This document shows positions 1 through 64,000 of a stretch of 64,000 nt of DNA, piece after piece (the first letter of the stretch is position 1; every line of letters begins with the position of its first letter). This DNA is from Pirellula sp. (GTDB lineage Bacteria > Planctomycetota > Planctomycetia > Pirellulales > PNKZ01): assembly GCA_013822735.1 (NCBI GenBank), contig PNKZ01000004.1, positions 1 to 64,000 of the forward strand, written 5' to 3'. Both the position numbers and the translations under genes were made by a program. Below the pieces are notes generated by a model, which was not told the origin of the DNA, did not search any database, and worked only from the letters and a program-made list of their open reading frames with translations.

Positions 1-181
1 GTAAGTCGGATCAAGGTATCGGGACTTACGTCGACGGTTATCAACACACTGCGCAGATAGCTCTATCTATCTGCGCACAACCTCAAAACGCACAAGGGGT
101 GCGCAGATAACTCGACTTATCTGCGCAGGGCGAAAATGAGAAGCGACGTAAGTCCAATTTCCGTTTCGGGACTTACGTCGA
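1..181. repeat. Composite palindromic repeat, copy A
   Basis: Non-coding element built from two perfect hairpins and several copies of a 12-base word. GACTTACGTCGA occurs at 23-34 and 170-181, and its reverse complement (one base changed) at 143-154; the window begins inside another reverse copy (1-7). Hairpin 1 has arms TGCGCAGATAG (50-60) and CTATCTGCGCA (67-77); hairpin 2 has arms TGCGCAGATAA (100-110) and TTATCTGCGCA (117-127). The linker between the hairpins is nearly the same as in copy B at 30016-30224. The left end is cut by the window edge. No protein is encoded. Function unknown. Confidence 0.85.
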
Positions 182-193
182 TTTGAGCAGCGT

Positions 194-252
194 TATTTAG
201 CCCGCCGTCGGCGACGGCGGGCGGCCCCCGGTCGCCGACCGGGGGCTAAATA
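194..252. repeat. Two adjacent hairpins inside an outer inverted repeat
   Basis: Two perfect 10-bp hairpins lie side by side: GCCCGCCGTC (200-209) with GACGGCGGGC (213-222), and GCCCCCGGTC (224-233) with GACCGGGGGC (237-246). They are enclosed by TATTTAGCC on the left and GGCTAAATA on the right, so the whole segment can fold as a branched structure. It lies downstream of the minus-strand gene ending at 315 and may also stop transcription, although no T-run follows. It looks like a REP-type intergenic repeat. Confidence 0.7.
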
Positions 253-280
253 GAAAGCGCATAAATAGAAAACGCATTGC

Positions 281-302
281 GGAACGCCACAGAGGGCGTT
301 CC
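281..302. repeat. GGAACGCC hairpin repeat, single arm
   Basis: Arms GGAACGCC (281-288) and GGCGTTCC (295-302) enclose a six-base loop. The same unit occurs twice in inverted orientation at 29834-29900. The 1-314 segment carries no gene: it holds the composite repeat, the double hairpin and this unit. Lying 12 bp past the stop codon of the minus-strand metallophosphoesterase, it could serve as a transcription terminator. Confidence 0.65.
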
Positions 303-314
303 CTACAGTTGCGC

Positions 315-2246
315 CTACTGTTTGGCGGTCGCATCCGCGCGGCGGCGGACGAATTGGCCGTAGTTGGTGTTGCGCGTCCGTGCTTCGGCCGTGCCCCGCC
401 AAATGATCTCGACCGGCTTCTCGCCGGCGTCATCCACATCGCTCAAGATCGGCGTCATTTGGAAGCTGTGCCACTTGTCGTTCTGGCTTTCCTCGATCGC
501 CTTCACCGGGATGGCCGCTTCGAACGTCCAGCCGTCGCTGGTGCGGGCCGTCGCAACGGTGGCCATGGCACCGATCTTAGGAGTACCGACGAGCGGCACT
601 TTCGCCGTGCCAAGCTTCGTCGGCGAAGGCAAGGTCAGCGTATACGTACCGGCCTTCAACGAGCTATTGGCTTTGCGATCTTGGATCCAACGGGCATCGA
701 GGTTCAGTTCCAAGAGATCGCCGTCGATCACGGCATCGTCGGTCACGGCGCCGCAGACGTAGACGAACTTGTCGTCGAACGAAGTGGTAAAGCTCAGGCC
801 CGCGTCTTTGACTCCTTGCCACTGTCCGCCGGGGCCGGAGCGTAGCGGCTTGTCTCCCGTCGCCAGCGGCATTTCTTTCCATTCGTGCAAGTCGCCGTCG
901 ACCGCGACTTCGGCGGGAGCCGGCGGGCAGGCATACTTCCGATCGATCACAACGGCGATCGTTCGTTCGGCAGTTAACGCCGGCTCTTCGCCGAGCGTGC
1001 GGAACTTTGCTTTGAGCAACGTTTGACCGAAGTGCTGGAACGCGACCTTGTCGGTGAAGCGAATGTCGAGCGCGAGTTCGGCCGTAGCGCCGGGCTCGGC
1101 TTTCAAACGCAAACCATCGTTCGGATCGGGTTCGACCGAGAGCCCCCGCAGCGGCAGGCCGTCGATCTCGGCCGTGACTTCCACGGGGACGTCGAACGTG
1201 TTCTTGAGACGGAGATCAATGCGGCCCGAAGAGAAGCCGGCGTCGTCGTCGACGAGAATCGGCAGCACTTCCACGCGGGTCTTCGCGAGAAAATCGCGAA
1301 AACGCTTGATGCCCGGCTCGGTGACGGTGTCGGCCGGCACGATGCCGTCGAGCAGAATGTTCACGACCGTCGGGCCTTCCTTTTCCATGGTGAGCCAGGC
1401 GACGTGATCGAACTCGCCGTAGGGAATGCCGCGCAGTTGCGAGCCGCCGCCGGTCGTGGCGAGGTGGTAGTACTTCATGCCGTTGCGATCGTACTGGACG
1501 TAGTGATGCACGTGGCCGGAGAAGACCGTGTGCGGACGATCGCCGAGCAAAGCTTCGACCTTCTTCCAATTGGTCTTGTCTTCATTGCCTGCGGCAACGG
1601 CACGTTCGGCGATGGTCCAAAGCGGCTTGTGGAAGAAGAGCATGGTCCAGCGCGCGTCGGCATGCTTCTTCAAATCGGCTTCAATCCAAGCGAGTTGCTC
1701 TTCGCCGATTTGATCTTTCGTGTCTTCCGACGACAGAGCCATGAAGTGCACGCCCTTGTAGTCGAACGAGTACCACTCGGCCCCGAACTTCTCACGCCAG
1801 AGAGCGTGCATCTTCGGGTTGCTCACGTCGTGGTTGCCCGCGACGAAGAAGAACCGCATTTGCATCTCGTCGATGAAGCCGAGGAATTCCTTCCACTCCG
1901 CCTCGAGCTCGGCGGGATCTTCCGAATAGCCTTCGATCAGGTCGCCGACCGACATGACGAACGCAGGGCGAAGCAGATTGATGCGCTTCACCGCCTTCTG
2001 CCAAATGCCGGGGCGATGGCCGCCGGTATTGTCGGTCATGATCGCGATTTGAAAGCGATCCGGATCGTCGAGCACCGGCTTGTCCGACCAGGGCTTCGGG
2101 CCTTCCATCGCCGGGAGCAAAATGCCGCTCGGATACTTCGCCGCGGCCGGCTTTGTATCGCCATGCTCGTGCCCTTCATGGGCCGAGACATGCGCGACGA
2201 CGAAAGCGAAGCAGGCAGCCGAAACGACAAGACCGATCGAGCGCAT
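315..2246 (-). CDS. Secreted metallophosphoesterase with C-terminal CBM9-like domain
   Basis: A 643-residue exported protein. The start at 2246 is chosen because GGAG lies about 8 bases upstream and the first 22 residues form a signal peptide; an in-frame codon at 2285 would bury it. After a His-rich patch (HEGHEHGD) comes a calcineurin-like phosphoesterase domain (about 50-320) with metal-ligand motifs GDLIEG, GNHD and GHVHH. The C-terminal part (about residues 430-640) begins with a DGDLHEW-type motif typical of CBM9-like sugar-binding domains. The substrate cannot be deduced; a phosphate ester bound to or near polysaccharide is an inference. It is last in a minus-strand run with a DUF1080 protein, a sulfatase and a histidine kinase, 63 bp after the DUF1080 gene. 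Confidence 0.85.
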   Translation of the reverse strand: MRSIGLVVSAACFAFVVAHVSAHEGHEHGDTKPAAAKYPSGILLPAMEGPKPWSDKPVLDDPDRFQIAIMTDNTGGHRPGIWQKAVKRINLLRPAFVMSVGDLIEGYSEDPAELEAEWKEFLGFIDEMQMRFFFVAGNHDVSNPKMHALWREKFGAEWYSFDYKGVHFMALSSEDTKDQIGEEQLAWIEADLKKHADARWTMLFFHKPLWTIAERAVAAGNEDKTNWKKVEALLGDRPHTVFSGHVHHYVQYDRNGMKYYHLATTGGGSQLRGIPYGEFDHVAWLTMEKEGPTVVNILLDGIVPADTVTEPGIKRFRDFLAKTRVEVLPILVDDDAGFSSGRIDLRLKNTFDVPVEVTAEIDGLPLRGLSVEPDPNDGLRLKAEPGATAELALDIRFTDKVAFQHFGQTLLKAKFRTLGEEPALTAERTIAVVIDRKYACPPAPAEVAVDGDLHEWKEMPLATGDKPLRSGPGGQWQGVKDAGLSFTTSFDDKFVYVCGAVTDDAVIDGDLLELNLDARWIQDRKANSSLKAGTYTLTLPSPTKLGTAKVPLVGTPKIGAMATVATARTSDGWTFEAAIPVKAIEESQNDKWHSFQMTPILSDVDDAGEKPVEIIWRGTAEARTRNTNYGQFVRRRADATAKQ

Positions 2247-2309
2247 AATGCTACTCCGAGAGATGCGAGAATGCTGAGCAAGCAAACAAGGGAGGCGAAA
2301 TCGCGTCCC

Positions 2310-3686
2310 TTATTCTTTGGCCTTCTCTTGCGCGGGGACAACGGCAGAAGCGGGAGCAGCCTCGAGCTTTCTAATTCGCACATTGCGGAACTCGACGGCG
2401 TCGCCATGTCCGGCGAAGCCGAAGTAGCCGCTCTTGCGATCTTTGCCGGGATGCTTATGGCCGGCCATCCATTCCTTCACTTCGGCGAGGTCCGCGTCCA
2501 TGATCACGTAGCCGTTGAGTTCGACTTTGATCGTCGAGCCTTTCACCGTGACTTCTTCGAAGTTCCACTCGCCCACCGGACGCAGATAACCGCCCTTGTA
2601 AGATGGAACCATGCCGTAGGCCGAGCCGCAGAATTGCCGCGGATCGAGCTTCGCGTACTTTTCGGCCGTGTCGTCGAGGATTTGCAGCTCGCACATCCCG
2701 TCGAACGCCGGGTTCCCCTTGCCGTCGTGGCGAATGGCGAGGCCGTTGTTGCCGCCGGGTGGAAGCTTGAACTCGACGCGCGCCACGAAGTCAGTCAGTT
2801 CTTCCGGATAGTAAACCGTGCCGCCTTTGCCGGGCTTGCAACGGATCACGCCGTCGACGCATTCGTAGTTTTCAATCGGGCCTTTCCACGTGGTGGCGAA
2901 TTCGCTGTCGCTGGGGACCAATTGCTTGAACTCCTCGTCGCCGGGCTTGCCGAGCAACGCATTCGCTTCCGCGGCGGGAATCTCGCGAACGTAGATGTTC
3001 TTCCAGCGGATTTCGGAACCATGGGTTTGCAATTGGATTGGCGCCTTGGCCAAGAGCGGACTCTTGCGCGTCTTATCCCAGAAGTTCTCGAGCGTGGCGT
3101 TGTCGACGACGAGCTGGTCGTTGAGCCACACCGTTGTACGAGCGCCGACTTGCCGGATGCGGAACGTGTTCCACTCGCCGAATGCCTTGTCGGCTTTCAC
3201 GAGCGGATCTTTGCCGGGCTTGCCGGCCGTGTTGTTCCACAAACCGCCGGAGCCCTTGTCGGCGCCGAGCTTGATGACCTTCTCATTGGTGTAGTCCCAA
3301 ATCTGCACCTGCGGCGTGGCCCGCAAATAGATGCCGCTGTCGCCAAGCGGGAGCATCTTGTAATCGACGAAGAGTTCGATGTCGCCGTACGGCTCATCGG
3401 TCGTGAGATACACCCCTTTACCGTCGTTGACGAGTTGGCCGTCTTCGACCTTCCAGTGCGCCTTAAGGTCTTCCATATCCTTCGTACGCTTCTCGACCCG
3501 TTCGGCGTCGGTCATGGCCGCGAGCTTATTGGGGTCGAAGTGACCCATGCCGTGCCAGCCCGTGAAGTCTTTGCCGTTGAAGAGTGCGCGAAAACCTTCG
3601 GGTGGCGTGTTGTCGGCGGCGTGCGACCAAGCAGAACCGGCGACCAACGATGCGAAGAGCGTCGCCACGAGCGAGAAGCGTTTCAT
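2310..3686 (-). CDS. Exported protein with two DUF1080 (3-keto-disaccharide hydrolase-type) domains
   Basis: A 458-residue protein with a clear signal peptide (about 1-23, ending in WSHA). Two DUF1080 domains follow: residues about 30-220, starting with the typical FRALFNGKDFTGWHG, and about 260-445, with the WNFEEVTVKGSTI and VEFRNVRIR patterns of the family. DUF1080 is a concanavalin-like fold now annotated as 3-keto-disaccharide hydrolase and is greatly expanded in planctomycetes. GGAAGG lies about 7 bases before the ATG. The tandem domain layout and neighbours (sulfatase, phosphoesterase) suggest work on complex sulfated glycans, which is an inference. Confidence 0.88.
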   Translation of the reverse strand: MKRFSLVATLFASLVAGSAWSHAADNTPPEGFRALFNGKDFTGWHGMGHFDPNKLAAMTDAERVEKRTKDMEDLKAHWKVEDGQLVNDGKGVYLTTDEPYGDIELFVDYKMLPLGDSGIYLRATPQVQIWDYTNEKVIKLGADKGSGGLWNNTAGKPGKDPLVKADKAFGEWNTFRIRQVGARTTVWLNDQLVVDNATLENFWDKTRKSPLLAKAPIQLQTHGSEIRWKNIYVREIPAAEANALLGKPGDEEFKQLVPSDSEFATTWKGPIENYECVDGVIRCKPGKGGTVYYPEELTDFVARVEFKLPPGGNNGLAIRHDGKGNPAFDGMCELQILDDTAEKYAKLDPRQFCGSAYGMVPSYKGGYLRPVGEWNFEEVTVKGSTIKVELNGYVIMDADLAEVKEWMAGHKHPGKDRKSGYFGFAGHGDAVEFRNVRIRKLEAAPASAVVPAQEKAKE

Positions 3687-3836
3687 GAATCAACCTTCCA
3701 GACGGTGGGATTAGCGGAGGCGGGAAGTGCGTGCACTTGCGGACCGTATGGTAAATGGCAGCGCGCGGCGACGCTAGAGCCCGACGAAAGATTGCCCCTT
3801 CGACGACCAGTTACGAGGAAGCGTGGGCACCCTCGC

Positions 3837-5426
3837 TCAATCGAGCGGTTGCGGCTCAAAGTCGCTCGGCAATACCCAGCCGGCCTTCAGCTTTTCGCCC
3901 GACATGAAACGTTCGTAGAAGCCGCGATGCTCGGCGTTGGAATGGGGATAAGCGTCGAATACGTCGCCACGCCCTTCCATGCGCGGGTCGCCTTGGTTGC
4001 GCAGTTCCGCAAAGAGTTCTTCGCGAAGCTTGGCGAGCTTCACCTGCTGCTGGGCTTCGGCGGCCAGGTTGTGCACGCAATCGGGATCTTGCTTGAGGTC
4101 GTAGAGTTCATCGCCAGGGCGCTTGCCGAAGCAAAGGGCCCAGGCGCGGTCGCCGGCGTCGGCTCGGTGGGCATCGAGGATAAACGTCTTGGTCGCTCCG
4201 GCGTCGCAATTGAGGTAACCGGTCTCCGGGTTGCAGGCCGGCCATCGCGAGGGCTCGAAGTTGTGCAGGTAGAGCGTGTCGTCACGAATAATGCCGCGAA
4301 TCGGATAGCCGGCGTCATGCGGACGACCGATGTCATGCCGCTCCATGCCGACGAGCACATGATCGCGCCCCGGAGTGATCTGGCCCGACTTCGTCGAGAA
4401 GAACACATCCGTAAGGCTGCGACCCGGCGACGGGGCCAACCCGGAGCGATCCCACGGGATGCCGGCAAGTTCGAGGATCGTCGGCGCGACATCGATGAAG
4501 CTGACGAAGTCGCGGACGGTGCGGCCCGGTGCGGCGATGCCCTGTTTCCACATGGCCGCCAACGGCACATGGTTCGACGCTTCGTAGACTCCACCCTTGC
4601 AGCGAGGAAACGGCATGCCATGGTCGGACGTCACGATGACGAGCGTATTCTCCAACAATCCGCGGCGCTCCAGCGAGGCAAGCATCCGGCCGAGATGGGC
4701 GTCGAAATGTTGGACTTCGAGCGCGTAGTCGAGCATGTCGGTGCGAACGGTTTCGTTGTCGGGCCAATACTCGGGCACGTGGTCGATATCAGACGGCTGC
4801 TTCTTTCCGAGCTTGATTCCCGACCCGAATTCGTAGTTTCTATGCGGCTCCAAACTGCCGTACCAGAAGCACCAAGGCTTGCCGGCCGGCGCGGCTTCGA
4901 GGAAGTCGTCGAAGTTGCCGGCGTAGTCGGCGGGAGCAATGCCCGTGGTGACCGGCTCGGCTTTGCGGGCGTTGTACGGTTTGCCGGTCATTTGACGGGG
5001 CCGGCCTTCGGCATCGTTCGCGACACCCGGTCCCCAGCCTTTCGTCGTGTAACCGACGTGCCACCCATGGTCGACCAGGGCTTCCGGCCAGCCGCGAAAC
5101 TTCTCAGGGAAGTAGCAGATGTGGTTCGCGGCGGCTTCGAGTTGCCACGAGTTGCGGCCCGTCAGAATGCAGGCACGCGAAGGGGCGCACTTCGCATTGG
5201 GCGTGTACGCACGAGTAAAGAGAATACCGTCGGCGGCCACACGATCGAAGGCCGGCGTCTTGACCCACTTCGCGCCGTAGGCGTTCGCGTGACCGTAGCC
5301 CCAATCGTCGGCGATGGCAAAAAGGACGTTCGGAGGCGTTGCAGCCCGACAGTCGCCGGTCCACACGGCGGACGCGGTGATGACGAGCAGAAAGCTGCCA
5401 AGCGATCTCGCAATGCGTGGGATCAC
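3837..5426 (-). CDS. Secreted type I sulfatase (formylglycine-dependent)
   Basis: The frame is open from a TTG at 5543, but a GTG at 5426 places the hydrophobic signal peptide ([18 protein letters not shown]) at the N terminus and is preferred; the start is uncertain. With that start the protein has 529 residues. The sulfatase signature [12 protein letters not shown] supplies the cysteine (about residue 80) converted to formylglycine. [14 protein letters not shown] carries the first metal ligands, and VTSDHG a further metal site. The family hydrolyses sulfate esters or N-sulfates; the overall pattern resembles sulfamidase-like members, but substrate is not decidable. It sits 120 bp behind the histidine kinase gene on the same strand. 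Confidence 0.9.
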
Positions 5427-5546
5427 GGCCGGTACCTGTATAGATATCTCGCGAATCGACGGCCCGGCTCCGCCGGCCGGCTTCGTTCGGATGATATCGT
5501 TCTCCAAAGCGCACCGCCAGCAAACGGCCGGCAACGCTCGCAACGG

Positions 5547-8072
5547 CTAGCGCTCCCCGACGGCCGCGGCACCGGCTTCCAACCATTGTGCACATACGGC
5601 GATCAAGCGCGGCCGGTCGATCGGCTTGACGCAGAAGTCGTTGAAGCCCGCCGCCAAGCAGCGGTCGCGCACTTCGGGCATTACGTCGGCCGTAAGCGCC
5701 AGCACCGGAAGAGAGAAGCCGCGTGTTCGCAACTGCGTGACCAACGACAGCCCGTCGAGGACCGGCATTTGCAAATCGGAAAGGATGAGATCGAACGATC
5801 GCCCCGCCGCAATTGCCTCATCGAGGGCCTGCAAGGCTTCCTGCCCGTTGCCTGCGATCGTCACCTCCGCGCCGGCTTTGCGCAAGACGAAGGCGATCAA
5901 ACGCTGGTTGTCCGGACCGTCTTCGGCCAACAGAATATGCCCGCTCAAGCTCGTTTGGGGAGCCTGCGTTACTCGGGCGGCGATCATCTTTCGCACGTCG
6001 GCGACCTTTTCAAGCTGCGGTTCGACCGCCGGTTCGAGCGGAAGATCGACGGCGAACGTCGTTCCCCGGCCCGGCGCCGTAGCGACCAGCCGGACATCGC
6101 CGTTCATCAGCCGCGCCAGGCGTCGGGAGATCGTCAGCCCCAGGCCGGTACCGCCGAACTTGCGGGTAACGCTGATGTCGGCTTGCGTAAAGGGTCGGAA
6201 CAAGAGAGCGGCCTCGGCGTCCGACATGCCGGCGCCGGTATCGGTGACTTCGATCTTCAACCGACGTCCCGCCTCGCCGTCGACGGCCTCGACGTGAATC
6301 GTCACGCCGCCTGTTTCCGTAAACTTCAGCGCATTGCCGGCAAGATTCATCAGGATCTGACGGAGCCGCGTCGGATCGCCCACAATGCGCGGCGGCAAAC
6401 CTCCGGCAATCGTGATCCGAAGCTGCAAGCCGCGAGCCGCGGCTTTAGCGCCCAACATGCACTCCACGTCGCGAAGGATTTCCACCAGGTCTACGGCGAT
6501 CCGCTCCGTGGTCATCTTGTCGGCTTCGATCTTCGAAAGATCAAGGATGTCTTCGAGCAGCGAGAGCAAATGTCGCCCGGCGCTGCAGATGGTTTCGGTG
6601 ACGGCGCGGCGATCGAGCGACGGATCGGGCGCGTCGACATCGCCGCGCAGAATTTCCGCATAGCCCAACACTGCCGTGAGCGGCGTACGGATTTCATGGC
6701 TCATGTTGGCCAGAAAGGCGCTCTTCGCGCGGTTTGCGGCCTCGGCGAGTTCGCGGGCTCGCCGCAGTTCGTCGGCTTGAAACTCCAGCTGACAGGCCTG
6801 GGCTTCCATCTTGAGCCGCGCGTCTTCGAGCGCCGCGGTATACTGGCGCAATTCGGCGTCGGCCCGCTTCCGCTCCGTGATGTCGATCGCCGTGCCGAGA
6901 AACCCGACGATCTCCCCTTGGGCGCCGACCAAGCTCGTGACGGCCAATTCGACGGTCAGCAGCCCGCCGTCTTTGCGAACGTAGGTCCATTCACGCCGTT
7001 CGGTATGCTGTCGGCGCGCGAGGGCCACGAAGGCGTCAAAGCCTTCGATCGTTTCTCCCAACTGATCCGTCAGCTCGGCCCCGCGGCGGCGAACCTCCTC
7101 TTCCAAGTGAATGAATTGCGGCGTGCAAATGCCGATGACTTCCTCGGCACGATAGCCGAGCATCTTTTCCGCACCGCGACTGAAGTGGGTGATCGTGCCG
7201 TTCGCGTCGGTGGCGATAATCGAAACCTCGGTCGCCGAGTTCAGCACCGATTCCAAACGACTTCGGGCTTCCAAAACGTTCGACTCTGCAGCCTTACGCG
7301 CCGTAATGTCGTTGCGAATCGAAACATATTGCGTGACGCGACCGGCGGCATCGCAAAACGGAGTGATCGTCGTATCGACCCAATACAGGTTGCCGGCCTT
7401 GCTCCGGTTGCAAACTTCGCCGTGCCACACCTTGCCGCGGGAAATCGTGCGCCACACCGCGGCCCAAAATGCCTTCGGGTGGTGTTTGGAATTCACGATG
7501 CTATGCGTCTTCCCGATCAGTTCGTCCTTAGTGTATCCGCTGATCTCGCAAAAACGCTCGTTGACATAAGTGATGACGCCGGCGGCATCGGTCACCGCAA
7601 CGAGCGCATGCTGGTCGAGAGCGAAACGATGCAATGACAAATCGGCCAGAGCACGTTCCGCATGATGACGCACCTCGGCCCATCGCTCCTCACCCCGTTC
7701 GTATTGCGCAACGACTTGCGCCGCACGAAGCGCGTCGCGAATTTGACGCTGACAAACAACCCAAATGAGTGCGGCAAGCGCCACGCTCGACACCGCCCCG
7801 CCGACAAACACAATGACCGAAGCGTCGAATCCCCGTAAATGAATTAATACGGTCGCGGCCATCGAAAGCATCATGCCCACGACCAACACCGTCGGCGGCA
7901 AATAGACCGCAACACGGGATGCACTCGAACTCGCGCGGGACGAGGCGGTCCGCTTGCCTCCGAAAAGCGTCCGTAGCGCAATGGGAAGTCGCCGTATCAA
8001 AGGTCGCCTGCAATGGTTCGGAGGATTCGACAACAGAAGTAACGACTGCGGCGGAGAGGCGCGTCCTCCCAC
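5547..8072 (-). CDS. Membrane hybrid sensor histidine kinase with two PAS domains and receiver
   Basis: An 841-residue protein. Two membrane segments lie at about 55-80 and 84-107 with almost no periplasmic loop. Two PAS domains follow (about 150-260 and 275-400), each ending in a PAC-like DIT-RK segment. A short coiled coil leads to the dimerisation domain with NMSHEIRTPL (His459), then an ATPase domain with N-box, DTGAGM and GGTGLGL motifs, and a C-terminal receiver whose phospho-acceptor is Asp766 in LSDLQMP. No output domain follows, so a further phosphotransfer partner is expected and is not seen nearby. The annotated start is a GTG without a clear ribosome site, so the true N terminus may be shorter. 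Divergent from the TIM-barrel gene at 8263. Confidence 0.88.
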   Translation of the reverse strand: MGGRASPPQSLLLLSNPPNHCRRPLIRRLPIALRTLFGGKRTASSRASSSASRVAVYLPPTVLVVGMMLSMAATVLIHLRGFDASVIVFVGGAVSSVALAALIWVVCQRQIRDALRAAQVVAQYERGEERWAEVRHHAERALADLSLHRFALDQHALVAVTDAAGVITYVNERFCEISGYTKDELIGKTHSIVNSKHHPKAFWAAVWRTISRGKVWHGEVCNRSKAGNLYWVDTTITPFCDAAGRVTQYVSIRNDITARKAAESNVLEARSRLESVLNSATEVSIIATDANGTITHFSRGAEKMLGYRAEEVIGICTPQFIHLEEEVRRRGAELTDQLGETIEGFDAFVALARRQHTERREWTYVRKDGGLLTVELAVTSLVGAQGEIVGFLGTAIDITERKRADAELRQYTAALEDARLKMEAQACQLEFQADELRRARELAEAANRAKSAFLANMSHEIRTPLTAVLGYAEILRGDVDAPDPSLDRRAVTETICSAGRHLLSLLEDILDLSKIEADKMTTERIAVDLVEILRDVECMLGAKAAARGLQLRITIAGGLPPRIVGDPTRLRQILMNLAGNALKFTETGGVTIHVEAVDGEAGRRLKIEVTDTGAGMSDAEAALLFRPFTQADISVTRKFGGTGLGLTISRRLARLMNGDVRLVATAPGRGTTFAVDLPLEPAVEPQLEKVADVRKMIAARVTQAPQTSLSGHILLAEDGPDNQRLIAFVLRKAGAEVTIAGNGQEALQALDEAIAAGRSFDLILSDLQMPVLDGLSLVTQLRTRGFSLPVLALTADVMPEVRDRCLAAGFNDFCVKPIDRPRLIAVCAQWLEAGAAAVGER

Positions 8073-8262
8073 AGAGTCGGCATCCGCTCAAAAAGTTAGC
8101 TTCCGGTATTTCGTTCACGCGGGACGTTCGCCAAAACAAGGCAATTACGCGTCAATTACGATCGCGCATCGGGATTTCGCGCGGTATAACCGCTACGATT
8201 GCACCACGATCCGGCCGACAGATTCCTCGAATATCCCGCACTTCGTTCTCGGACATCCTTAA

Positions 8263-9315
8263 ATGACGCCCCACCAACCTTTCGACGAACCTTCGTTCTC
8301 CCGTCGCAGCCTGGTATCCGGCGCATTGGGAGTTGCAGCCTTCGGCATGTCGGCCGCCGCACGAGGCGCGCCCCTCGCAAAGGCCGGCGGCGTATCCGAC
8401 GGGCCTGTGCCCGAAGCTGCGGCGCACCCTGCCGTCGGCCGGAGCAAACACTACCCATTCAAGAAATCAATCAACCTGTGGGCTTTTCCCTATTCGCAGA
8501 AAATGTCGCTTGAGCAATGCTTGCGGCTCGCGAAGGACGCAGGCTTCGACGGCATCGAGCTCAACTACGATCTAGACAATGACCTTTCGCCGCGCCACGA
8601 CGCCGCACATTACGCCCAGATTCGCAAACTCTGCGCGGAGATCGGCCTCGCCGTCAGCGGCCTTTGCTCGTTCCTCTTTTGGCCCTATCCGTTCACGTCG
8701 AACGACGAGGCGAAGCGCGCCCGAGCGCTGGAACTCGCCGGCCTAATGGCGGAATGCGCTCATGAACTCGAAACCGAAAACTTACTTGTCGTGCCGGGCG
8801 CCGTGCACATACCTTGGCGCGACGATTATGACCCGGTCCCTAACGACGTGTGCGATCGTCGGGCCCGCGAGGCCGTCGGGAAGTTGCTGCCGCGTGCCGA
8901 GAAACTCGGGGTTTCCTTGAACATCGAGAACATCTTCTTCAACGGCTATCTTCTGACGCCGGGAGAAATGATCGCGTTCGTCGATTCGTTTCAAAGCAAG
9001 CACGTGCGGGTGCACTTTGATACGGGAAACATCATGATGTTTCAGTTTCCCGAGCATTGGATCGCCCAACTCGGCGGACGCATCAAGAACGTGCATTTCA
9101 AGGAGTTTACGAAGAAGGGGACGGACTATTCGCTCGAAACGTTCCGGCCGCTTCTGGACGGCACGACGAATTGGCCCGCCGTCCTCGAGGCGCTCGAGAC
9201 GAATCAATACGACGGCTATGTAACTTTTGAGTATTTCCACCCTTATGAGTATTGGCCGGAAGCGCTCGTTTATCAGACGGGCGATTCGCTCGACAGGATG
9301 CTCGGCCGCAAGTAG
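8263..9315 (+). CDS. Tat-exported sugar phosphate isomerase/epimerase-like TIM-barrel protein
   Basis: A 350-residue member of the xylose isomerase-like TIM-barrel superfamily. The N terminus has a twin-arginine motif SRRSLVSG (Arg14-Arg15) followed by a hydrophobic, Ala-rich stretch, so export by the Tat route in folded form is likely. The barrel begins near residue 65 (KSINLWAF) and includes GFDGIELNY, VHFDTGNIMM and KNVHFKEF, typical metal-site strands of the hydroxypyruvate isomerase/sugar epimerase group. It shares a 190-bp divergent intergenic region with the histidine kinase gene. The substrate is unknown. Confidence 0.85.
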   Translation: MTPHQPFDEPSFSRRSLVSGALGVAAFGMSAAARGAPLAKAGGVSDGPVPEAAAHPAVGRSKHYPFKKSINLWAFPYSQKMSLEQCLRLAKDAGFDGIELNYDLDNDLSPRHDAAHYAQIRKLCAEIGLAVSGLCSFLFWPYPFTSNDEAKRARALELAGLMAECAHELETENLLVVPGAVHIPWRDDYDPVPNDVCDRRAREAVGKLLPRAEKLGVSLNIENIFFNGYLLTPGEMIAFVDSFQSKHVRVHFDTGNIMMFQFPEHWIAQLGGRIKNVHFKEFTKKGTDYSLETFRPLLDGTTNWPAVLEALETNQYDGYVTFEYFHPYEYWPEALVYQTGDSLDRMLGRK

Positions 9316-9454
9316 CCCGGATTCGACGCCGGCGCATGCGTCCGCCCGCAATTGCCGGCGAATTGCATTGGCAACACCCGTCGCAGTTGCCAAAATGGAG
9401 GGTCACGTCGACGAAGCAGCATGTCGGCGTATGAATTCGTGGAAGGACCACAAG

Positions 9455-11056
9455 ATGTTGAAGGGTTCGAAAGTTCCGAGAGACCGCGATTCGCAGGGCC
9501 GACAGACTCGAGCCGGGGCGCTCCGTTGCATTTTCGGAGTCGTGCCGTTCGTTGTTCCTTTCCTGGGCCTGTTTTTCGGCAACGCGGCCACGGCGCGCGC
9601 CGAGGTTCAGCTCGACGGCTTGTTTTCACGTAGTGCCGTGCTTCAGCAAGGGATGCCGGTTCCGATATTCGGCACGGCGGAAGATGGCGAGCGGATCAGC
9701 GTAGCGATTCAAGATCGGCGAGCCGAGACCGTCGCGAAAGACGGCCGCTGGCGCGTCGAATTGGAGCCGCTCGAGGCCGGCGGTCCGTACGAGTTGCGCA
9801 TTGGCGGTGCGACGTCGTTAACCGTACCCGAGATCTACGTCGGCGAAGTTTGGGTCTGCGCCGGTCAGGCCAACATGCAATGGAACGTGTTCAACTCGAA
9901 AGGCTACACCGGGGCGCTCATCTCCCCTTCCAATCGGTCGCTGCACTTCTTTACCGTCGAACGCAAAGCGTCGAACGAGCCGAAGTGGGACAACACACCG
10001 AACTGGTCGGCTGCGAACGCCGCCACGATCGCCAACTTCTCCGCCGTCGGCTATTACTTTGGTCGCGATATCCAGACGCAGCGTAAGGTGCCGGTCGGAC
10101 TCATCAATTGCAGCCAGTTCATGTCGAACGCCGAAGCTTGGACCGATCGGGAATCTATCGCGGCCGACTCAGAGCTCAAGCGCATCGTCGACGACGTACT
10201 GCCCGATCGCCAGGACGTTCAGACGCCCGGCACGCTTTACAACGGCATGCTCGCCCCGATTTCGCAATATGCCGTACGGGGCGTCATTTTCTATCAGGGC
10301 GAAAACAACATCGACCGTGCTAAGGAGTATCAGCGACTGCTTACGACGCTCATCGGTGATTGGCGGCGAGCCTGGAACAAGCCGGAGCTACCGTTTCTCT
10401 TCGTGCAGATCGCGCCGTTTCGCCCGGTGACGAGTTCCACGAGCGAAAGCAAATTCGCCGCGCTGCGCGAAGCACAACTCCTCACGTGGCAAGCGACTCC
10501 GCAAACCGCGATGGTCGTCACGACGGATTGCGGCAACGCGCGCTCGTTGCAACCCGACGAAAAAGAACCGGTAGGCCGGCGATTGGCACTCGCGGCGCGG
10601 GCCGTGGCATATGACGAAAAGATCGAGTATTCCGGCCCCGTCTATCGAAGCTTTAAGGTGATTAAGAATCAGTTGATTCTCGAATTCGATCACGTCGGGC
10701 AAGGCCTACAAGCCGGACCGCCTACCGTATCGATTACCGTCGGCGCGACGACGAAGCCGAGCACGGTGAAGCCGGCATCCAGCACGACCAAGGCCGTAAA
10801 ACTTTTCGGGTTTACCATCGCCGGGAGCGACGGCGTGTTTGTTCCCGCGGAAGCGACGATCGACAATAATACGATCGTACTCAGCGCGGAAGCGGTCGCT
10901 AAACCGACCGCCGCGCGCTACGGCTGGGCCGATTTCCCCGTCTGCAATTTGTACAATCGCGACGGCTTACCAGCCTCGCCGTTTCGCACGGATGTTCCGA
11001 AAGAGGGCTTTGATCCGGTCAACCTTATTCAAGGCCTTTTCCAGAACAAGAAGTAA
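9455..11056 (+). CDS. Sialate O-acetylesterase-like exported protein, catalytic residues replaced
   Basis: The start at 9455 is supported by GGAAGGA seven bases upstream; 533 residues follow with a signal peptide (about 20-49). The fold matches the SIAE/carbohydrate esterase SGNH family: Ig-like N-terminal part, then VWVCAGQANMQW, where the family has GQSNM with the nucleophilic serine. Here that position is Ala139 (codon GCC). The later IHP motif that supplies the histidine reads SLQP, with Gln366 (CAA). The YQGESN motif reads YQGENN. Asp358 is kept. The frame is intact, so this is not a decayed gene but probably a non-catalytic or altered-mechanism relative, perhaps sugar-binding. Confidence 0.8.
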   Translation: MLKGSKVPRDRDSQGRQTRAGALRCIFGVVPFVVPFLGLFFGNAATARAEVQLDGLFSRSAVLQQGMPVPIFGTAEDGERISVAIQDRRAETVAKDGRWRVELEPLEAGGPYELRIGGATSLTVPEIYVGEVWVCAGQANMQWNVFNSKGYTGALISPSNRSLHFFTVERKASNEPKWDNTPNWSAANAATIANFSAVGYYFGRDIQTQRKVPVGLINCSQFMSNAEAWTDRESIAADSELKRIVDDVLPDRQDVQTPGTLYNGMLAPISQYAVRGVIFYQGENNIDRAKEYQRLLTTLIGDWRRAWNKPELPFLFVQIAPFRPVTSSTSESKFAALREAQLLTWQATPQTAMVVTTDCGNARSLQPDEKEPVGRRLALAARAVAYDEKIEYSGPVYRSFKVIKNQLILEFDHVGQGLQAGPPTVSITVGATTKPSTVKPASSTTKAVKLFGFTIAGSDGVFVPAEATIDNNTIVLSAEAVAKPTAARYGWADFPVCNLYNRDGLPASPFRTDVPKEGFDPVNLIQGLFQNKK

Positions 11057-11081
11057 CACGCTCAAGGAAGAACGCGTTCTG

Positions 11082-11786
11082 ATGCTGCGTACGATCAAGA
11101 ATTTTCTCCGCCGCCGCAAACTGACGTCGCGCGGCATTCGACCCGAAATTTCTCCGCCGACCTGGACCGCGGGGGCAAGGTCCGGCATGTGGACCGCCTG
11201 CACGACGGGACTTTCGCCCGCGAGCGTCGTCTATTCATTCGGCGTCGGCGACAACCTCGCTTGGGAATGCGCTCTCATTCAGCGGTTCGGGCTTCAAGTG
11301 CTGGCCTTCGACCCGACGCCGGCAAGCGTCGCTTGGATGGCAAAGCAGTCGCTGCCGCCGCAGTTGCAGTTTCACGCCGTGGGACTAGCAGGCCACGACG
11401 GCACCTTGCGTTTCACGCTTCCCAGCCGAGGAAGCCGCTTTAACTTTCGGCCCCAAGAGGCGAATTCATCGGTCGAATCGGCAGCCGAATCAACGAGCGA
11501 AATTGTCGAAGCGCCGGTCAACCGTCTTGCGACGCTTCAGGCCCGCTTCGGTCACCCGGAGATCGACATTCTGAAGATCGATATCGAGGGAGGCGAATAT
11601 GTCGCGCTCGATGATTTCCTTGCTGCAGGGGTCGCCCCAAAGCAGTTGCTCATCGAGTTTCATCACCACTTTCCCGGCGTGGGTCTCCCGGCGACCGAAC
11701 GGGCCGTCGCAGCGTTGCGTGCCCGCGGATATCGCATCTTTCACCTGTCCGACCGCGGGCTCGAGTTCAGCTTTCTCCGCACCTAG
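11082..11786 (+). CDS. FkbM-family SAM-dependent methyltransferase
   Basis: A 234-residue protein starting at the ATG at 11082 with GGAAG about 11 bases before it; it follows the esterase-like gene by 25 bp. The segment VVYSFGVGDNLAWE is the SAM-binding glycine loop, and ILKIDIEGGEYVALDDF is the signature of FkbM-type O-methyltransferases. There is no signal peptide, so it acts in the cytoplasm. FkbM enzymes methylate sugars or secondary metabolites; the substrate is unknown. Confidence 0.82.
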   Translation: MLRTIKNFLRRRKLTSRGIRPEISPPTWTAGARSGMWTACTTGLSPASVVYSFGVGDNLAWECALIQRFGLQVLAFDPTPASVAWMAKQSLPPQLQFHAVGLAGHDGTLRFTLPSRGSRFNFRPQEANSSVESAAESTSEIVEAPVNRLATLQARFGHPEIDILKIDIEGGEYVALDDFLAAGVAPKQLLIEFHHHFPGVGLPATERAVAALRARGYRIFHLSDRGLEFSFLRT

Positions 11787-11875
11787 CCGGCATTCGCCGC
11801 GGTTCGACACTTCGCCGTAGCTAGATGTGCGAAATCAAGCGCCTCGGGCGGCCGCGAGCAACCCATGCGAATCTG

Positions 11876-11904
11876 TTGATTTTTTGGTTGCGCCGGATCA
11901 TAAT
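11876..11904 (+). promoter_or_regulatory. Candidate sigma70-type promoter
   Basis: TTGATT (11876-11881) and CATAAT (11899-11904) are separated by 17 bases and match the consensus at 4/6 and 5/6 positions. This lies about 80 bases before the DUF1549 gene, in an AT-rich patch, and would drive the three-gene operon to 20314. Matches of this quality also arise by chance. Confidence 0.45.
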
Positions 11905-11982
11905 CTTATGAAGCTGCGCCACTTGCGCGTGGCTCCCGCCTGAGGCCGTCCCCCGGCCGCGACAACTTAGGGAGGATCCCGC

Positions 11983-14517
11983 ATGAGCCGCCCCGCCTGC
12001 TCGGCTTGCCGTACGTTGCGCTTCATCGTTTGTCTGGTGATTTCCCTAGCGTGGTGCTGCGCGCAGGCGGAAGCCAACGCGCCATCGCAAGCCTCGCCAA
12101 CGTTGCCGCCGACCGGAGAAAACCTCGGTCCGGTCACCACGCTCTCGCTTTCGGCCGCAGGCGCCGCGGGAACGCCGGCACCGCTACGCGGACAAGACGC
12201 ACAATCGCAAATCATCGTCACCGCGCAATACGCCGGCGGCCAAGAGCGCGACCTCACGCGCGTCGTGAAGTTTGCGGCGGCTCCGGCCGGCATCGTCTCG
12301 ATCGACGGCACCGGGCTCGTCGTTCCGTTGGCCGACGGCAAAGCAACGATTACGGCGACCGAAGCCGGCGGCAAAACGGCGACTCTCTTGATGACGGTCG
12401 AGCAGTTTCAAAACGCCCCGCCGGTGAACTTCCCGAACCAGATCACGCCGATGTTCACGAAGTTCGGCTGCAACGGCGGCGGTTGCCACGGAAAGTCGGG
12501 CGGTCAAAACGGCTTTAAACTCTCGCTGCTCGGCTTCGAGCCCTCCGAAGACTTCGAACACTTGGTGAAGGAAGGACGCGGTCGCCGGCTTTCGCCCGCC
12601 GCGCCCGATACCAGTTTGCTCCTGACGAAGGCCGTGAACGCGGTGCCGCACGGGGGCGGGGCGCGCATGGAGCCGGAATCGCTCGAATATCGCCTGCTGC
12701 GTCGCTGGATTAAGCAAGGGATGCCGTACGGCAGCACAAAGGATCCGGTCGTCACGCGGATCGAAGTTACCCCGCAGCGCCGCACTTTGGCCCCCGGCGG
12801 CGAGCAACAGCTTGTCGTTACCGCGTACTACAGCGACGGCTCGACCGCCGACGTCACGCGCATGGCGCAGTTCGATTCCAACGCCGCCGATATGGCCGAT
12901 GTGAGTCGCACCGGCCTCGTGAAGACGACCGACCTCGCCGGCGACGCCGCGATCATGACCCGATTCCAAGGGCTGGTAGGCGTGTTCCGTTCCACGGTGC
13001 CGCTCGGCCAGAAGGTCGACAAGCTCCCGCCGTCGGCCAACTTCATCGATGATCTCGTGTTCGACAAGTTGCAACGTCTCGGCATGCCGCCGTCGGCCGT
13101 CTGCGACGACTCAACGTTTATCCGTCGCGCCTCGCTCGACATCGCCGGTCGTCTACCGACGCTCGAAGAAACCCGCAACTTCCTAGCTGACAAAGACCCG
13201 ACGAAGCGCGATCGCCTCGTCGATCGCTTGGTCGACGGCGCCGACTACGCCGACTATTTCGCGAATAAGTGGGGCGCAATCCTCCGCAACCGTCGCAAAT
13301 CGCCGACATACATGCGCGGGACCTACGGCTTCCACGCCTGGATTCGCGAGAGCCTTTACGAGAACAAGCCGTACGATCAATTCGTGCGTGAGGTCCTCGG
13401 CGCCTCCGGCGAAATGAGCGACAACCCGCCGGTCGCTTGGTATCGCGAAGTGAAAGAAGTCGATCAGCAGGTGGAAGACACGGCCCAACTGTTCCTCGGC
13501 CTCCGAATTCAGTGCGCCCGCTGCCATCACCATCCGTTTGAAGCGTGGAGCCAGCGCGACTACTACGGCTTCGCGGCGTTCTTCGCGCAGGTCGGGCGCA
13601 AGCCCGGCACGGCGACGGACGAGGAACGCGTGTTCCACAAGCGCGGCACCGCGGCATCGACCAATCCGAAGACCGGCGAGAGCTTGAAGCCGACGCCGCT
13701 CGGCGCCCCGGCCTTGGCGCTGGCGCCGGAGCGAGATCCGCGGCAAGCGCTCGCCGACTGGATGGCGGAGCCGACGAATCGCTTCTTCGCTCCTGCCTTG
13801 GTGAACCGCTACTGGAAGCACTTCCTCGGCCGCGGCATCGTCGATCCCGAAGACGATCTACGTGTCACCAATCCCGCCACGAATCCGGAATTGCTCGAGG
13901 CCCTGTCGCAGCACTTCATCAAGTCGAAGTTCGACTTGAAGGATCTCGTCCGCACGATCTGCAAGAGCCGCACGTACCAACTGAGCGCCGAGCCGAATCC
14001 GTTCAACGGTAAGGACAAGCAGAACTTCTCGCGCTACTATCCGAAGCGTCTGAACGCCGAGGTGCTCCTCGACGCGCTCGATGTCGTGGCGGCGAGCAAC
14101 ACGAGCTTTGCCGGGCTTCCGGCAGGCACCCGGGCCGTGCAAATTCCCGACAACGGCGTCAACAGTTACTTCCTCACGGTGTTTGGTAAGCCGGAAGGGG
14201 CCAGCGCGTGCGAATGCGAACGGTCGACCGATGCGAGCTTGGCCCAGAGTCTGCACTTGCTCAACTCGCAAGAGATCCAAGGCAAGCTTTCCTCAGGCAC
14301 TTCTCGGGCCGCATTGCTCGCGGGTGACGCCGCGCAGCCGCTCCCGGAAAAGATTCGCAACCTGTATCTCACCGCCTTTTCGCGCGTCCCGTCGGCCGAA
14401 GAACTTGCGACGGCCGAGGCCTACGTAAATCGGGCCGACGAAAAGAACCGCAAGCAAGCCTTCGAAGACATTCTTTGGGCGCTGCTGAATACGAAAGAGT
14501 TTTTGTTCAATCACTGA
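11983..14517 (+). CDS. Exported DUF1549/DUF1553 protein with Ig-like domains and haem-type motifs
   Basis: An 844-residue protein with signal peptide (about 1-32); GGGAGG lies just before the ATG. Order: a BIG2-like Ig domain (about 45-142), a segment with CNGGGCHG (Cys163, Cys168, His169), a second Ig-like domain (about 255-345), then DUF1549 with CARCHHHPFEAW (Cys511, Cys514, His515), and DUF1553 to the end. CARCH is a canonical CXXCH; the earlier motif has four residues between cysteines, a form common in this family. These proteins are abundant in planctomycetes and are thought to act in periplasmic redox or polymer metabolism; the activity is not established. Operon with the next two genes; the DUF1501 partner that often follows is absent. 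Confidence 0.85.
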   Translation: MSRPACSACRTLRFIVCLVISLAWCCAQAEANAPSQASPTLPPTGENLGPVTTLSLSAAGAAGTPAPLRGQDAQSQIIVTAQYAGGQERDLTRVVKFAAAPAGIVSIDGTGLVVPLADGKATITATEAGGKTATLLMTVEQFQNAPPVNFPNQITPMFTKFGCNGGGCHGKSGGQNGFKLSLLGFEPSEDFEHLVKEGRGRRLSPAAPDTSLLLTKAVNAVPHGGGARMEPESLEYRLLRRWIKQGMPYGSTKDPVVTRIEVTPQRRTLAPGGEQQLVVTAYYSDGSTADVTRMAQFDSNAADMADVSRTGLVKTTDLAGDAAIMTRFQGLVGVFRSTVPLGQKVDKLPPSANFIDDLVFDKLQRLGMPPSAVCDDSTFIRRASLDIAGRLPTLEETRNFLADKDPTKRDRLVDRLVDGADYADYFANKWGAILRNRRKSPTYMRGTYGFHAWIRESLYENKPYDQFVREVLGASGEMSDNPPVAWYREVKEVDQQVEDTAQLFLGLRIQCARCHHHPFEAWSQRDYYGFAAFFAQVGRKPGTATDEERVFHKRGTAASTNPKTGESLKPTPLGAPALALAPERDPRQALADWMAEPTNRFFAPALVNRYWKHFLGRGIVDPEDDLRVTNPATNPELLEALSQHFIKSKFDLKDLVRTICKSRTYQLSAEPNPFNGKDKQNFSRYYPKRLNAEVLLDALDVVAASNTSFAGLPAGTRAVQIPDNGVNSYFLTVFGKPEGASACECERSTDASLAQSLHLLNSQEIQGKLSSGTSRAALLAGDAAQPLPEKIRNLYLTAFSRVPSAEELATAEAYVNRADEKNRKQAFEDILWALLNTKEFLFNH

Positions 14518-14518
14518 G

Positions 14519-14552
14519 AGAGTAGCTAGTTACTAGGCGCTAGTAGCTAGTG
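14519..14552. repeat. Short CTAGTA-rich intergenic repeat
   Basis: The run AGTAGCTAGTTACTAGGCGC followed by TAGTAGCTAGT contains inverted and direct copies of AGTAGCTAG and can form a short hairpin around GGCGC. A related, rearranged form (ACTAGCTAC, AGCTACTAGC) occurs at 50680-50704. It lies between two co-directional genes and has no recognised function. Confidence 0.5.
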
Positions 14553-14629
14553 GGTTCCCGCAACGCCGTGTGTGATGCAACCCGCGTCTTACACACCCGC
14601 CTCGATCTATCCCGCCGGTTGAAATCATC

Positions 14630-17167
14630 ATGTTGCGACATCGCGTACTTTTGGCGCTCGCGTTCTGCCTCGGCTGGAGTTCGTCGAGTCTCGCGCAACT
14701 TCCGGTCGTCACGCTTTCCGCACTCAGCCCTTGCGGCGGACAAGTCGGCACGACGCTGGATGTGACGCTGACCGGCATCACCGACGGCGACGGCGTCGAT
14801 CGGCTCCTTTTCTCGCATCCCGGCATTCAAGCCGTGCAGGTGCAGCAACCCTCGGCCGCCCTCGCCGGACGCAATCTTCCGGTGACCAACAAGTTCGCCG
14901 TAACGATCGGCCCCGACGTTCCCCCCGGGGTCTACGACGTTCGCGCCGTCGGCACGTTCGGCATTTCGAATCCTCGCGCCTTTGCGGTCGACCAATGGAA
15001 GCAACTCCCTAAGCCCGCCGGCAACCAATCGCCCGACAAGGCCGTCGTCGTCGAGCTCGGTTCGGTCGTCGACGGCACGACCTCCGCCAATGCTTCCGAC
15101 TGGTATCGCTTCACGGCGAAGAAGGGGCAGCGCGTGCTCATCGACGTCGCCGGCCAACGGATCGACGGCAAACTCGACGGCACGCTTGTCGTGCACGACG
15201 CCCAGTTGCGCGAACTGGCCCGCAGCCGCGACGTCAATCGTCGCGACCCACTCATCGATCTGGCGATTCCCGCCGACGGCGACTATCTCGTGCGGCTCTA
15301 CGACTTCACCTACGGCGGCGGGCCCGACTACTGCTATCGCATGGCCGTTCACGTCGGTCCGTACATCGACTTTGTCTTTCCGCCGTCGGTGAAAGCCGGC
15401 ATGAAGAATAAGCTCGCGGTGTACGGCCGCAACTTGCCGGGAGGTAAACCGGCGCCAGGAGTCGAAGTACAAGGGCGACCGCTCGAGCGACTCGACGTCG
15501 AACTCGACGTGCCGGCCGACGAAGCGACGGATCGTCGCGCGACGCCGACTCTCACCACGGCCTCGGAAATGTTTATCGACGGCCGCGAATACCGCCTCAA
15601 GAGTTCGGCGGGCCGCACTAACGGCGTGTTGCTCGGTTACGCAACCGAAACGGTGGTTCCGGAGCAAGAGCCGAACGACGGCGGCGAGCAGAATCAGGCC
15701 GTCACCGTACCGTGTGAGATCGTCGGGCAGTTCCTTAAACGGGGCGACCTGGATGCCTTCGCGTTCGACGCCAAAAAAGGAGACGCCTTGGCGATCGAAG
15801 TTATTTCCCAGCGGATGGGCTTCAAGGCCGACCCGGTGGTGCTGGTGCAACAGGGAACGCCATCGGCCGACGGCAAGCTCGCGTGGGGCGACCTGAAGGA
15901 ACTCGACGACGAATCGAAGAACATCGGCGGACTGATGCTCGACTCCGCCACGAATGATCCCGGCTATACGTTCACGGCTCCGGCCGACGGGAAGTATCGC
16001 ATCGTCGTCCGTGACCTCTACGGCGACACCCGCGGCGATCCGCGGCTGATCTATCGTTTGATTCTGCGCAGGCCGCGTCCCGATTACCGACTCGCGGTTT
16101 GCTTGAACACGCAGGCCGGCGTGAAAGCCGACAACGACGCACGTGAACACAAGCCGGGCGGCCTGGCTCTGCGCGGCGGCGGGGTTGCCATGTTCTACGT
16201 TCTCGCCGCGCGGCGCGACGGCTTCACGGGAGCAATTCATATTCGCTGCGAAGGGCTGCCCGCCGGCGTTACTGCAGCGGAATCCGTGGTGCCCCCCGGG
16301 CAAGACTTCGCGCCGCTGGCGATCACCGCCGACGATAACGCCCCGGCGTGGAGCGGTCCGATTCGCATTACCGGCCGTGCCACAATCGACGGGAAAGAAG
16401 TCGTTCATCCGGCCCGCACGCCGGCCATCACCGCCGCGGGCAATGCTCAAAAGAAGCCCGCCGATGCCCGCTTGGCGCAAGAGCTGATGCTGTGCGTTTC
16501 CGCAGCCGAACAGGTGCCGACGACGGTGCTTGCCGGCGAAGGCAAAGCTTTCGACGTCACCAAAGGAACGAAGATCGAGATTCCGGTACGAGTGACGCGG
16601 CGTGGCGACTTCAAAGAGCCGCTCACGCTCAACGCGGTCGGCCTGCCGGCGAACGTGAAAGCCGCCAACCTCGTGATCGCACCGGGGGCGAAAGAGGGGA
16701 AGCTGGTCGTGGATGTCGCGGCCAATGCTCCCCAAGGGGAATTCGGCATTTATCTGAATGCGCAAACCAAGATCAATTACGTGCGCGACAAGTCGGGCAC
16801 CGACGCGGCCGTGAAAACCAAGCAAGAGATGGAAAAGAGCGTCGCCGCGCTGACGGTGGCCGTAGCCGACGCCAAGAAGGCGGCCGCGGCCGCCGCCAAG
16901 GAAGCCAAGGCCGAGGCCGACAAGCGCGTTGTCGAAGCCGATGCCAAGCAAAAGGCGGCCGCCGCGGAGCTTAAGGCCGCCGCCGCGGTGTCCGACGCCA
17001 AGCAAAAAGCGGTCGCTCCGAAGGCAATTAACAACTATCCGCTGACGTCCACGCACGTCGTATTGCGCATCTTAGATGCGCCGCCGAAAGCCGATCCCAA
17101 AGCGGTTCCTGCCAAGACCGCGGATGCGAAGTCGCCTGCCGCCGTGAAGACGGAAACCAAGAAGTAG
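14630..17167 (+). CDS. Exported PPC-domain protein with Ala/Lys-rich C-terminal helix
   Basis: An 845-residue protein with a signal peptide (about 1-23). The body contains repeated beta-sandwich pre-peptidase C-terminal (PPC) domains, recognisable from DWYRFTAKKGQRVLIDV and DAFAFDAKKGDALAIEV, each followed by a LVRLYD or RIVVRDLYG strand. The last 120 residues change to an Ala/Lys/Glu-rich helix (about 725-800) followed by a Pro/Lys/Ala tail, probably a coiled coil. PPC proteins next to DUF1549/DUF1553 proteins are a recurrent planctomycete arrangement. Probably periplasmic and non-enzymatic; function unknown. 112 bp behind the preceding gene and 57 bp before the next. Confidence 0.8.
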   Translation: MLRHRVLLALAFCLGWSSSSLAQLPVVTLSALSPCGGQVGTTLDVTLTGITDGDGVDRLLFSHPGIQAVQVQQPSAALAGRNLPVTNKFAVTIGPDVPPGVYDVRAVGTFGISNPRAFAVDQWKQLPKPAGNQSPDKAVVVELGSVVDGTTSANASDWYRFTAKKGQRVLIDVAGQRIDGKLDGTLVVHDAQLRELARSRDVNRRDPLIDLAIPADGDYLVRLYDFTYGGGPDYCYRMAVHVGPYIDFVFPPSVKAGMKNKLAVYGRNLPGGKPAPGVEVQGRPLERLDVELDVPADEATDRRATPTLTTASEMFIDGREYRLKSSAGRTNGVLLGYATETVVPEQEPNDGGEQNQAVTVPCEIVGQFLKRGDLDAFAFDAKKGDALAIEVISQRMGFKADPVVLVQQGTPSADGKLAWGDLKELDDESKNIGGLMLDSATNDPGYTFTAPADGKYRIVVRDLYGDTRGDPRLIYRLILRRPRPDYRLAVCLNTQAGVKADNDAREHKPGGLALRGGGVAMFYVLAARRDGFTGAIHIRCEGLPAGVTAAESVVPPGQDFAPLAITADDNAPAWSGPIRITGRATIDGKEVVHPARTPAITAAGNAQKKPADARLAQELMLCVSAAEQVPTTVLAGEGKAFDVTKGTKIEIPVRVTRRGDFKEPLTLNAVGLPANVKAANLVIAPGAKEGKLVVDVAANAPQGEFGIYLNAQTKINYVRDKSGTDAAVKTKQEMEKSVAALTVAVADAKKAAAAAAKEAKAEADKRVVEADAKQKAAAAELKAAAAVSDAKQKAVAPKAINNYPLTSTHVVLRILDAPPKADPKAVPAKTADAKSPAAVKTETKK

Positions 17168-17224
17168 ATAAATCTCGCTGCCTGCCTGAATCACCTAAGA
17201 CGTTTCCTCGCCGGAGTCGGTCGC

Positions 17225-20200
17225 ATGTCGTATGTCGCAACGTATCGTCGCCTGTGCCTTGTTGCTTGCTTGAGCGCATGCGCGATTCTCGCCATGGGCG
17301 ACGCTGCCCGAGCCGCCGAGCCGACGCCGGTCGCCGAAGTGAAACACGATGGGCCGGTCGACTTTCAAAAGGAAGTGCTGCCGATTCTCAAGAAGAATTG
17401 CACGGCTTGCCATAACGCTTCCAAAAAGGAAGGGAGCTTGGTGCTGGAAGGCCCGGCGTCGATTCTCAAGGGAGGCGATTCCGGTCCGGCCGCCGAGAAA
17501 GGCAAAGGTGCGGAGAGCTTGCTCGTGACGCGGGCCGCCGCGGCCGACGATGAACAAATGCCGCCGGCCGACAACAAGGTCGGCGCGAAGCGTCTCACAT
17601 CCCAAGAACTCGGCCTGCTCAAGCTGTGGATCGATCAAGGGGCGACGGGGGACGCCGCCCTCGCCGCGGCGATCGAGTGGCAACCGCTGCCTGCCGGCGT
17701 GCAACCCATCTTCACCGTGGCCCTCTCCCCCGACGGTCAGTTCGCCGCCTGCGGTCGCGCCAATCAGATCTTCATCTACCATTTGCCGACCGGTCGCCTG
17801 CTCGGCCGACTGACGGATCCGTCGCTCTTGAAATCGGGCCTCTACACGAAGCCGGGGGTCGCCGATCTCGACCTCATCCAGTCGCTCGCTTTCAGCCCCG
17901 ACGGGCGCACGCTCGCCTCCGGCGGCTTCCGCACAATTAAACTTTGGAAACGAGCCGACGCCGCACCGCACCCCTTCTTTGGCGGCAAACTCGTCGGCGC
18001 GCCGCAAGCGCTCGCGATCTCCGCCGATGGACGACTCGCCGCCGCCGCCGTCGGCAACGACGTGCAACTCTGGAACAACGTCGAGAACAAACCGGGCGCG
18101 AAACTCGCCGGCCACAAAGGGGCGGTGCGAGCCGTGGCGTTTGCGGCCGACGGCGCTCGACTGACGAGCGTTTCCGCCGACAAAACGGTTCGCGTTTGGA
18201 GCACCGCCGACGGCAAGCAACTCGCTCAAGCTGATGCTCCCGTCGAACTTGCTGCGCTGGCAGTTGTCGGCGACGGCTCGCAACTCGTCGCCGGCGGAGC
18301 CGATAACAAACTCCGCCTCTTCAGCTTCAAGGTAGGCGACGCTAAGCTCGCCGCCGTTCGCGACTGGGCCGCGCCGGGCAAACGCATCACCGCGATTGCC
18401 GGCGTGCCGAGCGCTCCGGCCGAGGTTGTCTCGGGGGACGAACAGGGCAACATCGTCGTGTGGAACACGGCTGACGGCAAACAACTGCGGGCCATGCAGC
18501 GTACCGGGGGCGAAGTTACTGCGCTCGCCGTACGCGCCGACGGACAACGTATCGCCGCCGTCGGCCCCGACAAATCTCTGCGGATTTGGAACACGGCCGA
18601 CGGTAAACAACTTGCCGAGCAAAAGGGAGATATCCGTAAGGCACGCGATGTCGCGGCAATTGAGCGCACGCTCGGGCTTGCGAAGAGCGACGTTACGTTC
18701 GAGAAGGCCGCAGTTGCCGAAGCGGAGAAGACGGCGAAAGCGGAGGCCGACGGCGTGAAGAAAGCGGAGGAAGCCAAGACGGCCGCCGACAAGACGCTGA
18801 AAGAAAAGACCGACGCCGCAACGAAGGCCGTCGCCGAAAAGCAAAAGGCCGACGCGGAAGTCGGGACCGTGACGGCTGCGAAGACCAAAGCCGACGAAGC
18901 CAAGGCGGCCGCAGATAAGGCCGTCGCCGATGCCGTCGCTGCGGAGGCCGCGCCGACCAAGGCCCTTGCCGACGCCAAGGCCGCCGCCGCAAAAGATGCG
19001 AAGAATAAAGCGTTAGCCGACGCCAAGACCGCCGCGGAAAAAGCCGTAGCGGATGCCGCCGCGAAAACGAAGAAGCTTCGCGAGGCAGCGACGATCGCCA
19101 ATCAAGCGGCGACTGCGGCGGCCCAAAAGGTCGGCCCGGCAACCGCCGCCGTACAGAAGCTGGCCAAGCCGACGGAAGACGCCGAGAAGGCCCAGAAGGA
19201 AGCGGCAAGCGCCGCACAGTCGGCGGTCCGGGCCATCACGTCGGCTCAAGCCGCCGCGAAGAAGTCGGCCGCCGCCGTCCCGATCGCTCAATCGCGTTTG
19301 AAGGCCGCCGAAACGGCGCAAAAGGATCTGGAAGGTCGACTTGCCGCGGTGCAGAAGCAAGCCGGCGATGCTCAGGCCGTGCTCCGCGCCGTCGCGTTCT
19401 CGACCGACGGTCTGACGATCGCCGTGGGCGGCGACGACAAGCTCGTGCAAACGTATTCGAGCGACAACGGCGCGCCGATCGAAACCTATGCGGGTCAATC
19501 CGGCGCGATTGCGGCGGTGGCGTTTTCCGGCGGCAAGCTCGTGGCAGCTTCGGCCGATGGCGCGGTCACCGCGCGGCCGCTCGACGTCGAATGGACGCTC
19601 CAACGCACAATCGGAGATCCTGCAAGCCAAACGCTCGTCGATCGGGTTACGTCCCTCGACTTCAGCCCCGACGGTAAGCTGTTGGCTTCCGGCGGCGGCG
19701 AACCTTCCCGCAGCGGTGAACTGAAGATTTGGAACCCTGCCGACGGCACGCTGGTGCGTGAGGTGCCTGACGCTCATAGCGACGTCGTACTCGGCGTGCG
19801 CTTCTCGCCCGACGGCAAGCTCATCGCGTCGTGCGGCGCCGATAAGTTCCTGAAAACGTTTCAGACGGCCGACGGCAAATTCGTCCGCGGCTATGAAGGG
19901 CACACGCATCACGTGCTGGCCGCCGCGTGGTCGGCCGACGGACGCATCCTTGCCAGCGCCGGAGCAGACTCCGTGCTGAAGCTTTGGGACGTCGCCACGG
20001 GCGAGCAAAAGCGAACCGTCACCGGCTTCACCAAAGAAGTCACGTCGCTGGCGTTTGCCGGCACGGGCACCAACGTCGTCGCAACTTCGGGCGATAAATC
20101 GGTGCGGCTTGTCAGCGGCGACAACGGCAGCACCACGAAGACCTATCCCGGCGCGACGGATTTCGTATACGGCTGCGCCGTGAGCACCGACGGCAAGACC

Positions 20201-20314
20201 ATCGTTGCCGGCGGACACGACGGCGTGCTGCGAATTTGGAATGCCGATACGGCCGCCGAGACTCGCAACTTCCCGACGCCCGCTGACGCGACGAACCCTC
20301 AAGCCGGCAAGTAG
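17225..20314 (+). CDS. Exported cytochrome c-type plus WD40 protein split by a long coiled coil
   Basis: A 1029-residue protein. A signal peptide (about 1-31) is followed by a planctomycete cytochrome c-like domain with NCTACH (CXXCH) and a later DDEQMPPADNK, where methionine may be the distal haem ligand. WD40-type repeats run from about 155 to 470, are interrupted by an Ala/Lys/Glu-rich helical segment (about 475-715), and resume to the C terminus. Repeat ends such as IKLWK, VRVWST, LRIWNT and LKLWDV mark the blades. GGAG lies before the start. The layout suggests a haem-bearing propeller whose halves are held apart or joined by the helix; partners are likely the two preceding gene products. 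Confidence 0.85.
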   Translation: MSYVATYRRLCLVACLSACAILAMGDAARAAEPTPVAEVKHDGPVDFQKEVLPILKKNCTACHNASKKEGSLVLEGPASILKGGDSGPAAEKGKGAESLLVTRAAAADDEQMPPADNKVGAKRLTSQELGLLKLWIDQGATGDAALAAAIEWQPLPAGVQPIFTVALSPDGQFAACGRANQIFIYHLPTGRLLGRLTDPSLLKSGLYTKPGVADLDLIQSLAFSPDGRTLASGGFRTIKLWKRADAAPHPFFGGKLVGAPQALAISADGRLAAAAVGNDVQLWNNVENKPGAKLAGHKGAVRAVAFAADGARLTSVSADKTVRVWSTADGKQLAQADAPVELAALAVVGDGSQLVAGGADNKLRLFSFKVGDAKLAAVRDWAAPGKRITAIAGVPSAPAEVVSGDEQGNIVVWNTADGKQLRAMQRTGGEVTALAVRADGQRIAAVGPDKSLRIWNTADGKQLAEQKGDIRKARDVAAIERTLGLAKSDVTFEKAAVAEAEKTAKAEADGVKKAEEAKTAADKTLKEKTDAATKAVAEKQKADAEVGTVTAAKTKADEAKAAADKAVADAVAAEAAPTKALADAKAAAAKDAKNKALADAKTAAEKAVADAAAKTKKLREAATIANQAATAAAQKVGPATAAVQKLAKPTEDAEKAQKEAASAAQSAVRAITSAQAAAKKSAAAVPIAQSRLKAAETAQKDLEGRLAAVQKQAGDAQAVLRAVAFSTDGLTIAVGGDDKLVQTYSSDNGAPIETYAGQSGAIAAVAFSGGKLVAASADGAVTARPLDVEWTLQRTIGDPASQTLVDRVTSLDFSPDGKLLASGGGEPSRSGELKIWNPADGTLVREVPDAHSDVVLGVRFSPDGKLIASCGADKFLKTFQTADGKFVRGYEGHTHHVLAAAWSADGRILASAGADSVLKLWDVATGEQKRTVTGFTKEVTSLAFAGTGTNVVATSGDKSVRLVSGDNGSTTKTYPGATDFVYGCAVSTDGKTIVAGGHDGVLRIWNADTAAETRNFPTPADATNPQAGK

Positions 20315-20552
20315 TGCGACGGAGGCGGCGTGTTCACGGCCGGACCGTGGCGCGGCCTCGGTTCGCGTTATATCCGAGCCCTAGACGAAGCTGCATTCGG
20401 CGGCGGCACACGAAATTTGGCGAAACCCCCGCCCACTGCCGGGGTTCCATCTAATAGTTCATGATTCTTGCAGTCGAAGGCGGAACCGACCCCCGCTCCA
20501 TCGGCCTGCACCGCACAATCCGAACAGTGTATTTCCAACAGAGGTATCGATT

Positions 20553-21125
20553 ATGTCGCTAGGTTGTTTTCGCACGCTCGCCGCTTTCGCCGTCACTCTG
20601 GGCCTCGCCTCGTATGCTGTTGCCGCGCCGGGCGACGGTGAGAAGAAGCCGGGCGGCCCGGGCGGACCCGGCCGTGAAGCCGCGATCAAGAAGTTCGACA
20701 AGGACGGCGACGGCAAACTCGGCCCGGACGAAATGAAGGCGGCTCGCGAAGCCATGGGGGATCGGAAGCCCGGCGGCGGCGCACCCGGCGGAAAGCCCGG
20801 TGAAGGGGGACGTCCGAGCCCCGAGCAAATGAAAGAGATCATGAAGAAGTTCGATAAGAACGGCGACGGTAAGCTCGACGACGGCGAGAAGACCGCCGCC
20901 CGCGAATCGTTCCAGAAAATGCGCGGCGGCGCAGGCGCTCCGGGCGGCAAGCCGGGTGAAGGGGGCCCGGGCCGCGAAGCCATGATCAAGAAGTTCGACA
21001 AGAACGGCGACGGCAAACTAGACGACGGCGAAAAGGCCGCCGCAAAGGAAGCCTTCGACAAGATGCGCGCCGGCGGCGGCAAGCCGGGCGAAGGCAAAAA
21101 GCCGGGCGCCAAGAAGCCCGAGTAG
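20553..21125 (+). CDS. Small exported EF-hand protein with Gly/Pro-rich linkers
   Basis: A 190-residue protein with a signal peptide (about 1-25). It contains three EF-hand calcium loops: DKDGDGKLGPDE, then DKNGDGKLDDGE twice. Each is preceded by an IKKF or MKKF helix and separated by linkers rich in Gly, Pro and Lys (GGAPGGKPGEGG type). AGAGGT lies seven bases before the ATG. Probably a periplasmic or surface calcium-binding protein; such proteins are common in planctomycetes, but partners are unknown. An intrinsic terminator follows 34 bp downstream. Confidence 0.85.
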   Translation: MSLGCFRTLAAFAVTLGLASYAVAAPGDGEKKPGGPGGPGREAAIKKFDKDGDGKLGPDEMKAAREAMGDRKPGGGAPGGKPGEGGRPSPEQMKEIMKKFDKNGDGKLDDGEKTAARESFQKMRGGAGAPGGKPGEGGPGREAMIKKFDKNGDGKLDDGEKAAAKEAFDKMRAGGGKPGEGKKPGAKKPE

Positions 21126-21159
21126 TACTAGTACGCATTGCAAATTAAGCGAATGACGA

Positions 21160-21195
21160 AGAGCCGCCGGGATCGAATTCCCGGCGGCTCTTTCT
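21160..21195 (+). terminator. Intrinsic terminator after the EF-hand gene
   Basis: A perfect 12-bp stem, AGAGCCGCCGGG (21160-21171) and CCCGGCGGCTCT (21180-21191), with an 8-base loop is followed by TTCT. It lies between two convergent genes and could act in both directions, more strongly on the plus strand. Confidence 0.75.
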
Positions 21196-21213
21196 ATTGG
21201 TCAACGGCCGCTT

Positions 21214-22872
21214 CTAGCGATCCAGCACTTCCCCAAGGGCTTCGACCGTCGCTCCGCTCGGCGCTTCCACGCCCAGCAACTTCGCCATGGTCGGCCCCAG
21301 GTGGGCCGGCGACACCGTTCGTTCGTACGAGCCCGGCCGAATGCCCGCTCCGAGCCACAAAAGCGGCACGTGCGTGTCGTAGGTCCAGGGGCTGCCGTGG
21401 GTCGCCGTGGATTCGCCGGCAATGTGATACGGCTTCATGCAGAACAGCACGTCGCCGCTGCGACGTTGGTTGAACGAGAGCCGTGTGCGCACGAAAAGCT
21501 CCGTTTCATTCCCGCCGTCGGTAAGTTCGTCACGCGTGAAGGCGCAATAGATCGCATCATCTTTCAGGAGCGCGTCGCGCACCAAGTTCTGCGCTTCGAC
21601 GAAATGCGCTCCGGCGAGCTGCGGCAAATCGGCGTCGAGGTACGCCATGTTGCTGTCGAGATGCCGAATGTACTTCTTCTTCTCGCCGCCGGGCGAGCCG
21701 AAGTGTTTCACGAGCGTCTCTTCCATCGACTTCTTCAGCGCTTCAAAATGCTCCGACGGGACGCGCCGCGCGGGCAACCGCATCGCAACGGCATGCTCCG
21801 GCACCGGTGCCACACCGTGGTCGGACGAAAGTGCCAACGTCCAACGCCCCGCCCCTACCGCCTGGTCGAGGAACTGCGTGAATACGGTCAACATCCGGTC
21901 CGTACGATACGTCATGTCCTGCACTTCCAGGCTGTAGGGCCCGAATGCGTGGCCGATGTAGTCATTGCTCGACAGGTTGATGCAGAGCAGATCCGTATCG
22001 TCATCTTGACCGAGGTGCTCCTCGTCGACGATCATGCCCGCTACGACGAGCGTCATCTCCGTCCCGTACGGCGTCGTCGTCATCGCCTTCCAATATTCCT
22101 TCGATTCGGCTTTCGGCAGCGTGCGCGGAAACGATCGTCCGATCCCCGGAACGTTCGTTTCAAACGGCGAATTGTCCGGGTAGTAAAGATCGTAGTAGCG
22201 CTCGTCGAGTACCAAGTTCCATTCTTTGCCGGCATACGCGGCGGCGCGGCCCGTCTCGTTGAAGGCGCGCATGTAATCGGGCAGTGCCGGACGGTAATAT
22301 GTGCTGGTCACCCAATTCTTGGAGTCGGCGTCGAACCAATATGCCGCATCGGCCATGTGGCCGGCCATGAGGATGCCGGCCCGATCTTTCAGTGCCACGC
22401 CGACCACCTTGCTCCGACCGTTCGTCGCGAGCTTCATTTGGTCGCCGAGCGTGCCGACTTCCAGATTCTTCGGCGACATCGCCTTGTCCCCCGGCGCGCC
22501 GACGATCCGCACCGTCGGGTCAGCGACGCAGTACATTGTCTTGCCGGTCGTGCGATCGAACCAATCGTTGTCGATGATGCCCGTGGTGCCGGGCGAGGCC
22601 CCGGAACAAAGCACGCTATGGCCGGGGCCCGTGATCGTAAAAGCGTGCGAATGGTGGCACTCGGTAAACGTCGCGCCGCGCTCCGTGACCGTGCGGAAGA
22701 ATCCGCCGCCGACGAACCCCTTGCGCATCCGCGTGAGATACTCGGCCGGAAACTGATCGATGCTCACGACCACGACGAGCCGCGGTTTAGGGCCGTGCGC
22801 AGCCGACGCAACAGCCGACATGGAAACCAGCAACAGCACGCAGGCGAGAATGCGACACGAGGCAAGCGACAT
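21214..22872 (-). CDS. Secreted PafA-like alkaline phosphatase superfamily enzyme
   Basis: A 552-residue protein with a signal peptide (about 1-25). It matches the type I phosphodiesterase/alkaline phosphatase superfamily: Asp39 in VSIDQF binds metal, TITGPGHS supplies the Thr nucleophile (Thr81), IIDNDWF carries Asn102, ALKDRAG carries Lys162 and Arg164, and LSSDHG provides later metal ligands. The Thr/Asn/Lys/Arg set is the one described for the PafA phosphomonoesterase, so release of phosphate from organic monoesters in the periplasm is the best guess. GGAG precedes the ATG. Convergent with the EF-hand gene and divergent from the MFS gene; no Pho box was recognised. Confidence 0.85.
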   Translation of the reverse strand: MSLASCRILACVLLLVSMSAVASAAHGPKPRLVVVVSIDQFPAEYLTRMRKGFVGGGFFRTVTERGATFTECHHSHAFTITGPGHSVLCSGASPGTTGIIDNDWFDRTTGKTMYCVADPTVRIVGAPGDKAMSPKNLEVGTLGDQMKLATNGRSKVVGVALKDRAGILMAGHMADAAYWFDADSKNWVTSTYYRPALPDYMRAFNETGRAAAYAGKEWNLVLDERYYDLYYPDNSPFETNVPGIGRSFPRTLPKAESKEYWKAMTTTPYGTEMTLVVAGMIVDEEHLGQDDDTDLLCINLSSNDYIGHAFGPYSLEVQDMTYRTDRMLTVFTQFLDQAVGAGRWTLALSSDHGVAPVPEHAVAMRLPARRVPSEHFEALKKSMEETLVKHFGSPGGEKKKYIRHLDSNMAYLDADLPQLAGAHFVEAQNLVRDALLKDDAIYCAFTRDELTDGGNETELFVRTRLSFNQRRSGDVLFCMKPYHIAGESTATHGSPWTYDTHVPLLWLGAGIRPGSYERTVSPAHLGPTMAKLLGVEAPSGATVEALGEVLDR

Positions 22873-23037
22873 AAGGCGGGCTCTCCGACGAGGTGGGAAT
22901 AGCCTACTTTAGGCACGCGCCCGAGCGCTCGCAACTCGGTACCGCGGCAACAGCGACACTTCGCGGCTTGCAAGCGCGAACGCAACGGTTATGCTCCGGA
23001 CTTCCTCGCCCTCCGCACGCCCCGCACTTGCCCGCTT

Positions 23038-24339
23038 ATGGTTCACGCATCGCCGCCTACGCCCGCGCCGCGCTGGTATCAGGGAGTTTCTCGCTACCAA
23101 TGGCTCGTGCTCATCATCGCCTCGGCGGGCTGGATCTTCGACGTTTACGAAGGGCAGGTGTACAACACCACGCGCGACGACATGCTCCATGAGCTCATCG
23201 TCGCCGACTCGCCGCAGCGCAAAGAGGAACTAACGAAGATCCTCGGCGACGCGTTCCTCGGCATCTTTCTCGCCGGCGGTATGGTCGGCGGCTTGCTCTT
23301 CGGCATGCTCGGCGACCGTTGGGGACGCAAGCCGACGATGATCGTCACCATCTTGATGTACTCGATCTTTTCCGGCCTGACCTATTTCGCGCAAGACGTT
23401 TGGCAAGCCGGTGTCTTGCGGTTCCTCGTCTCCATGGGCATCGGCGGAGAATGGGCCGTCGCGGCGGCAATGGTTTCGGAAGTGTTTCCGGTGCATGCCC
23501 GTGCGCAGGCATCGAGCATCTTTCACGGCAGCAGTACCCTCGGCACCTGGCTCGCCGGCGTCGTTGCGATTCTCGTAGGCTCTCAATGGCGATATGCCTA
23601 CTTAGTCGGCGTGCTGCCCGCACTTCTGATCTTGTGGGTCCGAGCGAGCATTCATGAGCCCGAGGCGCTCGTCAAAGTCGACGTCGCGTCGAAGGCCGGC
23701 GTACGAAAAGGAAGCCTAGGCAACCTCTTCGGCGACGTGCGTTGGCGCGGCCGTGCGATCGCCGGAATCTTGCTGGCGGCGGTCGGCCTCGCCACGTTCT
23801 GGGCCGTCACCGTCGCGGGTCAAAACATCGCGCAAGCGATGGCGCTGCGCGACGGATACTCGCCCGAAGTTGCGAGCACTCGCGGCAAGTTTGCTTACAG
23901 CATCGTGCAAGCTACGGGAGGCGGTATCGGGCTCATTGCCTTCGGCCCGCTCTGCCAATGCCTTGGGCGTCGTCGCGCCTTCATTGTCGCGCATCTCGCG
24001 GCCTTGATCGTCGTACCGCTGACTTGTTTTGCGCCGCAAACCTACAATCAGCTCTTGTTTCTTCTGCCGTTCTATGGCGCATTCACGTTTGGAATGCATG
24101 CCGGTTATGCAGTGTATTTTCCTGAACTATTTCCCGTCCAATTGCGTGCCCTTGGCGCCAGCGTTTGCTTCAACGGCGGCCGACTCGTTGCAGCAGTCAT
24201 CTTGCCGATCGCCGGCTTTATCAAAAAAGAAGTTTCGCTCCCGATGGCACTAACGGTTCTCTCCTCTACCTACCTGCTTGGGCTCGTCGTCATCGCATTT
24301 TTGCCGGAAACGAAGAATCAGCCGTTGCCGGAAGCATAA
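23038..24339 (+). CDS. MFS transporter
   Basis: A 433-residue membrane protein with about 12 predicted helices. The loop between helices 2 and 3 has GDRWGRKPT, the major facilitator signature, and GIGGEWAVAAAMVSEVFP in helices 4-5 is typical of the metabolite:proton symporter and sialic-acid/aromatic-acid branch. The N terminus is cytoplasmic and lacks a signal peptide. Substrate unknown. It is followed by threonine synthase 83 bp downstream, with a hairpin between them, so co-transcription is possible but not certain. Confidence 0.85.
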   Translation: MVHASPPTPAPRWYQGVSRYQWLVLIIASAGWIFDVYEGQVYNTTRDDMLHELIVADSPQRKEELTKILGDAFLGIFLAGGMVGGLLFGMLGDRWGRKPTMIVTILMYSIFSGLTYFAQDVWQAGVLRFLVSMGIGGEWAVAAAMVSEVFPVHARAQASSIFHGSSTLGTWLAGVVAILVGSQWRYAYLVGVLPALLILWVRASIHEPEALVKVDVASKAGVRKGSLGNLFGDVRWRGRAIAGILLAAVGLATFWAVTVAGQNIAQAMALRDGYSPEVASTRGKFAYSIVQATGGGIGLIAFGPLCQCLGRRRAFIVAHLAALIVVPLTCFAPQTYNQLLFLLPFYGAFTFGMHAGYAVYFPELFPVQLRALGASVCFNGGRLVAAVILPIAGFIKKEVSLPMALTVLSSTYLLGLVVIAFLPETKNQPLPEA

Positions 24340-24361
24340 CTCGATGGACCCCATTGGGCGA

Positions 24362-24386
24362 AGTCCCGCTCGTGGACGAGCGGACT
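24362..24386 (+). other. Hairpin in the leader of the threonine synthase gene
   Basis: AGTC (24362-24365) plus CGCTCGT (24367-24373) pair with ACGAGCG (24376-24382) plus GACT (24383-24386), with one bulged C and a very short loop. No T-run follows, so it is not a typical terminator. It lies between the MFS and threonine synthase genes and might influence mRNA stability or expression. Confidence 0.4.
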
Positions 24387-24422
24387 AAGTACGATAGTCT
24401 AGCACAAATTGTTCTCATACTG

Positions 24423-25664
24423 ATGCACCATCTCTCCAATCTCACAACCGATCGTCCGACGTTTGTCACGCATCTTGAATGCGGCCTCAAGGGGGATCGC
24501 TACGATGCCGACCGGTTGCACGGCCTTTCGCAAGCGGGCCGGCCGTTGCTGGTGAAATACGATCTCCAGGGCCTTGCCCGCTCCGTATCGAAAGAAGATC
24601 TGAAGCTGCGACCCGCCGATTTTTGGCGCTATCGCGAATTCCTTCCCGTACGCAAGACGGAGAACATCGTCAGCCTGGGCGAAGTGCTCACGCCGCTCAT
24701 CCCGTGCAGCCGGCTCCAAACCGGAGCCGGCGAGGTCTTCATCAAAGACGAAGGACGGCTCCCGACCGGATCGTTCAAGGCCCGTGGGCTCTGCGTCGCC
24801 GTAAGCATGGCAAAGGAACTCGGCGTCACACGGGTGGCCATTCCCACAAACGGCAACGCGGGCGCGGCGCTCGCCGCCTACGGTAAACGGGCGGGCATGG
24901 AAGTGTTCGTCTTCTGCCCCGCCGATACGCCCGAGGTGAATGTCCGTGAGATCGCCGCGCAAGGCGCCAAGGTCTGGCGCGTGAACGGCCTTATCAACGA
25001 TTGCGGCCGTATCGTCGGTCAGGGCAAAGAAGCGATGAACTGGTTCGACTTCTCCACGCTCAAAGAGCCGTATCGCATCGAAGGCAAGAAGACGATGGGC
25101 CTGGAGCTGGCCGAGCAGTTCGACTGGAACGTGCCCGACGTCATTCTTTACCCGACGGGGGGCGGTACCGGACTCATCGGCATGTGGAAGGCGTTCGCGG
25201 AGTTGCAAGCGATGGGCTGGCTCACCGGCAAGCTGCCGCGTATGGTCGCTGTGCAAGCGACCGGCTGCGCGCCGATCGTCCGCGCGTATGAACAAGGAGC
25301 CGAGTTCGCCGAGCTGTTTCCCAACGCACACACGGTCGCCTCGGGCATTCGCGTGCCGGTCGCGGTGGGCGACTTCCTGATGCTCCGCGCCGTGCGCGAG
25401 AGCAATGGCTTCGCCGTGGCCGTTGACGACGATGCCATCCTTGCAGCTCGCACCGAAGTCGCCCAGCGCGAAGGCTTCCTCATGTGCCCTGAAGGCGCCG
25501 CAACCTACGCGGCCTACAAACAAGAAGTCACCTCAGGCCGGATCAAGCCAAGCGAGTCGTGCGTCCTTTTTAACTGCGCGAGCGGCCTGAAATACGAACT
25601 CCCGCGAGCCGACGCCACGCTCGATTGCACGAAGCCGGTGAACTACGGGGAACTTGCACGATGA
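24423..25664 (+). CDS. thrC: Threonine synthase
   Basis: A 413-residue pyridoxal-phosphate enzyme of fold type II that would convert O-phosphohomoserine to threonine. The open frame extends upstream into the MFS gene, but the ATG at 24423 begins the recognisable protein. The N-terminal HLECGLKGDRYDADRLHGL segment is characteristic of one threonine synthase group. The PLP lysine lies in PTGSFKARG, the phosphate-binding loop in PTGGGTGLIG, and NGNAGAAL contacts the substrate. No threonine-rich leader peptide was found. Its stop overlaps the next start as ATGA, so the two proteins are probably translated in coupled fashion. Confidence 0.85.
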   Translation: MHHLSNLTTDRPTFVTHLECGLKGDRYDADRLHGLSQAGRPLLVKYDLQGLARSVSKEDLKLRPADFWRYREFLPVRKTENIVSLGEVLTPLIPCSRLQTGAGEVFIKDEGRLPTGSFKARGLCVAVSMAKELGVTRVAIPTNGNAGAALAAYGKRAGMEVFVFCPADTPEVNVREIAAQGAKVWRVNGLINDCGRIVGQGKEAMNWFDFSTLKEPYRIEGKKTMGLELAEQFDWNVPDVILYPTGGGTGLIGMWKAFAELQAMGWLTGKLPRMVAVQATGCAPIVRAYEQGAEFAELFPNAHTVASGIRVPVAVGDFLMLRAVRESNGFAVAVDDDAILAARTEVAQREGFLMCPEGAATYAAYKQEVTSGRIKPSESCVLFNCASGLKYELPRADATLDCTKPVNYGELAR

Positions 25665-26635
25665 GCGACATCGTCGTCAGCGAAAACGTCTCCGGGCACA
25701 CCATGGACCGGCTCCGCCATGAGCACGACGTCTTTTACAGCCCACACCTCTGGCACTCCCCCGACGAACTCAAAGCCGCACTAGCGCACGCGCAGGCTCT
25801 CGTCGTGCGGAATCAAACGAAAGTCACGGCCGACGTGATTGCCGCCGCGCCGCAGCTCAAGATCATCGCTCGGGCGGGCGTCGGGGTCGACAACATCGAC
25901 GTGGCCGCGGCTTCGGCGGCGGGCATCGTCGTCAGCTATACGCCGGCGGCGAATGCCGTAAGCGCCGCCGAACTCGCCATGGGGTTGATGCTCGCACTGG
26001 CCCGGAATATTCCGGCCGCTCACGCGCATGTCGTATCCGGCGGCTGGGATCGGGTTCGCTATATGGGCACCGAGCTTGCCGGCCGTACGCTCGGGATCGT
26101 CGGCTTCGGGCGGATCGGTCAACTCGTGGCGGAGCGCGCCCGCGCTTTCGGCATGGACATCGTCATGGCCGACCCGTTCCTTCGGCCCGACTCCCCAGCT
26201 CTGCTTCGCTTCGACGCCTGTCTGCTAACGCTCGACGATCTGCTGACGGCGTCCGACGTCGTCACGCTGCACGTGCCGCTGATGCCGGAAACGAACAACT
26301 TGATCGGTGCGGCTCAATTGGCCCGAATGAAACCGTCGGCGTTGCTCGTCAATACTTCGCGCGGCGAAGTCATCGACGAATCGGCCCTGCTCGCGGCGCT
26401 CGAGGCCCGGCAGATTGCCGGGGCTGGGCTTGATGTGCGCCGCCAAGAACCCCCCGGCCCCACCCCGTTCGACACGCTCCCGAACGTGATTCTCTTGCCG
26501 CACCTGGGCGCCTTTACGCACGAAGCGCAAGAACGGGTCATCGACGCCGTTTGCCGCGACGTGAAGCTCGTGCTCGCAGGCCGGCCGGCGGTAGAATATT
26601 TCAACTTCTCGATACCAAACGGATCGCTCAGGTGA
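25661..26635 (+). CDS. D-isomer-specific 2-hydroxyacid dehydrogenase (phosphoglycerate dehydrogenase-like)
   Basis: A 324-residue NAD-dependent dehydrogenase. The ATG at 25661 overlaps the threonine synthase stop; an in-frame ATG at 25625 lies inside that gene and is not preferred. Motifs: GFGRIGQLVAERARAFGM (Rossmann loop), LVNTSRGEVIDE (catalytic Arg) and LPHLGAFT (catalytic His). The length and lack of an ACT domain fit a short phosphoglycerate dehydrogenase or another 2-hydroxyacid dehydrogenase. Coupling to threonine synthase suggests a role in serine/threonine metabolism, but glyoxylate or hydroxypyruvate reduction is also possible. Confidence 0.85.
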   Translation: MSDIVVSENVSGHTMDRLRHEHDVFYSPHLWHSPDELKAALAHAQALVVRNQTKVTADVIAAAPQLKIIARAGVGVDNIDVAAASAAGIVVSYTPAANAVSAAELAMGLMLALARNIPAAHAHVVSGGWDRVRYMGTELAGRTLGIVGFGRIGQLVAERARAFGMDIVMADPFLRPDSPALLRFDACLLTLDDLLTASDVVTLHVPLMPETNNLIGAAQLARMKPSALLVNTSRGEVIDESALLAALEARQIAGAGLDVRRQEPPGPTPFDTLPNVILLPHLGAFTHEAQERVIDAVCRDVKLVLAGRPAVEYFNFSIPNGSLR

Positions 26636-27255
26636 AGTGTATCAGCACAAAAATGATAGTTTCAGCAGGCTGCGGCGTGGCGCTGACATCATTCTTGTTG
26701 CGCGCCCTTCTAGGTGACTGTATCGATGCCTACATTCAGATCATGGGGCATATTGCAACGGTAATTGCCGTTGTAGTTGCAGTAAACGCCTTTATTGCTG
26801 AACGCACTCAATGGGCAGAAACACAGCGAGCTAATGAAGCGTCTCAACGTTTCCATTTGGATGCGGCCCGTAAGCAAACACATAGTCATGGATACCATAC
26901 GCTTTGGAGCGTCCTACAAGACGACAAGACTCGGCGTGCTCGCCATGACGTGCTTTCCATGCCGGCCCCCATTTCTCTCAATGCAGCCTCACCATTTTTT
27001 GAACAGATCGAGCGAGTGTGTCACACTTACGATTTTGCTGGCCTGCTCACGGAGCTCGACATGGTTGATCGAAATGCTGTCAAAGAAACTTGGGGTAAGT
27101 CGATCAGCCGGTGTTGGAATATTGTAGAGCCATACGTTGAACATCGTCGAGCTCGCGAAAACTCTCCCCACTTGTGGACTCGACTCGAAAAACTTGCCAA
27201 AGAAGCTCACTTAGAGTCGCGCGACTTCGATATCGATACATTGTTGGAAAACTAG
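26632..27255 (+). CDS. AT-richer orphan membrane-anchored protein
   Basis: About 207 residues if translation begins at the GTG at 26632, which overlaps the preceding stop (GTGA); an ATG at 26653 is an alternative and neither has a strong ribosome site. One membrane segment (about 30-60, including GHIATVIAVVVAVNAF) is followed by a soluble helical region with WAETQRANEASQRF. This layout resembles DUF4760-type proteins, although that match is weak. Codon use is visibly more A/T-rich than in every neighbour, so recent acquisition is plausible. Function unknown. Confidence 0.6.
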   Translation: MKCISTKMIVSAGCGVALTSFLLRALLGDCIDAYIQIMGHIATVIAVVVAVNAFIAERTQWAETQRANEASQRFHLDAARKQTHSHGYHTLWSVLQDDKTRRARHDVLSMPAPISLNAASPFFEQIERVCHTYDFAGLLTELDMVDRNAVKETWGKSISRCWNIVEPYVEHRRARENSPHLWTRLEKLAKEAHLESRDFDIDTLLEN

Positions 27256-27275
27256 GAAACAACAGGACCCCTCTT

Positions 27276-27746
27276 ATGCCCGTCGAAGCCAAGCTCGCCA
27301 ACCTCGGCCTGACGTTGCCCACGCCGCCTAAGCCGGTGGCAGCCTACATTCCTTGCGTCCGCACCGGCAATCTCGTCGTCGTCAGCGGCCAGTTGCCGTT
27401 TGCCGCCGGCAAACTTCTAGCGACCGGGCGGGTGCCGTCGGTCGTCGATCTGGAACAAGCCCAAGAATGCGCGCGGCAATGCGTGCTCAACGGCTTGGCG
27501 ATTCTCAAAGCCGAACTCGACGGCAATTGGTCGAATCTCGTGAAGGTCGTCCGCGTCGGCGTGTTCGTTCAAAGCGACGACGGCTACGCGGAGCAACCGC
27601 AAGTCGCCAACGGCGCGAGCCAACTCTTGGTCGACGTCCTCGGCGAAGCGGGCCGGCACGCAAGGGCCGCCGTCGGTGTAAATGCCCTGCCGCTGAACGC
27701 ACCGGTGGAAGTGGAATTTACGTTCGAAGTTTCGGAGTTGGCGTAA
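27276..27746 (+). CDS. RidA/YjgF-family protein
   Basis: A 156-residue member of the longer YjgF/RidA branch (YjgF_endoribonuc type). The start at 27276 gives the expected N terminus (MPVEAKLANLGLTLP); an upstream ATG at 27174 lies in the previous gene in another frame. Conserved strands include NLVVVSGQLPF and VKVVRVGVFV, and the C-terminal part ends PVEVEFTFEVSE. Classical RidA uses Arg in the motif before the last strand (ARAAVGVNALP here) to deaminate reactive enamines. Proximity to PLP enzyme genes (threonine synthase) fits a role in removing 2-aminoacrylate, but the long branch may differ. Confidence 0.82.
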   Translation: MPVEAKLANLGLTLPTPPKPVAAYIPCVRTGNLVVVSGQLPFAAGKLLATGRVPSVVDLEQAQECARQCVLNGLAILKAELDGNWSNLVKVVRVGVFVQSDDGYAEQPQVANGASQLLVDVLGEAGRHARAAVGVNALPLNAPVEVEFTFEVSELA

Positions 27747-27755
27747 ACGTTCATA

Positions 27756-27825
27756 GCGAGCCGGGAGCGTGAGCGACCGGAGTCCGCGAATCTCAAGACT
27801 CCGGACGCTTACGCTCCCGGTTCGC
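27756..27825. repeat. Large imperfect inverted repeat (GAGCCGGGAGCGT type)
   Basis: The arms are 28 bases each (27756-27783 and 27798-27825) with about three mismatches, separated by 14 bases. The left arm begins GCGAGCCGGGAGCGTGAGCG and the right arm ends CGCTCCCGGTTCGC. It starts 9 bp after the RidA stop and may end its transcript, but the size and sequence look like a dispersed planctomycete intergenic repeat rather than a dedicated terminator. Confidence 0.75.
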
Positions 27826-27852
27826 CTCAGACTTTTCATCGAGACGCCTACC

Positions 27853-29178
27853 ATGACCGACGTTCACACTTTCGGCGCCGCGGGCGACGGGAAAACCGAC
27901 GACACCGCCGCAATCGAACATGCTCTACAAGACGGCGAGGGCACGCTCGACTTTGCCCGGGGCGACTATCTGATCTCGCGGACCATCGTCGTCGATCTCG
28001 ATAAGACCGGATTCACAAGCTTCGAGGGGCACGGCACCGCGCGCATCGTGATGACCGGCCCCGGACCGGCCTTGCGCTTCGTCGGCTCGCACACGAAGGG
28101 AACCGCCGATCCCAACGACTTTGAGTCGAAAGTCTGGCGTCACCAAAGAATGCCGATGGTCGACGGGCTCGAGTTGACCGGCACGCATCCCGAGGCCGAC
28201 GCCGTCGAAGTCGACGGCACGATGCAATTCACCATCACGCGCTGCCTGATTCGCCAGTGCCGGCACGGCATCCATCTCGTCAATCGCAATCGAAACGTGC
28301 TCATCAGCGACTGCCACATCTACGACAATCGCGGCATCGGCATTTTCTACGACAATCTCTCGCTTCATCAGTCGAACATCGTCGGTTCGCATATCAGCTA
28401 CTGCAAAGCCGGCGGCATCGTCTTCCGCGGCGGCGACGTCCGCAACGTCCATATCGGCACCTGCGATATCGAATCGAACCACGATCCCAAAGGCCCGGCG
28501 ACGGCGAACATTCTCATCGATTGCTCCGGCAGCACGAACGGCACGGCCGAAGTGACGATCGCCGGCTGCACGATCCAGCACAACTCCAAAAGCCCCGACT
28601 CCGCGAACATCCGCATCCTGGGGCGCGGCGACCCGGGCAAGACCGGCCCCGGCGAAGGAAAGCGTTGGCAATGGGGACACGTGGCCATCACCGGCAACGT
28701 CTTCTCCGACGTGATGTGCAACGTCCACTTGTCCGGCTGCCGCGATGTGACGCTCACCGGCAACACGTTTTGGATGGGCTACGAGCACAATTTGCTCGTC
28801 GAAGACTGCACGGCCATCGTACTGGCAGGTAACGTACTCGACCGCAATCCGGCGTACGCCTACGGTAATGCGGCGACCACCAAGAACGCCGTCGTCTTCC
28901 GCAACAGCCGCGATTGCACGATTTCGAGCCTACAAGTGCAAGGCGTGCACACGTCTGAAGCGGCGATGATCGTCGAAGAGTGCGACCGCTTCAACATTCA
29001 CGGCTGCACGATTCTCGACAACGACAACATCGGCCTCCTGCTTCGCAACGTAACGAAATCGCGCGTTAGCGATTGCCTTATTCGCGACGACCGGGACGGA
29101 GCGACGAGCGTAGCTCTAAAATTGATCGGGGGCAGCGACAACACGATCGAAAACAACTCGCTCGATCGCCCCACATGA
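27853..29178 (+). CDS. Right-handed parallel beta-helix protein (pectate lyase-like)
   Basis: A 441-residue protein starting at the ATG at 27853. The N terminus TFGAAGDGKTDDTAAIEHAL is the opening of the pectate lyase superfamily (glycosyl hydrolase 28/phage tailspike-type) domain. It is followed by many short beta-helix rungs (for example ITRCLIRQCRHGI, ISDCHIYDNRGIGI, VTLTGNTFWMGYEHN). There is no signal peptide, which is unusual for an extracellular polysaccharide-active protein. It may be cytoplasmic, or the start may be elsewhere. The catalytic residues of pectate lyases cannot be placed with confidence, so the function is open. Confidence 0.8.
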   Translation: MTDVHTFGAAGDGKTDDTAAIEHALQDGEGTLDFARGDYLISRTIVVDLDKTGFTSFEGHGTARIVMTGPGPALRFVGSHTKGTADPNDFESKVWRHQRMPMVDGLELTGTHPEADAVEVDGTMQFTITRCLIRQCRHGIHLVNRNRNVLISDCHIYDNRGIGIFYDNLSLHQSNIVGSHISYCKAGGIVFRGGDVRNVHIGTCDIESNHDPKGPATANILIDCSGSTNGTAEVTIAGCTIQHNSKSPDSANIRILGRGDPGKTGPGEGKRWQWGHVAITGNVFSDVMCNVHLSGCRDVTLTGNTFWMGYEHNLLVEDCTAIVLAGNVLDRNPAYAYGNAATTKNAVVFRNSRDCTISSLQVQGVHTSEAAMIVEECDRFNIHGCTILDNDNIGLLLRNVTKSRVSDCLIRDDRDGATSVALKLIGGSDNTIENNSLDRPT

Positions 29179-29301
29179 CGGCATACCAACCGATACTAGC
29201 GACTGGCACACTCTTTGCTTTTCGGACCGTCATTCGCTAGGTTGAATATCGGTGCTCGGCAGTCGGGTGTTTCGGCCGTCAGGCCGGTCAGGGAGGTTGT
29301 C

Positions 29302-29811
29302 ATGCGTGCCGTCGTGTTGTACGTCGCTTGCGTCGTCATGCTGTCGGCGTCGCCGCTCTCGGCCCAAGAGCCGCCTCACTCGCCGCCGTTTGACCCGCAT
29401 CATCCGCTGCATGTAAGTCCGGCCAATGTCGGGCCGGCCGCCACGACGGTGCAACTCCCGACCTTCAGCTTCTTCACGATTTCGACGACGGTTAGCGTGC
29501 CCGACTCCGGCAGCGCATATCTCGGCGGCGGAGTGGGCGGGCGAACCGGATCAAGGAGCAACGGCCCCGGCTTAGGCAACCGCGCGGGAGGTTCGGGCAT
29601 CGACGCAGGCGGCGTCTATGTGACGGCCCAGATTCAGGACCTCGGCGCGATGGATCGCGCGCTGCTCGCCGAAGCCGCCGCCGCTCGCGAGTCGAAAGTG
29701 CGCAACGCCGCCGCCGACGCCTGGGTCGCGCGGATGGAGCGGGCCCGCGAAAGCTCCGCAGGCCGGCCATCGATAAGCGTCGCCGAAGCGCGACAACTTC
29801 GGGTCAAATAA
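29302..29811 (+). CDS. Small exported protein with a secretin-lip-like motif
   Basis: A 169-residue protein. GGGAGG lies five bases before the ATG at 29302, and residues 1-21 form a signal peptide ending in LSAQ. A Pro/His-rich stretch (PPHSPPFDPHHPLH) follows, then TTVSVPDSGSAYLGGG, similar to the VPDGGTVLLGG motif found in the beta-lip of secretins, then a Gly-rich segment and a C-terminal Ala/Arg-rich helix (about 120-169). No secretin domain is present. Short planctomycete proteins with this motif exist; their role is unknown to me. Confidence 0.7.
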   Translation: MRAVVLYVACVVMLSASPLSAQEPPHSPPFDPHHPLHVSPANVGPAATTVQLPTFSFFTISTTVSVPDSGSAYLGGGVGGRTGSRSNGPGLGNRAGGSGIDAGGVYVTAQIQDLGAMDRALLAEAAAARESKVRNAAADAWVARMERARESSAGRPSISVAEARQLRVK

Positions 29812-29833
29812 AACGCAATTGTTGTCGGATCGT

Positions 29834-29900
29834 AGGGAACGCCCTCCGTGGCGTTCCGTTCGCGCTCCCTTTACGGAACGCCACAGAGGGCGTTCTCTAC
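29834..29900. repeat. GGAACGCC hairpin repeat, paired inverted arms
   Basis: Two GGAACGCC hairpins (29836-29857 and 29875-29896) lie in opposite orientation, so the whole segment TAGGGAAC...GTTCTCTA is also an inverted repeat with two mismatches. It is the double form of the unit at 281-302. The 29812-30315 interval contains this repeat and the composite repeat copy B, but no recognisable gene. Confidence 0.7.
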
Positions 29901-30015
29901 AGAGGCCGGCCAAAACCTTCCTGGAATTCGTCCGCGCGATTTGCTAACGTCGCGATGGGACCCTGTGCCGTGGGCCCAGACGTTCGCTTTGCCCAGGGCC
30001 GGCGACGTTCCGCCT

Positions 30016-30224
30016 TCGACGTAAGTCCCCAGTCGCGCACGAGCCCGATCTTTGACTTACGTCGATGCCAAGCTACGAGGCTGCGCAGATAACTCCGGTT
30101 ATCTGCGCACAACCCTAAAACCCACAAGGGGTGCGCAGATAGATCGAGTTATCTGCGCACCACCCGCATCGATTCGGCGACGTAACCTCCATTTACCCGA
30201 AACCAATATGTCCCAACTTACGTC
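30016..30224. repeat. Composite palindromic repeat, copy B
   Basis: The same architecture as copy A at 1-181. TCGACGTAAGTC (30016-30027) and GACTTACGTCGA (30054-30065) precede two hairpins: TGCGCAGATAAC (30082-30093) with GTTATCTGCGCA (30098-30109), and GTGCGCAGATA (30131-30141) with TATCTGCGCAC (30150-30160). The linker between the hairpins matches copy A closely (both contain CACAAGGGGTGCGCAGATA). The right end has the same order of motifs, ending ACTTACGTCGATTT. The hairpin loops differ between copies while the stems are kept. Confidence 0.85.
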
Positions 30225-30315
30225 GATTTCCGATCGTTTGTTTCGCCACGCCGGCGGGTCGGTTAGCATGTCAGCACCCGCCCCGCTTCCGTCTCCCGCC
30301 TGGAAGAAACACGCC

Positions 30316-31329
30316 ATGAACTCTCGCCTTCTTGTCGGCCATATTGCGCTTACGCTCGCTGCACTGCTTGCCTCCTACGCCTCCGCGCAATCTCCCGCTC
30401 CGATGGGCCCCACACCGCCGCCGCTCGTGCAGGTCGAGCCGTTGCCGCACTTTCAGGCCCGCTTCCTGCAAGGCGATCGCGAACTGACCCGTTATCATTT
30501 CGACCCCGTCGACCGCCGCTCGTTTCTGTATCCGCTCACCGGCCCGAGCGGGCTCTCGCTCACGCGCATGGGGCACCCTCGCGATCCCGTCGGACATAGT
30601 CATCACAACTCGGCGTGGATCGCCCACCACATCGTCGACGGCACCAATTTTTGGGGCGATCGCGGAGCGAAGCTCGGCCGCGTCGTAACGCAGATGATCG
30701 AGCAGATCGACGACCGCGACGACGGCGCTTGGCTCACGGCCGTGAATCATTGGATCGCCGACGACACCAAGGAAACGCTGCTCGTCGAACGACGACGCAT
30801 GGAAGTGCTGCCGTCGTCCGACGGCCAGTTTCTCACGCTCATCGACCTGGAGTTCATGACTCCGAAGCGCGCGATGACGTTCGAGAAGACGACGTTTGGC
30901 TTGCTCGCCGTACGGATGCGGAAGAGCATCGGAGTTCACGACGGCGGAGGGCGCATCTTGAATTCGGAAGGGGCCGTGAACGAGAAGGGAACCGACGGTA
31001 CGAACGGCGTGTTTTGGAAGCCCGCCAAGTGGTGCGACTACTCCGGGCCCGTCACGGCGACCGCCTCGGAAGGGATCGCCATTTTTGATCACCCGAAGAA
31101 CCACAATTTCCCGACTGAGTACCACGTGCGCGACGACGGCTGGATGGGAACTTGCCTCACGCACGACGGCCCGCTCACGCTGCAACCCGGCGAGAAGCTC
31201 AAGCTGCGCTACGGGCTCTACGTGCACGGCGGCGTGCCGGACGTTTCGGCGCTCGACGCGCAGTGGGAGACGTTCGCCAAGTTGCCGGTGCCGGAAACGC
31301 TGGAGAAACCGAAGCCTGCGAAGAAGTGA
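30316..31329 (+). CDS. Exported DUF6807 (PmoA-like) protein
   Basis: A 337-residue protein. The ATG at 30316 is chosen because GGAAG lies nine bases upstream and a signal peptide (about 1-22, ending YASAQ) begins there; the frame remains open further upstream through the repeat region. The body has the DUF6807 pattern: DRRSFLYPLTGPSGLSLTRM, HPRDPVGHSHHNSAWIAHH and GTNFWGDRG, with a later YHVRDDGWMG. The family is common in planctomycetes and has been annotated as PmoA-like without experimental support; a carbohydrate-related beta-sandwich fold is likely. Periplasmic, function unknown. Confidence 0.8.
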   Translation: MNSRLLVGHIALTLAALLASYASAQSPAPMGPTPPPLVQVEPLPHFQARFLQGDRELTRYHFDPVDRRSFLYPLTGPSGLSLTRMGHPRDPVGHSHHNSAWIAHHIVDGTNFWGDRGAKLGRVVTQMIEQIDDRDDGAWLTAVNHWIADDTKETLLVERRRMEVLPSSDGQFLTLIDLEFMTPKRAMTFEKTTFGLLAVRMRKSIGVHDGGGRILNSEGAVNEKGTDGTNGVFWKPAKWCDYSGPVTATASEGIAIFDHPKNHNFPTEYHVRDDGWMGTCLTHDGPLTLQPGEKLKLRYGLYVHGGVPDVSALDAQWETFAKLPVPETLEKPKPAKK

Positions 31330-31354
31330 CGGTTCGAATGCAGCGCGCCCGTCG

Positions 31355-32320
31355 TTACTCGATGCTATGGAAACTTGCACCGCCGCGATTCGGAGCAGCG
31401 ACCGTAACGTCATAGCGCGCGGCATCCGGCCATGCTTGGCAACTCGCAATGAATTGCTCCGCAGCGAGAACCGAAGGATGAACGGTGAATAACGTCGGCC
31501 CCCACGACGATTGCCCCACGCCGGCGACGCCGAGCGCTCGCACGCGGGCGACGAGCATGGCGAGTTCGTCGGTTGCGTATACGCCTGCTTGATGACTCTT
31601 AAAGCATTGCCCCGCCGCGTGGCCGAAATGATAGAGCGCCTCGGAGAAGCCCGCGAAGTCGCCCGAGCGCGCGGCCGGCACGAGGTCCAACAACGCGATG
31701 CGGCAGAGTTGATCGGTGAGCGATTGCGGCACCGCGGGGAGATCGGCGAACGCGGCCCGTTCGGGTTCGCCGGAGAGCCCTTGCTGCTCGCGCGGGCAGA
31801 TCAGGACGAAGCGCCACGTTTCCGGAAGTTCCACCTGAGCGGCCAGCGGTGCAACGCCGTCGTGCGGCAACCGTCCGGCCTCGACGATCAAGCCGCCGTG
31901 GAGAAAGCCGTACAATCCGACGGCAGAGCGTTTGGCGCGGCCGGCGACCTGTGCGAGTTCCAAAGCTCCGAGCGGCGGCAGATTCAGAAACTTTCGCAAG
32001 CCCGCAACGACGGCAAGCGCGGTTTGCGTGCCGCTTCCCAAACCGGTGTGCGAACGAGGGCTGACGATGGTTTCGACCTTCAGCGGCGGCAGATCGCGTC
32101 CCCACGATGTTGCGCGCACTTGCACGACGGCCTGGCGCAAACGTTGCTGATTGGGGCCGAGGAACTCGTCTTTTTCGGCGGCGGAGATGCGCAGTTCCAA
32201 GGCAGGCTCATCGATCATCACCCCGGCGCCGCCGAACTGCCGGAGCGTCGGCACGCCGAACGAAAACATGCCGAAGTGCAGTCGGCTCGGTGCGCGGACC
32301 ATCAAGAGGGGCTCACTCAT
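31355..32320 (-). CDS. Beta-ribofuranosylaminobenzene 5'-phosphate synthase family protein (GHMP fold)
   Basis: A 321-residue protein starting at 32320, where its ATG overlaps the stop of the DUF447 gene by 8 bp. It begins VRAPSRLHFGMF, as in archaeal beta-RFAP synthases, and contains the GHMP-type glycine loop SPRSHTGLGSGTQTAL and C-terminal GVGQSSWGPTLF. The enzyme joins 4-aminobenzoate to PRPP with loss of CO2 and pyrophosphate, the first committed step of methanopterin biosynthesis. The neighbouring pabA/pabB genes would supply the substrate. It is the last gene of the minus-strand operon and converges with the DUF6807 gene. Confidence 0.87.
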   Translation of the reverse strand: MSEPLLMVRAPSRLHFGMFSFGVPTLRQFGGAGVMIDEPALELRISAAEKDEFLGPNQQRLRQAVVQVRATSWGRDLPPLKVETIVSPRSHTGLGSGTQTALAVVAGLRKFLNLPPLGALELAQVAGRAKRSAVGLYGFLHGGLIVEAGRLPHDGVAPLAAQVELPETWRFVLICPREQQGLSGEPERAAFADLPAVPQSLTDQLCRIALLDLVPAARSGDFAGFSEALYHFGHAAGQCFKSHQAGVYATDELAMLVARVRALGVAGVGQSSWGPTLFTVHPSVLAAEQFIASCQAWPDAARYDVTVAAPNRGGASFHSIE

Positions 32321-32909
32321 GACCCGCCTCGCGGCCGGCAACCGGCCGTGCGTAGTGCTCGGCAACATACCCGAGCAAGAACGCGAAGGCTCGTCGCTCG
32401 GCGTCGCCGGCTGTCTTCTCCACTAGCGGACGCAACGCCGCGAGTTGCTTCTCGACATCCTCGCGCGGCAGCAGATGTAGGCGCGTCGCCAAGATGGCCG
32501 CTTCGACGACCGCGTGCTTGGCTCGATTCAGGCCGAAGAAGGGGCGTTGCTCCCCGTTTTTCACCGCCCGGCAGACGATGGTCGTCCGCTCCGATTGATC
32601 ATCAAGCTCATCCACCCGCAGCAAGAACCAGCGACAAGCATCGACCAGCACATGGGCTTCCGCGCCCGGCAGTTGCCGTACGTTCGGCGGCGGCGACAAA
32701 TGACCGACCGCGGCATGTGCCAAGAGTTCGACATCGTCGGTCACATGAAAGACGCCTACGCCGGTACGTTTCAAGTTGCGATACGTGGTCGAGGTTTGAA
32801 AGGGACGGAGCGTGAACACGGAAAGCACTCCATCGACGAGCGGCCCCATCGGCGACACGTTGACCGTGCCGTCGAGGTTCGTCGTCGTCATGAGTCCTTC
32901 GAGAATCAT
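32313..32909 (-). CDS. DUF447-family protein (FMN split-barrel type)
   Basis: A 198-residue protein. MILEGLMTTTNLDGTVNVSPMGP is the characteristic DUF447 opening, and GVFHVTDDVELLAHAA and FFGLNRAKHAVVEAAI are further family segments. DUF447 proteins have a flavin-reductase-like split barrel and occur in gene clusters for tetrahydromethanopterin-linked C1 metabolism in archaea, methylotrophs and planctomycetes. The precise reaction is not known. It lies 21 bp after pabA and overlaps the beta-RFAP synthase gene. Confidence 0.83.
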   Translation of the reverse strand: MILEGLMTTTNLDGTVNVSPMGPLVDGVLSVFTLRPFQTSTTYRNLKRTGVGVFHVTDDVELLAHAAVGHLSPPPNVRQLPGAEAHVLVDACRWFLLRVDELDDQSERTTIVCRAVKNGEQRPFFGLNRAKHAVVEAAILATRLHLLPREDVEKQLAALRPLVEKTAGDAERRAFAFLLGYVAEHYARPVAGREAGHE

Positions 32910-32930
32910 CCGCGGAGGTCGATCTTGTCG

Positions 32931-33590
32931 TTAGAACGTGATGGGTACATTCGGAAGCGCTTGCTCGGCGGCCGGCGGAGCGCGTTCCTCGTCGAGCGTC
33001 GGAAGATAGGCAGGAGCCGGCAATCCGGCCAGCGTAAGGAAATTAGCGAGCAACTGGTAGCCCCCTTCGGTCAGCACCGATTCCGGATGGAACTGTACGC
33101 CGAAGATTGGGAGGGTTCGATGTTCCACGGCCATCACGACGCCGTCATCGGTCGAAGCCGTGGCTCGGAGGCAATCGGGGAGCGTCGCCGGATCGGCACA
33201 GAGCGAATGATAGCGAGCGACGCTCAGCGGCGAAGGAAGATCGGCGAAGAGCCTTCTGCGGTCATGAACCAACGACGCCGTTCGGCCGTGCACGGGGACC
33301 GGCGAACGCACCGTTCGACCGCCGAAGGCCTCGGCAATCGCTTGATGCCCCAGGCAAATGCCCAGCATCGGTACCTCCTCGGCGAGGCCGCGCACGACGT
33401 CGAGCGAACAGCCGGCTTGCTGCGGCGCGCAAGGACCCGGCGACAGTATGATCGCGCACGGCTTCAAGGCCCGGATTTCCGCGACACTCATCGCGTCGTT
33501 GCGGATGACGCGCGTCTCCAGGCCGAGCCGGCGTACGTAGCGGGCCAGGTTATGCACAAAGCTATCGTAGTTGTCGAGCAAAAGAATCAT
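32931..33590 (-). CDS. pabA: Aminodeoxychorismate synthase, glutamine amidotransferase subunit
   Basis: A 219-residue class I glutamine amidotransferase. It begins MILLLDNYDSFVHNLARYV, typical of PabA/TrpG. The oxyanion-hole segment reads ILSPGPCAP, the nucleophilic cysteine is in GICLGHQAI, and the His-Glu pair is in FHPESVLT. It would release ammonia from glutamine for PabB. PabA and TrpG cannot be separated on sequence alone, but the adjacent PabB and the methanopterin context support PabA. It might also serve anthranilate synthase. It lies 66 bp behind pabB. Confidence 0.85.
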   Translation of the reverse strand: MILLLDNYDSFVHNLARYVRRLGLETRVIRNDAMSVAEIRALKPCAIILSPGPCAPQQAGCSLDVVRGLAEEVPMLGICLGHQAIAEAFGGRTVRSPVPVHGRTASLVHDRRRLFADLPSPLSVARYHSLCADPATLPDCLRATASTDDGVVMAVEHRTLPIFGVQFHPESVLTEGGYQLLANFLTLAGLPAPAYLPTLDEERAPPAAEQALPNVPITF

Positions 33591-33656
33591 GGTTGGTTCG
33601 GCAATTCCTCATTGAGCCCCGGAGCTTATCTCCGGGTGCAGCGCTTGCTTTCAAAG

Positions 33657-35105
33657 TCACGGTCGCAGCGCCCGCAGCAATCCTTCCGCTTTGTGCCAAG
33701 TCTCTTCGTACTCCGCTTTCGGATCGCTCTGCGCAGTGATCCCGCCGCCGACCGGCGCTTGCCACCAACCGCGGCCTGCCGTAATCGTACGAATCAAGAT
33801 GCTGGAGTCCATCGTGCCGTCGAAGCCGAGATAGGCGAGGCTGCCGCAATACGGGCCGCGCGCCGTGGGCTCAAGCTCGGCAATGATCTCCATCGCCCGA
33901 ATCTTAGGCGCACCGGTAATCGAGCCGCCGGGAAAGGCCGCCGCGAGCGCGTCGATCGCGCTCACCCCGGGGCGCAACTTGCCCGACACCGCGGAGACGA
34001 GATGCTGCACGAATTCGTAACTCTCCAGCGCACACAACTGCGGCACGAAAACGCTGTCGTCAGTACAGACGCGCGAAAGATCGTTCCGCAACAGATCGAC
34101 GATCATCACGTTCTCGGCCCGGTCTTTCTCGCTCGCATAGAGATCGGCGGCCGAGTACATGTCGACTTCCGGCAACGACGTACGAAGTCGAGTTCCTTTG
34201 ATAGGCCGGGTCTCCACGACATCGTCGACCACTTGCAGAAATCGTTCGGGCGACGCCGACACGATTTGAAACTCACCCAAGTCGAAGTATCCCGCGAAAG
34301 TCGCCGGATTGCGGCGGCGCAGACGCATATAGAGATCGACGCCTTCGTCGATCGCCGGATGCAGCAACCGCTGGGCCAAGTTGACTTGGAAGATGTCCCC
34401 CGCGTACACGTACTCGACGGCCCGGCTCACCGCCGCAAGGTATCCGGCGGCGTCGAAGTTGCTCGTCAGACCCGGCATGCCGCGGACGTCGTATTGCGGC
34501 ACCAGATCGCTCGCACGGACGCTAGGCTGCTGCCTCTGCCGAACTCGGGAAGCGGTGCTGCCGTGGGTAAGCAGGCCATGGAATTCACGCATTCGCACTG
34601 CCGCCCTGCGACGGCGCGCGGCGGACTCAAGTTCGGGAAAGCCTTGCGAAATGAGCCAAGCCCGGTTGGTCTCATGATCCCACGCGAGCACGACGTCGTA
34701 GAGCCCGTAGGCGATGGGAGGAATTTGGAATTCATCAGCGCGTGGCGCGGGCAACCGTTCCGATTGTCGGCCGAGATCGTAGCCGAAGAGGGCCGCGGCT
34801 CCCCCTTGGAACGGCGGCAAGTCAGCGCGGCGCGTTGTGGGAAACGGTGCGACTGCCGCGCGCAAGCGATCGACGGCTCCGCCCTGCTCGCCGGACTCCT
34901 GCACAAACGCAAACGGATCGGCGGCCAAGAATGAAAATCTACCGAGGCGCCGTTCGCGGCGTGCACTATCAAAAAAGACGCAATGTTCACGCGTGGCGAA
35001 CCGCAAGAACGCCGCTTCGGGATCGGGCGGTGGGGACAACTCTTCGACGAGCGGCAGATCGTCGCAGGGGGCAAACGGCCCCACCGATTCGGCGGACGAC
35101 ATCAT
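33657..35105 (-). CDS. pabB: Aminodeoxychorismate synthase component I
   Basis: A 482-residue chorismate-binding enzyme. The ATG at 35105 overlaps the preceding stop as ATGA, and GGAG lies seven bases before it; the frame is open to 35189 inside the upstream gene. The motif ETRPIKGTRLR contains the PIKGT sequence with the catalytic lysine that distinguishes PabB from TrpE (PIAGT). FQVNLAQRL, DLLRNDLSRVC and PGGSITGAPKIRAMEII are further chorismate-binding signatures. With PabA it makes 4-amino-4-deoxychorismate from chorismate. No pabC (lyase) is seen in the window. Confidence 0.88.
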   Translation of the reverse strand: MMSSAESVGPFAPCDDLPLVEELSPPPDPEAAFLRFATREHCVFFDSARRERRLGRFSFLAADPFAFVQESGEQGGAVDRLRAAVAPFPTTRRADLPPFQGGAAALFGYDLGRQSERLPAPRADEFQIPPIAYGLYDVVLAWDHETNRAWLISQGFPELESAARRRRAAVRMREFHGLLTHGSTASRVRQRQQPSVRASDLVPQYDVRGMPGLTSNFDAAGYLAAVSRAVEYVYAGDIFQVNLAQRLLHPAIDEGVDLYMRLRRRNPATFAGYFDLGEFQIVSASPERFLQVVDDVVETRPIKGTRLRTSLPEVDMYSAADLYASEKDRAENVMIVDLLRNDLSRVCTDDSVFVPQLCALESYEFVQHLVSAVSGKLRPGVSAIDALAAAFPGGSITGAPKIRAMEIIAELEPTARGPYCGSLAYLGFDGTMDSSILIRTITAGRGWWQAPVGGGITAQSDPKAEYEETWHKAEGLLRALRP

Positions 35106-36517
35106 GGCGAGTCTCCGTCGCTCGAAGCTTCGGCACGGCGTCGCTTTCGCTCGCGGTGGCTCTCCTCGGCCCGGGTAAGCAATCCCCAATCGAGAGCTTG
35201 ATCCTGGCGGTAGTCTTTATCGAGCGTGAGCGCAGTCAGGGCCTTCGCCATTTCAAAGCCGAGGTAGAACGCATGCCCGGCATCGAGCTGCTTGGTTCGT
35301 TGCGACTGCAAAGCTTCAAACAGCTCGAACGGGTCGTTGCCTTGCAAATGCGTGGCTGCCGACAAAAGATGCAACTCGCCTCCTTCGGCGAAGATCCGCA
35401 CATTGTCGTCCCGAATCTGCTGCGTCAGTTGTGCCAGGGCTTCGGCTCCATACTCAAAGCGTTTGGCGTCGCGCAGCATGACGAGGCGGTCATCAACGCG
35501 TTTCGGCAAATTGTGAGTCGCGACGGCGTAATGGACAAGCCGACGGGCGACATCGCATTCTTTTACACAAGTGCGCGCCCAATTGATGACCTGCGTCGTG
35601 AGCACGCTGCGGATGCCGAGTTCTTGACAAAAACCCAACAGCAGCACGTTGATCGGCCCGCTATCGGCGTCGGTGAGTTCGGTGATGTTGCCGATGCCCA
35701 TCATGATTTCGGCATCGGGATAGCGACGGCGCGTTTCGAGGTACCGGCCCAGGCTATGTGCGAAGCCGAAGCCGATCGGTTCCAAGATCGGATCAATCCG
35801 CAGCGGAACGCCGGCCATGGCGATGCGCTCGATTGTCGAATCCAAACCGGCGAGCGTGGCCGGATCGTCGGGCACGACGACCACTTCGATGCCCCAATCG
35901 GCGGCGGCGGCACAGTTTTGCGAATTGACGCTCAGCACCAGTTCTGCCCCGGCCCGAGCCGCGGCGGCGATTTCCGTCGGGTTCATGCTGTCGATCGAAA
36001 CTCGCAAGCCGGCATCGCGCAGCATGCGCACCACTTCGCCGACGGCGGACCACTCGTAGCCCGGGTCGCAGCCCACGTCGATCAAATCGGCGCCGTCGGC
36101 GTTCATCGCCAGAGCTTGCCGAAGAATGGCGTCGTGCGACAAGCGGGGCGCATGGTTAATCTCGGCGAGAATCTCAATGTCGTACTTGCCGTATTCCTCC
36201 GCCCCCGGACGTTTGCGGCCGAAGAGCGCCGGCAAATCACGAAGGTCTTTCGGTCCGCGCTCCACCGGTTTGCCGCACGCTTCGGCAATCGGAGCGAGGT
36301 CCCCATGGCAATAGCCGGGCACGATCGCGCGGTTGGCCGACTCGATACGCGCCACGTGCTTCGCGAGCCATTGCGGCGTCATCAATGCGGCGACGGTGAT
36401 CGGCAATACATCGACGGTGTAATCGAAGCCGACTTGCTGCGCCAAGGGCTCCAGCACTTTGCGGAGCGCAAACTCCGCCAAGCGCCCTGTGACGAACTGG
36501 ATATGTTCCCGCGACAT
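35102..36517 (-). CDS. DUF6513 and dihydropteroate-synthase-like protein
   Basis: A 471-residue cytoplasmic protein. The N-terminal part (about 1-140, starting HIQFVTGRLAEFALR) matches the DUF6513 region, and the central part (about 140-330) is a pterin-binding TIM barrel related to dihydropteroate synthase: LIDVGCDPG, VSIDSMNP and IGNITELTDADSG. Such proteins occur with beta-RFAP synthase in archaeal and methylotroph methanopterin clusters and are distinct from FolP. A role in condensing the pterin with the RFA moiety is the obvious hypothesis. It follows the SDR gene by 18 bp and overlaps pabB. Confidence 0.85.
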   Translation of the reverse strand: MSREHIQFVTGRLAEFALRKVLEPLAQQVGFDYTVDVLPITVAALMTPQWLAKHVARIESANRAIVPGYCHGDLAPIAEACGKPVERGPKDLRDLPALFGRKRPGAEEYGKYDIEILAEINHAPRLSHDAILRQALAMNADGADLIDVGCDPGYEWSAVGEVVRMLRDAGLRVSIDSMNPTEIAAAARAGAELVLSVNSQNCAAAADWGIEVVVVPDDPATLAGLDSTIERIAMAGVPLRIDPILEPIGFGFAHSLGRYLETRRRYPDAEIMMGIGNITELTDADSGPINVLLLGFCQELGIRSVLTTQVINWARTCVKECDVARRLVHYAVATHNLPKRVDDRLVMLRDAKRFEYGAEALAQLTQQIRDDNVRIFAEGGELHLLSAATHLQGNDPFELFEALQSQRTKQLDAGHAFYLGFEMAKALTALTLDKDYRQDQALDWGLLTRAEESHRERKRRRAEASSDGDSP

Positions 36518-36535
36518 CAGACGCCCCCGCAGGAA

Positions 36536-37345
36536 TTAAGAGCGAACGTCGGTGTGCGGATACGGCTCTCCGCGCCGCAATCCACCATTCACCGGCAGGA
36601 TGTGCCCCGTGATAAAGTCGGCCGCGGGAGATGCCAAAAAGGCGACGGCGTCGGCAATGTCTTGCGGCGTCCCCCAGCGAGCGCGAAGAGATTCTCCTAC
36701 CGCGCGGCGTTGCCAGTATTCCGACGCATCGTCGCCCCATTCCGTTTTGATCCAGCCGGGTGCGACGCAATTTACGCGGACGTTCGGCGCCAGCGAGTGC
36801 GCCAGGCTGCGCGTGAAGGCCATCACGGCCCCTTTCACGGCGGCAAACATTTCGCCGCTGTCGCCCGCCATGCCCGTGGCTGCTTGGTCCCAGCCGATAT
36901 TGATAATCGAACCGCGACGTCGCTCAAGCATGCGACGGCCCGCATCGCGCGCCAAACGCATGGTCGCGGCGACGTCGACTTGCCAGAGGGCGGTGAGTTT
37001 CTCGTCGAACGACCAAGTGCGGGCCGCGCCGGTCAGCACGTCGACGCCGGCATTGTTGACCCAGACGTCGACGCCGCCAAAGCTTTCAAAGGCTTGCTCG
37101 ACGAATTGAATGCAAGCTTGCGAATCGGCCAGGTCGGCGAGCAGGATCTTAGCCTCGCCCCCGGAAGTGCGAATGGCTTCGGCCGTCGCTTCAGCCCCAG
37201 CGACGTTGCCGCGACCATGCACGACGACGGCGAATCCGGCTGCGGCCAGGGTCTTGGCGATCGCGCTGCCGATACCCCCGGACGAACCGGTAACGACGGC
37301 CGTGCGACGCGTTGGCAAGCCGGCAGTTTCGGCGGAACGAGGCAT
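36536..37345 (-). CDS. Atypical short-chain dehydrogenase/reductase
   Basis: A 269-residue SDR protein. The NAD(P)-binding loop TGSSGGIGSAI and NNAG are intact, but the catalytic YxxxK reads MFAAVK: Phe167 (codon TTT) replaces the tyrosine and Lys171 is kept. The usual active-site serine region reads INIGWDQ, with no serine. It is the first gene of the six-gene methanopterin-type operon. A reductase acting on a pterin by a non-standard mechanism, in the way that some pteridine reductases deviate, is an inference; a nucleotide-binding non-enzyme is also possible. Confidence 0.8.
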   Translation of the reverse strand: MPRSAETAGLPTRRTAVVTGSSGGIGSAIAKTLAAAGFAVVVHGRGNVAGAEATAEAIRTSGGEAKILLADLADSQACIQFVEQAFESFGGVDVWVNNAGVDVLTGAARTWSFDEKLTALWQVDVAATMRLARDAGRRMLERRRGSIINIGWDQAATGMAGDSGEMFAAVKGAVMAFTRSLAHSLAPNVRVNCVAPGWIKTEWGDDASEYWQRRAVGESLRARWGTPQDIADAVAFLASPAADFITGHILPVNGGLRRGEPYPHTDVRS

Positions 37346-37506
37346 CGTATAATGGTGCTGGAAGTACGTTAGAAATAGACGATAAGTTGGTTGTAGTTGG
37401 CACTTCGGCAATCGGCAAGCCACGGCGGTGCCGGGACGACGCAAACTCCATCAATATTGAACCGCCTCGATACCACAACCCGGATTCAACGCGAGCAGGC
37501 AACACG

Positions 37507-38652
37507 ATGGCCCAATCCTGGATGCAGCGAATGGGCGCGACGGTGTTGGCGTTTCGGGGCTACAACCTGACGAACCTCGGGAAGACGCCCGAACTGCTCG
37601 CGCATCCCGCCTACGGGCCCATTGTCGAGCGCCATCTGCAACTTGCCGGGACGATTTGTTCTGAAGCACTCGGGCGGCATATCGATCTGGTGGAAAGAGT
37701 CCGAAGCAATCGAGAAAGCACGCTGGAAACCTTCGCGGAAGACATCGGACTGATCATCTCGGTCGAGATGGCACAACTCGAATTGCTCGATCAGTTCTTC
37801 AGCACCGACTACCGCGCGGCCCGTTTCTCGATGGGGTACAGCCTGGGCGAGATTACGGCTCTCGTCGCCGGCGGGACGTTCGTGGTCGAGCAAGTCTTAC
37901 CACCGCTCGTGAAATTGGCGGGCGATTGCGCAGAACTGGCTCGCGACGCCGCGATGGGCATTCTCTTTTCGCGAGGTCCGGAAATTGATCCTGTGGCGGT
38001 GCAGCGATTGTGCATCGAGGTGAATGCCGAAGGGCGCGGCGTGATCGCCGTTTCGTCGTATCTCTCGCCGAACACCATTTTACTCATCGGTCAACGCGAC
38101 ACGCTGACGCGATTTAAAGATCGGATGCACGCAGTGCTGGGAGCGCGCGTCAATTTGCGCAAGGCCGACGGCGCCTGGCCGCCGCTCCACACGCCCTTGC
38201 TTTGGGAGAAATGCGTTCCAAATCGCGCGGGCAGCGCGATGCACCTGCTCGCCGGCGGCATCGAAGTGCCGCACCCCAACGTACTTTCGCTGGTCACCGG
38301 CAAGCAAAGTTACAACGGCTACAACGCGCGGCAAACGTTGGTCGACTGGCTTGAGCGGCCGCAACGTTTATGGGACGGCGTTTGCGAAATCCTCGGCAGC
38401 GGCGCCGAAGCGGTCCTGCATATCGGGCCCGACCCCAACCTCATTCCGGCAACGTTCAAGCGACTCAGCGAAAACGTGCTCGCGCAAACGAGCGGGCGCA
38501 GTTTCAACAGTTGGGGAAAGCAGGCCGTGTCGATGATCGCCCGCCGCGCATGGCTCGCTCCGGTGCTTTCGACACGTGTCGGGTTGCTGCGCGCGCCGTA
38601 TATTGAGCATGTCATTCTCGAAGACTGGCTGCTCAAGCAAGATGTGCAATAA
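37507..38652 (+). CDS. Divergent FabD-like acyltransferase
   Basis: A 381-residue protein with the malonyl-CoA:ACP transacylase fold. The nucleophile motif reads MGYSLGE (Ser112) in place of GHSLGE, and a likely active-site His is in PPLHTPLLWEK. The N-terminal GQG oxyanion loop of FabD is absent; the segment reads AFRGYNLTNLG. It is longer than standard FabD (about 310). It stands alone, divergent from the methanopterin operon, without other fatty acid or polyketide genes nearby. It may load an unusual acyl group; the substrate is unknown. Confidence 0.75.
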   Translation: MAQSWMQRMGATVLAFRGYNLTNLGKTPELLAHPAYGPIVERHLQLAGTICSEALGRHIDLVERVRSNRESTLETFAEDIGLIISVEMAQLELLDQFFSTDYRAARFSMGYSLGEITALVAGGTFVVEQVLPPLVKLAGDCAELARDAAMGILFSRGPEIDPVAVQRLCIEVNAEGRGVIAVSSYLSPNTILLIGQRDTLTRFKDRMHAVLGARVNLRKADGAWPPLHTPLLWEKCVPNRAGSAMHLLAGGIEVPHPNVLSLVTGKQSYNGYNARQTLVDWLERPQRLWDGVCEILGSGAEAVLHIGPDPNLIPATFKRLSENVLAQTSGRSFNSWGKQAVSMIARRAWLAPVLSTRVGLLRAPYIEHVILEDWLLKQDVQ

Positions 38653-38676
38653 AGCGAGAATCAGCCGTAACGGAGC

Positions 38677-39846
38677 CTATTTCTTCAGCGCAGCCGCCAA
38701 TGCTTGATCGAGGTCGGCCCACAGGTCGTCGAACTCTTCAAGGCCGACGGATAGGCGAATCAACCCGTCGTTGATGCCGTGTTTCTTGCGGTCGGCGGGG
38801 TCGTAACTGGCGTGCGACATGCTGGCCGGTTGTTCGATAAGCGACTCCACCGCTCCGAGGCTGACTGCGAGTTGGAAGAGTTTCGTCGATTCACAGACTC
38901 GCTTCGTCTGCGTGAAATCCCCGGCAACTTCAAACGAGAGCATGGCGCCGAAGCCGCCGACCATTTGGCGCACGGCGATCGAGTGGCCCGGGTGACTCTT
39001 CAAACCGGGATAGAACACCTTGGCGACCCGCTTGTCGCCGGCGAGCGTTTCGGCCAGCCGAAGAGCGGTGCGCGATTGCTCGCGTACGCGCAGGTCAAGG
39101 GTTTTCATTCCGCGCGAGCCGAGAAACGCCTCCAGCGGCCCCATGACCGCGCCCGTGGCATTCTGCGTGTAGTACAGACGCTTCAGCAGTTCCGGATCGC
39201 GTACGACGAGCGCGCCGCCGAGCATATCGCTATGCCCGCCGAGATACTTCGTCGCCGAGTGCATCACGACGTCGATTCCATGCTCCAAAGGTCGCGTCAG
39301 CACCGGCGTCGCAAAGGTGCTGTCGACGCCGACCAGGGCACCATGTCGATGGCCGACGTCGGCGCAGGCCTTGAGATCGGTGATCGACATCAGCGGATTG
39401 CCAGGACTTTCCAACCAGAGCAACTGCGTTTTTGGCGTGAAGGCTTGTTCGAGGGCCGCGGGGTTCGTCGTGTCGACCAGCGTGACTTCAATTCCCGACC
39501 GCGAGCAAATCTTGTGCAGCAGCCGGTAGGTACCGCCATAAATATCAGCACCGGCGAGGATATGGTCGCCGGCTTCGAGCAGCATCGTCACGCAATGGGT
39601 CGCCGCCATGCCGGAGGCAAACGCCAAAGCACCACAGCCCCCTTCGAGCGAGGCGAGCGTCGTTTCAAAGGCCTTGCGCGTCGGGTTGCCGCTGCGAGAG
39701 TAGTCGAATTCCCGCCATTCTCCGGCATGATGCTGCACGAAGGTGCTGGCCACGTGCAGCGGCGGCACCACTGCGCCGGTCGCCGGGTCGTTGGCCTGAC
39801 CGACATGGATGGCCCTGGTACGGAAACTCCAATTTTCTTCGTTCAT
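38677..39846 (-). CDS. Trans-sulfuration PLP enzyme (cystathionine gamma-synthase/lyase family)
   Basis: A 389-residue fold-type I PLP enzyme. An in-frame TTG at 39852 is less likely than the ATG at 39846. The PLP lysine is in HSATKYLGGHSD; YSRSGNPTR, GMAAT and LWLESPGNPL are family signatures. The group includes cystathionine gamma-synthase, gamma-lyase and O-acetylhomoserine sulfhydrylase, which cannot be separated with confidence here. The likely role is methionine or cysteine metabolism. Convergent with the FabD-like gene. Confidence 0.85.
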   Translation of the reverse strand: MNEENWSFRTRAIHVGQANDPATGAVVPPLHVASTFVQHHAGEWREFDYSRSGNPTRKAFETTLASLEGGCGALAFASGMAATHCVTMLLEAGDHILAGADIYGGTYRLLHKICSRSGIEVTLVDTTNPAALEQAFTPKTQLLWLESPGNPLMSITDLKACADVGHRHGALVGVDSTFATPVLTRPLEHGIDVVMHSATKYLGGHSDMLGGALVVRDPELLKRLYYTQNATGAVMGPLEAFLGSRGMKTLDLRVREQSRTALRLAETLAGDKRVAKVFYPGLKSHPGHSIAVRQMVGGFGAMLSFEVAGDFTQTKRVCESTKLFQLAVSLGAVESLIEQPASMSHASYDPADRKKHGINDGLIRLSVGLEEFDDLWADLDQALAAALKK

Positions 39847-40089
39847 CGGCAATTCGCGGCGTTGCTAAGACTTTTGTAAGGAGTTGTGCGGCGTTTCCGT
39901 TTTGTACCTGATTCGCCGCACGGTTCCAATCGCCGCTCGCCGGAGCCTTGCATTCGCCCTGCATCTTCAGAAGAACCGACTAGGTTTTTTGGCCGCGCGA
40001 CGTCAAGATGTCGGCGACTTGTACGAATACCATATTGATGTGATTCGTCGCCGAGACTATCGGCCGCGAAACAACCCGAGTCGACCAAC

Positions 40090-40785
40090 ATGCCTGACGG
40101 ACTGATTATCGTCATCGTCATCGCCTTTTTCGGGCTGTTCATCGCCTTCGGCGTGTATGCCTATAAACAGAATCAGAAGCGTCTAGCCGCCTTGCGCGAG
40201 TGGGCGGAGTCGCGGCAGTTTACGTTTGACGAGGCCCACGATTCGTCGTTCGACGAACGGTTTGCGGAGTTTGATTGCTTCCGTGAAGGGAAGAAGCGAT
40301 ACGCCTACAACATCTTCGACGGCAGCTATCGCAACTTTCCGATTACGGCCTTTGAATACCACTACGAAACCTACTCCAAGGACAAAGACGGCAAGCAGCA
40401 AACTCACCACCATTACTTTTCGTCCGTCGTGGTCGAGACCGGATTACCGCTTAAGCCGCTCTGGATTCGGCCGGAGAATATCTTCGATAAGGTCGGCGAG
40501 TTTATGGGTTTCGACGACATCGACTTCGAGTCGGCCGAATTCAGCCGGAAGTTTCACGTGTCGTCGCCCGATCGACGTTGGGCATTCGACGTTTTGCATC
40601 AGAAGGCGATGGAATTTCTGTTGGCAGCCCCGAAGTTGAGTCTTGAGCTGCAGACGCAACGTGTCCTCGTGCGCGGTAGCGGTTGCTTCGATGCCGCAGG
40701 CTATCAAGGGGCGCTCGATACCGCAGTCGGATTGATCGAAATGCTGCCCGATTCGGTTCGCCGTGAAATACACGACGGTCGATAA
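40090..40785 (+). CDS. Membrane-anchored protein of DUF3137 type (tentative)
   Basis: A 231-residue protein with one N-terminal membrane helix (about 5-25) followed by a basic segment and a soluble domain. FDEAHDSSFDERF, YAYNIFDGSYRNFPITAFEYHY and PDRRWAFDVLHQKAMEFLL resemble the DUF3137 pattern seen next to LemA genes, but the match is by eye. 44 bp before lemA, so the two are probably co-transcribed. Function unknown. Confidence 0.65.
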   Translation: MPDGLIIVIVIAFFGLFIAFGVYAYKQNQKRLAALREWAESRQFTFDEAHDSSFDERFAEFDCFREGKKRYAYNIFDGSYRNFPITAFEYHYETYSKDKDGKQQTHHHYFSSVVVETGLPLKPLWIRPENIFDKVGEFMGFDDIDFESAEFSRKFHVSSPDRRWAFDVLHQKAMEFLLAAPKLSLELQTQRVLVRGSGCFDAAGYQGALDTAVGLIEMLPDSVRREIHDGR

Positions 40786-40829
40786 CTTTCACCACTCTTT
40801 AAGCTCTCGTTTCGCAAGCCTTCACGACT

Positions 40830-41396
40830 ATGACCAGCGACGCGCTTCCTTGGATTGTGCTTGGAATTGCCCTGTTTTTGGCCCTTTGGATCGCCGTGCT
40901 CTACAACGGCTTGGTCCGGCACGTCAACTTTTGTAACGACGCCTGGTCGGATATCGACACCGAACTCAAGCGTCGCTACGACCTGGTTCCCAACCTCGTG
41001 GAAACCGTGCGCGGCTATGCTCGCCATGAAGAGCAACTCATGACAAACGTGATTGCGGCCCGCAATACGGCGGCCGCGACACATGGTTCGCCGCGTGAAC
41101 AAGCGGCCGATGAAAACGCGTTGATCGGACAGTTGCGACAGCTGGTCGCCGTGGCCGAGAGTTATCCCGACCTGAAGGCCAATCGCAATTTCCTGGCGCT
41201 GCAGACCGAACTCACCAATACGGAAGATCGCATTCAGCGTGCCCGACGTTTCTATAACGCGAACGTGCGTGACTTGAATACGCGCGTGGAAGTAATTCCT
41301 TCGAACATCATTGCCAACTTCTTCGGCTTCAAGAAGCGCGAATACTTCGAGATCGACGAAGCCAAGATGCGCGAGGCGCCGAAGGTCGACGTCTAG
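40830..41396 (+). CDS. lemA: LemA family protein
   Basis: A 188-residue protein with an N-terminal membrane helix (about 8-28). NGLVRHVNFCNDAWSDID and RRYDLVPNLVETVRGYARHE are the LemA signature, followed by a helical bundle ending NIIANFFGFKKREYFEID. LemA is a widespread bacterial membrane protein of unknown biochemical role. A strong intrinsic terminator lies 45 bp downstream. Confidence 0.9.
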   Translation: MTSDALPWIVLGIALFLALWIAVLYNGLVRHVNFCNDAWSDIDTELKRRYDLVPNLVETVRGYARHEEQLMTNVIAARNTAAATHGSPREQAADENALIGQLRQLVAVAESYPDLKANRNFLALQTELTNTEDRIQRARRFYNANVRDLNTRVEVIPSNIIANFFGFKKREYFEIDEAKMREAPKVDV

Positions 41397-41441
41397 AATC
41401 GACTGCCCGCAAGCGACCGCCCAATGCGATCGGAAAAAAGA

Positions 41442-41480
41442 AAAACGCCGCGAACCGAGGCGGGTTCGCGGCGTTTTCTG
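41442..41480 (+). terminator. Intrinsic terminator after lemA
   Basis: The arms AAAACGCCGCGAACC (41442-41456) and GGTTCGCGGCGTTTT (41463-41477) form a 15-bp perfect stem with a six-base loop and a T-run at the end. The A-run on the left makes it active in principle on both strands, serving lemA and the minus-strand HU-like gene. Confidence 0.85.
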
Positions 41481-41600
41481 TTGGCCACACGACGGCACGT
41501 CGTCTGAATGCAAACGACGGTAAGCTCGCTTGGTGAAACCTCGACACGTCGCGGCGAAAAGGGCGAACGCCGATGACGAATGAAGCTTCGCCGAACGATA

Positions 41601-41927
41601 CTACTTGACCATGTCCTTCAGCGTCTTCAGCGCCACGACGCGAACCTTGTTCGAAGCAGGCTTCGCAGGAATGTCGCGGAATTCGCCCGGCTTGAACGGG
41701 TTCGGAACGTTCTTCTGAGCGGCCTTGGCGGGCACCTTTTTACGGGTGACCTTCAACAGCCCGCCCGGAAGCTTGAAAACGCCGGCACCCTTGGTGACGT
41801 TCTTCTTGATCTCCGAAGCGAGCGCTTCGAAAACGGCGGCGACTTGCTTTTTGGTCAAGCCGGTCGCGGTCGCGAGATTGTTCAGAACTTCACTTTGCGT
41901 CGGGGCCTTCGCGGCTGACTTCGCCAT
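41601..41927 (-). CDS. HU/IHF-like DNA-binding protein
   Basis: A 108-residue basic protein. Consensus GGAGG lies about 8 bases before the ATG at 41927. The N-terminal helices (LNNLATATGLTKKQVAAVFEAL) and the beta-arm region (GVFKLPGGLLKVTRKK, then NPFKPGEFRDIPAKPASNKVRVVALKTLKDMV) match the HU/IHF fold. The Ala/Lys-rich start (MAKSAAKAPT) is a short basic extension. Probably a nucleoid-associated protein; single gene, transcribed away from the propeller operon. Confidence 0.88.
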   Translation of the reverse strand: MAKSAAKAPTQSEVLNNLATATGLTKKQVAAVFEALASEIKKNVTKGAGVFKLPGGLLKVTRKKVPAKAAQKNVPNPFKPGEFRDIPAKPASNKVRVVALKTLKDMVK

Positions 41928-42007
41928 GACTTGGTGTCCTCCTTGGAACGAAATGAATTGAGCGGAAACGTGGGTTTTGTCCGTCCGACTTTAGTAGGGA
42001 CCGGGAT

Positions 42008-42036
42008 GATTTAAGACTTACGATGAGAAAAATCAA
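42008..42036 (-). promoter_or_regulatory. Candidate promoter for the HU-like gene
   Basis: Read on the minus strand, TTGATT (42036-42031) and TAAATC (42013-42008) are 17 bases apart, about 80 bases before the start codon, in an AT-rich tract. The second box is weak (3/6). The surrounding 41928-42552 interval holds no gene; besides this box it has the promoter-like site at 42251. Confidence 0.3.
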
Positions 42037-42250
42037 TCCAAAAACCCGCGAAAAGCGACGTATTTCAAAAATAGCACACAAAAAACCCCGAGAAAGCCGG
42101 TGTGTTTCGATGCGCGACCACCTCGCGAGGCACTCGCTCCACGTTCCGCGTCTGCGTCTTCAGACAATCGTCACGCTTGGGTAGCACCGATATCTTCGGC
42201 GCGTTCGGATTGAAATTGTGCGCTCGGCGGAACTCCCGCCGCCGATTTGC

Positions 42251-42290
42251 TTGTCGCTGGATTTTCCGGGGTGTAAGATATTGAGATATC
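42251..42290 (+). promoter_or_regulatory. Candidate promoter with overlapping palindrome for the 21-kb operon
   Basis: TTGTCG (42251-42256) and TAAGAT (42274-42279) are spaced by 17 bases, each matching 4/6 positions. A small palindrome, GATAT (42277-42281) and ATATC (42286-42290), overlaps the -10 box and could be an operator. It is 263 bases before the giant propeller gene, leaving a long untranslated leader. Confidence 0.35.
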
Positions 42291-42552
42291 GGCGGTTAGG
42301 ACGATCGGACGACCTGACGTCGACGTGGTTGAGGATGTGCGGCGAACGCGACGAGCGAGCACTCAGGCAAGCTCTCCGGCAGCGCATTTTCCCCGACTAG
42401 GTTCGAATCGGCGGGAACCCCAACGCATTGGCACGCGACCAAGAAGCGGCCGAATCGACGACGCTATCACGACGATTATGGGCCGCGGCTCAAACTCGAA
42501 ATGAAACGCACCCCGTCGTTAAGTGGTCGTTGCTCAGGAGGAGAAATCTCTT

Positions 42553-45500
42553 ATGACCCCCCGTCACGCCGCGACATCTGGGGCCTTTCGTCGACATACG
42601 CGCTTGAGATTTCCGCTGATGGCGGGCACGTGGCCGCTGTTGCTCGTTGCGGCGGTTGCTTGGTGCGAAGACCCGGCACCGAAGGAGCCTGCTCGGAAAG
42701 AGAGCGAGCCGGCTCGTGCGGTGCCGGAAGTAAAGCCGTTGGCTCAACCGCGCCCTGCGCCGATGCCTGCCGGCGGGGCTCAGGCTCCCGCACAGGTACA
42801 AGTGCAAGTCCAAGGGGGCGGCGGAATCATCCTGGGGGGCAACGTTCAGATTCAAGGCAATGTGCAAATCCGCGCGGGCAACGGCCGGCAAGTGATCGTG
42901 CGGAACAACAACGCGTTCGCCGTCGCTTCGGAAACGGGCGACGTCGCGGAAGAGACGGTGTTTCGCGATCCTCCGCGGCCGCTGCTGCAACGATTCAAGC
43001 GGAGCGAATCCCTGATCGAAGAAAAACGTTACGCCGAGGCCGTCGAGGAATTGGGCGAAGTATTGGAAGAGCCGGAAGACTATTCCTACAACTTCGATGC
43101 GGACTCCGCCGCTGAAGGGTCAACACGTCGCAGCCTCAAGGGAGAAGCACAACGGCGCATCGGCGCTCTCCCCGCCGAAGGGCGTGAAGCATATGAGCTT
43201 CAATACGGCGCTCGAGCCAAGCAATTGCTCGACCGCAGCATCGCCGACGGCGACGATATCGGGCTCGCCGAAGTCGCGCGTCGATATTTCCACACGCAGG
43301 CCGGCTATCAAGCAACATACTTGCTCGGCATGCAACACCTGGAACATGACCGGCCGTTGGCGGCGGCGCTCTGCCTCCGGCGTCTGAAAGACGTTCCCAC
43401 GATCGCCGGAGAATACGAGCCGGAGCTTTCGCTAAAACTCGCCGTAAGTTGGGCCCGTGCCGGTTCCAACGAATCGGCGGCGACGATCCTCAATCGAGCG
43501 AAGCAGCAGTATCCGAGCGCCGAGTTTGCCGTCGGCGGCGCACCGCTACGCTGGTATGGCGCAGGGGAGCAGCCTCAAGCCTGGCTCGCGTCGCACATGC
43601 TTCGCCGCGGGGACAACGCGCCGCAAAGCTTGCTACCCGCGCAATGGACGCTCTTCCGCGGCGACGCCGCCCGTAATGCCGTCGGCGCCGGAGGGAGCCC
43701 GCTTTTGAATCGTCGCTGGGCGGTACCGTTCGCCAACCATCCCGACCTAGAAAAGCTGATCGAACACCTGCGTAAGAGTTACGCCGAGCGTGAGGTGTCG
43801 GCCTTGCCGAGCGTACAGCCTTTGGCGGTGAGCGATGTCGTGTTGATGCGCACGCTGACGGGACTGGCCGCCGTCGACTTCCGAACCGGCAAGCGCATTT
43901 GGCGCGGGGCCGGCGACGAATTTGCCGAGGAATTACTCTCGCGCGATTCGCCATTGGCGCGCGGCCGGCAAGAGCAAGAGCCCAATCAATTGATGATGTT
44001 GGTCGACGAGAGACTCTGGCGCGATGCGGCTTACGGCGCCTTCAGCAGCGACGGCCATGCCGCATTTTGCGTGGAGACCGCCAGCAACATCCAACAGACG
44101 AACAACGTCCAGCGCATGGTCATCATGGCCGGCGGACGACGCGTCGTTAACGGCGCAGCGAGTCAAACGGTCTCCAATCGCTTGGCCGCCTATGAGTTGG
44201 CTTCTGAAGGAAAGCTGCTTTGGGAAGTCGGGGGGGCCACGAGCGACGACCCGTCGCTTGCAGAAACGTTCTTCCTCGGTGCGCCGCTTCCGCTCGGCGA
44301 GCGACTCTACGTGCTGGGCGAAACCAAAGGGGAAATCCGGCTCATTGTGCTCGAAGCCCGCACGGGCAAGCTCGATTGGACGCAGCAACTTGCCCTGGCG
44401 AATGACGCCGTGAGCCTCGACCTGCGCCATACGTGCGGCCTTTCGCCATCGTATTCCGACGGCGTGCTGCTCTGTCCGACGGCGCTCGGGGCCGTCGTGG
44501 CGGTCGACGTGAACGATCGTTCGTTGTTGTGGGGTTTCCAGTATCCGCGGCAGACGAATCGCTTCAACCAAGGCTTCATGGTCTGGCAACTCAACGGTCA
44601 AGGCAATTCTCCGAGCGAATCCAACCGCTGGCAAGATGCCACGATTACGCTGGCCGACGGCCGCGCATACCTTGCTCCGCCGGAGTCCGACAAGCTGTTT
44701 TGCGTCAACTTGCTCGACGGCAAATTGCTTTGGAAGCAAGAGCGCGGGCAAGGGCTCTACATTGCCTCCGTAGCCGACGGTCGCGCCATCGTCGTCGCCG
44801 GCAATGAAGTGCGGGCCTACAACGCCGCCGACGGCAAATTGACTTGGACATTGCCTCTGCCCGATGGAGCCGTTCCGAGCGGCCGGGGTTTCTTCAACGG
44901 CAAGCATTACTTTTTACCGTTGTCGTCGGCCGAGGTCGCCGCGATCGATCCTACGCAAGGACGCTTCGTGGCCCGCAATAAGTCGCGCTCGGGAAGCATT
45001 CCCGGCAACTTGATCTGCTACCGCGGCGCCGTCATTTCGCAAGGCACCGGCGGGCTGGAATGCTTCTTCCAACTGGAAGACCTGCGACGCGAGGTTAAGA
45101 ACAAGCTCGCCGCAAGCCCGGGCGATCCGGCGGCGCTGGCCTCGAGCGGTGAATTGCTGCTCGACGAAGGAAAAGTCGCCGAGGCCGTGGAAACGCTCCG
45201 TGACGCTTATCGCAAGCAGCCGGACCCGCGCACGCGCAACGTGTTCGTCGATGCTCTCCTAGAAGGCCTCAGTAGCGGTCTGGCGACGACCTCTAACGAC
45301 ATTGCCGACCTGGAAGCATTGGCTCTCGGCACGACGCGCGAGGAAGTTTATCTTCGTCGCCGAGCCCTGGCTCATGAAAAGGCCGGCGATTGGCGCCAAG
45401 CCCTCACGCAATACCTCCGGCTCATCGACGCGACGAATCTTACGGAAGAACCGATTCGCGTCTCGAACAACGCCGTGTCGATCCGCCGCGAACTCTGGAT

Positions 45501-47583
45501 TCGCACGAGGCTCGACGCCTTAGCGAGTTCCGCGGGCGCCGAGTCTGCCGCGGCTCTGGAGAAGGAAATCGAGGCCCGCCGTACCCAAGCGTTGGCCTCG
45601 CAAGATCCTGCGCAGATGCGTCGCTTTCTCGAATATTTTGGCGACCATCGGGCCGCCGACGCATTGCGTTTGAGTTTGGCCGATCGGTTGGTTAAAGACG
45701 ACGCGCTGCTCGAAGCGGAGAATCTGTTGCGACGGGTCGCGCAATCAGAAGATCCGACCACGGCGCGCGAGGCCGTCGGAGAACTCGCCGAACTCTTGGT
45801 GCTGCACGGTCGCGCCGACGATGCCGACACTTACCTCGACCAATTGGAAGGCTCTTGGCGCGACGCGAAAGACGCCTCCGGAAAAACGGGAGCGAAACTT
45901 GTCGCCGAACTCATCGCGTCCGGCGATCCGCGCGACGCATTAAAGCCGCATACCTGGCCGACCGGCAAGGTCGAGTCCGAAGAAGTACGCCAGCAAACGG
46001 GCATGACGTTCCGCCCGTTCCCGCTGGAGTTTCGCGGCGAGCGCGGTCCGTACTATTCGAACACCGTGATCGAGATGGACCAGCCCCAGCAGGCGCTCGT
46101 TGCGCTCGATCCATACGGCGCCGAGAAATGGCGTATCTCGCTCAGCGAACCGAGCCGACGCGGCGTCAACCAATACAACCCCATCGTGAGCCATCTTCGG
46201 GCCGACGGGCATTTACTCATCGTGTCGCTGGGACACGAACTCGTCGCCGTCGATACGCTCGGCAGCGGCGGCAAGGGAGCCGGCCGTATCCTGTGGCGCC
46301 ACGATCTTACGGAATCGTTCCCGGGGCTCGGCGGCAACGTCGTGCATCAGGTCCATTTGCGTAACGTGCAAATGAATTGGGGCGTTCAACGGTTCTTCGC
46401 CCAAACGCCCGACGGTAGCCCCATCGGCATGACCGGCCCTGCAACGCTGCGCTACGTTTCGTTCTTGAAGCGGCGTGCGCTGCACGTCGTCGACCCGCTT
46501 ACCGGCAAGATCCTCTGGATTCGCCACGACATCGATCCCGGCAGCGAAGTGTTCGGCGACGACGAGCACCTCTATGTCGCGCTGCCTAATAGCGATCGCA
46601 CGTTGGTGCTCCGCGCGGCCGACGGCGAACAAGTGAAGGTCGTTAAGCTACCGAAGGCCGAAGAGCGCGTCATGGCGCTTGGTCGCAACCTGCTGAGCTG
46701 GCGCTACGAAGGGCGTTTCGCTCATCTAGCGCTGCAAGACATGTTCACCGAGCAAGTCCTGTGGAAGCACGAACTGTCTTCCGGCTCGCGTCTTTGGCCG
46801 ATTTCGCACGACGAAGTCGGCGTCATGGACCGCAAAGGCGACTTTAAAGTCGTGGACGTGACGGACGGGAGTTTCAAGCTCGAGGCGTCGGTACAGCCCG
46901 AGCCGCAACTTTCGGAAGCCTACGTCTTCCGCACGGGAGACAACTACTTGCTCCTCACCAACAGTCCGTACAAGCAACGTGAGGGGGTGAACATCCAGCC
47001 GGTGCAAGGAGGCTACAACAACCCGCTGATCAACGGCTACTTGTACGGCTTCGACGGCCAGACGAAAAAGCAACTCTATAAAACGCGCATCGACGGGCAC
47101 GGTCTTACGCTCTATCAGCCGGAAGCGGTGCCGATGCTGGTGTTCGCCTCGCAAGTCTACGAGACGCCCCGCAACGGCCAGATTCGCTCGCCGCAGGGGG
47201 TGCTACTTTGCATCGACAAACGCAACGGCCGCACGATCTACGACAAGCGGCAGCCCGCGCCAATCAACATGGTAGACGTGACGGGAGAGCCGCAGCGTAA
47301 CGCCGTCGCCTTACGAACCATGCGCAACACGCTCCGGTTCACGTTCACCGACGAACCCCAAACGGAAGCTTCGAAGCCGCCGCAGCCGACGGACACCGGT
47401 CGCGACGCCGCGGATAAAGGCTCGGCGGAAACCGTGGGCAAGGCGATCGTCGGCGGCGCCGCGGAACTCGGCAAGGCCTTGCAGCAAGCGCAAGAGGCGG
47501 CCAAGGAGATGGAGCGAATGAAACAGGTGGAAGCCGCCAAGAAGGCCGGCGCCGAGAAGCCGAGCCCAGGCAAGAAGGAGTAG
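42553..47583 (+). CDS. Giant exported PQQ-type beta-propeller and helical-repeat protein
   Basis: A 1676-residue protein. AGGAGGAG nine bases before the ATG at 42553 fixes the start. A basic N terminus and hydrophobic segment (RFPLMAGTWPLLLVAAVAW) form a signal sequence or anchor. A Pro/Gln/Val/Gly-rich linker follows, then a helical, TPR-like region (about 130-270). The first PQQ-like propeller spans about 370-850 (for example GKLLWKQERGQGLYIASV), a second helical region about 850-1130, and a second propeller about 1150-1590 (GKILWIRHDIDPGSEV). A Lys/Ala-rich helix ends the protein. No quinoprotein active-site set was identified, so a scaffold role is more likely. First gene of the long operon. 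Confidence 0.83.
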   Translation: MTPRHAATSGAFRRHTRLRFPLMAGTWPLLLVAAVAWCEDPAPKEPARKESEPARAVPEVKPLAQPRPAPMPAGGAQAPAQVQVQVQGGGGIILGGNVQIQGNVQIRAGNGRQVIVRNNNAFAVASETGDVAEETVFRDPPRPLLQRFKRSESLIEEKRYAEAVEELGEVLEEPEDYSYNFDADSAAEGSTRRSLKGEAQRRIGALPAEGREAYELQYGARAKQLLDRSIADGDDIGLAEVARRYFHTQAGYQATYLLGMQHLEHDRPLAAALCLRRLKDVPTIAGEYEPELSLKLAVSWARAGSNESAATILNRAKQQYPSAEFAVGGAPLRWYGAGEQPQAWLASHMLRRGDNAPQSLLPAQWTLFRGDAARNAVGAGGSPLLNRRWAVPFANHPDLEKLIEHLRKSYAEREVSALPSVQPLAVSDVVLMRTLTGLAAVDFRTGKRIWRGAGDEFAEELLSRDSPLARGRQEQEPNQLMMLVDERLWRDAAYGAFSSDGHAAFCVETASNIQQTNNVQRMVIMAGGRRVVNGAASQTVSNRLAAYELASEGKLLWEVGGATSDDPSLAETFFLGAPLPLGERLYVLGETKGEIRLIVLEARTGKLDWTQQLALANDAVSLDLRHTCGLSPSYSDGVLLCPTALGAVVAVDVNDRSLLWGFQYPRQTNRFNQGFMVWQLNGQGNSPSESNRWQDATITLADGRAYLAPPESDKLFCVNLLDGKLLWKQERGQGLYIASVADGRAIVVAGNEVRAYNAADGKLTWTLPLPDGAVPSGRGFFNGKHYFLPLSSAEVAAIDPTQGRFVARNKSRSGSIPGNLICYRGAVISQGTGGLECFFQLEDLRREVKNKLAASPGDPAALASSGELLLDEGKVAEAVETLRDAYRKQPDPRTRNVFVDALLEGLSSGLATTSNDIADLEALALGTTREEVYLRRRALAHEKAGDWRQALTQYLRLIDATNLTEEPIRVSNNAVSIRRELWIRTRLDALASSAGAESAAALEKEIEARRTQALASQDPAQMRRFLEYFGDHRAADALRLSLADRLVKDDALLEAENLLRRVAQSEDPTTAREAVGELAELLVLHGRADDADTYLDQLEGSWRDAKDASGKTGAKLVAELIASGDPRDALKPHTWPTGKVESEEVRQQTGMTFRPFPLEFRGERGPYYSNTVIEMDQPQQALVALDPYGAEKWRISLSEPSRRGVNQYNPIVSHLRADGHLLIVSLGHELVAVDTLGSGGKGAGRILWRHDLTESFPGLGGNVVHQVHLRNVQMNWGVQRFFAQTPDGSPIGMTGPATLRYVSFLKRRALHVVDPLTGKILWIRHDIDPGSEVFGDDEHLYVALPNSDRTLVLRAADGEQVKVVKLPKAEERVMALGRNLLSWRYEGRFAHLALQDMFTEQVLWKHELSSGSRLWPISHDEVGVMDRKGDFKVVDVTDGSFKLEASVQPEPQLSEAYVFRTGDNYLLLTNSPYKQREGVNIQPVQGGYNNPLINGYLYGFDGQTKKQLYKTRIDGHGLTLYQPEAVPMLVFASQVYETPRNGQIRSPQGVLLCIDKRNGRTIYDKRQPAPINMVDVTGEPQRNAVALRTMRNTLRFTFTDEPQTEASKPPQPTDTGRDAADKGSAETVGKAIVGGAAELGKALQQAQEAAKEMERMKQVEAAKKAGAEKPSPGKKE

Positions 47584-47587
47584 CCGC

Positions 47588-48634
47588 GTGACGCGTAATC
47601 CACATCTGACTTTAGCGCTCGCCGTGGGGGCCGTCGTCGCCGCTTCGTCGCTCTTCAATGCCGCGCCGACGGCCGCGGCAGCCGTGGATGAAGTGAAGCT
47701 CGACCGCGCCGTGGAGCGCGGCCTCGACTGGCTCGCGGCTCGTCAATCGACGCAGGGGCATTGGACGGCAAACGACGGCAACTACCCCACCGCGATGACC
47801 GCGTTGGCCGGCATGGCGTTTCTCTGCGAAGGTTCCACCACGACGCAAGGCAAGTACGCCAAAAACATTCGCCTCGCGGTCGACTACCTCACCAGCCGCA
47901 GCCGCCGCAACGGACTCATCGGCGATCCCTCCAGCGACGATCGCTACACCTACGGCCACGGCTATTCGATGATGTTTCTCTCGCAAGTGCTCGGCGAGGA
48001 AGAAGACGTCGAGCGCCGCGAAGAGCTTATCGAAGTACTGACGAAGGCCGTTCGCTTCACAGGCGAGGCGCAGACCGATGCCGGCGGCTGGGGCTACGTC
48101 AGCGCGAAAGACGGCAGCAACTTCGACGAAGGCTCCACTACAATCACCCAAGTGCAAGGTCTCCGCGGCTGCCGCAATGCCGGCATTCCGGTGCCCGACA
48201 AAATCATCGACAAGGCCGTCGAGTACATCCGCAAGTGCACGCTGCCCGACGGCGGCGTGCAATACAGTTCGCAAGGGGGCGGCGGACGCCCCGCCATCAC
48301 GGCCGCCGCAATCGCCTGCCTCTTCAACGCCGGCGAGTACGACAGCGAGTACGTCCCCAAGCTGCTCGATTATTGCAAGAAGAATCTCAGCAACATCCAA
48401 AACGAGGGTTTCGGCCACTGGCACTACGCCCACTACTACTACGCGCAAGTGTGCTATCGCGAAGGCGATAAAGTGTGGGACGGCTATCGCGAGAAGATTT
48501 TCGCGCGGCTGGTTTCCGAGGCCGCGGGCGACGGCTCCTGGTCGCAAGGCTACATCGGCGCGGTCTACACCACGGCGGTCAACCTGACGATTCTCCAACT
48601 CGAACAAAACGCGCTGCCAATTTATCAACGCTGA
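47588..48634 (+). CDS. Exported terpene-cyclase-fold (squalene/prenyltransferase repeat) protein
   Basis: A 348-residue protein with a GTG start; AAGGAG at the end of the preceding gene lies about 7 bases before it. A signal peptide (about 1-32) is followed by alpha-alpha toroid repeats of the prenyltransferase/squalene-oxidase type: LDWLAARQSTQGHW, TDAGGWGYV, DGGVQYSS and DGSWSQGYIGAVYTTAVNL. The DXDD acid of squalene-hopene cyclases is not seen, and the protein is exported and about half the length of a cyclase. It is therefore unlikely to make hopanoids and may bind polymer or protein. Confidence 0.8.
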   Translation: MTRNPHLTLALAVGAVVAASSLFNAAPTAAAAVDEVKLDRAVERGLDWLAARQSTQGHWTANDGNYPTAMTALAGMAFLCEGSTTTQGKYAKNIRLAVDYLTSRSRRNGLIGDPSSDDRYTYGHGYSMMFLSQVLGEEEDVERREELIEVLTKAVRFTGEAQTDAGGWGYVSAKDGSNFDEGSTTITQVQGLRGCRNAGIPVPDKIIDKAVEYIRKCTLPDGGVQYSSQGGGGRPAITAAAIACLFNAGEYDSEYVPKLLDYCKKNLSNIQNEGFGHWHYAHYYYAQVCYREGDKVWDGYREKIFARLVSEAAGDGSWSQGYIGAVYTTAVNLTILQLEQNALPIYQR

Positions 48635-48697
48635 TTCAACACCGAGAAGCAATTCACAAGACGGCGCGATCCCGATCGCGAGAAAGGTTTGCCACGC

Positions 48698-49771
48698 ATG
48701 AGTTCGAATACCAGCGACGGAGAACTTCAACTCGATGCCGAGTCCTCGGCCGCCGTCGCGCGGCTCGGCGATGCCCGCCGTCGCATCATCGAGCAACTCT
48801 CGGGCGTCATCGTCGGGCAGACGAACGTCATCGAAGAATTGCTCATCTCCATCTTCAGCCGCGGCCACTGCCTGCTGGAAGGGGTGCCCGGCCTCGCGAA
48901 AACGCTCATGGTCAGCACGCTGGCGCGCACCATGAACCTCACGTTCAGCCGCATTCAGTTCACCCCCGACCTGATGCCTGCCGACATCACCGGCACGGAA
49001 ATCATCGACCAAAACACCGCCACGGGCTCGCGCGAGTTTCGCTTTCTCGAAGGCCCGTTGTTCGCCAACGTGGTGCTGGCCGACGAAATCAACCGCACGC
49101 CGCCGAAGACGCAAGCGGCGCTCTTGGAATCGATGCAAGAGCGCACGGTCACGGTCGGCCGCATTCGCCATAAGCTTCCCGATCCGTTCTTCGTCTTGGC
49201 GACGCAAAACCCCATCGAACAAGAAGGAACGTATCCCCTTCCCGAAGCGCAACAAGATCGCTTCATGTTCAAAGTCTTCGTCGACTACCCGTCGTTCCAA
49301 GAAGAATTTGAAATCGCGAAGCGCACGACGGCCGGAACCCCCGCGCCGGTGCAAGCCGTGCTGAGCGGCGAAGAGATCATTCGCCTGCAAGAGATCGTGC
49401 GCGAGGTGCCGATCACCGATCATCTCGTCCGCTACTGCTTGGCGCTCGTGCGTCAAACCCGACCGCACGAACCCGAAACGCCGTCGTTTATTCGCGAACA
49501 AATCTCCTGGGGCGCCGGGCCTCGCGCCGTCCAGAACCTGATCCTCGGGGCCAAGGCCCGCGCCTTGCTCAACGGCCGCACGTACGTATCCGAAGAAGAT
49601 CTACAAGCCCTGGCCAAGCCCGTGCTCCGGCATCGCTTGGTCGTCAACTTCGCCGCCGAGAGCGAAGGGGTCACGTCCGACAAGGTCGTCGACCGCTTGC
49701 TCGAAGTCACTCCCTCCAAAGAAGACGAATTGAGCCGAGATGTCCGCTTCCAAAAGATTTTTGCATCCTGA
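48698..49771 (+). CDS. MoxR-family AAA+ ATPase
   Basis: A 357-residue AAA+ ATPase. The ATG at 48698 follows AAAGG; an in-frame TTG lies nine bases earlier. Walker A is GVPGLAKT, Walker [21 protein letters not shown], and sensor-1 [18 protein letters not shown], the MoxR signature. MoxR ATPases act as chaperones that activate or assemble partners with VWA domains. The next genes encode a DUF58 protein and two VWA-type proteins, the typical companions. Cytoplasmic. Confidence 0.93.
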
Positions 49772-50642
49772 GGCGATCCAACGCATTTCGCGTTTGGATC
49801 TGCGGGCCCGGCACATCGTCGAGGGGTTTCTCTCGGGCGAGCACCGTAGTCCGTACTTCGGCCAATCCATCGAGTTCGTACAACACCGCGAATACACGGC
49901 CGGCGACGATCTGCGCCGCGTCGATTGGAAAGTGTGGGCCAAGCAAGATAAGTACTACGTCAAGCAATACGAAGAAGAAACGAACCTCCGGGCGACGCTC
50001 GTCGTCGACGTATCGGCCGGCATGCAATACGGGTCCGGCCCGTTGAATAAATACGAATATGCCTCGACCGTGGCCGTAAGCCTCGCCTACCTGCTGTTGC
50101 GGCAGCAAGACGCCGTCGGCTGCGTCGCGTTCGATGAGAAGGTTCGACGCACCGTACCCATTCGCAGCCGGATCAACCATCTGCAATCGATCATTACGGC
50201 GCTCGACGCCAGCGCACCGCGAGACAAAACCGATATCGCGAAAGTCTTGCTCGACGTTGCTCAGGAAACTCCCCGCCGCGGGCTCATCACCATTATCAGC
50301 GACCTGTTCGTCGATCGCCCCGCGTTGTTGCGGGGGCTGCGGCTGCTCAAGCAACGCGGTCACGACGTGATGGTGTTTCACATTATGGACGACGACGAAC
50401 TCGACTTCAATTTCACCGGAGCGACGCGCTTCGAAGGGCTCGAGGGGCCTGACTCACTCAATTGCAATCCGCGGGCCCTACGCGAAGGCTACCTGGAAGC
50501 GATGAACGCCTTCCTCGAAGAAGTCCGCCGGGGCTGCTCGCAAAACGGTTGCGACTACGCCTTGATCCGCACCAGCCAACCGCTCGACGCCGCACTGGCC
50601 GCCTACCTCAGCAGCCGCCTGGGCATGCACCACCGCAACTAA
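49740..50642 (+). CDS. DUF58 domain protein
   Basis: A 300-residue protein whose ATG at 49740 lies 32 bp inside the end of the moxR gene. The family motif [29 protein letters not shown] (shown in parts: [22 protein letters not shown]) is present, followed by a VWA-like fold with [14 protein letters not shown]58 proteins are partners of MoxR ATPases. No membrane helix is seen. The coding overlap implies coupled translation. Confidence 0.9.
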
Positions 50643-50679
50643 ATGACGAATCTCGTACGAACCAATCAACTCCACTGGC

Positions 50680-50704
50680 AACTAGCTACCAGCTACTAGC
50701 AACT
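50680..50704. repeat. Short CTAGCTAC-type intergenic repeat
   Basis: AACTAGCTACCAGCTACTAG followed by CAACT contains the same words as the repeat at 14519-14552 (rearranged). It sits in the 70-bp gap between the DUF58 and BatA-like genes and may form a short hairpin. No known role. Confidence 0.45.
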
Positions 50705-50712
50705 TTCCCCTG

Positions 50713-52962
50713 ATGCTTTCTTTCCTCAACACGCCGCTCCTGTGGGGGCTCGCCGCCGTCAGCGTGCCGGTGATCATTCATTTGATCAACCTGATGCGGC
50801 ATCGGCGCGTTCGGTGGGCGGCGATGGAGTTCTTACTGGCCGGGCAGCGGAAGCACAGCACTTGGATTCGCTTGAAGGAAATGCTGCTGTTGCTGCTCCG
50901 CATGGCGGCCGTCGCGGCCGTGGTGCTCATCGTCGCGCGGCCGCGGCTCGACGGCGGCCTCGGCAAGCGGCTGGGCGACGTCAACACGCATCACGTCGTG
51001 CTCCTCGACGACAGCTTTTCCATGAGCGACCGTTTCGCCGAGCGGAACGTGTTCGATCAGGCCAAGGCCGCCGTCGAGCGGATCGCTCAGGCGGCGCTCG
51101 ACGAATCGTCGGCCCAAACGTTTACGCTGCTTCGCACCTCGCAAGCCGCGGCCTCGCAAGGGGCGGCGAAGCCCGATCTGCTGGAAGAAACGGTCAACGC
51201 CGAGTTCGTGTTCCGCGACCGTCCCGACCGCAAGCTGAATCGCGTGCTCGAACCGATCGGACCTTCCGAATCGGCGGCGGGCCCGGAAGCGGCGCTCCGC
51301 AGCCTTTCGACGTTGCTCAAGTCGGGCGACGGCGAAGAACGGATTCTCTACATCGTCTCCGATTTCCGCGCGCGCGATTGGCGCGGCACGCCGGAGCTAC
51401 GCAGCTTGCTCGCCGCCCAAGAGAAGCGTTCGGCGCAGATTATCTTCGTGAACTGCGTCGAAACGGATCGTCCGAACCTGGCGGTCACCTCGCTGGCCCC
51501 CAAGTCGGGCACGGTCACGGCCGGCGTGCACTTCGAAGTGCAGGTCGAAGCTCGCAATTTCGGTCTCGCCACGGCCGAGCGTACGGCAGTCGATATCCGC
51601 AGCGACGGCGACTCCGGCGGCACGATTTTTCTTGACCCGATTCCCCCCGGCAAATCGGTCGTCGGCAAATTCTTCGCCTTCTTTTCCGATCCTGGCGAGC
51701 ACAAGTTGTCGGTCGAACTTCCGAGCGACCCCATCGCCACCGACAATCGTCGCTATTGCGTCGTCGATCTGCCGGCCAAGATGCCGGTGCTCGTGATCGA
51801 CGGCAATCCGACCTCGACGGAAGCCGCCGACGTGGCTTGGGCTCTGGCCCCCGCCGGGCCCGTCGCCAGCGGCATCGCGCCGCAGGTGCAACCGCCCTCA
51901 TTCCTGATCGACGATGAGAATCATCGCCTCGCCGACTATTGGGCCGTATATCTGGCGAACGTGAAAGAACTCGACGACGCGGCCGTGCGCAACTTAGAGG
52001 CCTACGCGAATGCCGGCGGCGGCGTTTGCTTCGTCGTCGGAAACCAGACCTCGGTGCCGTTTTTCAACGACAAATTACACCGCGACGGCGCAGGGCTCTT
52101 TCCCGTGGCGCTCGATTCGGAGAAGCAACTGTTTCGCGACCGCGAGGCCAAGGCGTTCGACATCGTCGGCTCGTCGCATCCGGTGTTCGCCCGCTTTGCC
52201 GACGAGCGAAATAGCTTCCTCCGCGACGTGGCCATCGATCGCTATTTCGGCGTTCGCGAACTTCCGCCCGCTCTCGCGGCCGACACCCCGGCCGATGCCG
52301 AGCCCGCCGTAACGATCGCCGCCACCTTGCGCAACGGCGCACCGCTCGCCGTCGAACGGCAGTTTGGAAAAGGGCGCGTCATGGTTTTGCTGACGGTACC
52401 GTCGGCGCCCTGGAGCGATTGGAAGAAGAACCCGAGCTTTGTGATTACGATGCTCGAAACGCAATCGCACATCGCTCGCCGCGATCGCCAGTTTGACGAC
52501 GCGCGACTCGTCGGCTCGCCCATTACCTTTGTGCTCGACGCCAAGATTTATCAGGCCAACATCAACATTTTGCCGCCGCGCGGTTCCGAAACCGTGCCGG
52601 TTCCGGGGGTCGTCGTGCCGGACGGTTTGAAGTTCGATTATCCCGACGCGGCTCAGGCCGGCTTTTACCAAGCCGAATTGATACGCTTGGACAAGACCGC
52701 CGAATTGCGTCAAGCAGCCGTGAACGTCGATGCCGGCGAAGGGGATTTGGCCCGCGTCGGTGAGAGCGAACTCCGCGAACGTCTCGACGGACTGCGATTT
52801 CAATTCCGCGCCGCCGATCGGGTGCAGCCGGCGGAAAGCGAATCGTCGTCGTCGATGCTCAGTTCGCTGATTCTCTACGGACTGATCGTGCTGCTCTTGG
52901 GCGAGCAAGCGCTCGCCTACGCGTGTTCCTACCACGCGCCGCGGAAGGGGGCGGCAGTCTAA
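50713..52962 (+). CDS. BatA-type membrane protein with VWA domain
   Basis: A 749-residue membrane protein. The N terminus FLNTPLLWGLAAVSVPVIIHLINL with the basic RHRRVRW is the BatA (aerotolerance regulator N-terminal) domain. A second helix lies at about 57-77. The VWA domain has the MIDAS motif LDDSFSMSDRF (DxSxS), and the region to residue about 720 is extracytoplasmic with Ig-like parts. A C-terminal helix (LILYGLIVLLLGEQAL) anchors the end. It probably works with MoxR/DUF58 at the cytoplasmic membrane. The next gene begins directly after its stop. Confidence 0.85.
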   Translation: MLSFLNTPLLWGLAAVSVPVIIHLINLMRHRRVRWAAMEFLLAGQRKHSTWIRLKEMLLLLLRMAAVAAVVLIVARPRLDGGLGKRLGDVNTHHVVLLDDSFSMSDRFAERNVFDQAKAAVERIAQAALDESSAQTFTLLRTSQAAASQGAAKPDLLEETVNAEFVFRDRPDRKLNRVLEPIGPSESAAGPEAALRSLSTLLKSGDGEERILYIVSDFRARDWRGTPELRSLLAAQEKRSAQIIFVNCVETDRPNLAVTSLAPKSGTVTAGVHFEVQVEARNFGLATAERTAVDIRSDGDSGGTIFLDPIPPGKSVVGKFFAFFSDPGEHKLSVELPSDPIATDNRRYCVVDLPAKMPVLVIDGNPTSTEAADVAWALAPAGPVASGIAPQVQPPSFLIDDENHRLADYWAVYLANVKELDDAAVRNLEAYANAGGGVCFVVGNQTSVPFFNDKLHRDGAGLFPVALDSEKQLFRDREAKAFDIVGSSHPVFARFADERNSFLRDVAIDRYFGVRELPPALAADTPADAEPAVTIAATLRNGAPLAVERQFGKGRVMVLLTVPSAPWSDWKKNPSFVITMLETQSHIARRDRQFDDARLVGSPITFVLDAKIYQANINILPPRGSETVPVPGVVVPDGLKFDYPDAAQAGFYQAELIRLDKTAELRQAAVNVDAGEGDLARVGESELRERLDGLRFQFRAADRVQPAESESSSSMLSSLILYGLIVLLLGEQALAYACSYHAPRKGAAV

Positions 52963-55488
52963 ATGTTTTCCCTCCTCGCGCAAGCGACGGTTCGCACGAC
53001 GTTTGAATGGGGCCGCGTGCGCGCTCCCGAAGATTGGCTTTTGCCGATCGGTGTAACGACGTTGATCTTGGCATACGTCTGGTGGATGTATCGCCGCGAC
53101 ACGCGCGAACTGCGGCCGTGGGCCTCGATCACGCTCATGGTCTTGCGGACCTTGGTGTTTGCGTCGCTGCTTGTCGTCTGGCTTCGTCCGCAATGGCGGA
53201 AGGAGGAAGATGTCGTAACGCCGTCGCGTGTCGTGGTGCTGGTCGATACAAGCCTGAGCATGGCCGAAGCAGCCCGCGATGGAACGCCCGACAACCCCGT
53301 GCCGGCGTCCGGCTCGCAAGCTTCCGGCATTCCGCAAGGCTCGCGCTCCGCGGCGGCGCTCTCGCTGCTGGAATCGCCGGCCTGGAACGACTTACGCAAA
53401 ACGCATGAGCTCCACATCGTCGCCTTCGGCGGCTCTCAATCGCGCTCGATCGGCATTTTGCCGAAACTTGAGGCGATCGATACAACAGCAACGCCGCCCT
53501 CCCCGGTATCGACGGCCGGCAAGCCGGAAGCTCCGCTCGACTTAGCCAAGCAATTGCAGCCGGCCGATGCGGAAACGCGACTGGGCGACGCTCTTACGCA
53601 GCAACTGTTTCAACATCGGACCGCGCCCGTGGCCGGCATGGTGCTATTGACCGACGGCTGCCAGAACACCGGTCTCGCGCCGCTCGACGCGGTCGCGCGG
53701 GCGAAGGCCGATCGGCTGCCGCTGCCGCCGTTGTTTCCCGTCGGACTCGGCTCGGCGGCGGAAGTGAAGAACGTCCGTGTGCAAGACATCGCCGCTCCGG
53801 CCCGCACGTACCCCGACGACGAGTTCACGGTCAAGGCGTACATCCAGGCGCAGGGCATGGCAGGCCGCTCCGTGACGGTCGACCTTCTGTGGCGCGACGT
53901 CGCCCCCTCGGGCGAGCCGATTGCAAGCGCCGCGCCGCTCGGGAAGCAGTCGAAGCAGGTCGCACTACCGGAAGACGGGCGGCCGATCGCCGTCGAATTT
54001 ACGTTGAAGCCGGAGAAGCTGGGTCGCACGACGGTGCAGGTGGCCGTGCAGAATCCCCCGTCGGACGATCACAATCGGTCCGACAACGCGATGGACGCCG
54101 ATGTGGAGATCACCGATCGACGGAATCGCATTCTGCTATTCGCGTCGGCGGCGACGCGCGAGTATCAGTTCCTCCGTAATCAACTGCAACGCATTCTGCG
54201 TAGCGACGGTTCGAAGGACAAAGAATTTGTCGTCGACGTCGTGCTGCAAACCGGCAGTGACGGCGTGTCGCAAGATTCGAGCGAAATCGTCCCGACGTTT
54301 CCGGAAACAGCCGAGGCGCTCAATCAGTACGACTGCATTATCGCGTTCGACCCTGATTGGCGGCAGTTGTCTCCCGACCAATCGACGATTCTCAAAAAAT
54401 GGGTGGAGAACGAAGCCGGCGGATTGATCCTCGTCGCCGGCCGTATCTACTCCGACGCCACGGCACGCGATCCGGACCTCGGCGCGGTGCGCAGCCTGTA
54501 TCCGGTGGAATTCGGGCGGTTGTTCGCCGCCGATCGGACGTTGGCCGGTAAGTCGGAGCCTTGGGCGTTGGCGTTCACCGCCGAGGGGCAGAAGAGCGAG
54601 TTTCTGCGCCTCGGCGAAGCCGGGGCCGGTAGCGAACTTTGGGACGCCTTCCCAGGTTTCTTCGATTACTACCCCGTGAAGGGCGTGAAGGATAAAGCCG
54701 TTGCGTTGGCCGGGCTCAGTGCGCCGAAAGAGGGCGCTGCCGGGGGCGAAGAGGAACGATCGTATCTCCTGGTGGATCGAGCTACCGGCGCGGGGCGCGT
54801 GCTCTACATCGGTAGCGGCGAGTTCTGGCGATTGCGCTCGAAGAACTCCGCGAGCTTCACGCGGCTCTACACGCAGATGGTCCGCCACGTATCCCAAGCG
54901 CGGCTCTTACGCGATTCGAAGCGCGGCGTGCTGCTGATCGATCACGATAACGGACGCTACGTCCTCAACGACGTCGTCGAAGTGCGTGCTCGACTGATGG
55001 ACGCGCAAGCCGCGCCGCTCAAGGCCGACAAGATGCCGATGACCGTCGTAGCGCCGGACCACACCTCGTTCACGGTCGACCTCATGCCCGACCCGGCGCT
55101 CCCCGGCAACTTTCGCGGCTTATTTCCGGTGCGGCAGTCGGGCTCGTATCGCATGGACCTGCTGCTGGCCGACGGCGAACGCGATCTGCTGACGCGGAGG
55201 CTGCAAGTACGCGTGCCGAACAAGGAAAGCGAAGACGTGCGGCTCAACGTCCCGCTATTGCGCGACTTGGCTTCGGCCACACAGGGAACCTTCTTCGAAG
55301 GGGCCGACTCGGTGTTTTCTCAAGCGCCGGGTGCCAAGCCGCTTTCCCTGCTTTTAGCGGATAAGACGCGCATAACGCCCCGTTTAGCGCGGCCCGTCTC
55401 GCTGTGGGACAACCAGTGGACGCTAATCGTGATTTGTTCGTTGCTCTGTTTGGAGTGGTTGTTAAGACGTCTGCTAAAATTGGCATAG
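52963..55488 (+). CDS. Membrane VWA-type protein
   Basis: An 841-residue protein whose ATG immediately follows the stop of the BatA-like gene (TAAATG). Two N-terminal helices lie at about 28-45 and 57-77, then a VWA-like domain with VLVDTSLSMAEA (DxSxS). A long extracytoplasmic region includes a class I glutamine-amidotransferase-like stretch (about 380-560: ILLFASAATREYQF, CIIAFDPDW, GGLILVAGRIY). A C-terminal helix is WTLIVICSLLCLEWLL. A similar layout is found in planctomycete partners of MoxR. Ligand and role unknown. Confidence 0.8.
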   Translation: MFSLLAQATVRTTFEWGRVRAPEDWLLPIGVTTLILAYVWWMYRRDTRELRPWASITLMVLRTLVFASLLVVWLRPQWRKEEDVVTPSRVVVLVDTSLSMAEAARDGTPDNPVPASGSQASGIPQGSRSAAALSLLESPAWNDLRKTHELHIVAFGGSQSRSIGILPKLEAIDTTATPPSPVSTAGKPEAPLDLAKQLQPADAETRLGDALTQQLFQHRTAPVAGMVLLTDGCQNTGLAPLDAVARAKADRLPLPPLFPVGLGSAAEVKNVRVQDIAAPARTYPDDEFTVKAYIQAQGMAGRSVTVDLLWRDVAPSGEPIASAAPLGKQSKQVALPEDGRPIAVEFTLKPEKLGRTTVQVAVQNPPSDDHNRSDNAMDADVEITDRRNRILLFASAATREYQFLRNQLQRILRSDGSKDKEFVVDVVLQTGSDGVSQDSSEIVPTFPETAEALNQYDCIIAFDPDWRQLSPDQSTILKKWVENEAGGLILVAGRIYSDATARDPDLGAVRSLYPVEFGRLFAADRTLAGKSEPWALAFTAEGQKSEFLRLGEAGAGSELWDAFPGFFDYYPVKGVKDKAVALAGLSAPKEGAAGGEEERSYLLVDRATGAGRVLYIGSGEFWRLRSKNSASFTRLYTQMVRHVSQARLLRDSKRGVLLIDHDNGRYVLNDVVEVRARLMDAQAAPLKADKMPMTVVAPDHTSFTVDLMPDPALPGNFRGLFPVRQSGSYRMDLLLADGERDLLTRRLQVRVPNKESEDVRLNVPLLRDLASATQGTFFEGADSVFSQAPGAKPLSLLLADKTRITPRLARPVSLWDNQWTLIVICSLLCLEWLLRRLLKLA

Positions 55489-55519
55489 GCGGAAAACGCG
55501 AACCGGTGGCCCATCACGC

Positions 55520-57760
55520 ATGGCTGTAGCTTCGGAAAAACACGACGCCGTCCTCCGTTCGTTGCGACGAACGCTAGGAGCGGTGCGCCGTCGCATCCGC
55601 GCGTACGTGGGCGTGGAAGGAATCGCCGCAACCATTGCAACCTTCGGCGTTGCGCTTTGGGCCGTGCTGGCCCTAGATCGGTTCTTCGAGCCGGGCCGGG
55701 CCGTGCGATGGTTGTTTCTCGCGGCGGCCTTCGGCTCTACGTTGGTCGTCTTCTATCGCAAGTTCTTTCGCCGCTTTTTCGCCCGGCTCCCGGACGCCTC
55801 GCTGGCGCTGCTCTTGGAGCGTCGCTTTCCGGCCTTGAACGAGTCGCTCCTTACCAGTATCGAACTCGGCCCTCATGAACTCACCGAAAACGGTCGGGCC
55901 ATGCTCGCCTCGGCCGGCACGGAAGCACGGCGTCGCTTGTCCGACATCCGCTTCGATCAATTGTTCGATGTTCGGCCGCGTCGCGCGGCGATCGCTTTGG
56001 CGACTCTGCTCTCTCTCTCGATTGCCGGATTCGCACTCGCTCGGCCCGACCTCTTCCGCTTCGGCGTCGAGCGTTTGCTCGGTCGCACGAACGAACTCTG
56101 GCCCCGCTACACGGATCTCACGGTCGACGGCTTCGTCAACGGCGAGCGCGTCGTGGCCCGCGGCGCCGATCTCGACTTGATCGTGCGCGCCGACACGGCG
56201 AAACAGGTTCCTACCACGGTTTATCTCTACTATGAATCGGAAGACGGCGGCGTCGAAGAAGAGCTCGTCATGGACCTCGAGGGGAAAGCCCGCCCCGACG
56301 TCGACAAGCACCAACTCTACAAAGCCCCGCTGCGAGGACTCGTCTCGACGTTGCTGCTCGACATTCGCGGCGGCGACGCCCGCCTGCGCGATTTGAAGAT
56401 TCGCGTCGTCGAGCGTCCGCGAATCGCGATCGATTTGCATTGCAAGTACCCGGCCTATACCGGGCGCGCCGACGGCGTGCTGCCGCGCGTCAGCGGCATC
56501 GTCCCGCTTCCCCAAGGAACCATCGTCACGGTCTTCGCCGAGTCGGATAAGCCGCTCCGCGCCGTGGCTGCCAAAATTCCCGATGGTCGCAATGCCGCCA
56601 AAGACGTCCGCATCGAATTGCCGACGGAAGACGAAAAGAGCCGGCACTTCCAAGTCGAGCTCGGCGCCGTCCACGCAGACGCCGCCGCCACGTTTCAACT
56701 TTTCGACACCGACGGTATCGACAACACGGAACTGCTGACGCTCCAAGCAGTGCCCGACGCCGCGCCCAGTTTCCAAAACCTGGCCCGCAAAGGCGTCGAT
56801 GCGTCGGTAACGCCGCAAGCGCGCCTGCCGTTCGCCGGCAAAGCGGCCGACGATTACGGCCTGGCGCGCCTGTGGTTCGACTACGCCGTCGACGGCGGCG
56901 AGCCGACCGCGCGCGTGTTCACCCACAATCCCGCCGGGGCGCGCGAAACGCCCATTGATGAAGTGCTCGAAGTACGCGATCTCGCATCCGGCCCCTCCTC
57001 CTCGTCGCCGGCCATCGGGCAGAGTTTCACGATCACGACCAAGGCCCAAGACAATCGCTCGCTTCCGGACCAACCCGAAGGCAACATCGCCGCCGGCGAC
57101 GTATTCAACTTCGCAGTCGTGTCCGATGCCGATTTGCTCCGGCTCTTGGAGGCCCGCGAAATCATGTTTCGCGAGCAGTTCAAAGCACTCATCGAAAAAG
57201 TGACGCGCGATCGCGATTCTCTGGTTTCCGTCAATGCAGCGCCTGCGGCGACCGCGCCCGACGCGGAAGTGGGCGACGGCGACGCCCCGGTCGATCGGAA
57301 TCGGATCGTCGTCGATCAGGCCCGCAATCACACGAAGGAAAACAAGGCGGAGACGCTGACCGTCGCCGCGGGCTTTGCGGCCATCGTCGAGGAAATTATC
57401 AACAACCGGGTCGTCGAAGGAGATCGCCTGCGGCAACGGCTCAGCGACGATATCGCCGCGCCGCTGCGGCGTATCGGCGAAGTCCGCTTTCCGGAGTACG
57501 AAGAGAAGCTCACCGCGCTCAAGTTGCTTGTCGACCGCACGACGAAAGATCCCGCGGCGATCGAAGCCGCGCGCCGCGACGCCCAGCGCACGGCCGACGC
57601 CATCCTCATCGAGATGAACGTCGTCCTCAACAAGATGCTCGAATTGGAATCGTTCAAAGAAGCCGTCGACCTGTTGCGGGCCATCATCGCCATGCAAAAG
57701 GAAGTCGGCGATAAGACCAACGCCCAGCGTCAGAACAAGCTGCGGCTCTTGGAGGACTAA
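55520..57760 (+). CDS. DUF4175-like membrane protein
   Basis: A 746-residue protein. Two N-terminal helices (about 35-52 and 58-75) and one at about 155-172 anchor it; between them lies LALLLERRFPALNESLLTSIEL, typical of DUF4175-type proteins. The large C-terminal part is extracytoplasmic with beta-sandwich segments (VPDAAPSFQN, AADDYGLARLWFDYAVDGG) and a helical tail (about 560-746). Function unknown. It is three bases before the next gene. Confidence 0.75.
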   Translation: MAVASEKHDAVLRSLRRTLGAVRRRIRAYVGVEGIAATIATFGVALWAVLALDRFFEPGRAVRWLFLAAAFGSTLVVFYRKFFRRFFARLPDASLALLLERRFPALNESLLTSIELGPHELTENGRAMLASAGTEARRRLSDIRFDQLFDVRPRRAAIALATLLSLSIAGFALARPDLFRFGVERLLGRTNELWPRYTDLTVDGFVNGERVVARGADLDLIVRADTAKQVPTTVYLYYESEDGGVEEELVMDLEGKARPDVDKHQLYKAPLRGLVSTLLLDIRGGDARLRDLKIRVVERPRIAIDLHCKYPAYTGRADGVLPRVSGIVPLPQGTIVTVFAESDKPLRAVAAKIPDGRNAAKDVRIELPTEDEKSRHFQVELGAVHADAAATFQLFDTDGIDNTELLTLQAVPDAAPSFQNLARKGVDASVTPQARLPFAGKAADDYGLARLWFDYAVDGGEPTARVFTHNPAGARETPIDEVLEVRDLASGPSSSSPAIGQSFTITTKAQDNRSLPDQPEGNIAAGDVFNFAVVSDADLLRLLEAREIMFREQFKALIEKVTRDRDSLVSVNAAPAATAPDAEVGDGDAPVDRNRIVVDQARNHTKENKAETLTVAAGFAAIVEEIINNRVVEGDRLRQRLSDDIAAPLRRIGEVRFPEYEEKLTALKLLVDRTTKDPAAIEAARRDAQRTADAILIEMNVVLNKMLELESFKEAVDLLRAIIAMQKEVGDKTNAQRQNKLRLLED

Positions 57761-57763
57761 CGG

Positions 57764-59518
57764 ATGAACGCTCCTGCGAAATGCAAGACTCTCGGAATCG
57801 GCTTGATTGCCGTGATGCTGGCGTCGACTGTCGCGTTCGCGGCGCCGCCGGATGCCCCGGGCACTGCGGACGCCGGAAAAGCGAAAGCCGCCGGTTCATC
57901 GGCCGCTACGCCGGCAGGCTTGGCCGAAGAACAGCGCCGCGTTGCGGAAAAGTTCAAACGCTTCGAGCAAGTCATCAAGCTGCTCGCCCAATTCTCCGAC
58001 GAGGCCGATCAAGACCAAGCCAAACTCCTGCGGCAGGTGTTCGCCGAGAGCCAAGGACGTTCGCTCGACGGCAAGTTCGATGAACTCGTGAAAGTGCTCC
58101 AAGAGCGCCAACTGGCTCGCGCCTCGGGCGATCAACAAGAGATGACGCGACAGCTCGAAGAGTTGCTCGCCATGCTGCTCTCCGCCGAGCGCGGCAAGGA
58201 GCTCAAAAGCGAACAAGCGCGCGTCAAGGAGTTCATCAAGCAAATCAAGCTGATGATCAACAAGCAAATGGAGCTCGAAGGGCGCACCGCCGACGGCGAC
58301 CCGAAGGAAGTGGCGCCCGACCAAGACAAGCTCGCCGAAAGCGCCGCCGAACTGGCCAAGAAAATGGCGCAAGGAAAACCGAACTCCGACGCTGCCGCGG
58401 GAAAGCCGAAACCGACGGAAGCCGCGCCGCAGGAACCGAAATCCGGAGACAAAAAGCCCGGAGACGAAAAGTCGGCCGATAAGAAACCGGGAGATTCCAA
58501 GTCCGGCGATCCGAAGCCTGGTGAAGCCAAGCCTGGTGAGGCGAAGCCGGGCGAGGCGAAGCCGGGCGAAAGCAAACCGTCGGAGGGCAAGCCGCAGTCG
58601 GGGAGTCCGCAAGAGGGCAAGCCTTCCGAAGGAAAGCCCCAACAGGGCCAACCACAACAGGGCCAACCACAGCAAGGCGAGCAAAGTCCGCAGCAAGCAC
58701 AACAATCTCCCCTCGATTCGCCGCAAAAGCGCGTCGAGGAAGCTCAGCGCCGTATGGAAGAGGCGCAGAAGCGCCTCGAAGAAGCCAAAAAAGACGGCGC
58801 GATGAAGGAGCAAGAGGAAGCGATTCGCGAACTCGAACAAGCGAAAGCCGAGTTAGAAGAAATCCTTCGTCAGCTCCGCGAAGAAGAACTGGCCCGCATT
58901 CTCGAACAGTTGGAGCGACGGTTCACGGAAATGCTCCGCAAGCAGGAAGCGGTTTACCGTGACACCAAGGGGCTACATGCCGTGCCGCTCGCCTCGCGCG
59001 GCAAGGGAGAAGAAATCGAGTCGGGCCGGTTGAGCCGCGAAGAAGGGCTGATCCTCGTCGATGCCGACAAGGCTCTGAACATTCTGAAAGAGGAAGGCTC
59101 CGCCGTGGCGTTCCCGCGCACCGTCGAACAAATGCGCGACGACATCGCTCAGGTTGTCGACCTGCTGGCGGCCGTCAAGGTTGACGAACTCACGCTCGCC
59201 ATTGAAGAAGACGTCATCTCGGCGCTCAAAGAATTGATCGAAGCGCTACAGCAGGCCAAGAAGGACATGAAAGATAAGAAGCCTCAGCCGCCGGGAGAGG
59301 GCCAAGGCGAAAACGAAAAACCGCTCGTCGATCGTATCGCCGAGCTCAAAATGATTCGTGCCCTGCAATTACGAGTGAATCGCCGTACCCGGTTGATTAA
59401 CGAAACGGTCGACGTCGCCGCGGATGCCGGCGCATTGGAAATGCTGCGCAAGCTGTCGCAGACCGAGCAAGAGGTCTTTGAGATTACCCGCGACATCGTT
59501 CTAGGGAAAAACAAATGA
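57764..59518 (+). CDS. Exported coiled-coil protein with low-complexity PGEAK repeats
   Basis: A 584-residue protein. GGAGG lies eight bases before the ATG, and residues 1-27 form a signal peptide. A helical region (about 45-175) is followed by a Lys/Pro/Glu low-complexity segment (about 215-320) made of KPGEA and KPQQGQP repeats, then a long coiled coil (about 320-395) and a helical C-terminal domain. The low-complexity part looks like a flexible spacer between two helical parts. The coiled coil and its position after DUF4175 suggest a structural partner of that protein. Its stop overlaps the next start. Confidence 0.72.
   Translation: MNAPAKCKTLGIGLIAVMLASTVAFAAPPDAPGTADAGKAKAAGSSAATPAGLAEEQRRVAEKFKRFEQVIKLLAQFSDEADQDQAKLLRQVFAESQGRSLDGKFDELVKVLQERQLARASGDQQEMTRQLEELLAMLLSAERGKELKSEQARVKEFIKQIKLMINKQMELEGRTADGDPKEVAPDQDKLAESAAELAKKMAQGKPNSDAAAGKPKPTEAAPQEPKSGDKKPGDEKSADKKPGDSKSGDPKPGEAKPGEAKPGEAKPGESKPSEGKPQSGSPQEGKPSEGKPQQGQPQQGQPQQGEQSPQQAQQSPLDSPQKRVEEAQRRMEEAQKRLEEAKKDGAMKEQEEAIRELEQAKAELEEILRQLREEELARILEQLERRFTEMLRKQEAVYRDTKGLHAVPLASRGKGEEIESGRLSREEGLILVDADKALNILKEEGSAVAFPRTVEQMRDDIAQVVDLLAAVKVDELTLAIEEDVISALKELIEALQQAKKDMKDKKPQPPGEGQGENEKPLVDRIAELKMIRALQLRVNRRTRLINETVDVAADAGALEMLRKLSQTEQEVFEITRDIVLGKNK
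58513..58680 (+). repeat. Tandem 15-bp coding repeats
   Basis: About five near-identical 15-base units (AAGCCTGGTGAAGCC type) encode PGEAK repeats, followed by two 15-base units CAACAGGGCCAACCA encoding QQGQP. Units differ mainly at third codon positions, so the array is not brand new. It lies within the low-complexity spacer of the exported coiled-coil protein and is a likely site of length variation. Confidence 0.75.
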
Positions 59519-60597
59519 CGTCGAGTAAACAAATCGTTCGCCGAGCGGCTTTGGCACTTTTGCTGATGACGATGTGCCTCGCCTGCGTCGAAGCCCGCGC
59601 GGCCGGTGAATCGCCAGGCTTAGAGAAGACCGAACAAGTGAAACGCCTCGGCCTCGCCGCCCCGGCCGACGTCCGCTCGCATCTCTTGCAAAGCCTCGCC
59701 GGCGCTGTGGCCGCAGATCCCGCCGTCGGCGCGGCGCTCCACGCGTTGTGGCAACCGCCGCAAGCCGCGGGCGACGACTTACTCGACCGCATCGCGGGCT
59801 CCGCGGCGCTTACCGACGATCGCGTCGCGCACCTGGTGCGCATTTGCTCCGGCCCCACCGAGCCTTGGTTCGTCGATTCTCCCGCTTGGCTCCACGACCA
59901 AACGTTCGATCCCTGGCTGCGTGATCAATTGCGCGTTTACTTCGGCCGTTGGTTGGCTCGGCGCAAGATGTACGACCAAGCGCTCTCGGTGCTCGCCGGG
60001 CTGGAGCCTGCCGACGTCGTGGACCCCGCCTCGCTGCTTTTCTATCAGGCAGCGGCCTACCATCATCAACTCCGCAAGGCCCCCGGCCTGCGAGCGATCG
60101 ACCAGTTGCTGAACGACGTCCGCGATTGCCCGTCACGATTTCAGGTGGTCGCCGGCCTCATGAAGGAAGACCTCAAGAAACTCGAAGACGACTCGCTCGA
60201 CCACATCGCCCGCCGCATGGACGACATTCGCCGCCGGCTCGATGAAGGGAACGCCGACAAGCGGACCCGTCGCATCGAAGACGGCGTCATCGCGTCGCTC
60301 GACAAAATGATCGAGGACATGGAAAAGAAACGCCAACAGCAGCAACAATCGGGCAGCGGCGGCGGCCAGTCGTCGTCGCCGATGCAGGATAGCCGCATCG
60401 CCAAGCAAAAAGGCCCCGGCCAAACCGATCCGAAAGACATCGGTCACAAATCGGAATGGGGCGATCTGCCGCCGGAAACGCGCGAGCAAATTCGCCAACA
60501 ACTCGGCCGCGATCTGCCGGCCCACTACTACGATCTGATTCAGCAATACTTCAATACGCCGCAAGGCCCTGGCGCTCCGGCCGGCCGTCGTCCTTAA
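59515..60597 (+). CDS. Exported protein of unknown function with Gln/Ser-rich spacer
   Basis: A 360-residue protein whose ATG overlaps the preceding stop (ATGA). A signal peptide (about 1-30) is followed by a helical domain with VHLVRICSGP-like segment, EPWFVDSPAWLHDQTFDPWL and repeated LLFYQAAAYHHQLRK-type helices. Residues about 275-320 are rich in Gln, Ser and Gly, and the C-terminal part reads LPPETREQIRQQLGRDLPAHYYDLIQQYF (two overlapping segments). This tail is recurrent in planctomycete operons of this kind. I do not recognise a function. Periplasmic. Confidence 0.65.
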   Translation: MTSSKQIVRRAALALLLMTMCLACVEARAAGESPGLEKTEQVKRLGLAAPADVRSHLLQSLAGAVAADPAVGAALHALWQPPQAAGDDLLDRIAGSAALTDDRVAHLVRICSGPTEPWFVDSPAWLHDQTFDPWLRDQLRVYFGRWLARRKMYDQALSVLAGLEPADVVDPASLLFYQAAAYHHQLRKAPGLRAIDQLLNDVRDCPSRFQVVAGLMKEDLKKLEDDSLDHIARRMDDIRRRLDEGNADKRTRRIEDGVIASLDKMIEDMEKKRQQQQQSGSGGGQSSSPMQDSRIAKQKGPGQTDPKDIGHKSEWGDLPPETREQIRQQLGRDLPAHYYDLIQQYFNTPQGPGAPAGRRP

Positions 60598-60621
60598 AAC
60601 TCTTCCCGTTCGAGAACTTGC

Positions 60622-61809
60622 ATGGTTTGGTCATTCGTCACCGTCGCCTTGTTGGCCGCGTCTCCCGAGTTTCAACTCGGATTGGCCGACGGTACGCAAG
60701 TGCGCGGCTCGCTCGCAGCGGCCACTGCCGACATGCTTGTCGTACAAACTGGAACGGGCCGGCGCGAGATCCCCGCTTCGCAAATGCTCACGATCGCTCC
60801 GGCCGCCGCCTCGGAGTATTTCGTCGCCGCGGCCACGGTGTGGATCGACCTGATCGACGGCTCGCAACTTTGGGCCGTCGACTACACGGTCGCCGACGGC
60901 ACCGCCTCGATTTCGTTCGGCCGTGATTTATCGATCACCTTGCCGATTAGCGCCATTCGCTCCGTCCGCCTCAAGGAACAGCCGGAAGCTATCGCAAAAC
61001 AGTGGGAAGCCGTGCTGAAACAAACTCCCAAAGCAGACCTGATTGTCATTCGCGAAGAGAACGCGATCGACTATCTGGAAGGTTTGTTCGGCGCAGTCAC
61101 GAACGAGTCCGTCGAGTTTGAGCTCGACGGCGACAAGATTCCTGTGAAGCGACCGAAAGTCGAAGGGCTGGTTTACTATCACGCCAAGCAATCGACGCTG
61201 CCGCCGGGCATCTGCACGGTAACCGATCGCGCCGGCTCGCGGATTCAAGTCGCCTCGATGACCTTGACCGACGGCAAACTCCGCCTCACTACTCCCGCCG
61301 GCGCGGTGCTGCCGCTGCCGCTGGAACGTGTTTCGGCGATCGACTTCCCGGCCCGCTATCTGAGCGATTTCAAGCCGGAGCACATCGCTTTTGAAACACG
61401 TGTTCGCGAGCCGCGCGGCGTCGCCGAACGCATCGCCCAACGTTATCAACCGCGCTTCGACCGCGCGTTGGAAATCGGCCCGATGCGTCTCGCCGGGCGT
61501 GAGTATGCCAAGGGAGTGGCTCTGCACAGTCGGAGCGAAGTTACCTGGCTGCTGACGGAACCGTTCGTGAAGTTCTCCGCTGTTGCAGGCATCGACGATC
61601 GCGTCCGTCCGCACGGCAACGTCCGCCTCATTATTCGCGGCGACGATCGGGTGCTCCTCGAACAAACCGTGCAGGGCGCCGACGCTCCGCTCCCGATCTC
61701 GCTCGATCTTACCGGCGTGACCCGCTTGAAGATCACCGTCGATTTCGGCGACGACGGCATCGAAGCCGGCGACTATCTCGATCTCTGCGATCCGAGGCTC
61801 TACAAATGA
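60622..61809 (+). CDS. Exported NPCBM-domain protein
   Basis: A 395-residue protein with a short signal peptide-like start (VTVALLAAS). Two small beta-rich repeats (FQLGLADGTQVRG, WVDLIDGSQLWA-like) lie near the N terminus. The C-terminal part (about 255-395) is an NPCBM/NEW2 domain: MRLAGREYAKGVALHSRSEVTW, FSAVAGIDDRV and VLLEQTVQGAD. This galactose-binding-like module binds carbohydrate or cell-wall polymers. The stop overlaps the next start as ATGA. Likely periplasmic or surface-bound adaptor. Confidence 0.8.
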   Translation: MVWSFVTVALLAASPEFQLGLADGTQVRGSLAAATADMLVVQTGTGRREIPASQMLTIAPAAASEYFVAAATVWIDLIDGSQLWAVDYTVADGTASISFGRDLSITLPISAIRSVRLKEQPEAIAKQWEAVLKQTPKADLIVIREENAIDYLEGLFGAVTNESVEFELDGDKIPVKRPKVEGLVYYHAKQSTLPPGICTVTDRAGSRIQVASMTLTDGKLRLTTPAGAVLPLPLERVSAIDFPARYLSDFKPEHIAFETRVREPRGVAERIAQRYQPRFDRALEIGPMRLAGREYAKGVALHSRSEVTWLLTEPFVKFSAVAGIDDRVRPHGNVRLIIRGDDRVLLEQTVQGADAPLPISLDLTGVTRLKITVDFGDDGIEAGDYLDLCDPRLYK

Positions 61810-63650
61810 CGATGCGGACCGCGCTCCTACTATTTGCCGTAATGGGCTTCCTCTCGGCGACATCGACTGCTCCCTGTCGAGCCGTCGACGTCGATCCGGA
61901 AGTGTTGGCCGTCGAAGCCGCGCGCGTTACCGTGATGGCGGAAGCGCGGAGCAAGACCGTCGCCATCTTTCCGCCTGAAGGTAACGGCGGCGGCTCGGGC
62001 GTGCTGATCACGGCCGACGGTTACGCGTTGAGCAATTTTCACGTCGTGAAAGGCTCCGAGAAGCACATGAAGTGCGGCCTTTCCGACGGCCGGTCGTACG
62101 ACGCCGTCGTCGTGGGAATCGATCCCGTGGGGGACGTCGCTCTCATCAAGCTCTTCGGCCGCACCGACTTTCCGGTCGCCGAAATGGCCGACAGCGATCT
62201 GGTGCGCGTCGGCGATTGGGTCTTCGCCTCCGGCAATCCGTTTCTGCTCGCGCACGATTTCAAACCGACGGTTTCCTACGGCATCGTCTCCGGCATCCAC
62301 CGCTACCAATATCCGGCCGGCACGCTCCTGGAATACGCCGATTGCATTCAGACCGACGCCGCCATTAATCCGGGCAACTCGGGCGGGCCGCTCTTCAACG
62401 CCGAAGGCAAGCTCATCGGCATCAACGGCCGCGGCTCGTTTGAGAAGCGCGGGCGGGTGAACGTCGGCGTCGGCTACGCCATTTCGATCAACCAGATCAA
62501 GCACTTCCTCGGCGGCCTAAAGAGCGGCCGCATCGTCGACCATGCCACGCTCGGCGCTCGCGTGGCGTCGGACGAAGATGGCCGCGTGATCGTCGCCGAC
62601 GTGCTCGACGACAGCGATGCTTGGCGGCGCGGACTGCGCATCGGCGACGAAATCGTGCAATTTGGCGGACGCCAAGTCCGCACGGTCAACGCCTTCAAAA
62701 ACGTGCTCGGCATTTTTCCGCAAGGCTTTCGCGTGCCGATGTCGTTTCGCACGAAAGGCGTGACGCATCACACGGCCGTTCGTTTACAAGGGGTGCACAA
62801 CCTTGAAGAGTTGCTCGCGAAGACGCAAGGCAAGGCGGAGCCGGAAAAAGGTCTGCCTCCCGCTCCGAAGCGCAAGCCTGGAGAGGACGGGCCGGAAGCT
62901 CCGCCAAAAGACGACAAGATGCCCGAGGACAAAGATTCCGGCAAGCCGAAGTTTCGAACACCGTTCGGCGCCGATGATTCGAAGGCGGAGCCGGAGACGC
63001 CCGAGATTGTGAAGAAGAGTTTCGAAGAGAAACGCGGCTACGCAAACTTCCATTTCAATCAGCTCGAGCGCGAGCGCGTCTGGCGTGCCCTCTCGACTCG
63101 TCTCCCTGCGCTCACCGGAACGGGCACTTGGACCATCGAAGGAGAGCAAGCCTCGGGCGGCTCTGCGGCGGCGAAAACGGCGGCGACGTTGGTGCTCGAC
63201 GACGGCCGCGTGGAATATCGCCTACCGACAGGCACGGCGAGTTTGCCGCTCGGGGGATCGCTGACGGGAGCCACCGACCCACAAGGCTCCGGCGGCATGC
63301 TGGCGGCACTGTCGCTCTGGCGGCGACTACTGACGCAAGGCCCGGAAAAGTTTGGCGACCTGCATTACGAAGGGGCGTTCCCGCTGCCCGGACTGCCGGG
63401 AGAATTCGACGTACTGCTCGGGCGACAAGGAGGCGTGGTCTGTCGTTTCTTCATCCATCCGCAATACGGCGATCTGGTGAGCGTCGAAGCGACGGTCGAC
63501 GACGCGCTCGATCCGTGCGAGCTCTACTTCTCCGATTTCCGTGAGGCCGGCGGACGCTGGTTGCCGCGACGAATCGAAGTCCGGCACGGCGACGACGTTT
63601 ACACCGTGATCGCACCGAATACTTGGAAATTTCAGGAGGCCGGCAAGTGA
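61806..63650 (+). CDS. HtrA-like serine protease with PDZ and C-terminal LolA-like region
   Basis: A 614-residue protein with a signal peptide (about 1-26). The trypsin-like domain has His79 in SNFHVVKG, Asp110 in VGDVALIK and Ser192 in NPGNSGGPL. A PDZ domain (about 245-335) follows with DDSDAWRRGLRIGDEIVQ, then a Pro/Lys/Asp-rich linker (about 345-400). The last 210 residues have YFSDFREAGGRWLPRRIEVR and may adopt a LolA-like beta fold, a comparison made by eye. A periplasmic quality-control or envelope-processing protease is likely. Second to last in the operon; start overlaps the preceding stop. Confidence 0.85.
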   Translation: MTMRTALLLFAVMGFLSATSTAPCRAVDVDPEVLAVEAARVTVMAEARSKTVAIFPPEGNGGGSGVLITADGYALSNFHVVKGSEKHMKCGLSDGRSYDAVVVGIDPVGDVALIKLFGRTDFPVAEMADSDLVRVGDWVFASGNPFLLAHDFKPTVSYGIVSGIHRYQYPAGTLLEYADCIQTDAAINPGNSGGPLFNAEGKLIGINGRGSFEKRGRVNVGVGYAISINQIKHFLGGLKSGRIVDHATLGARVASDEDGRVIVADVLDDSDAWRRGLRIGDEIVQFGGRQVRTVNAFKNVLGIFPQGFRVPMSFRTKGVTHHTAVRLQGVHNLEELLAKTQGKAEPEKGLPPAPKRKPGEDGPEAPPKDDKMPEDKDSGKPKFRTPFGADDSKAEPETPEIVKKSFEEKRGYANFHFNQLERERVWRALSTRLPALTGTGTWTIEGEQASGGSAAAKTAATLVLDDGRVEYRLPTGTASLPLGGSLTGATDPQGSGGMLAALSLWRRLLTQGPEKFGDLHYEGAFPLPGLPGEFDVLLGRQGGVVCRFFIHPQYGDLVSVEATVDDALDPCELYFSDFREAGGRWLPRRIEVRHGDDVYTVIAPNTWKFQEAGK

Positions 63651-64000
63651 TGCGGCAAAGCATTCGAACCGCCGGAATCGTAGCCGCCGCGATGTTTGTC
63701 GCGCTGCAATTGCCAACGCTTCGCGCCGCGGAGCTGCAGCCGATCATCCGCTCCGCACAGCCGAAGATCGTGAAGATTTACGGGGCCGGCGGCTATCGCG
63801 GCTTGGAAGCGTATCAAAGCGGCTTCCTTTTTTCCGCCGAAGGGCATGTGCTCACCGCGTGGAGCTACGTGCTCGATACCGACTATATCACTGTGACGTT
63901 GAACGACGGCCGCAAGTTTGAAGAAGCGAAACTGCTCGGCGCCGATCCGCGGCTGGACTTGGCGGTGCTCAAAATCGAGGCCGCCGACCTGCCCCACTTC
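63650..64000 (+). CDS. HtrA-like protein lacking the usual histidine, truncated by window end
   Basis: The gene runs off the right edge; 117 residues are visible. AGGAGG lies about 10 bases before the ATG at 63650, which shares its A with the preceding stop; the GTG three bases earlier is an alternative. A signal peptide (about 1-26) precedes a trypsin-like N-terminal half. Where HtrA proteases read LTNxHVV, it reads HVLTAWSYVLD, with serine at the catalytic-histidine position, while the aspartate region DLAVLKI is kept. It may be a non-catalytic partner of the preceding protease; the serine region is outside the window. Confidence 0.7.
   Translation, partial: MRQSIRTAGIVAAAMFVALQLPTLRAAELQPIIRSAQPKIVKIYGAGGYRGLEAYQSGFLFSAEGHVLTAWSYVLDTDYITVTLNDGRKFEEAKLLGADPRLDLAVLKIEAADLPHF

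Follow-up and report, generated by a model that had tools for sequence, protein, structure and literature searches.

A GWDQ-type SDR of the planctomycete methanopterin operon as a candidate dihydromethanopterin reductase

We have analyzed a stretch of 64,000 nucleotides of Pirellula sp. (the window) that contains a six-gene operon beginning with a gene for an SDR-fold protein with the signature GWDQ...GMxG. Its phylogenetic profile and its linkage make us highly confident that this SDR belongs to the methanopterin pathway. We further propose, tentatively and with slightly less than even confidence, that it may be the dihydromethanopterin reductase of planctomycetes. Afp is reported as not recognised in planctomycete genomes (PMC5020050), so that the final reduction in their methanopterin synthesis lacks an assigned enzyme. 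With a candidate consisting of one gene, a near-perfect co-occurrence and a clear signature, this gap becomes testable with a single protein.

The operon is formed by six minus-strand ORFs that follow one another head to tail from 37345 down to 31355, coding for the SDR, a DUF6513/dihydropteroate-synthase-like (DHPS-like) protein, PabB, PabA, a DUF447 protein and a protein of the beta-RFAP synthase family. The SDR gene (36536..37345, minus strand, 269 amino acids; adh_short_C2, 164 bits in Pfam) carries the DNA of the signature, a motif derived from the ortholog alignment that covers residues 151–161, at 36864..36895 of the same strand. Eighteen nucleotides after its stop starts the gene of the DHPS-like protein (35102..36517, minus strand, 471 amino acids), with Pfam matches to DUF6513 (82 bits) and Pterin_bind (39 bits) and with 186 bits against NCBIfam TIGR00284, under the cut-off of 256.65. 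An ATGA overlap, by which the start of PabB was set, joins it to pabB (33657..35105, minus strand; Chorismate_bind, 281 bits in Pfam; motif PIKGT). After a gap of 66 nucleotides comes the PabA/TrpG-type glutamine amidotransferase (32931..33590, minus strand; GATase, 194 bits in Pfam; motifs GICLGHQ and FHPES) and, 21 nucleotides further on, the DUF447 protein (32313..32909, minus strand; Pfam DUF447_N and DUF447_C, 67 and 52 bits; close solved relative 3b5m, E 1.2e-40). The matches to DUF6513, Pterin_bind, DUF447_N and DUF447_C were all above the Pfam cut-offs. The last gene, of the beta-RFAP synthase family and MptG-like (31355..32320, minus strand), overlaps the DUF447 gene by 8 nucleotides, given the later ATG at 32320; an alternative upstream ATG is located at 32368. 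Its product matched GHMP kinase N and C in Pfam (25 and 23 bits) and two NCBIfam models, both under cut-off (NF040726, 106 bits with a cut-off of 328, and TIGR00144, 88 bits with a cut-off of 113.5). Solved relatives at E <= 0.01 numbered three, two of them chains with the name beta-RFAP synthase and the other a complex of ForT with PRPP, the closest being ForT/RFAPS at 44 bits. Past the SDR, the first gene of the operon, there is a divergent plus-strand frame (37504-38649) with no Pfam match, and the RFAP-synthase-family gene is followed by a DUF6807 gene in convergent orientation. Sites resembling promoters or terminators were not more frequent than in shuffled sequence. Frames, Pfam matches and spacings on the minus strand confirm the six genes with overlaps or short gaps described in the initial annotation.

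That annotation had also read the group as a methanopterin-type cofactor operon, and this is supported by the DHPS-like and DUF447 genes of the group and by the C1 genes of the genome. Of the latter, for which a check elsewhere in the genome had been advised, mch and ftr were found. The assembly (G000; 6.88 Mb in 38 contigs, 99% complete) has one copy of mch (G000:C10; Mch, 409 bits) and two of ftr (189 and 161 bits), and the organism very probably has a C1 metabolism linked to methanopterin.

In a sample of 294 genomes of the phylum, a DUF6513 relative was detected at E <= 1e-10 in 29 (scoring up to five candidates per genome). The other 28 DUF6513 neighbourhoods, some of which end at contig ends, were searched with the window and island proteins, and the counts over 29 loci given here include the window. 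The full six-gene order was present in three loci, the window, L032 and L034, all of one order, and the neighbour pairs SDR-DUF6513 and DUF6513-PabB recur across the phylum. With the window's arrangement repeated in L032 and L034 and these pairs repeated phylum-wide, the grouping of the genes exceeds chance. Five loci (L053, L054, L056, L057 and L059) had in a row genes for Mch, an MptN-like protein, CitG, PTPS, the SDR, PCD, DUF6513 and PabB, L053 being devoid of PCD; PTPS was confirmed by Pfam in all five. A Pterin_4a relative was located beside DUF6513 or the SDR in 13 of the 29 loci, and was confirmed by Pfam in L056 and L058, the two loci run; within the 64-kb window the same protein search found none. 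The ATP-grasp protein of L058 was nearest to MptN by NCBIfam, with 234 bits for a cut-off of 350. As to the SDR itself, it is found beside DUF6513 on the same strand, either directly or separated from it by a Pterin_4a relative, in 14 of the 27 genomes that have it, and away from DUF6513 in 13. The SDR of G130 adjoins relatives of methanofuran genes, and that of G291 a Pterin_4a relative, 6 kb from DUF6513.

The annotation had also taken pabA and pabB for a pair dedicated to methanopterin. The neighbourhoods would suit this idea, PabB adjoining DUF6513 in 21 of the 29 loci with PabA following PabB in 11, but the genome that carries the window speaks strongly against it. A search with PF00425 gave only two chorismate-binding enzymes, the operon PabB and TrpE (TIGR00564, 580.7 bits with a cut-off of 517.7; motif PLAGT). 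We take the Lys of PIKGT as the mark of PabB and the Ala at the same place as that of TrpE. The operon enzyme stayed under every NCBIfam cut-off (trpE_most, 361.5 of 517.7 bits; PabB-clade2, 347.5 of 408.55; pabB, 310.1 of 328.4), and its name is therefore based on the PIKGT motif and on the location of TrpE elsewhere. Three Pterin_bind matches were found in the same genome: the DUF6513 protein, a frame of 1241 amino acids that, judging by its length, is presumably MetH, and a true FolP, that is dihydropteroate synthase (TIGR01496, 317.8 bits with a cut-off of 162.6). Since the sole PabB found with PF00425 is in the operon and FolP is present, no further PabB is left for folate, and this one enzyme very probably feeds both cofactors. 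A dedicated pair is thus rejected for this genome, and we consider it very improbable as a reading of the operon. Each of the other 28 genomes had two PF00425 enzymes, except for G148, which had one, TrpE and PabB being counted together.

The distribution of the SDR follows that of the pathway closely. Orthologs at E <= 1e-45 (the weakest at 1.4e-69; up to eight SDR candidates scored per genome) were found in 27 of the 294 genomes and Mch in 28, and all 27 SDR genomes fall within the 28 with mch, i.e., 27/28 vs. 0/266 (Fisher p 2e-37 by genome). Taking the 93 family labels as units, the figures were 7/8 vs. 0/85 (p 8e-10), which is the fairer count, as the kinship of the genomes is only partly removed from these statistics. 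Because of the limit of eight candidates, the profile was repeated with a DNA pattern for GWDQ...GMxG, which has no candidate limit and tests the motif alone. It matched 26 of the 294 genomes, all of them SDR genomes and once each, and the reversed control pattern matched none; in the SDR genome missed by it (G087) the motif reads GWDT. With 13 of the 27 SDRs encoded away from DUF6513, linkage alone does not account for the profile. The exception among the mch genomes is G185, which lacks the SDR but contains genes for Mch, Ftr, CitG, DUF6513, Pterin_4a and an MptN-like protein. In G167 a DUF6513-like protein (38% identity) is encoded next to a PabB, and both mch and the SDR are missing. This co-occurrence leads us to keep the SDR as a candidate for a missing step, as the annotation had suggested.

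In a wider named scan, GWDQ appeared among the matches listed (80 loci) only in L105 and L106, both in genomes with mch. Mch was searched in the 24 genomes of 25 listed loci and found in six, four of them not planctomycetes by title (L171, L168, L129 and L108); in the first of these genomes no SDR ortholog was found. L107, a planctomycete SDR with 39% identity, has Trp-Asp at the same place, and no mch was found in its genome, so that relatives of the GWDQ SDR do occur without the pathway. Trp-Asp is found at that place also in L108, a related SDR from one of the four genomes just named. In a tree of 72 sequences (the 27 orthologs and 45 of at least 80 scan loci) L108 and L107 branch next to the GWDQ clade (support 0.98 and 0.97), the node of the clade itself having a support of only 0.11.

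For AfpA/DmrB we found no full-length match to TIGR02699 in the 29 planctomycete genomes, and none at E <= 0.001 in that of the window. There were weak partial matches in 10 of the 29 (the best with 30.6 bits over 55 positions), including one of 22 bits in G185, and weak matches also in 12 of 14 control genomes. By contrast, among 80 genomes of the Burkholderia family, to which Paraburkholderia belongs, some of them very small, 12 had full-length matches, with scores of 79-93 bits; a single one of these matches was seen near mch, at a distance of 3.4 kb. The curated cut-off was passed in 0/29 planctomycetes and 0/80 Burkholderia-family genomes, and the contrast rests on the full-length scores; on these, a hidden AfpA/DmrB in planctomycetes is disfavoured. 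The GWDQ SDR was not found at E <= 1e-45 in the 80 genomes (up to 32 candidates scored in each). DHFR (PF00186) was likewise not found in the genome of the window and was absent from 19 of the 27 SDR genomes; the nine of the 29 genomes that have it are eight SDR genomes and G185. The latter has pathway genes and DHFR without the SDR, indicating that another enzyme can do the reduction step. If the SDR is a dihydromethanopterin reductase, it might also reduce dihydrofolate in the 19 SDR genomes with no recognisable DHFR. As for DmrA, in the published tree all planctomycete homologs grouped with DfrA and not with DmrA (PMC6193120).

The window SDR shares 47-56% identity with the 26 other orthologs. 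In the 27 sequences T19, G20, G24, I25 and G26 of the cofactor motif TGxxxGxG are invariant, as is Lys171. Of the classical SDR catalytic tetrad Asn-Ser-Tyr-Lys three residues are replaced: in the 29 GWDQ/GWDT sequences Asn is Asp124 (29/29), Ser is Trp152 (29/29) and Tyr is Phe167 (28/29), and only Lys171 is kept (29/29), whereas 43 other SDRs have Asn in 34, Ser in 40, Tyr in 41 and Lys in 43. Asp102, Asp153, Trp198, Trp203, Trp211 and Trp224 are also fixed in the GWDQ/GWDT sequences. The AlphaFold2 model (pLDDT 90.6) has a Rossmann, FabG-like fold, and the fold search gave Z 33.7 to 2uvd and 2ph3, as for an ordinary FabG-like SDR; no pteridine reductase was among the best 50 fold matches listed, which excludes nothing. 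In NCBIfam, FabG-type models (up to 184.8 bits) scored above the pteridine-reductase models NF006598 (PRK09135; 146.1 of 288 bits) and NF012208 (TmpR; 134.6 of 325); none of the 25 models listed reached its cut-off. The Asp-Tyr-Lys triad of PTR1/FolM was not found, Tyr being Phe, and Asp153, one residue past the Ser position, may not match the place of the PTR1 Asp. The loss of catalytic residues could suggest a dead gene, but this is disfavoured by the invariant cofactor motif and Lys.

Judging by their families, PabA and PabB would give aminodeoxychorismate, towards 4-aminobenzoate, a route common to folate synthesis, and the RFAP-synthase-family protein would make beta-RFA-P from 4-aminobenzoate and PRPP. 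The DUF6513/DHPS-like protein, by its sequence the probable condensing enzyme, would join beta-RFA-P to the hydroxymethyl-dihydropterin unit. In this way, the operon would make the aromatic half of dephospho-methanopterin and join both halves. We would assign to the SDR the last step, where it would substitute for DmrA and AfpA/DmrB in reducing dihydromethanopterin to the tetrahydro form with NAD(P)H, in view of its co-occurrence with the pathway, its linkage to pterin genes, the lack of a recognisable DmrB and its active-site pattern. In PTR1 the first reduction relies on Asp, Tyr and Lys, and the second, which turns the dihydro into the tetrahydro form, resembles that of DHFR, the proton being supplied by water (PMC1618733). 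The SDR may work like this second half-reaction, with hydride from the nicotinamide and the proton from water, and since the latter does not come from Tyr the residue lost to Phe would be dispensable. Lys171 would still hold the cofactor, and the invariant Asp residues could bind the pterin. We infer that an SDR with Lys and Asp but without Tyr would be a reasonable dihydropterin reductase and a poor ketoreductase.

Other roles for the SDR have been considered. It could act earlier in the pathway, e.g., by reductively opening the ribofuranosyl ring after the condensation to give the 1-deoxyribitol chain, a step of methanopterin synthesis for which we know of no assigned enzyme. Its gene is directly upstream of that of the condensing-enzyme candidate, and sugar-type reductions are common among SDRs. 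However, such a step should be required wherever methanopterin is made, and at the threshold used the SDR was found in none of the 80 Burkholderia-family genomes, including the 12 that encode DmrB-like proteins. DUF447, in the same operon, is an alternative candidate, and we consider the ring-opening role of the SDR unlikely. Less likely again would be the recycling of oxidised cofactor together with the PCD-like Pterin_4a neighbour, from quinonoid dihydropterin back to the tetrahydro form as done by mammalian dihydropteridine reductase. The Pterin_4a relatives beside DUF6513 or the SDR in 13 loci would fit such a partnership, but none was found in the window, G185 has the Pterin_4a gene and not the SDR, and we know of no hydroxylase that makes a 4a-carbinolamine from methanopterin.

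The replaced Asn, Ser and Tyr raise the further question of whether the SDR is a pseudoenzyme or a scaffold, with NAD(P)H or pterin as its ligand and with an organising or regulatory role in the pathway. The invariance of T19, G20, G24, I25, G26 and Lys171, and the many Trp and Asp residues that stay fixed at 47-56% identity, fit better with a kept active site, and we regard this role as improbable, marginally more so than that of recycling. The reduction of dihydromethanopterin is the reading that we prefer. If true, it would be a third independent solution for this reaction and would imply that an SDR without Tyr can act as a pterin reductase. In that case the GWDQ SDR could represent a third, unrelated class of dihydromethanopterin reductase, a PTR-like scaffold that keeps only the Tyr-independent half-reaction, a possibility that we hold somewhat more loosely than the assignment of the step itself. 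Among the literature matches listed, no title or abstract opening proposes the GWDQ SDR.

The closest known gene groups are the methanopterin-linked islands of methylotrophic Proteobacteria, which have mptG, comparable to the MptG-like gene of the window. Methylosinus has a pcbD-mptG pair (pcbD being read here as the PCD gene), and pabB is named among the genes that commonly go with methanopterin synthesis in methylotrophs although it is absent from the Methylosinus genome (PMC3615186). Unlike those islands, the planctomycete loci have the GWDQ SDR and no recognisable DmrB, and the six-gene order was seen only in the window, L032 and L034 (3/29). The flavoprotein AfpA/DmrB does the same reaction that we propose for the SDR, which is of an unrelated family; afpA has been reported to rescue a dmrA deletion strain of Methylobacterium extorquens (PMC6193120). 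DmrA of Methylobacterium, which is DHFR-like, is described as having a pyridine nucleotide donor for this same reaction (PMC6193120); the planctomycete candidate has instead an SDR fold, and its genome is devoid of PF00186. With pteridine reductase 1, FolM and TmpR the SDR shares the fold, the Lys of the catalytic site, an Asp close to the active-site strand and, as proposed, the DHFR-like second half-reaction, but it differs from them in having Phe for Tyr and Trp at the Ser position and in staying under the cut-offs of the family models. FabG and the classical SDRs are its best matches in structure and sequence, and from these it is set apart by the replacement of Asn, Ser and Tyr.

Upstream of the SDR gene that opens the operon we found a divergent frame of 382 aa (37504–38649, plus strand) with no Pfam matches, and just after the end of the operon a DUF6807 gene is located in convergent orientation (30205–31326). 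The same genome carries two copies of ftr (loci L001 and L002), on separate contigs, both of them different from that of the operon. SDRs that are related to the GWDQ SDR of the operon and share its Trp-Asp position appear in a planctomycete MAG where mch was not detected (L107:2634-3365) and in a gammaproteobacterial MAG with mch (L108:1805-2536).

In the single-contig planctomycete genome G167, a DUF6513-like gene (L033, 38% identity) adjoins PabB, and neither mch nor the GWDQ SDR was found in that genome. G185 has no such SDR either, although its locus L058 is a contiguous cluster of MfnB, a kinase-like frame, MfnF-like, MfnD-like, CitG, MptN-like, Mch, a GXGXG-domain frame (assigned by eye to FhcC), Ftr, Pterin_4a and DUF6513. 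In four other methanopterin islands (L053, L054, L057 and L059) a PTPS-family protein adjoins CitG, and in a fifth (L056) both are fused in one protein; this PTPS-family protein may supply the hydroxymethyl-dihydropterin unit.

The methanopterin pathway may have a second redox enzyme in the DUF447 protein of the operon (32313–32909), since the family is one of FMN-binding split-barrel proteins. The protein has a very close solved relative in chain 3b5m (E 1.2e-40), whose entry is named only "uncharacterized protein".
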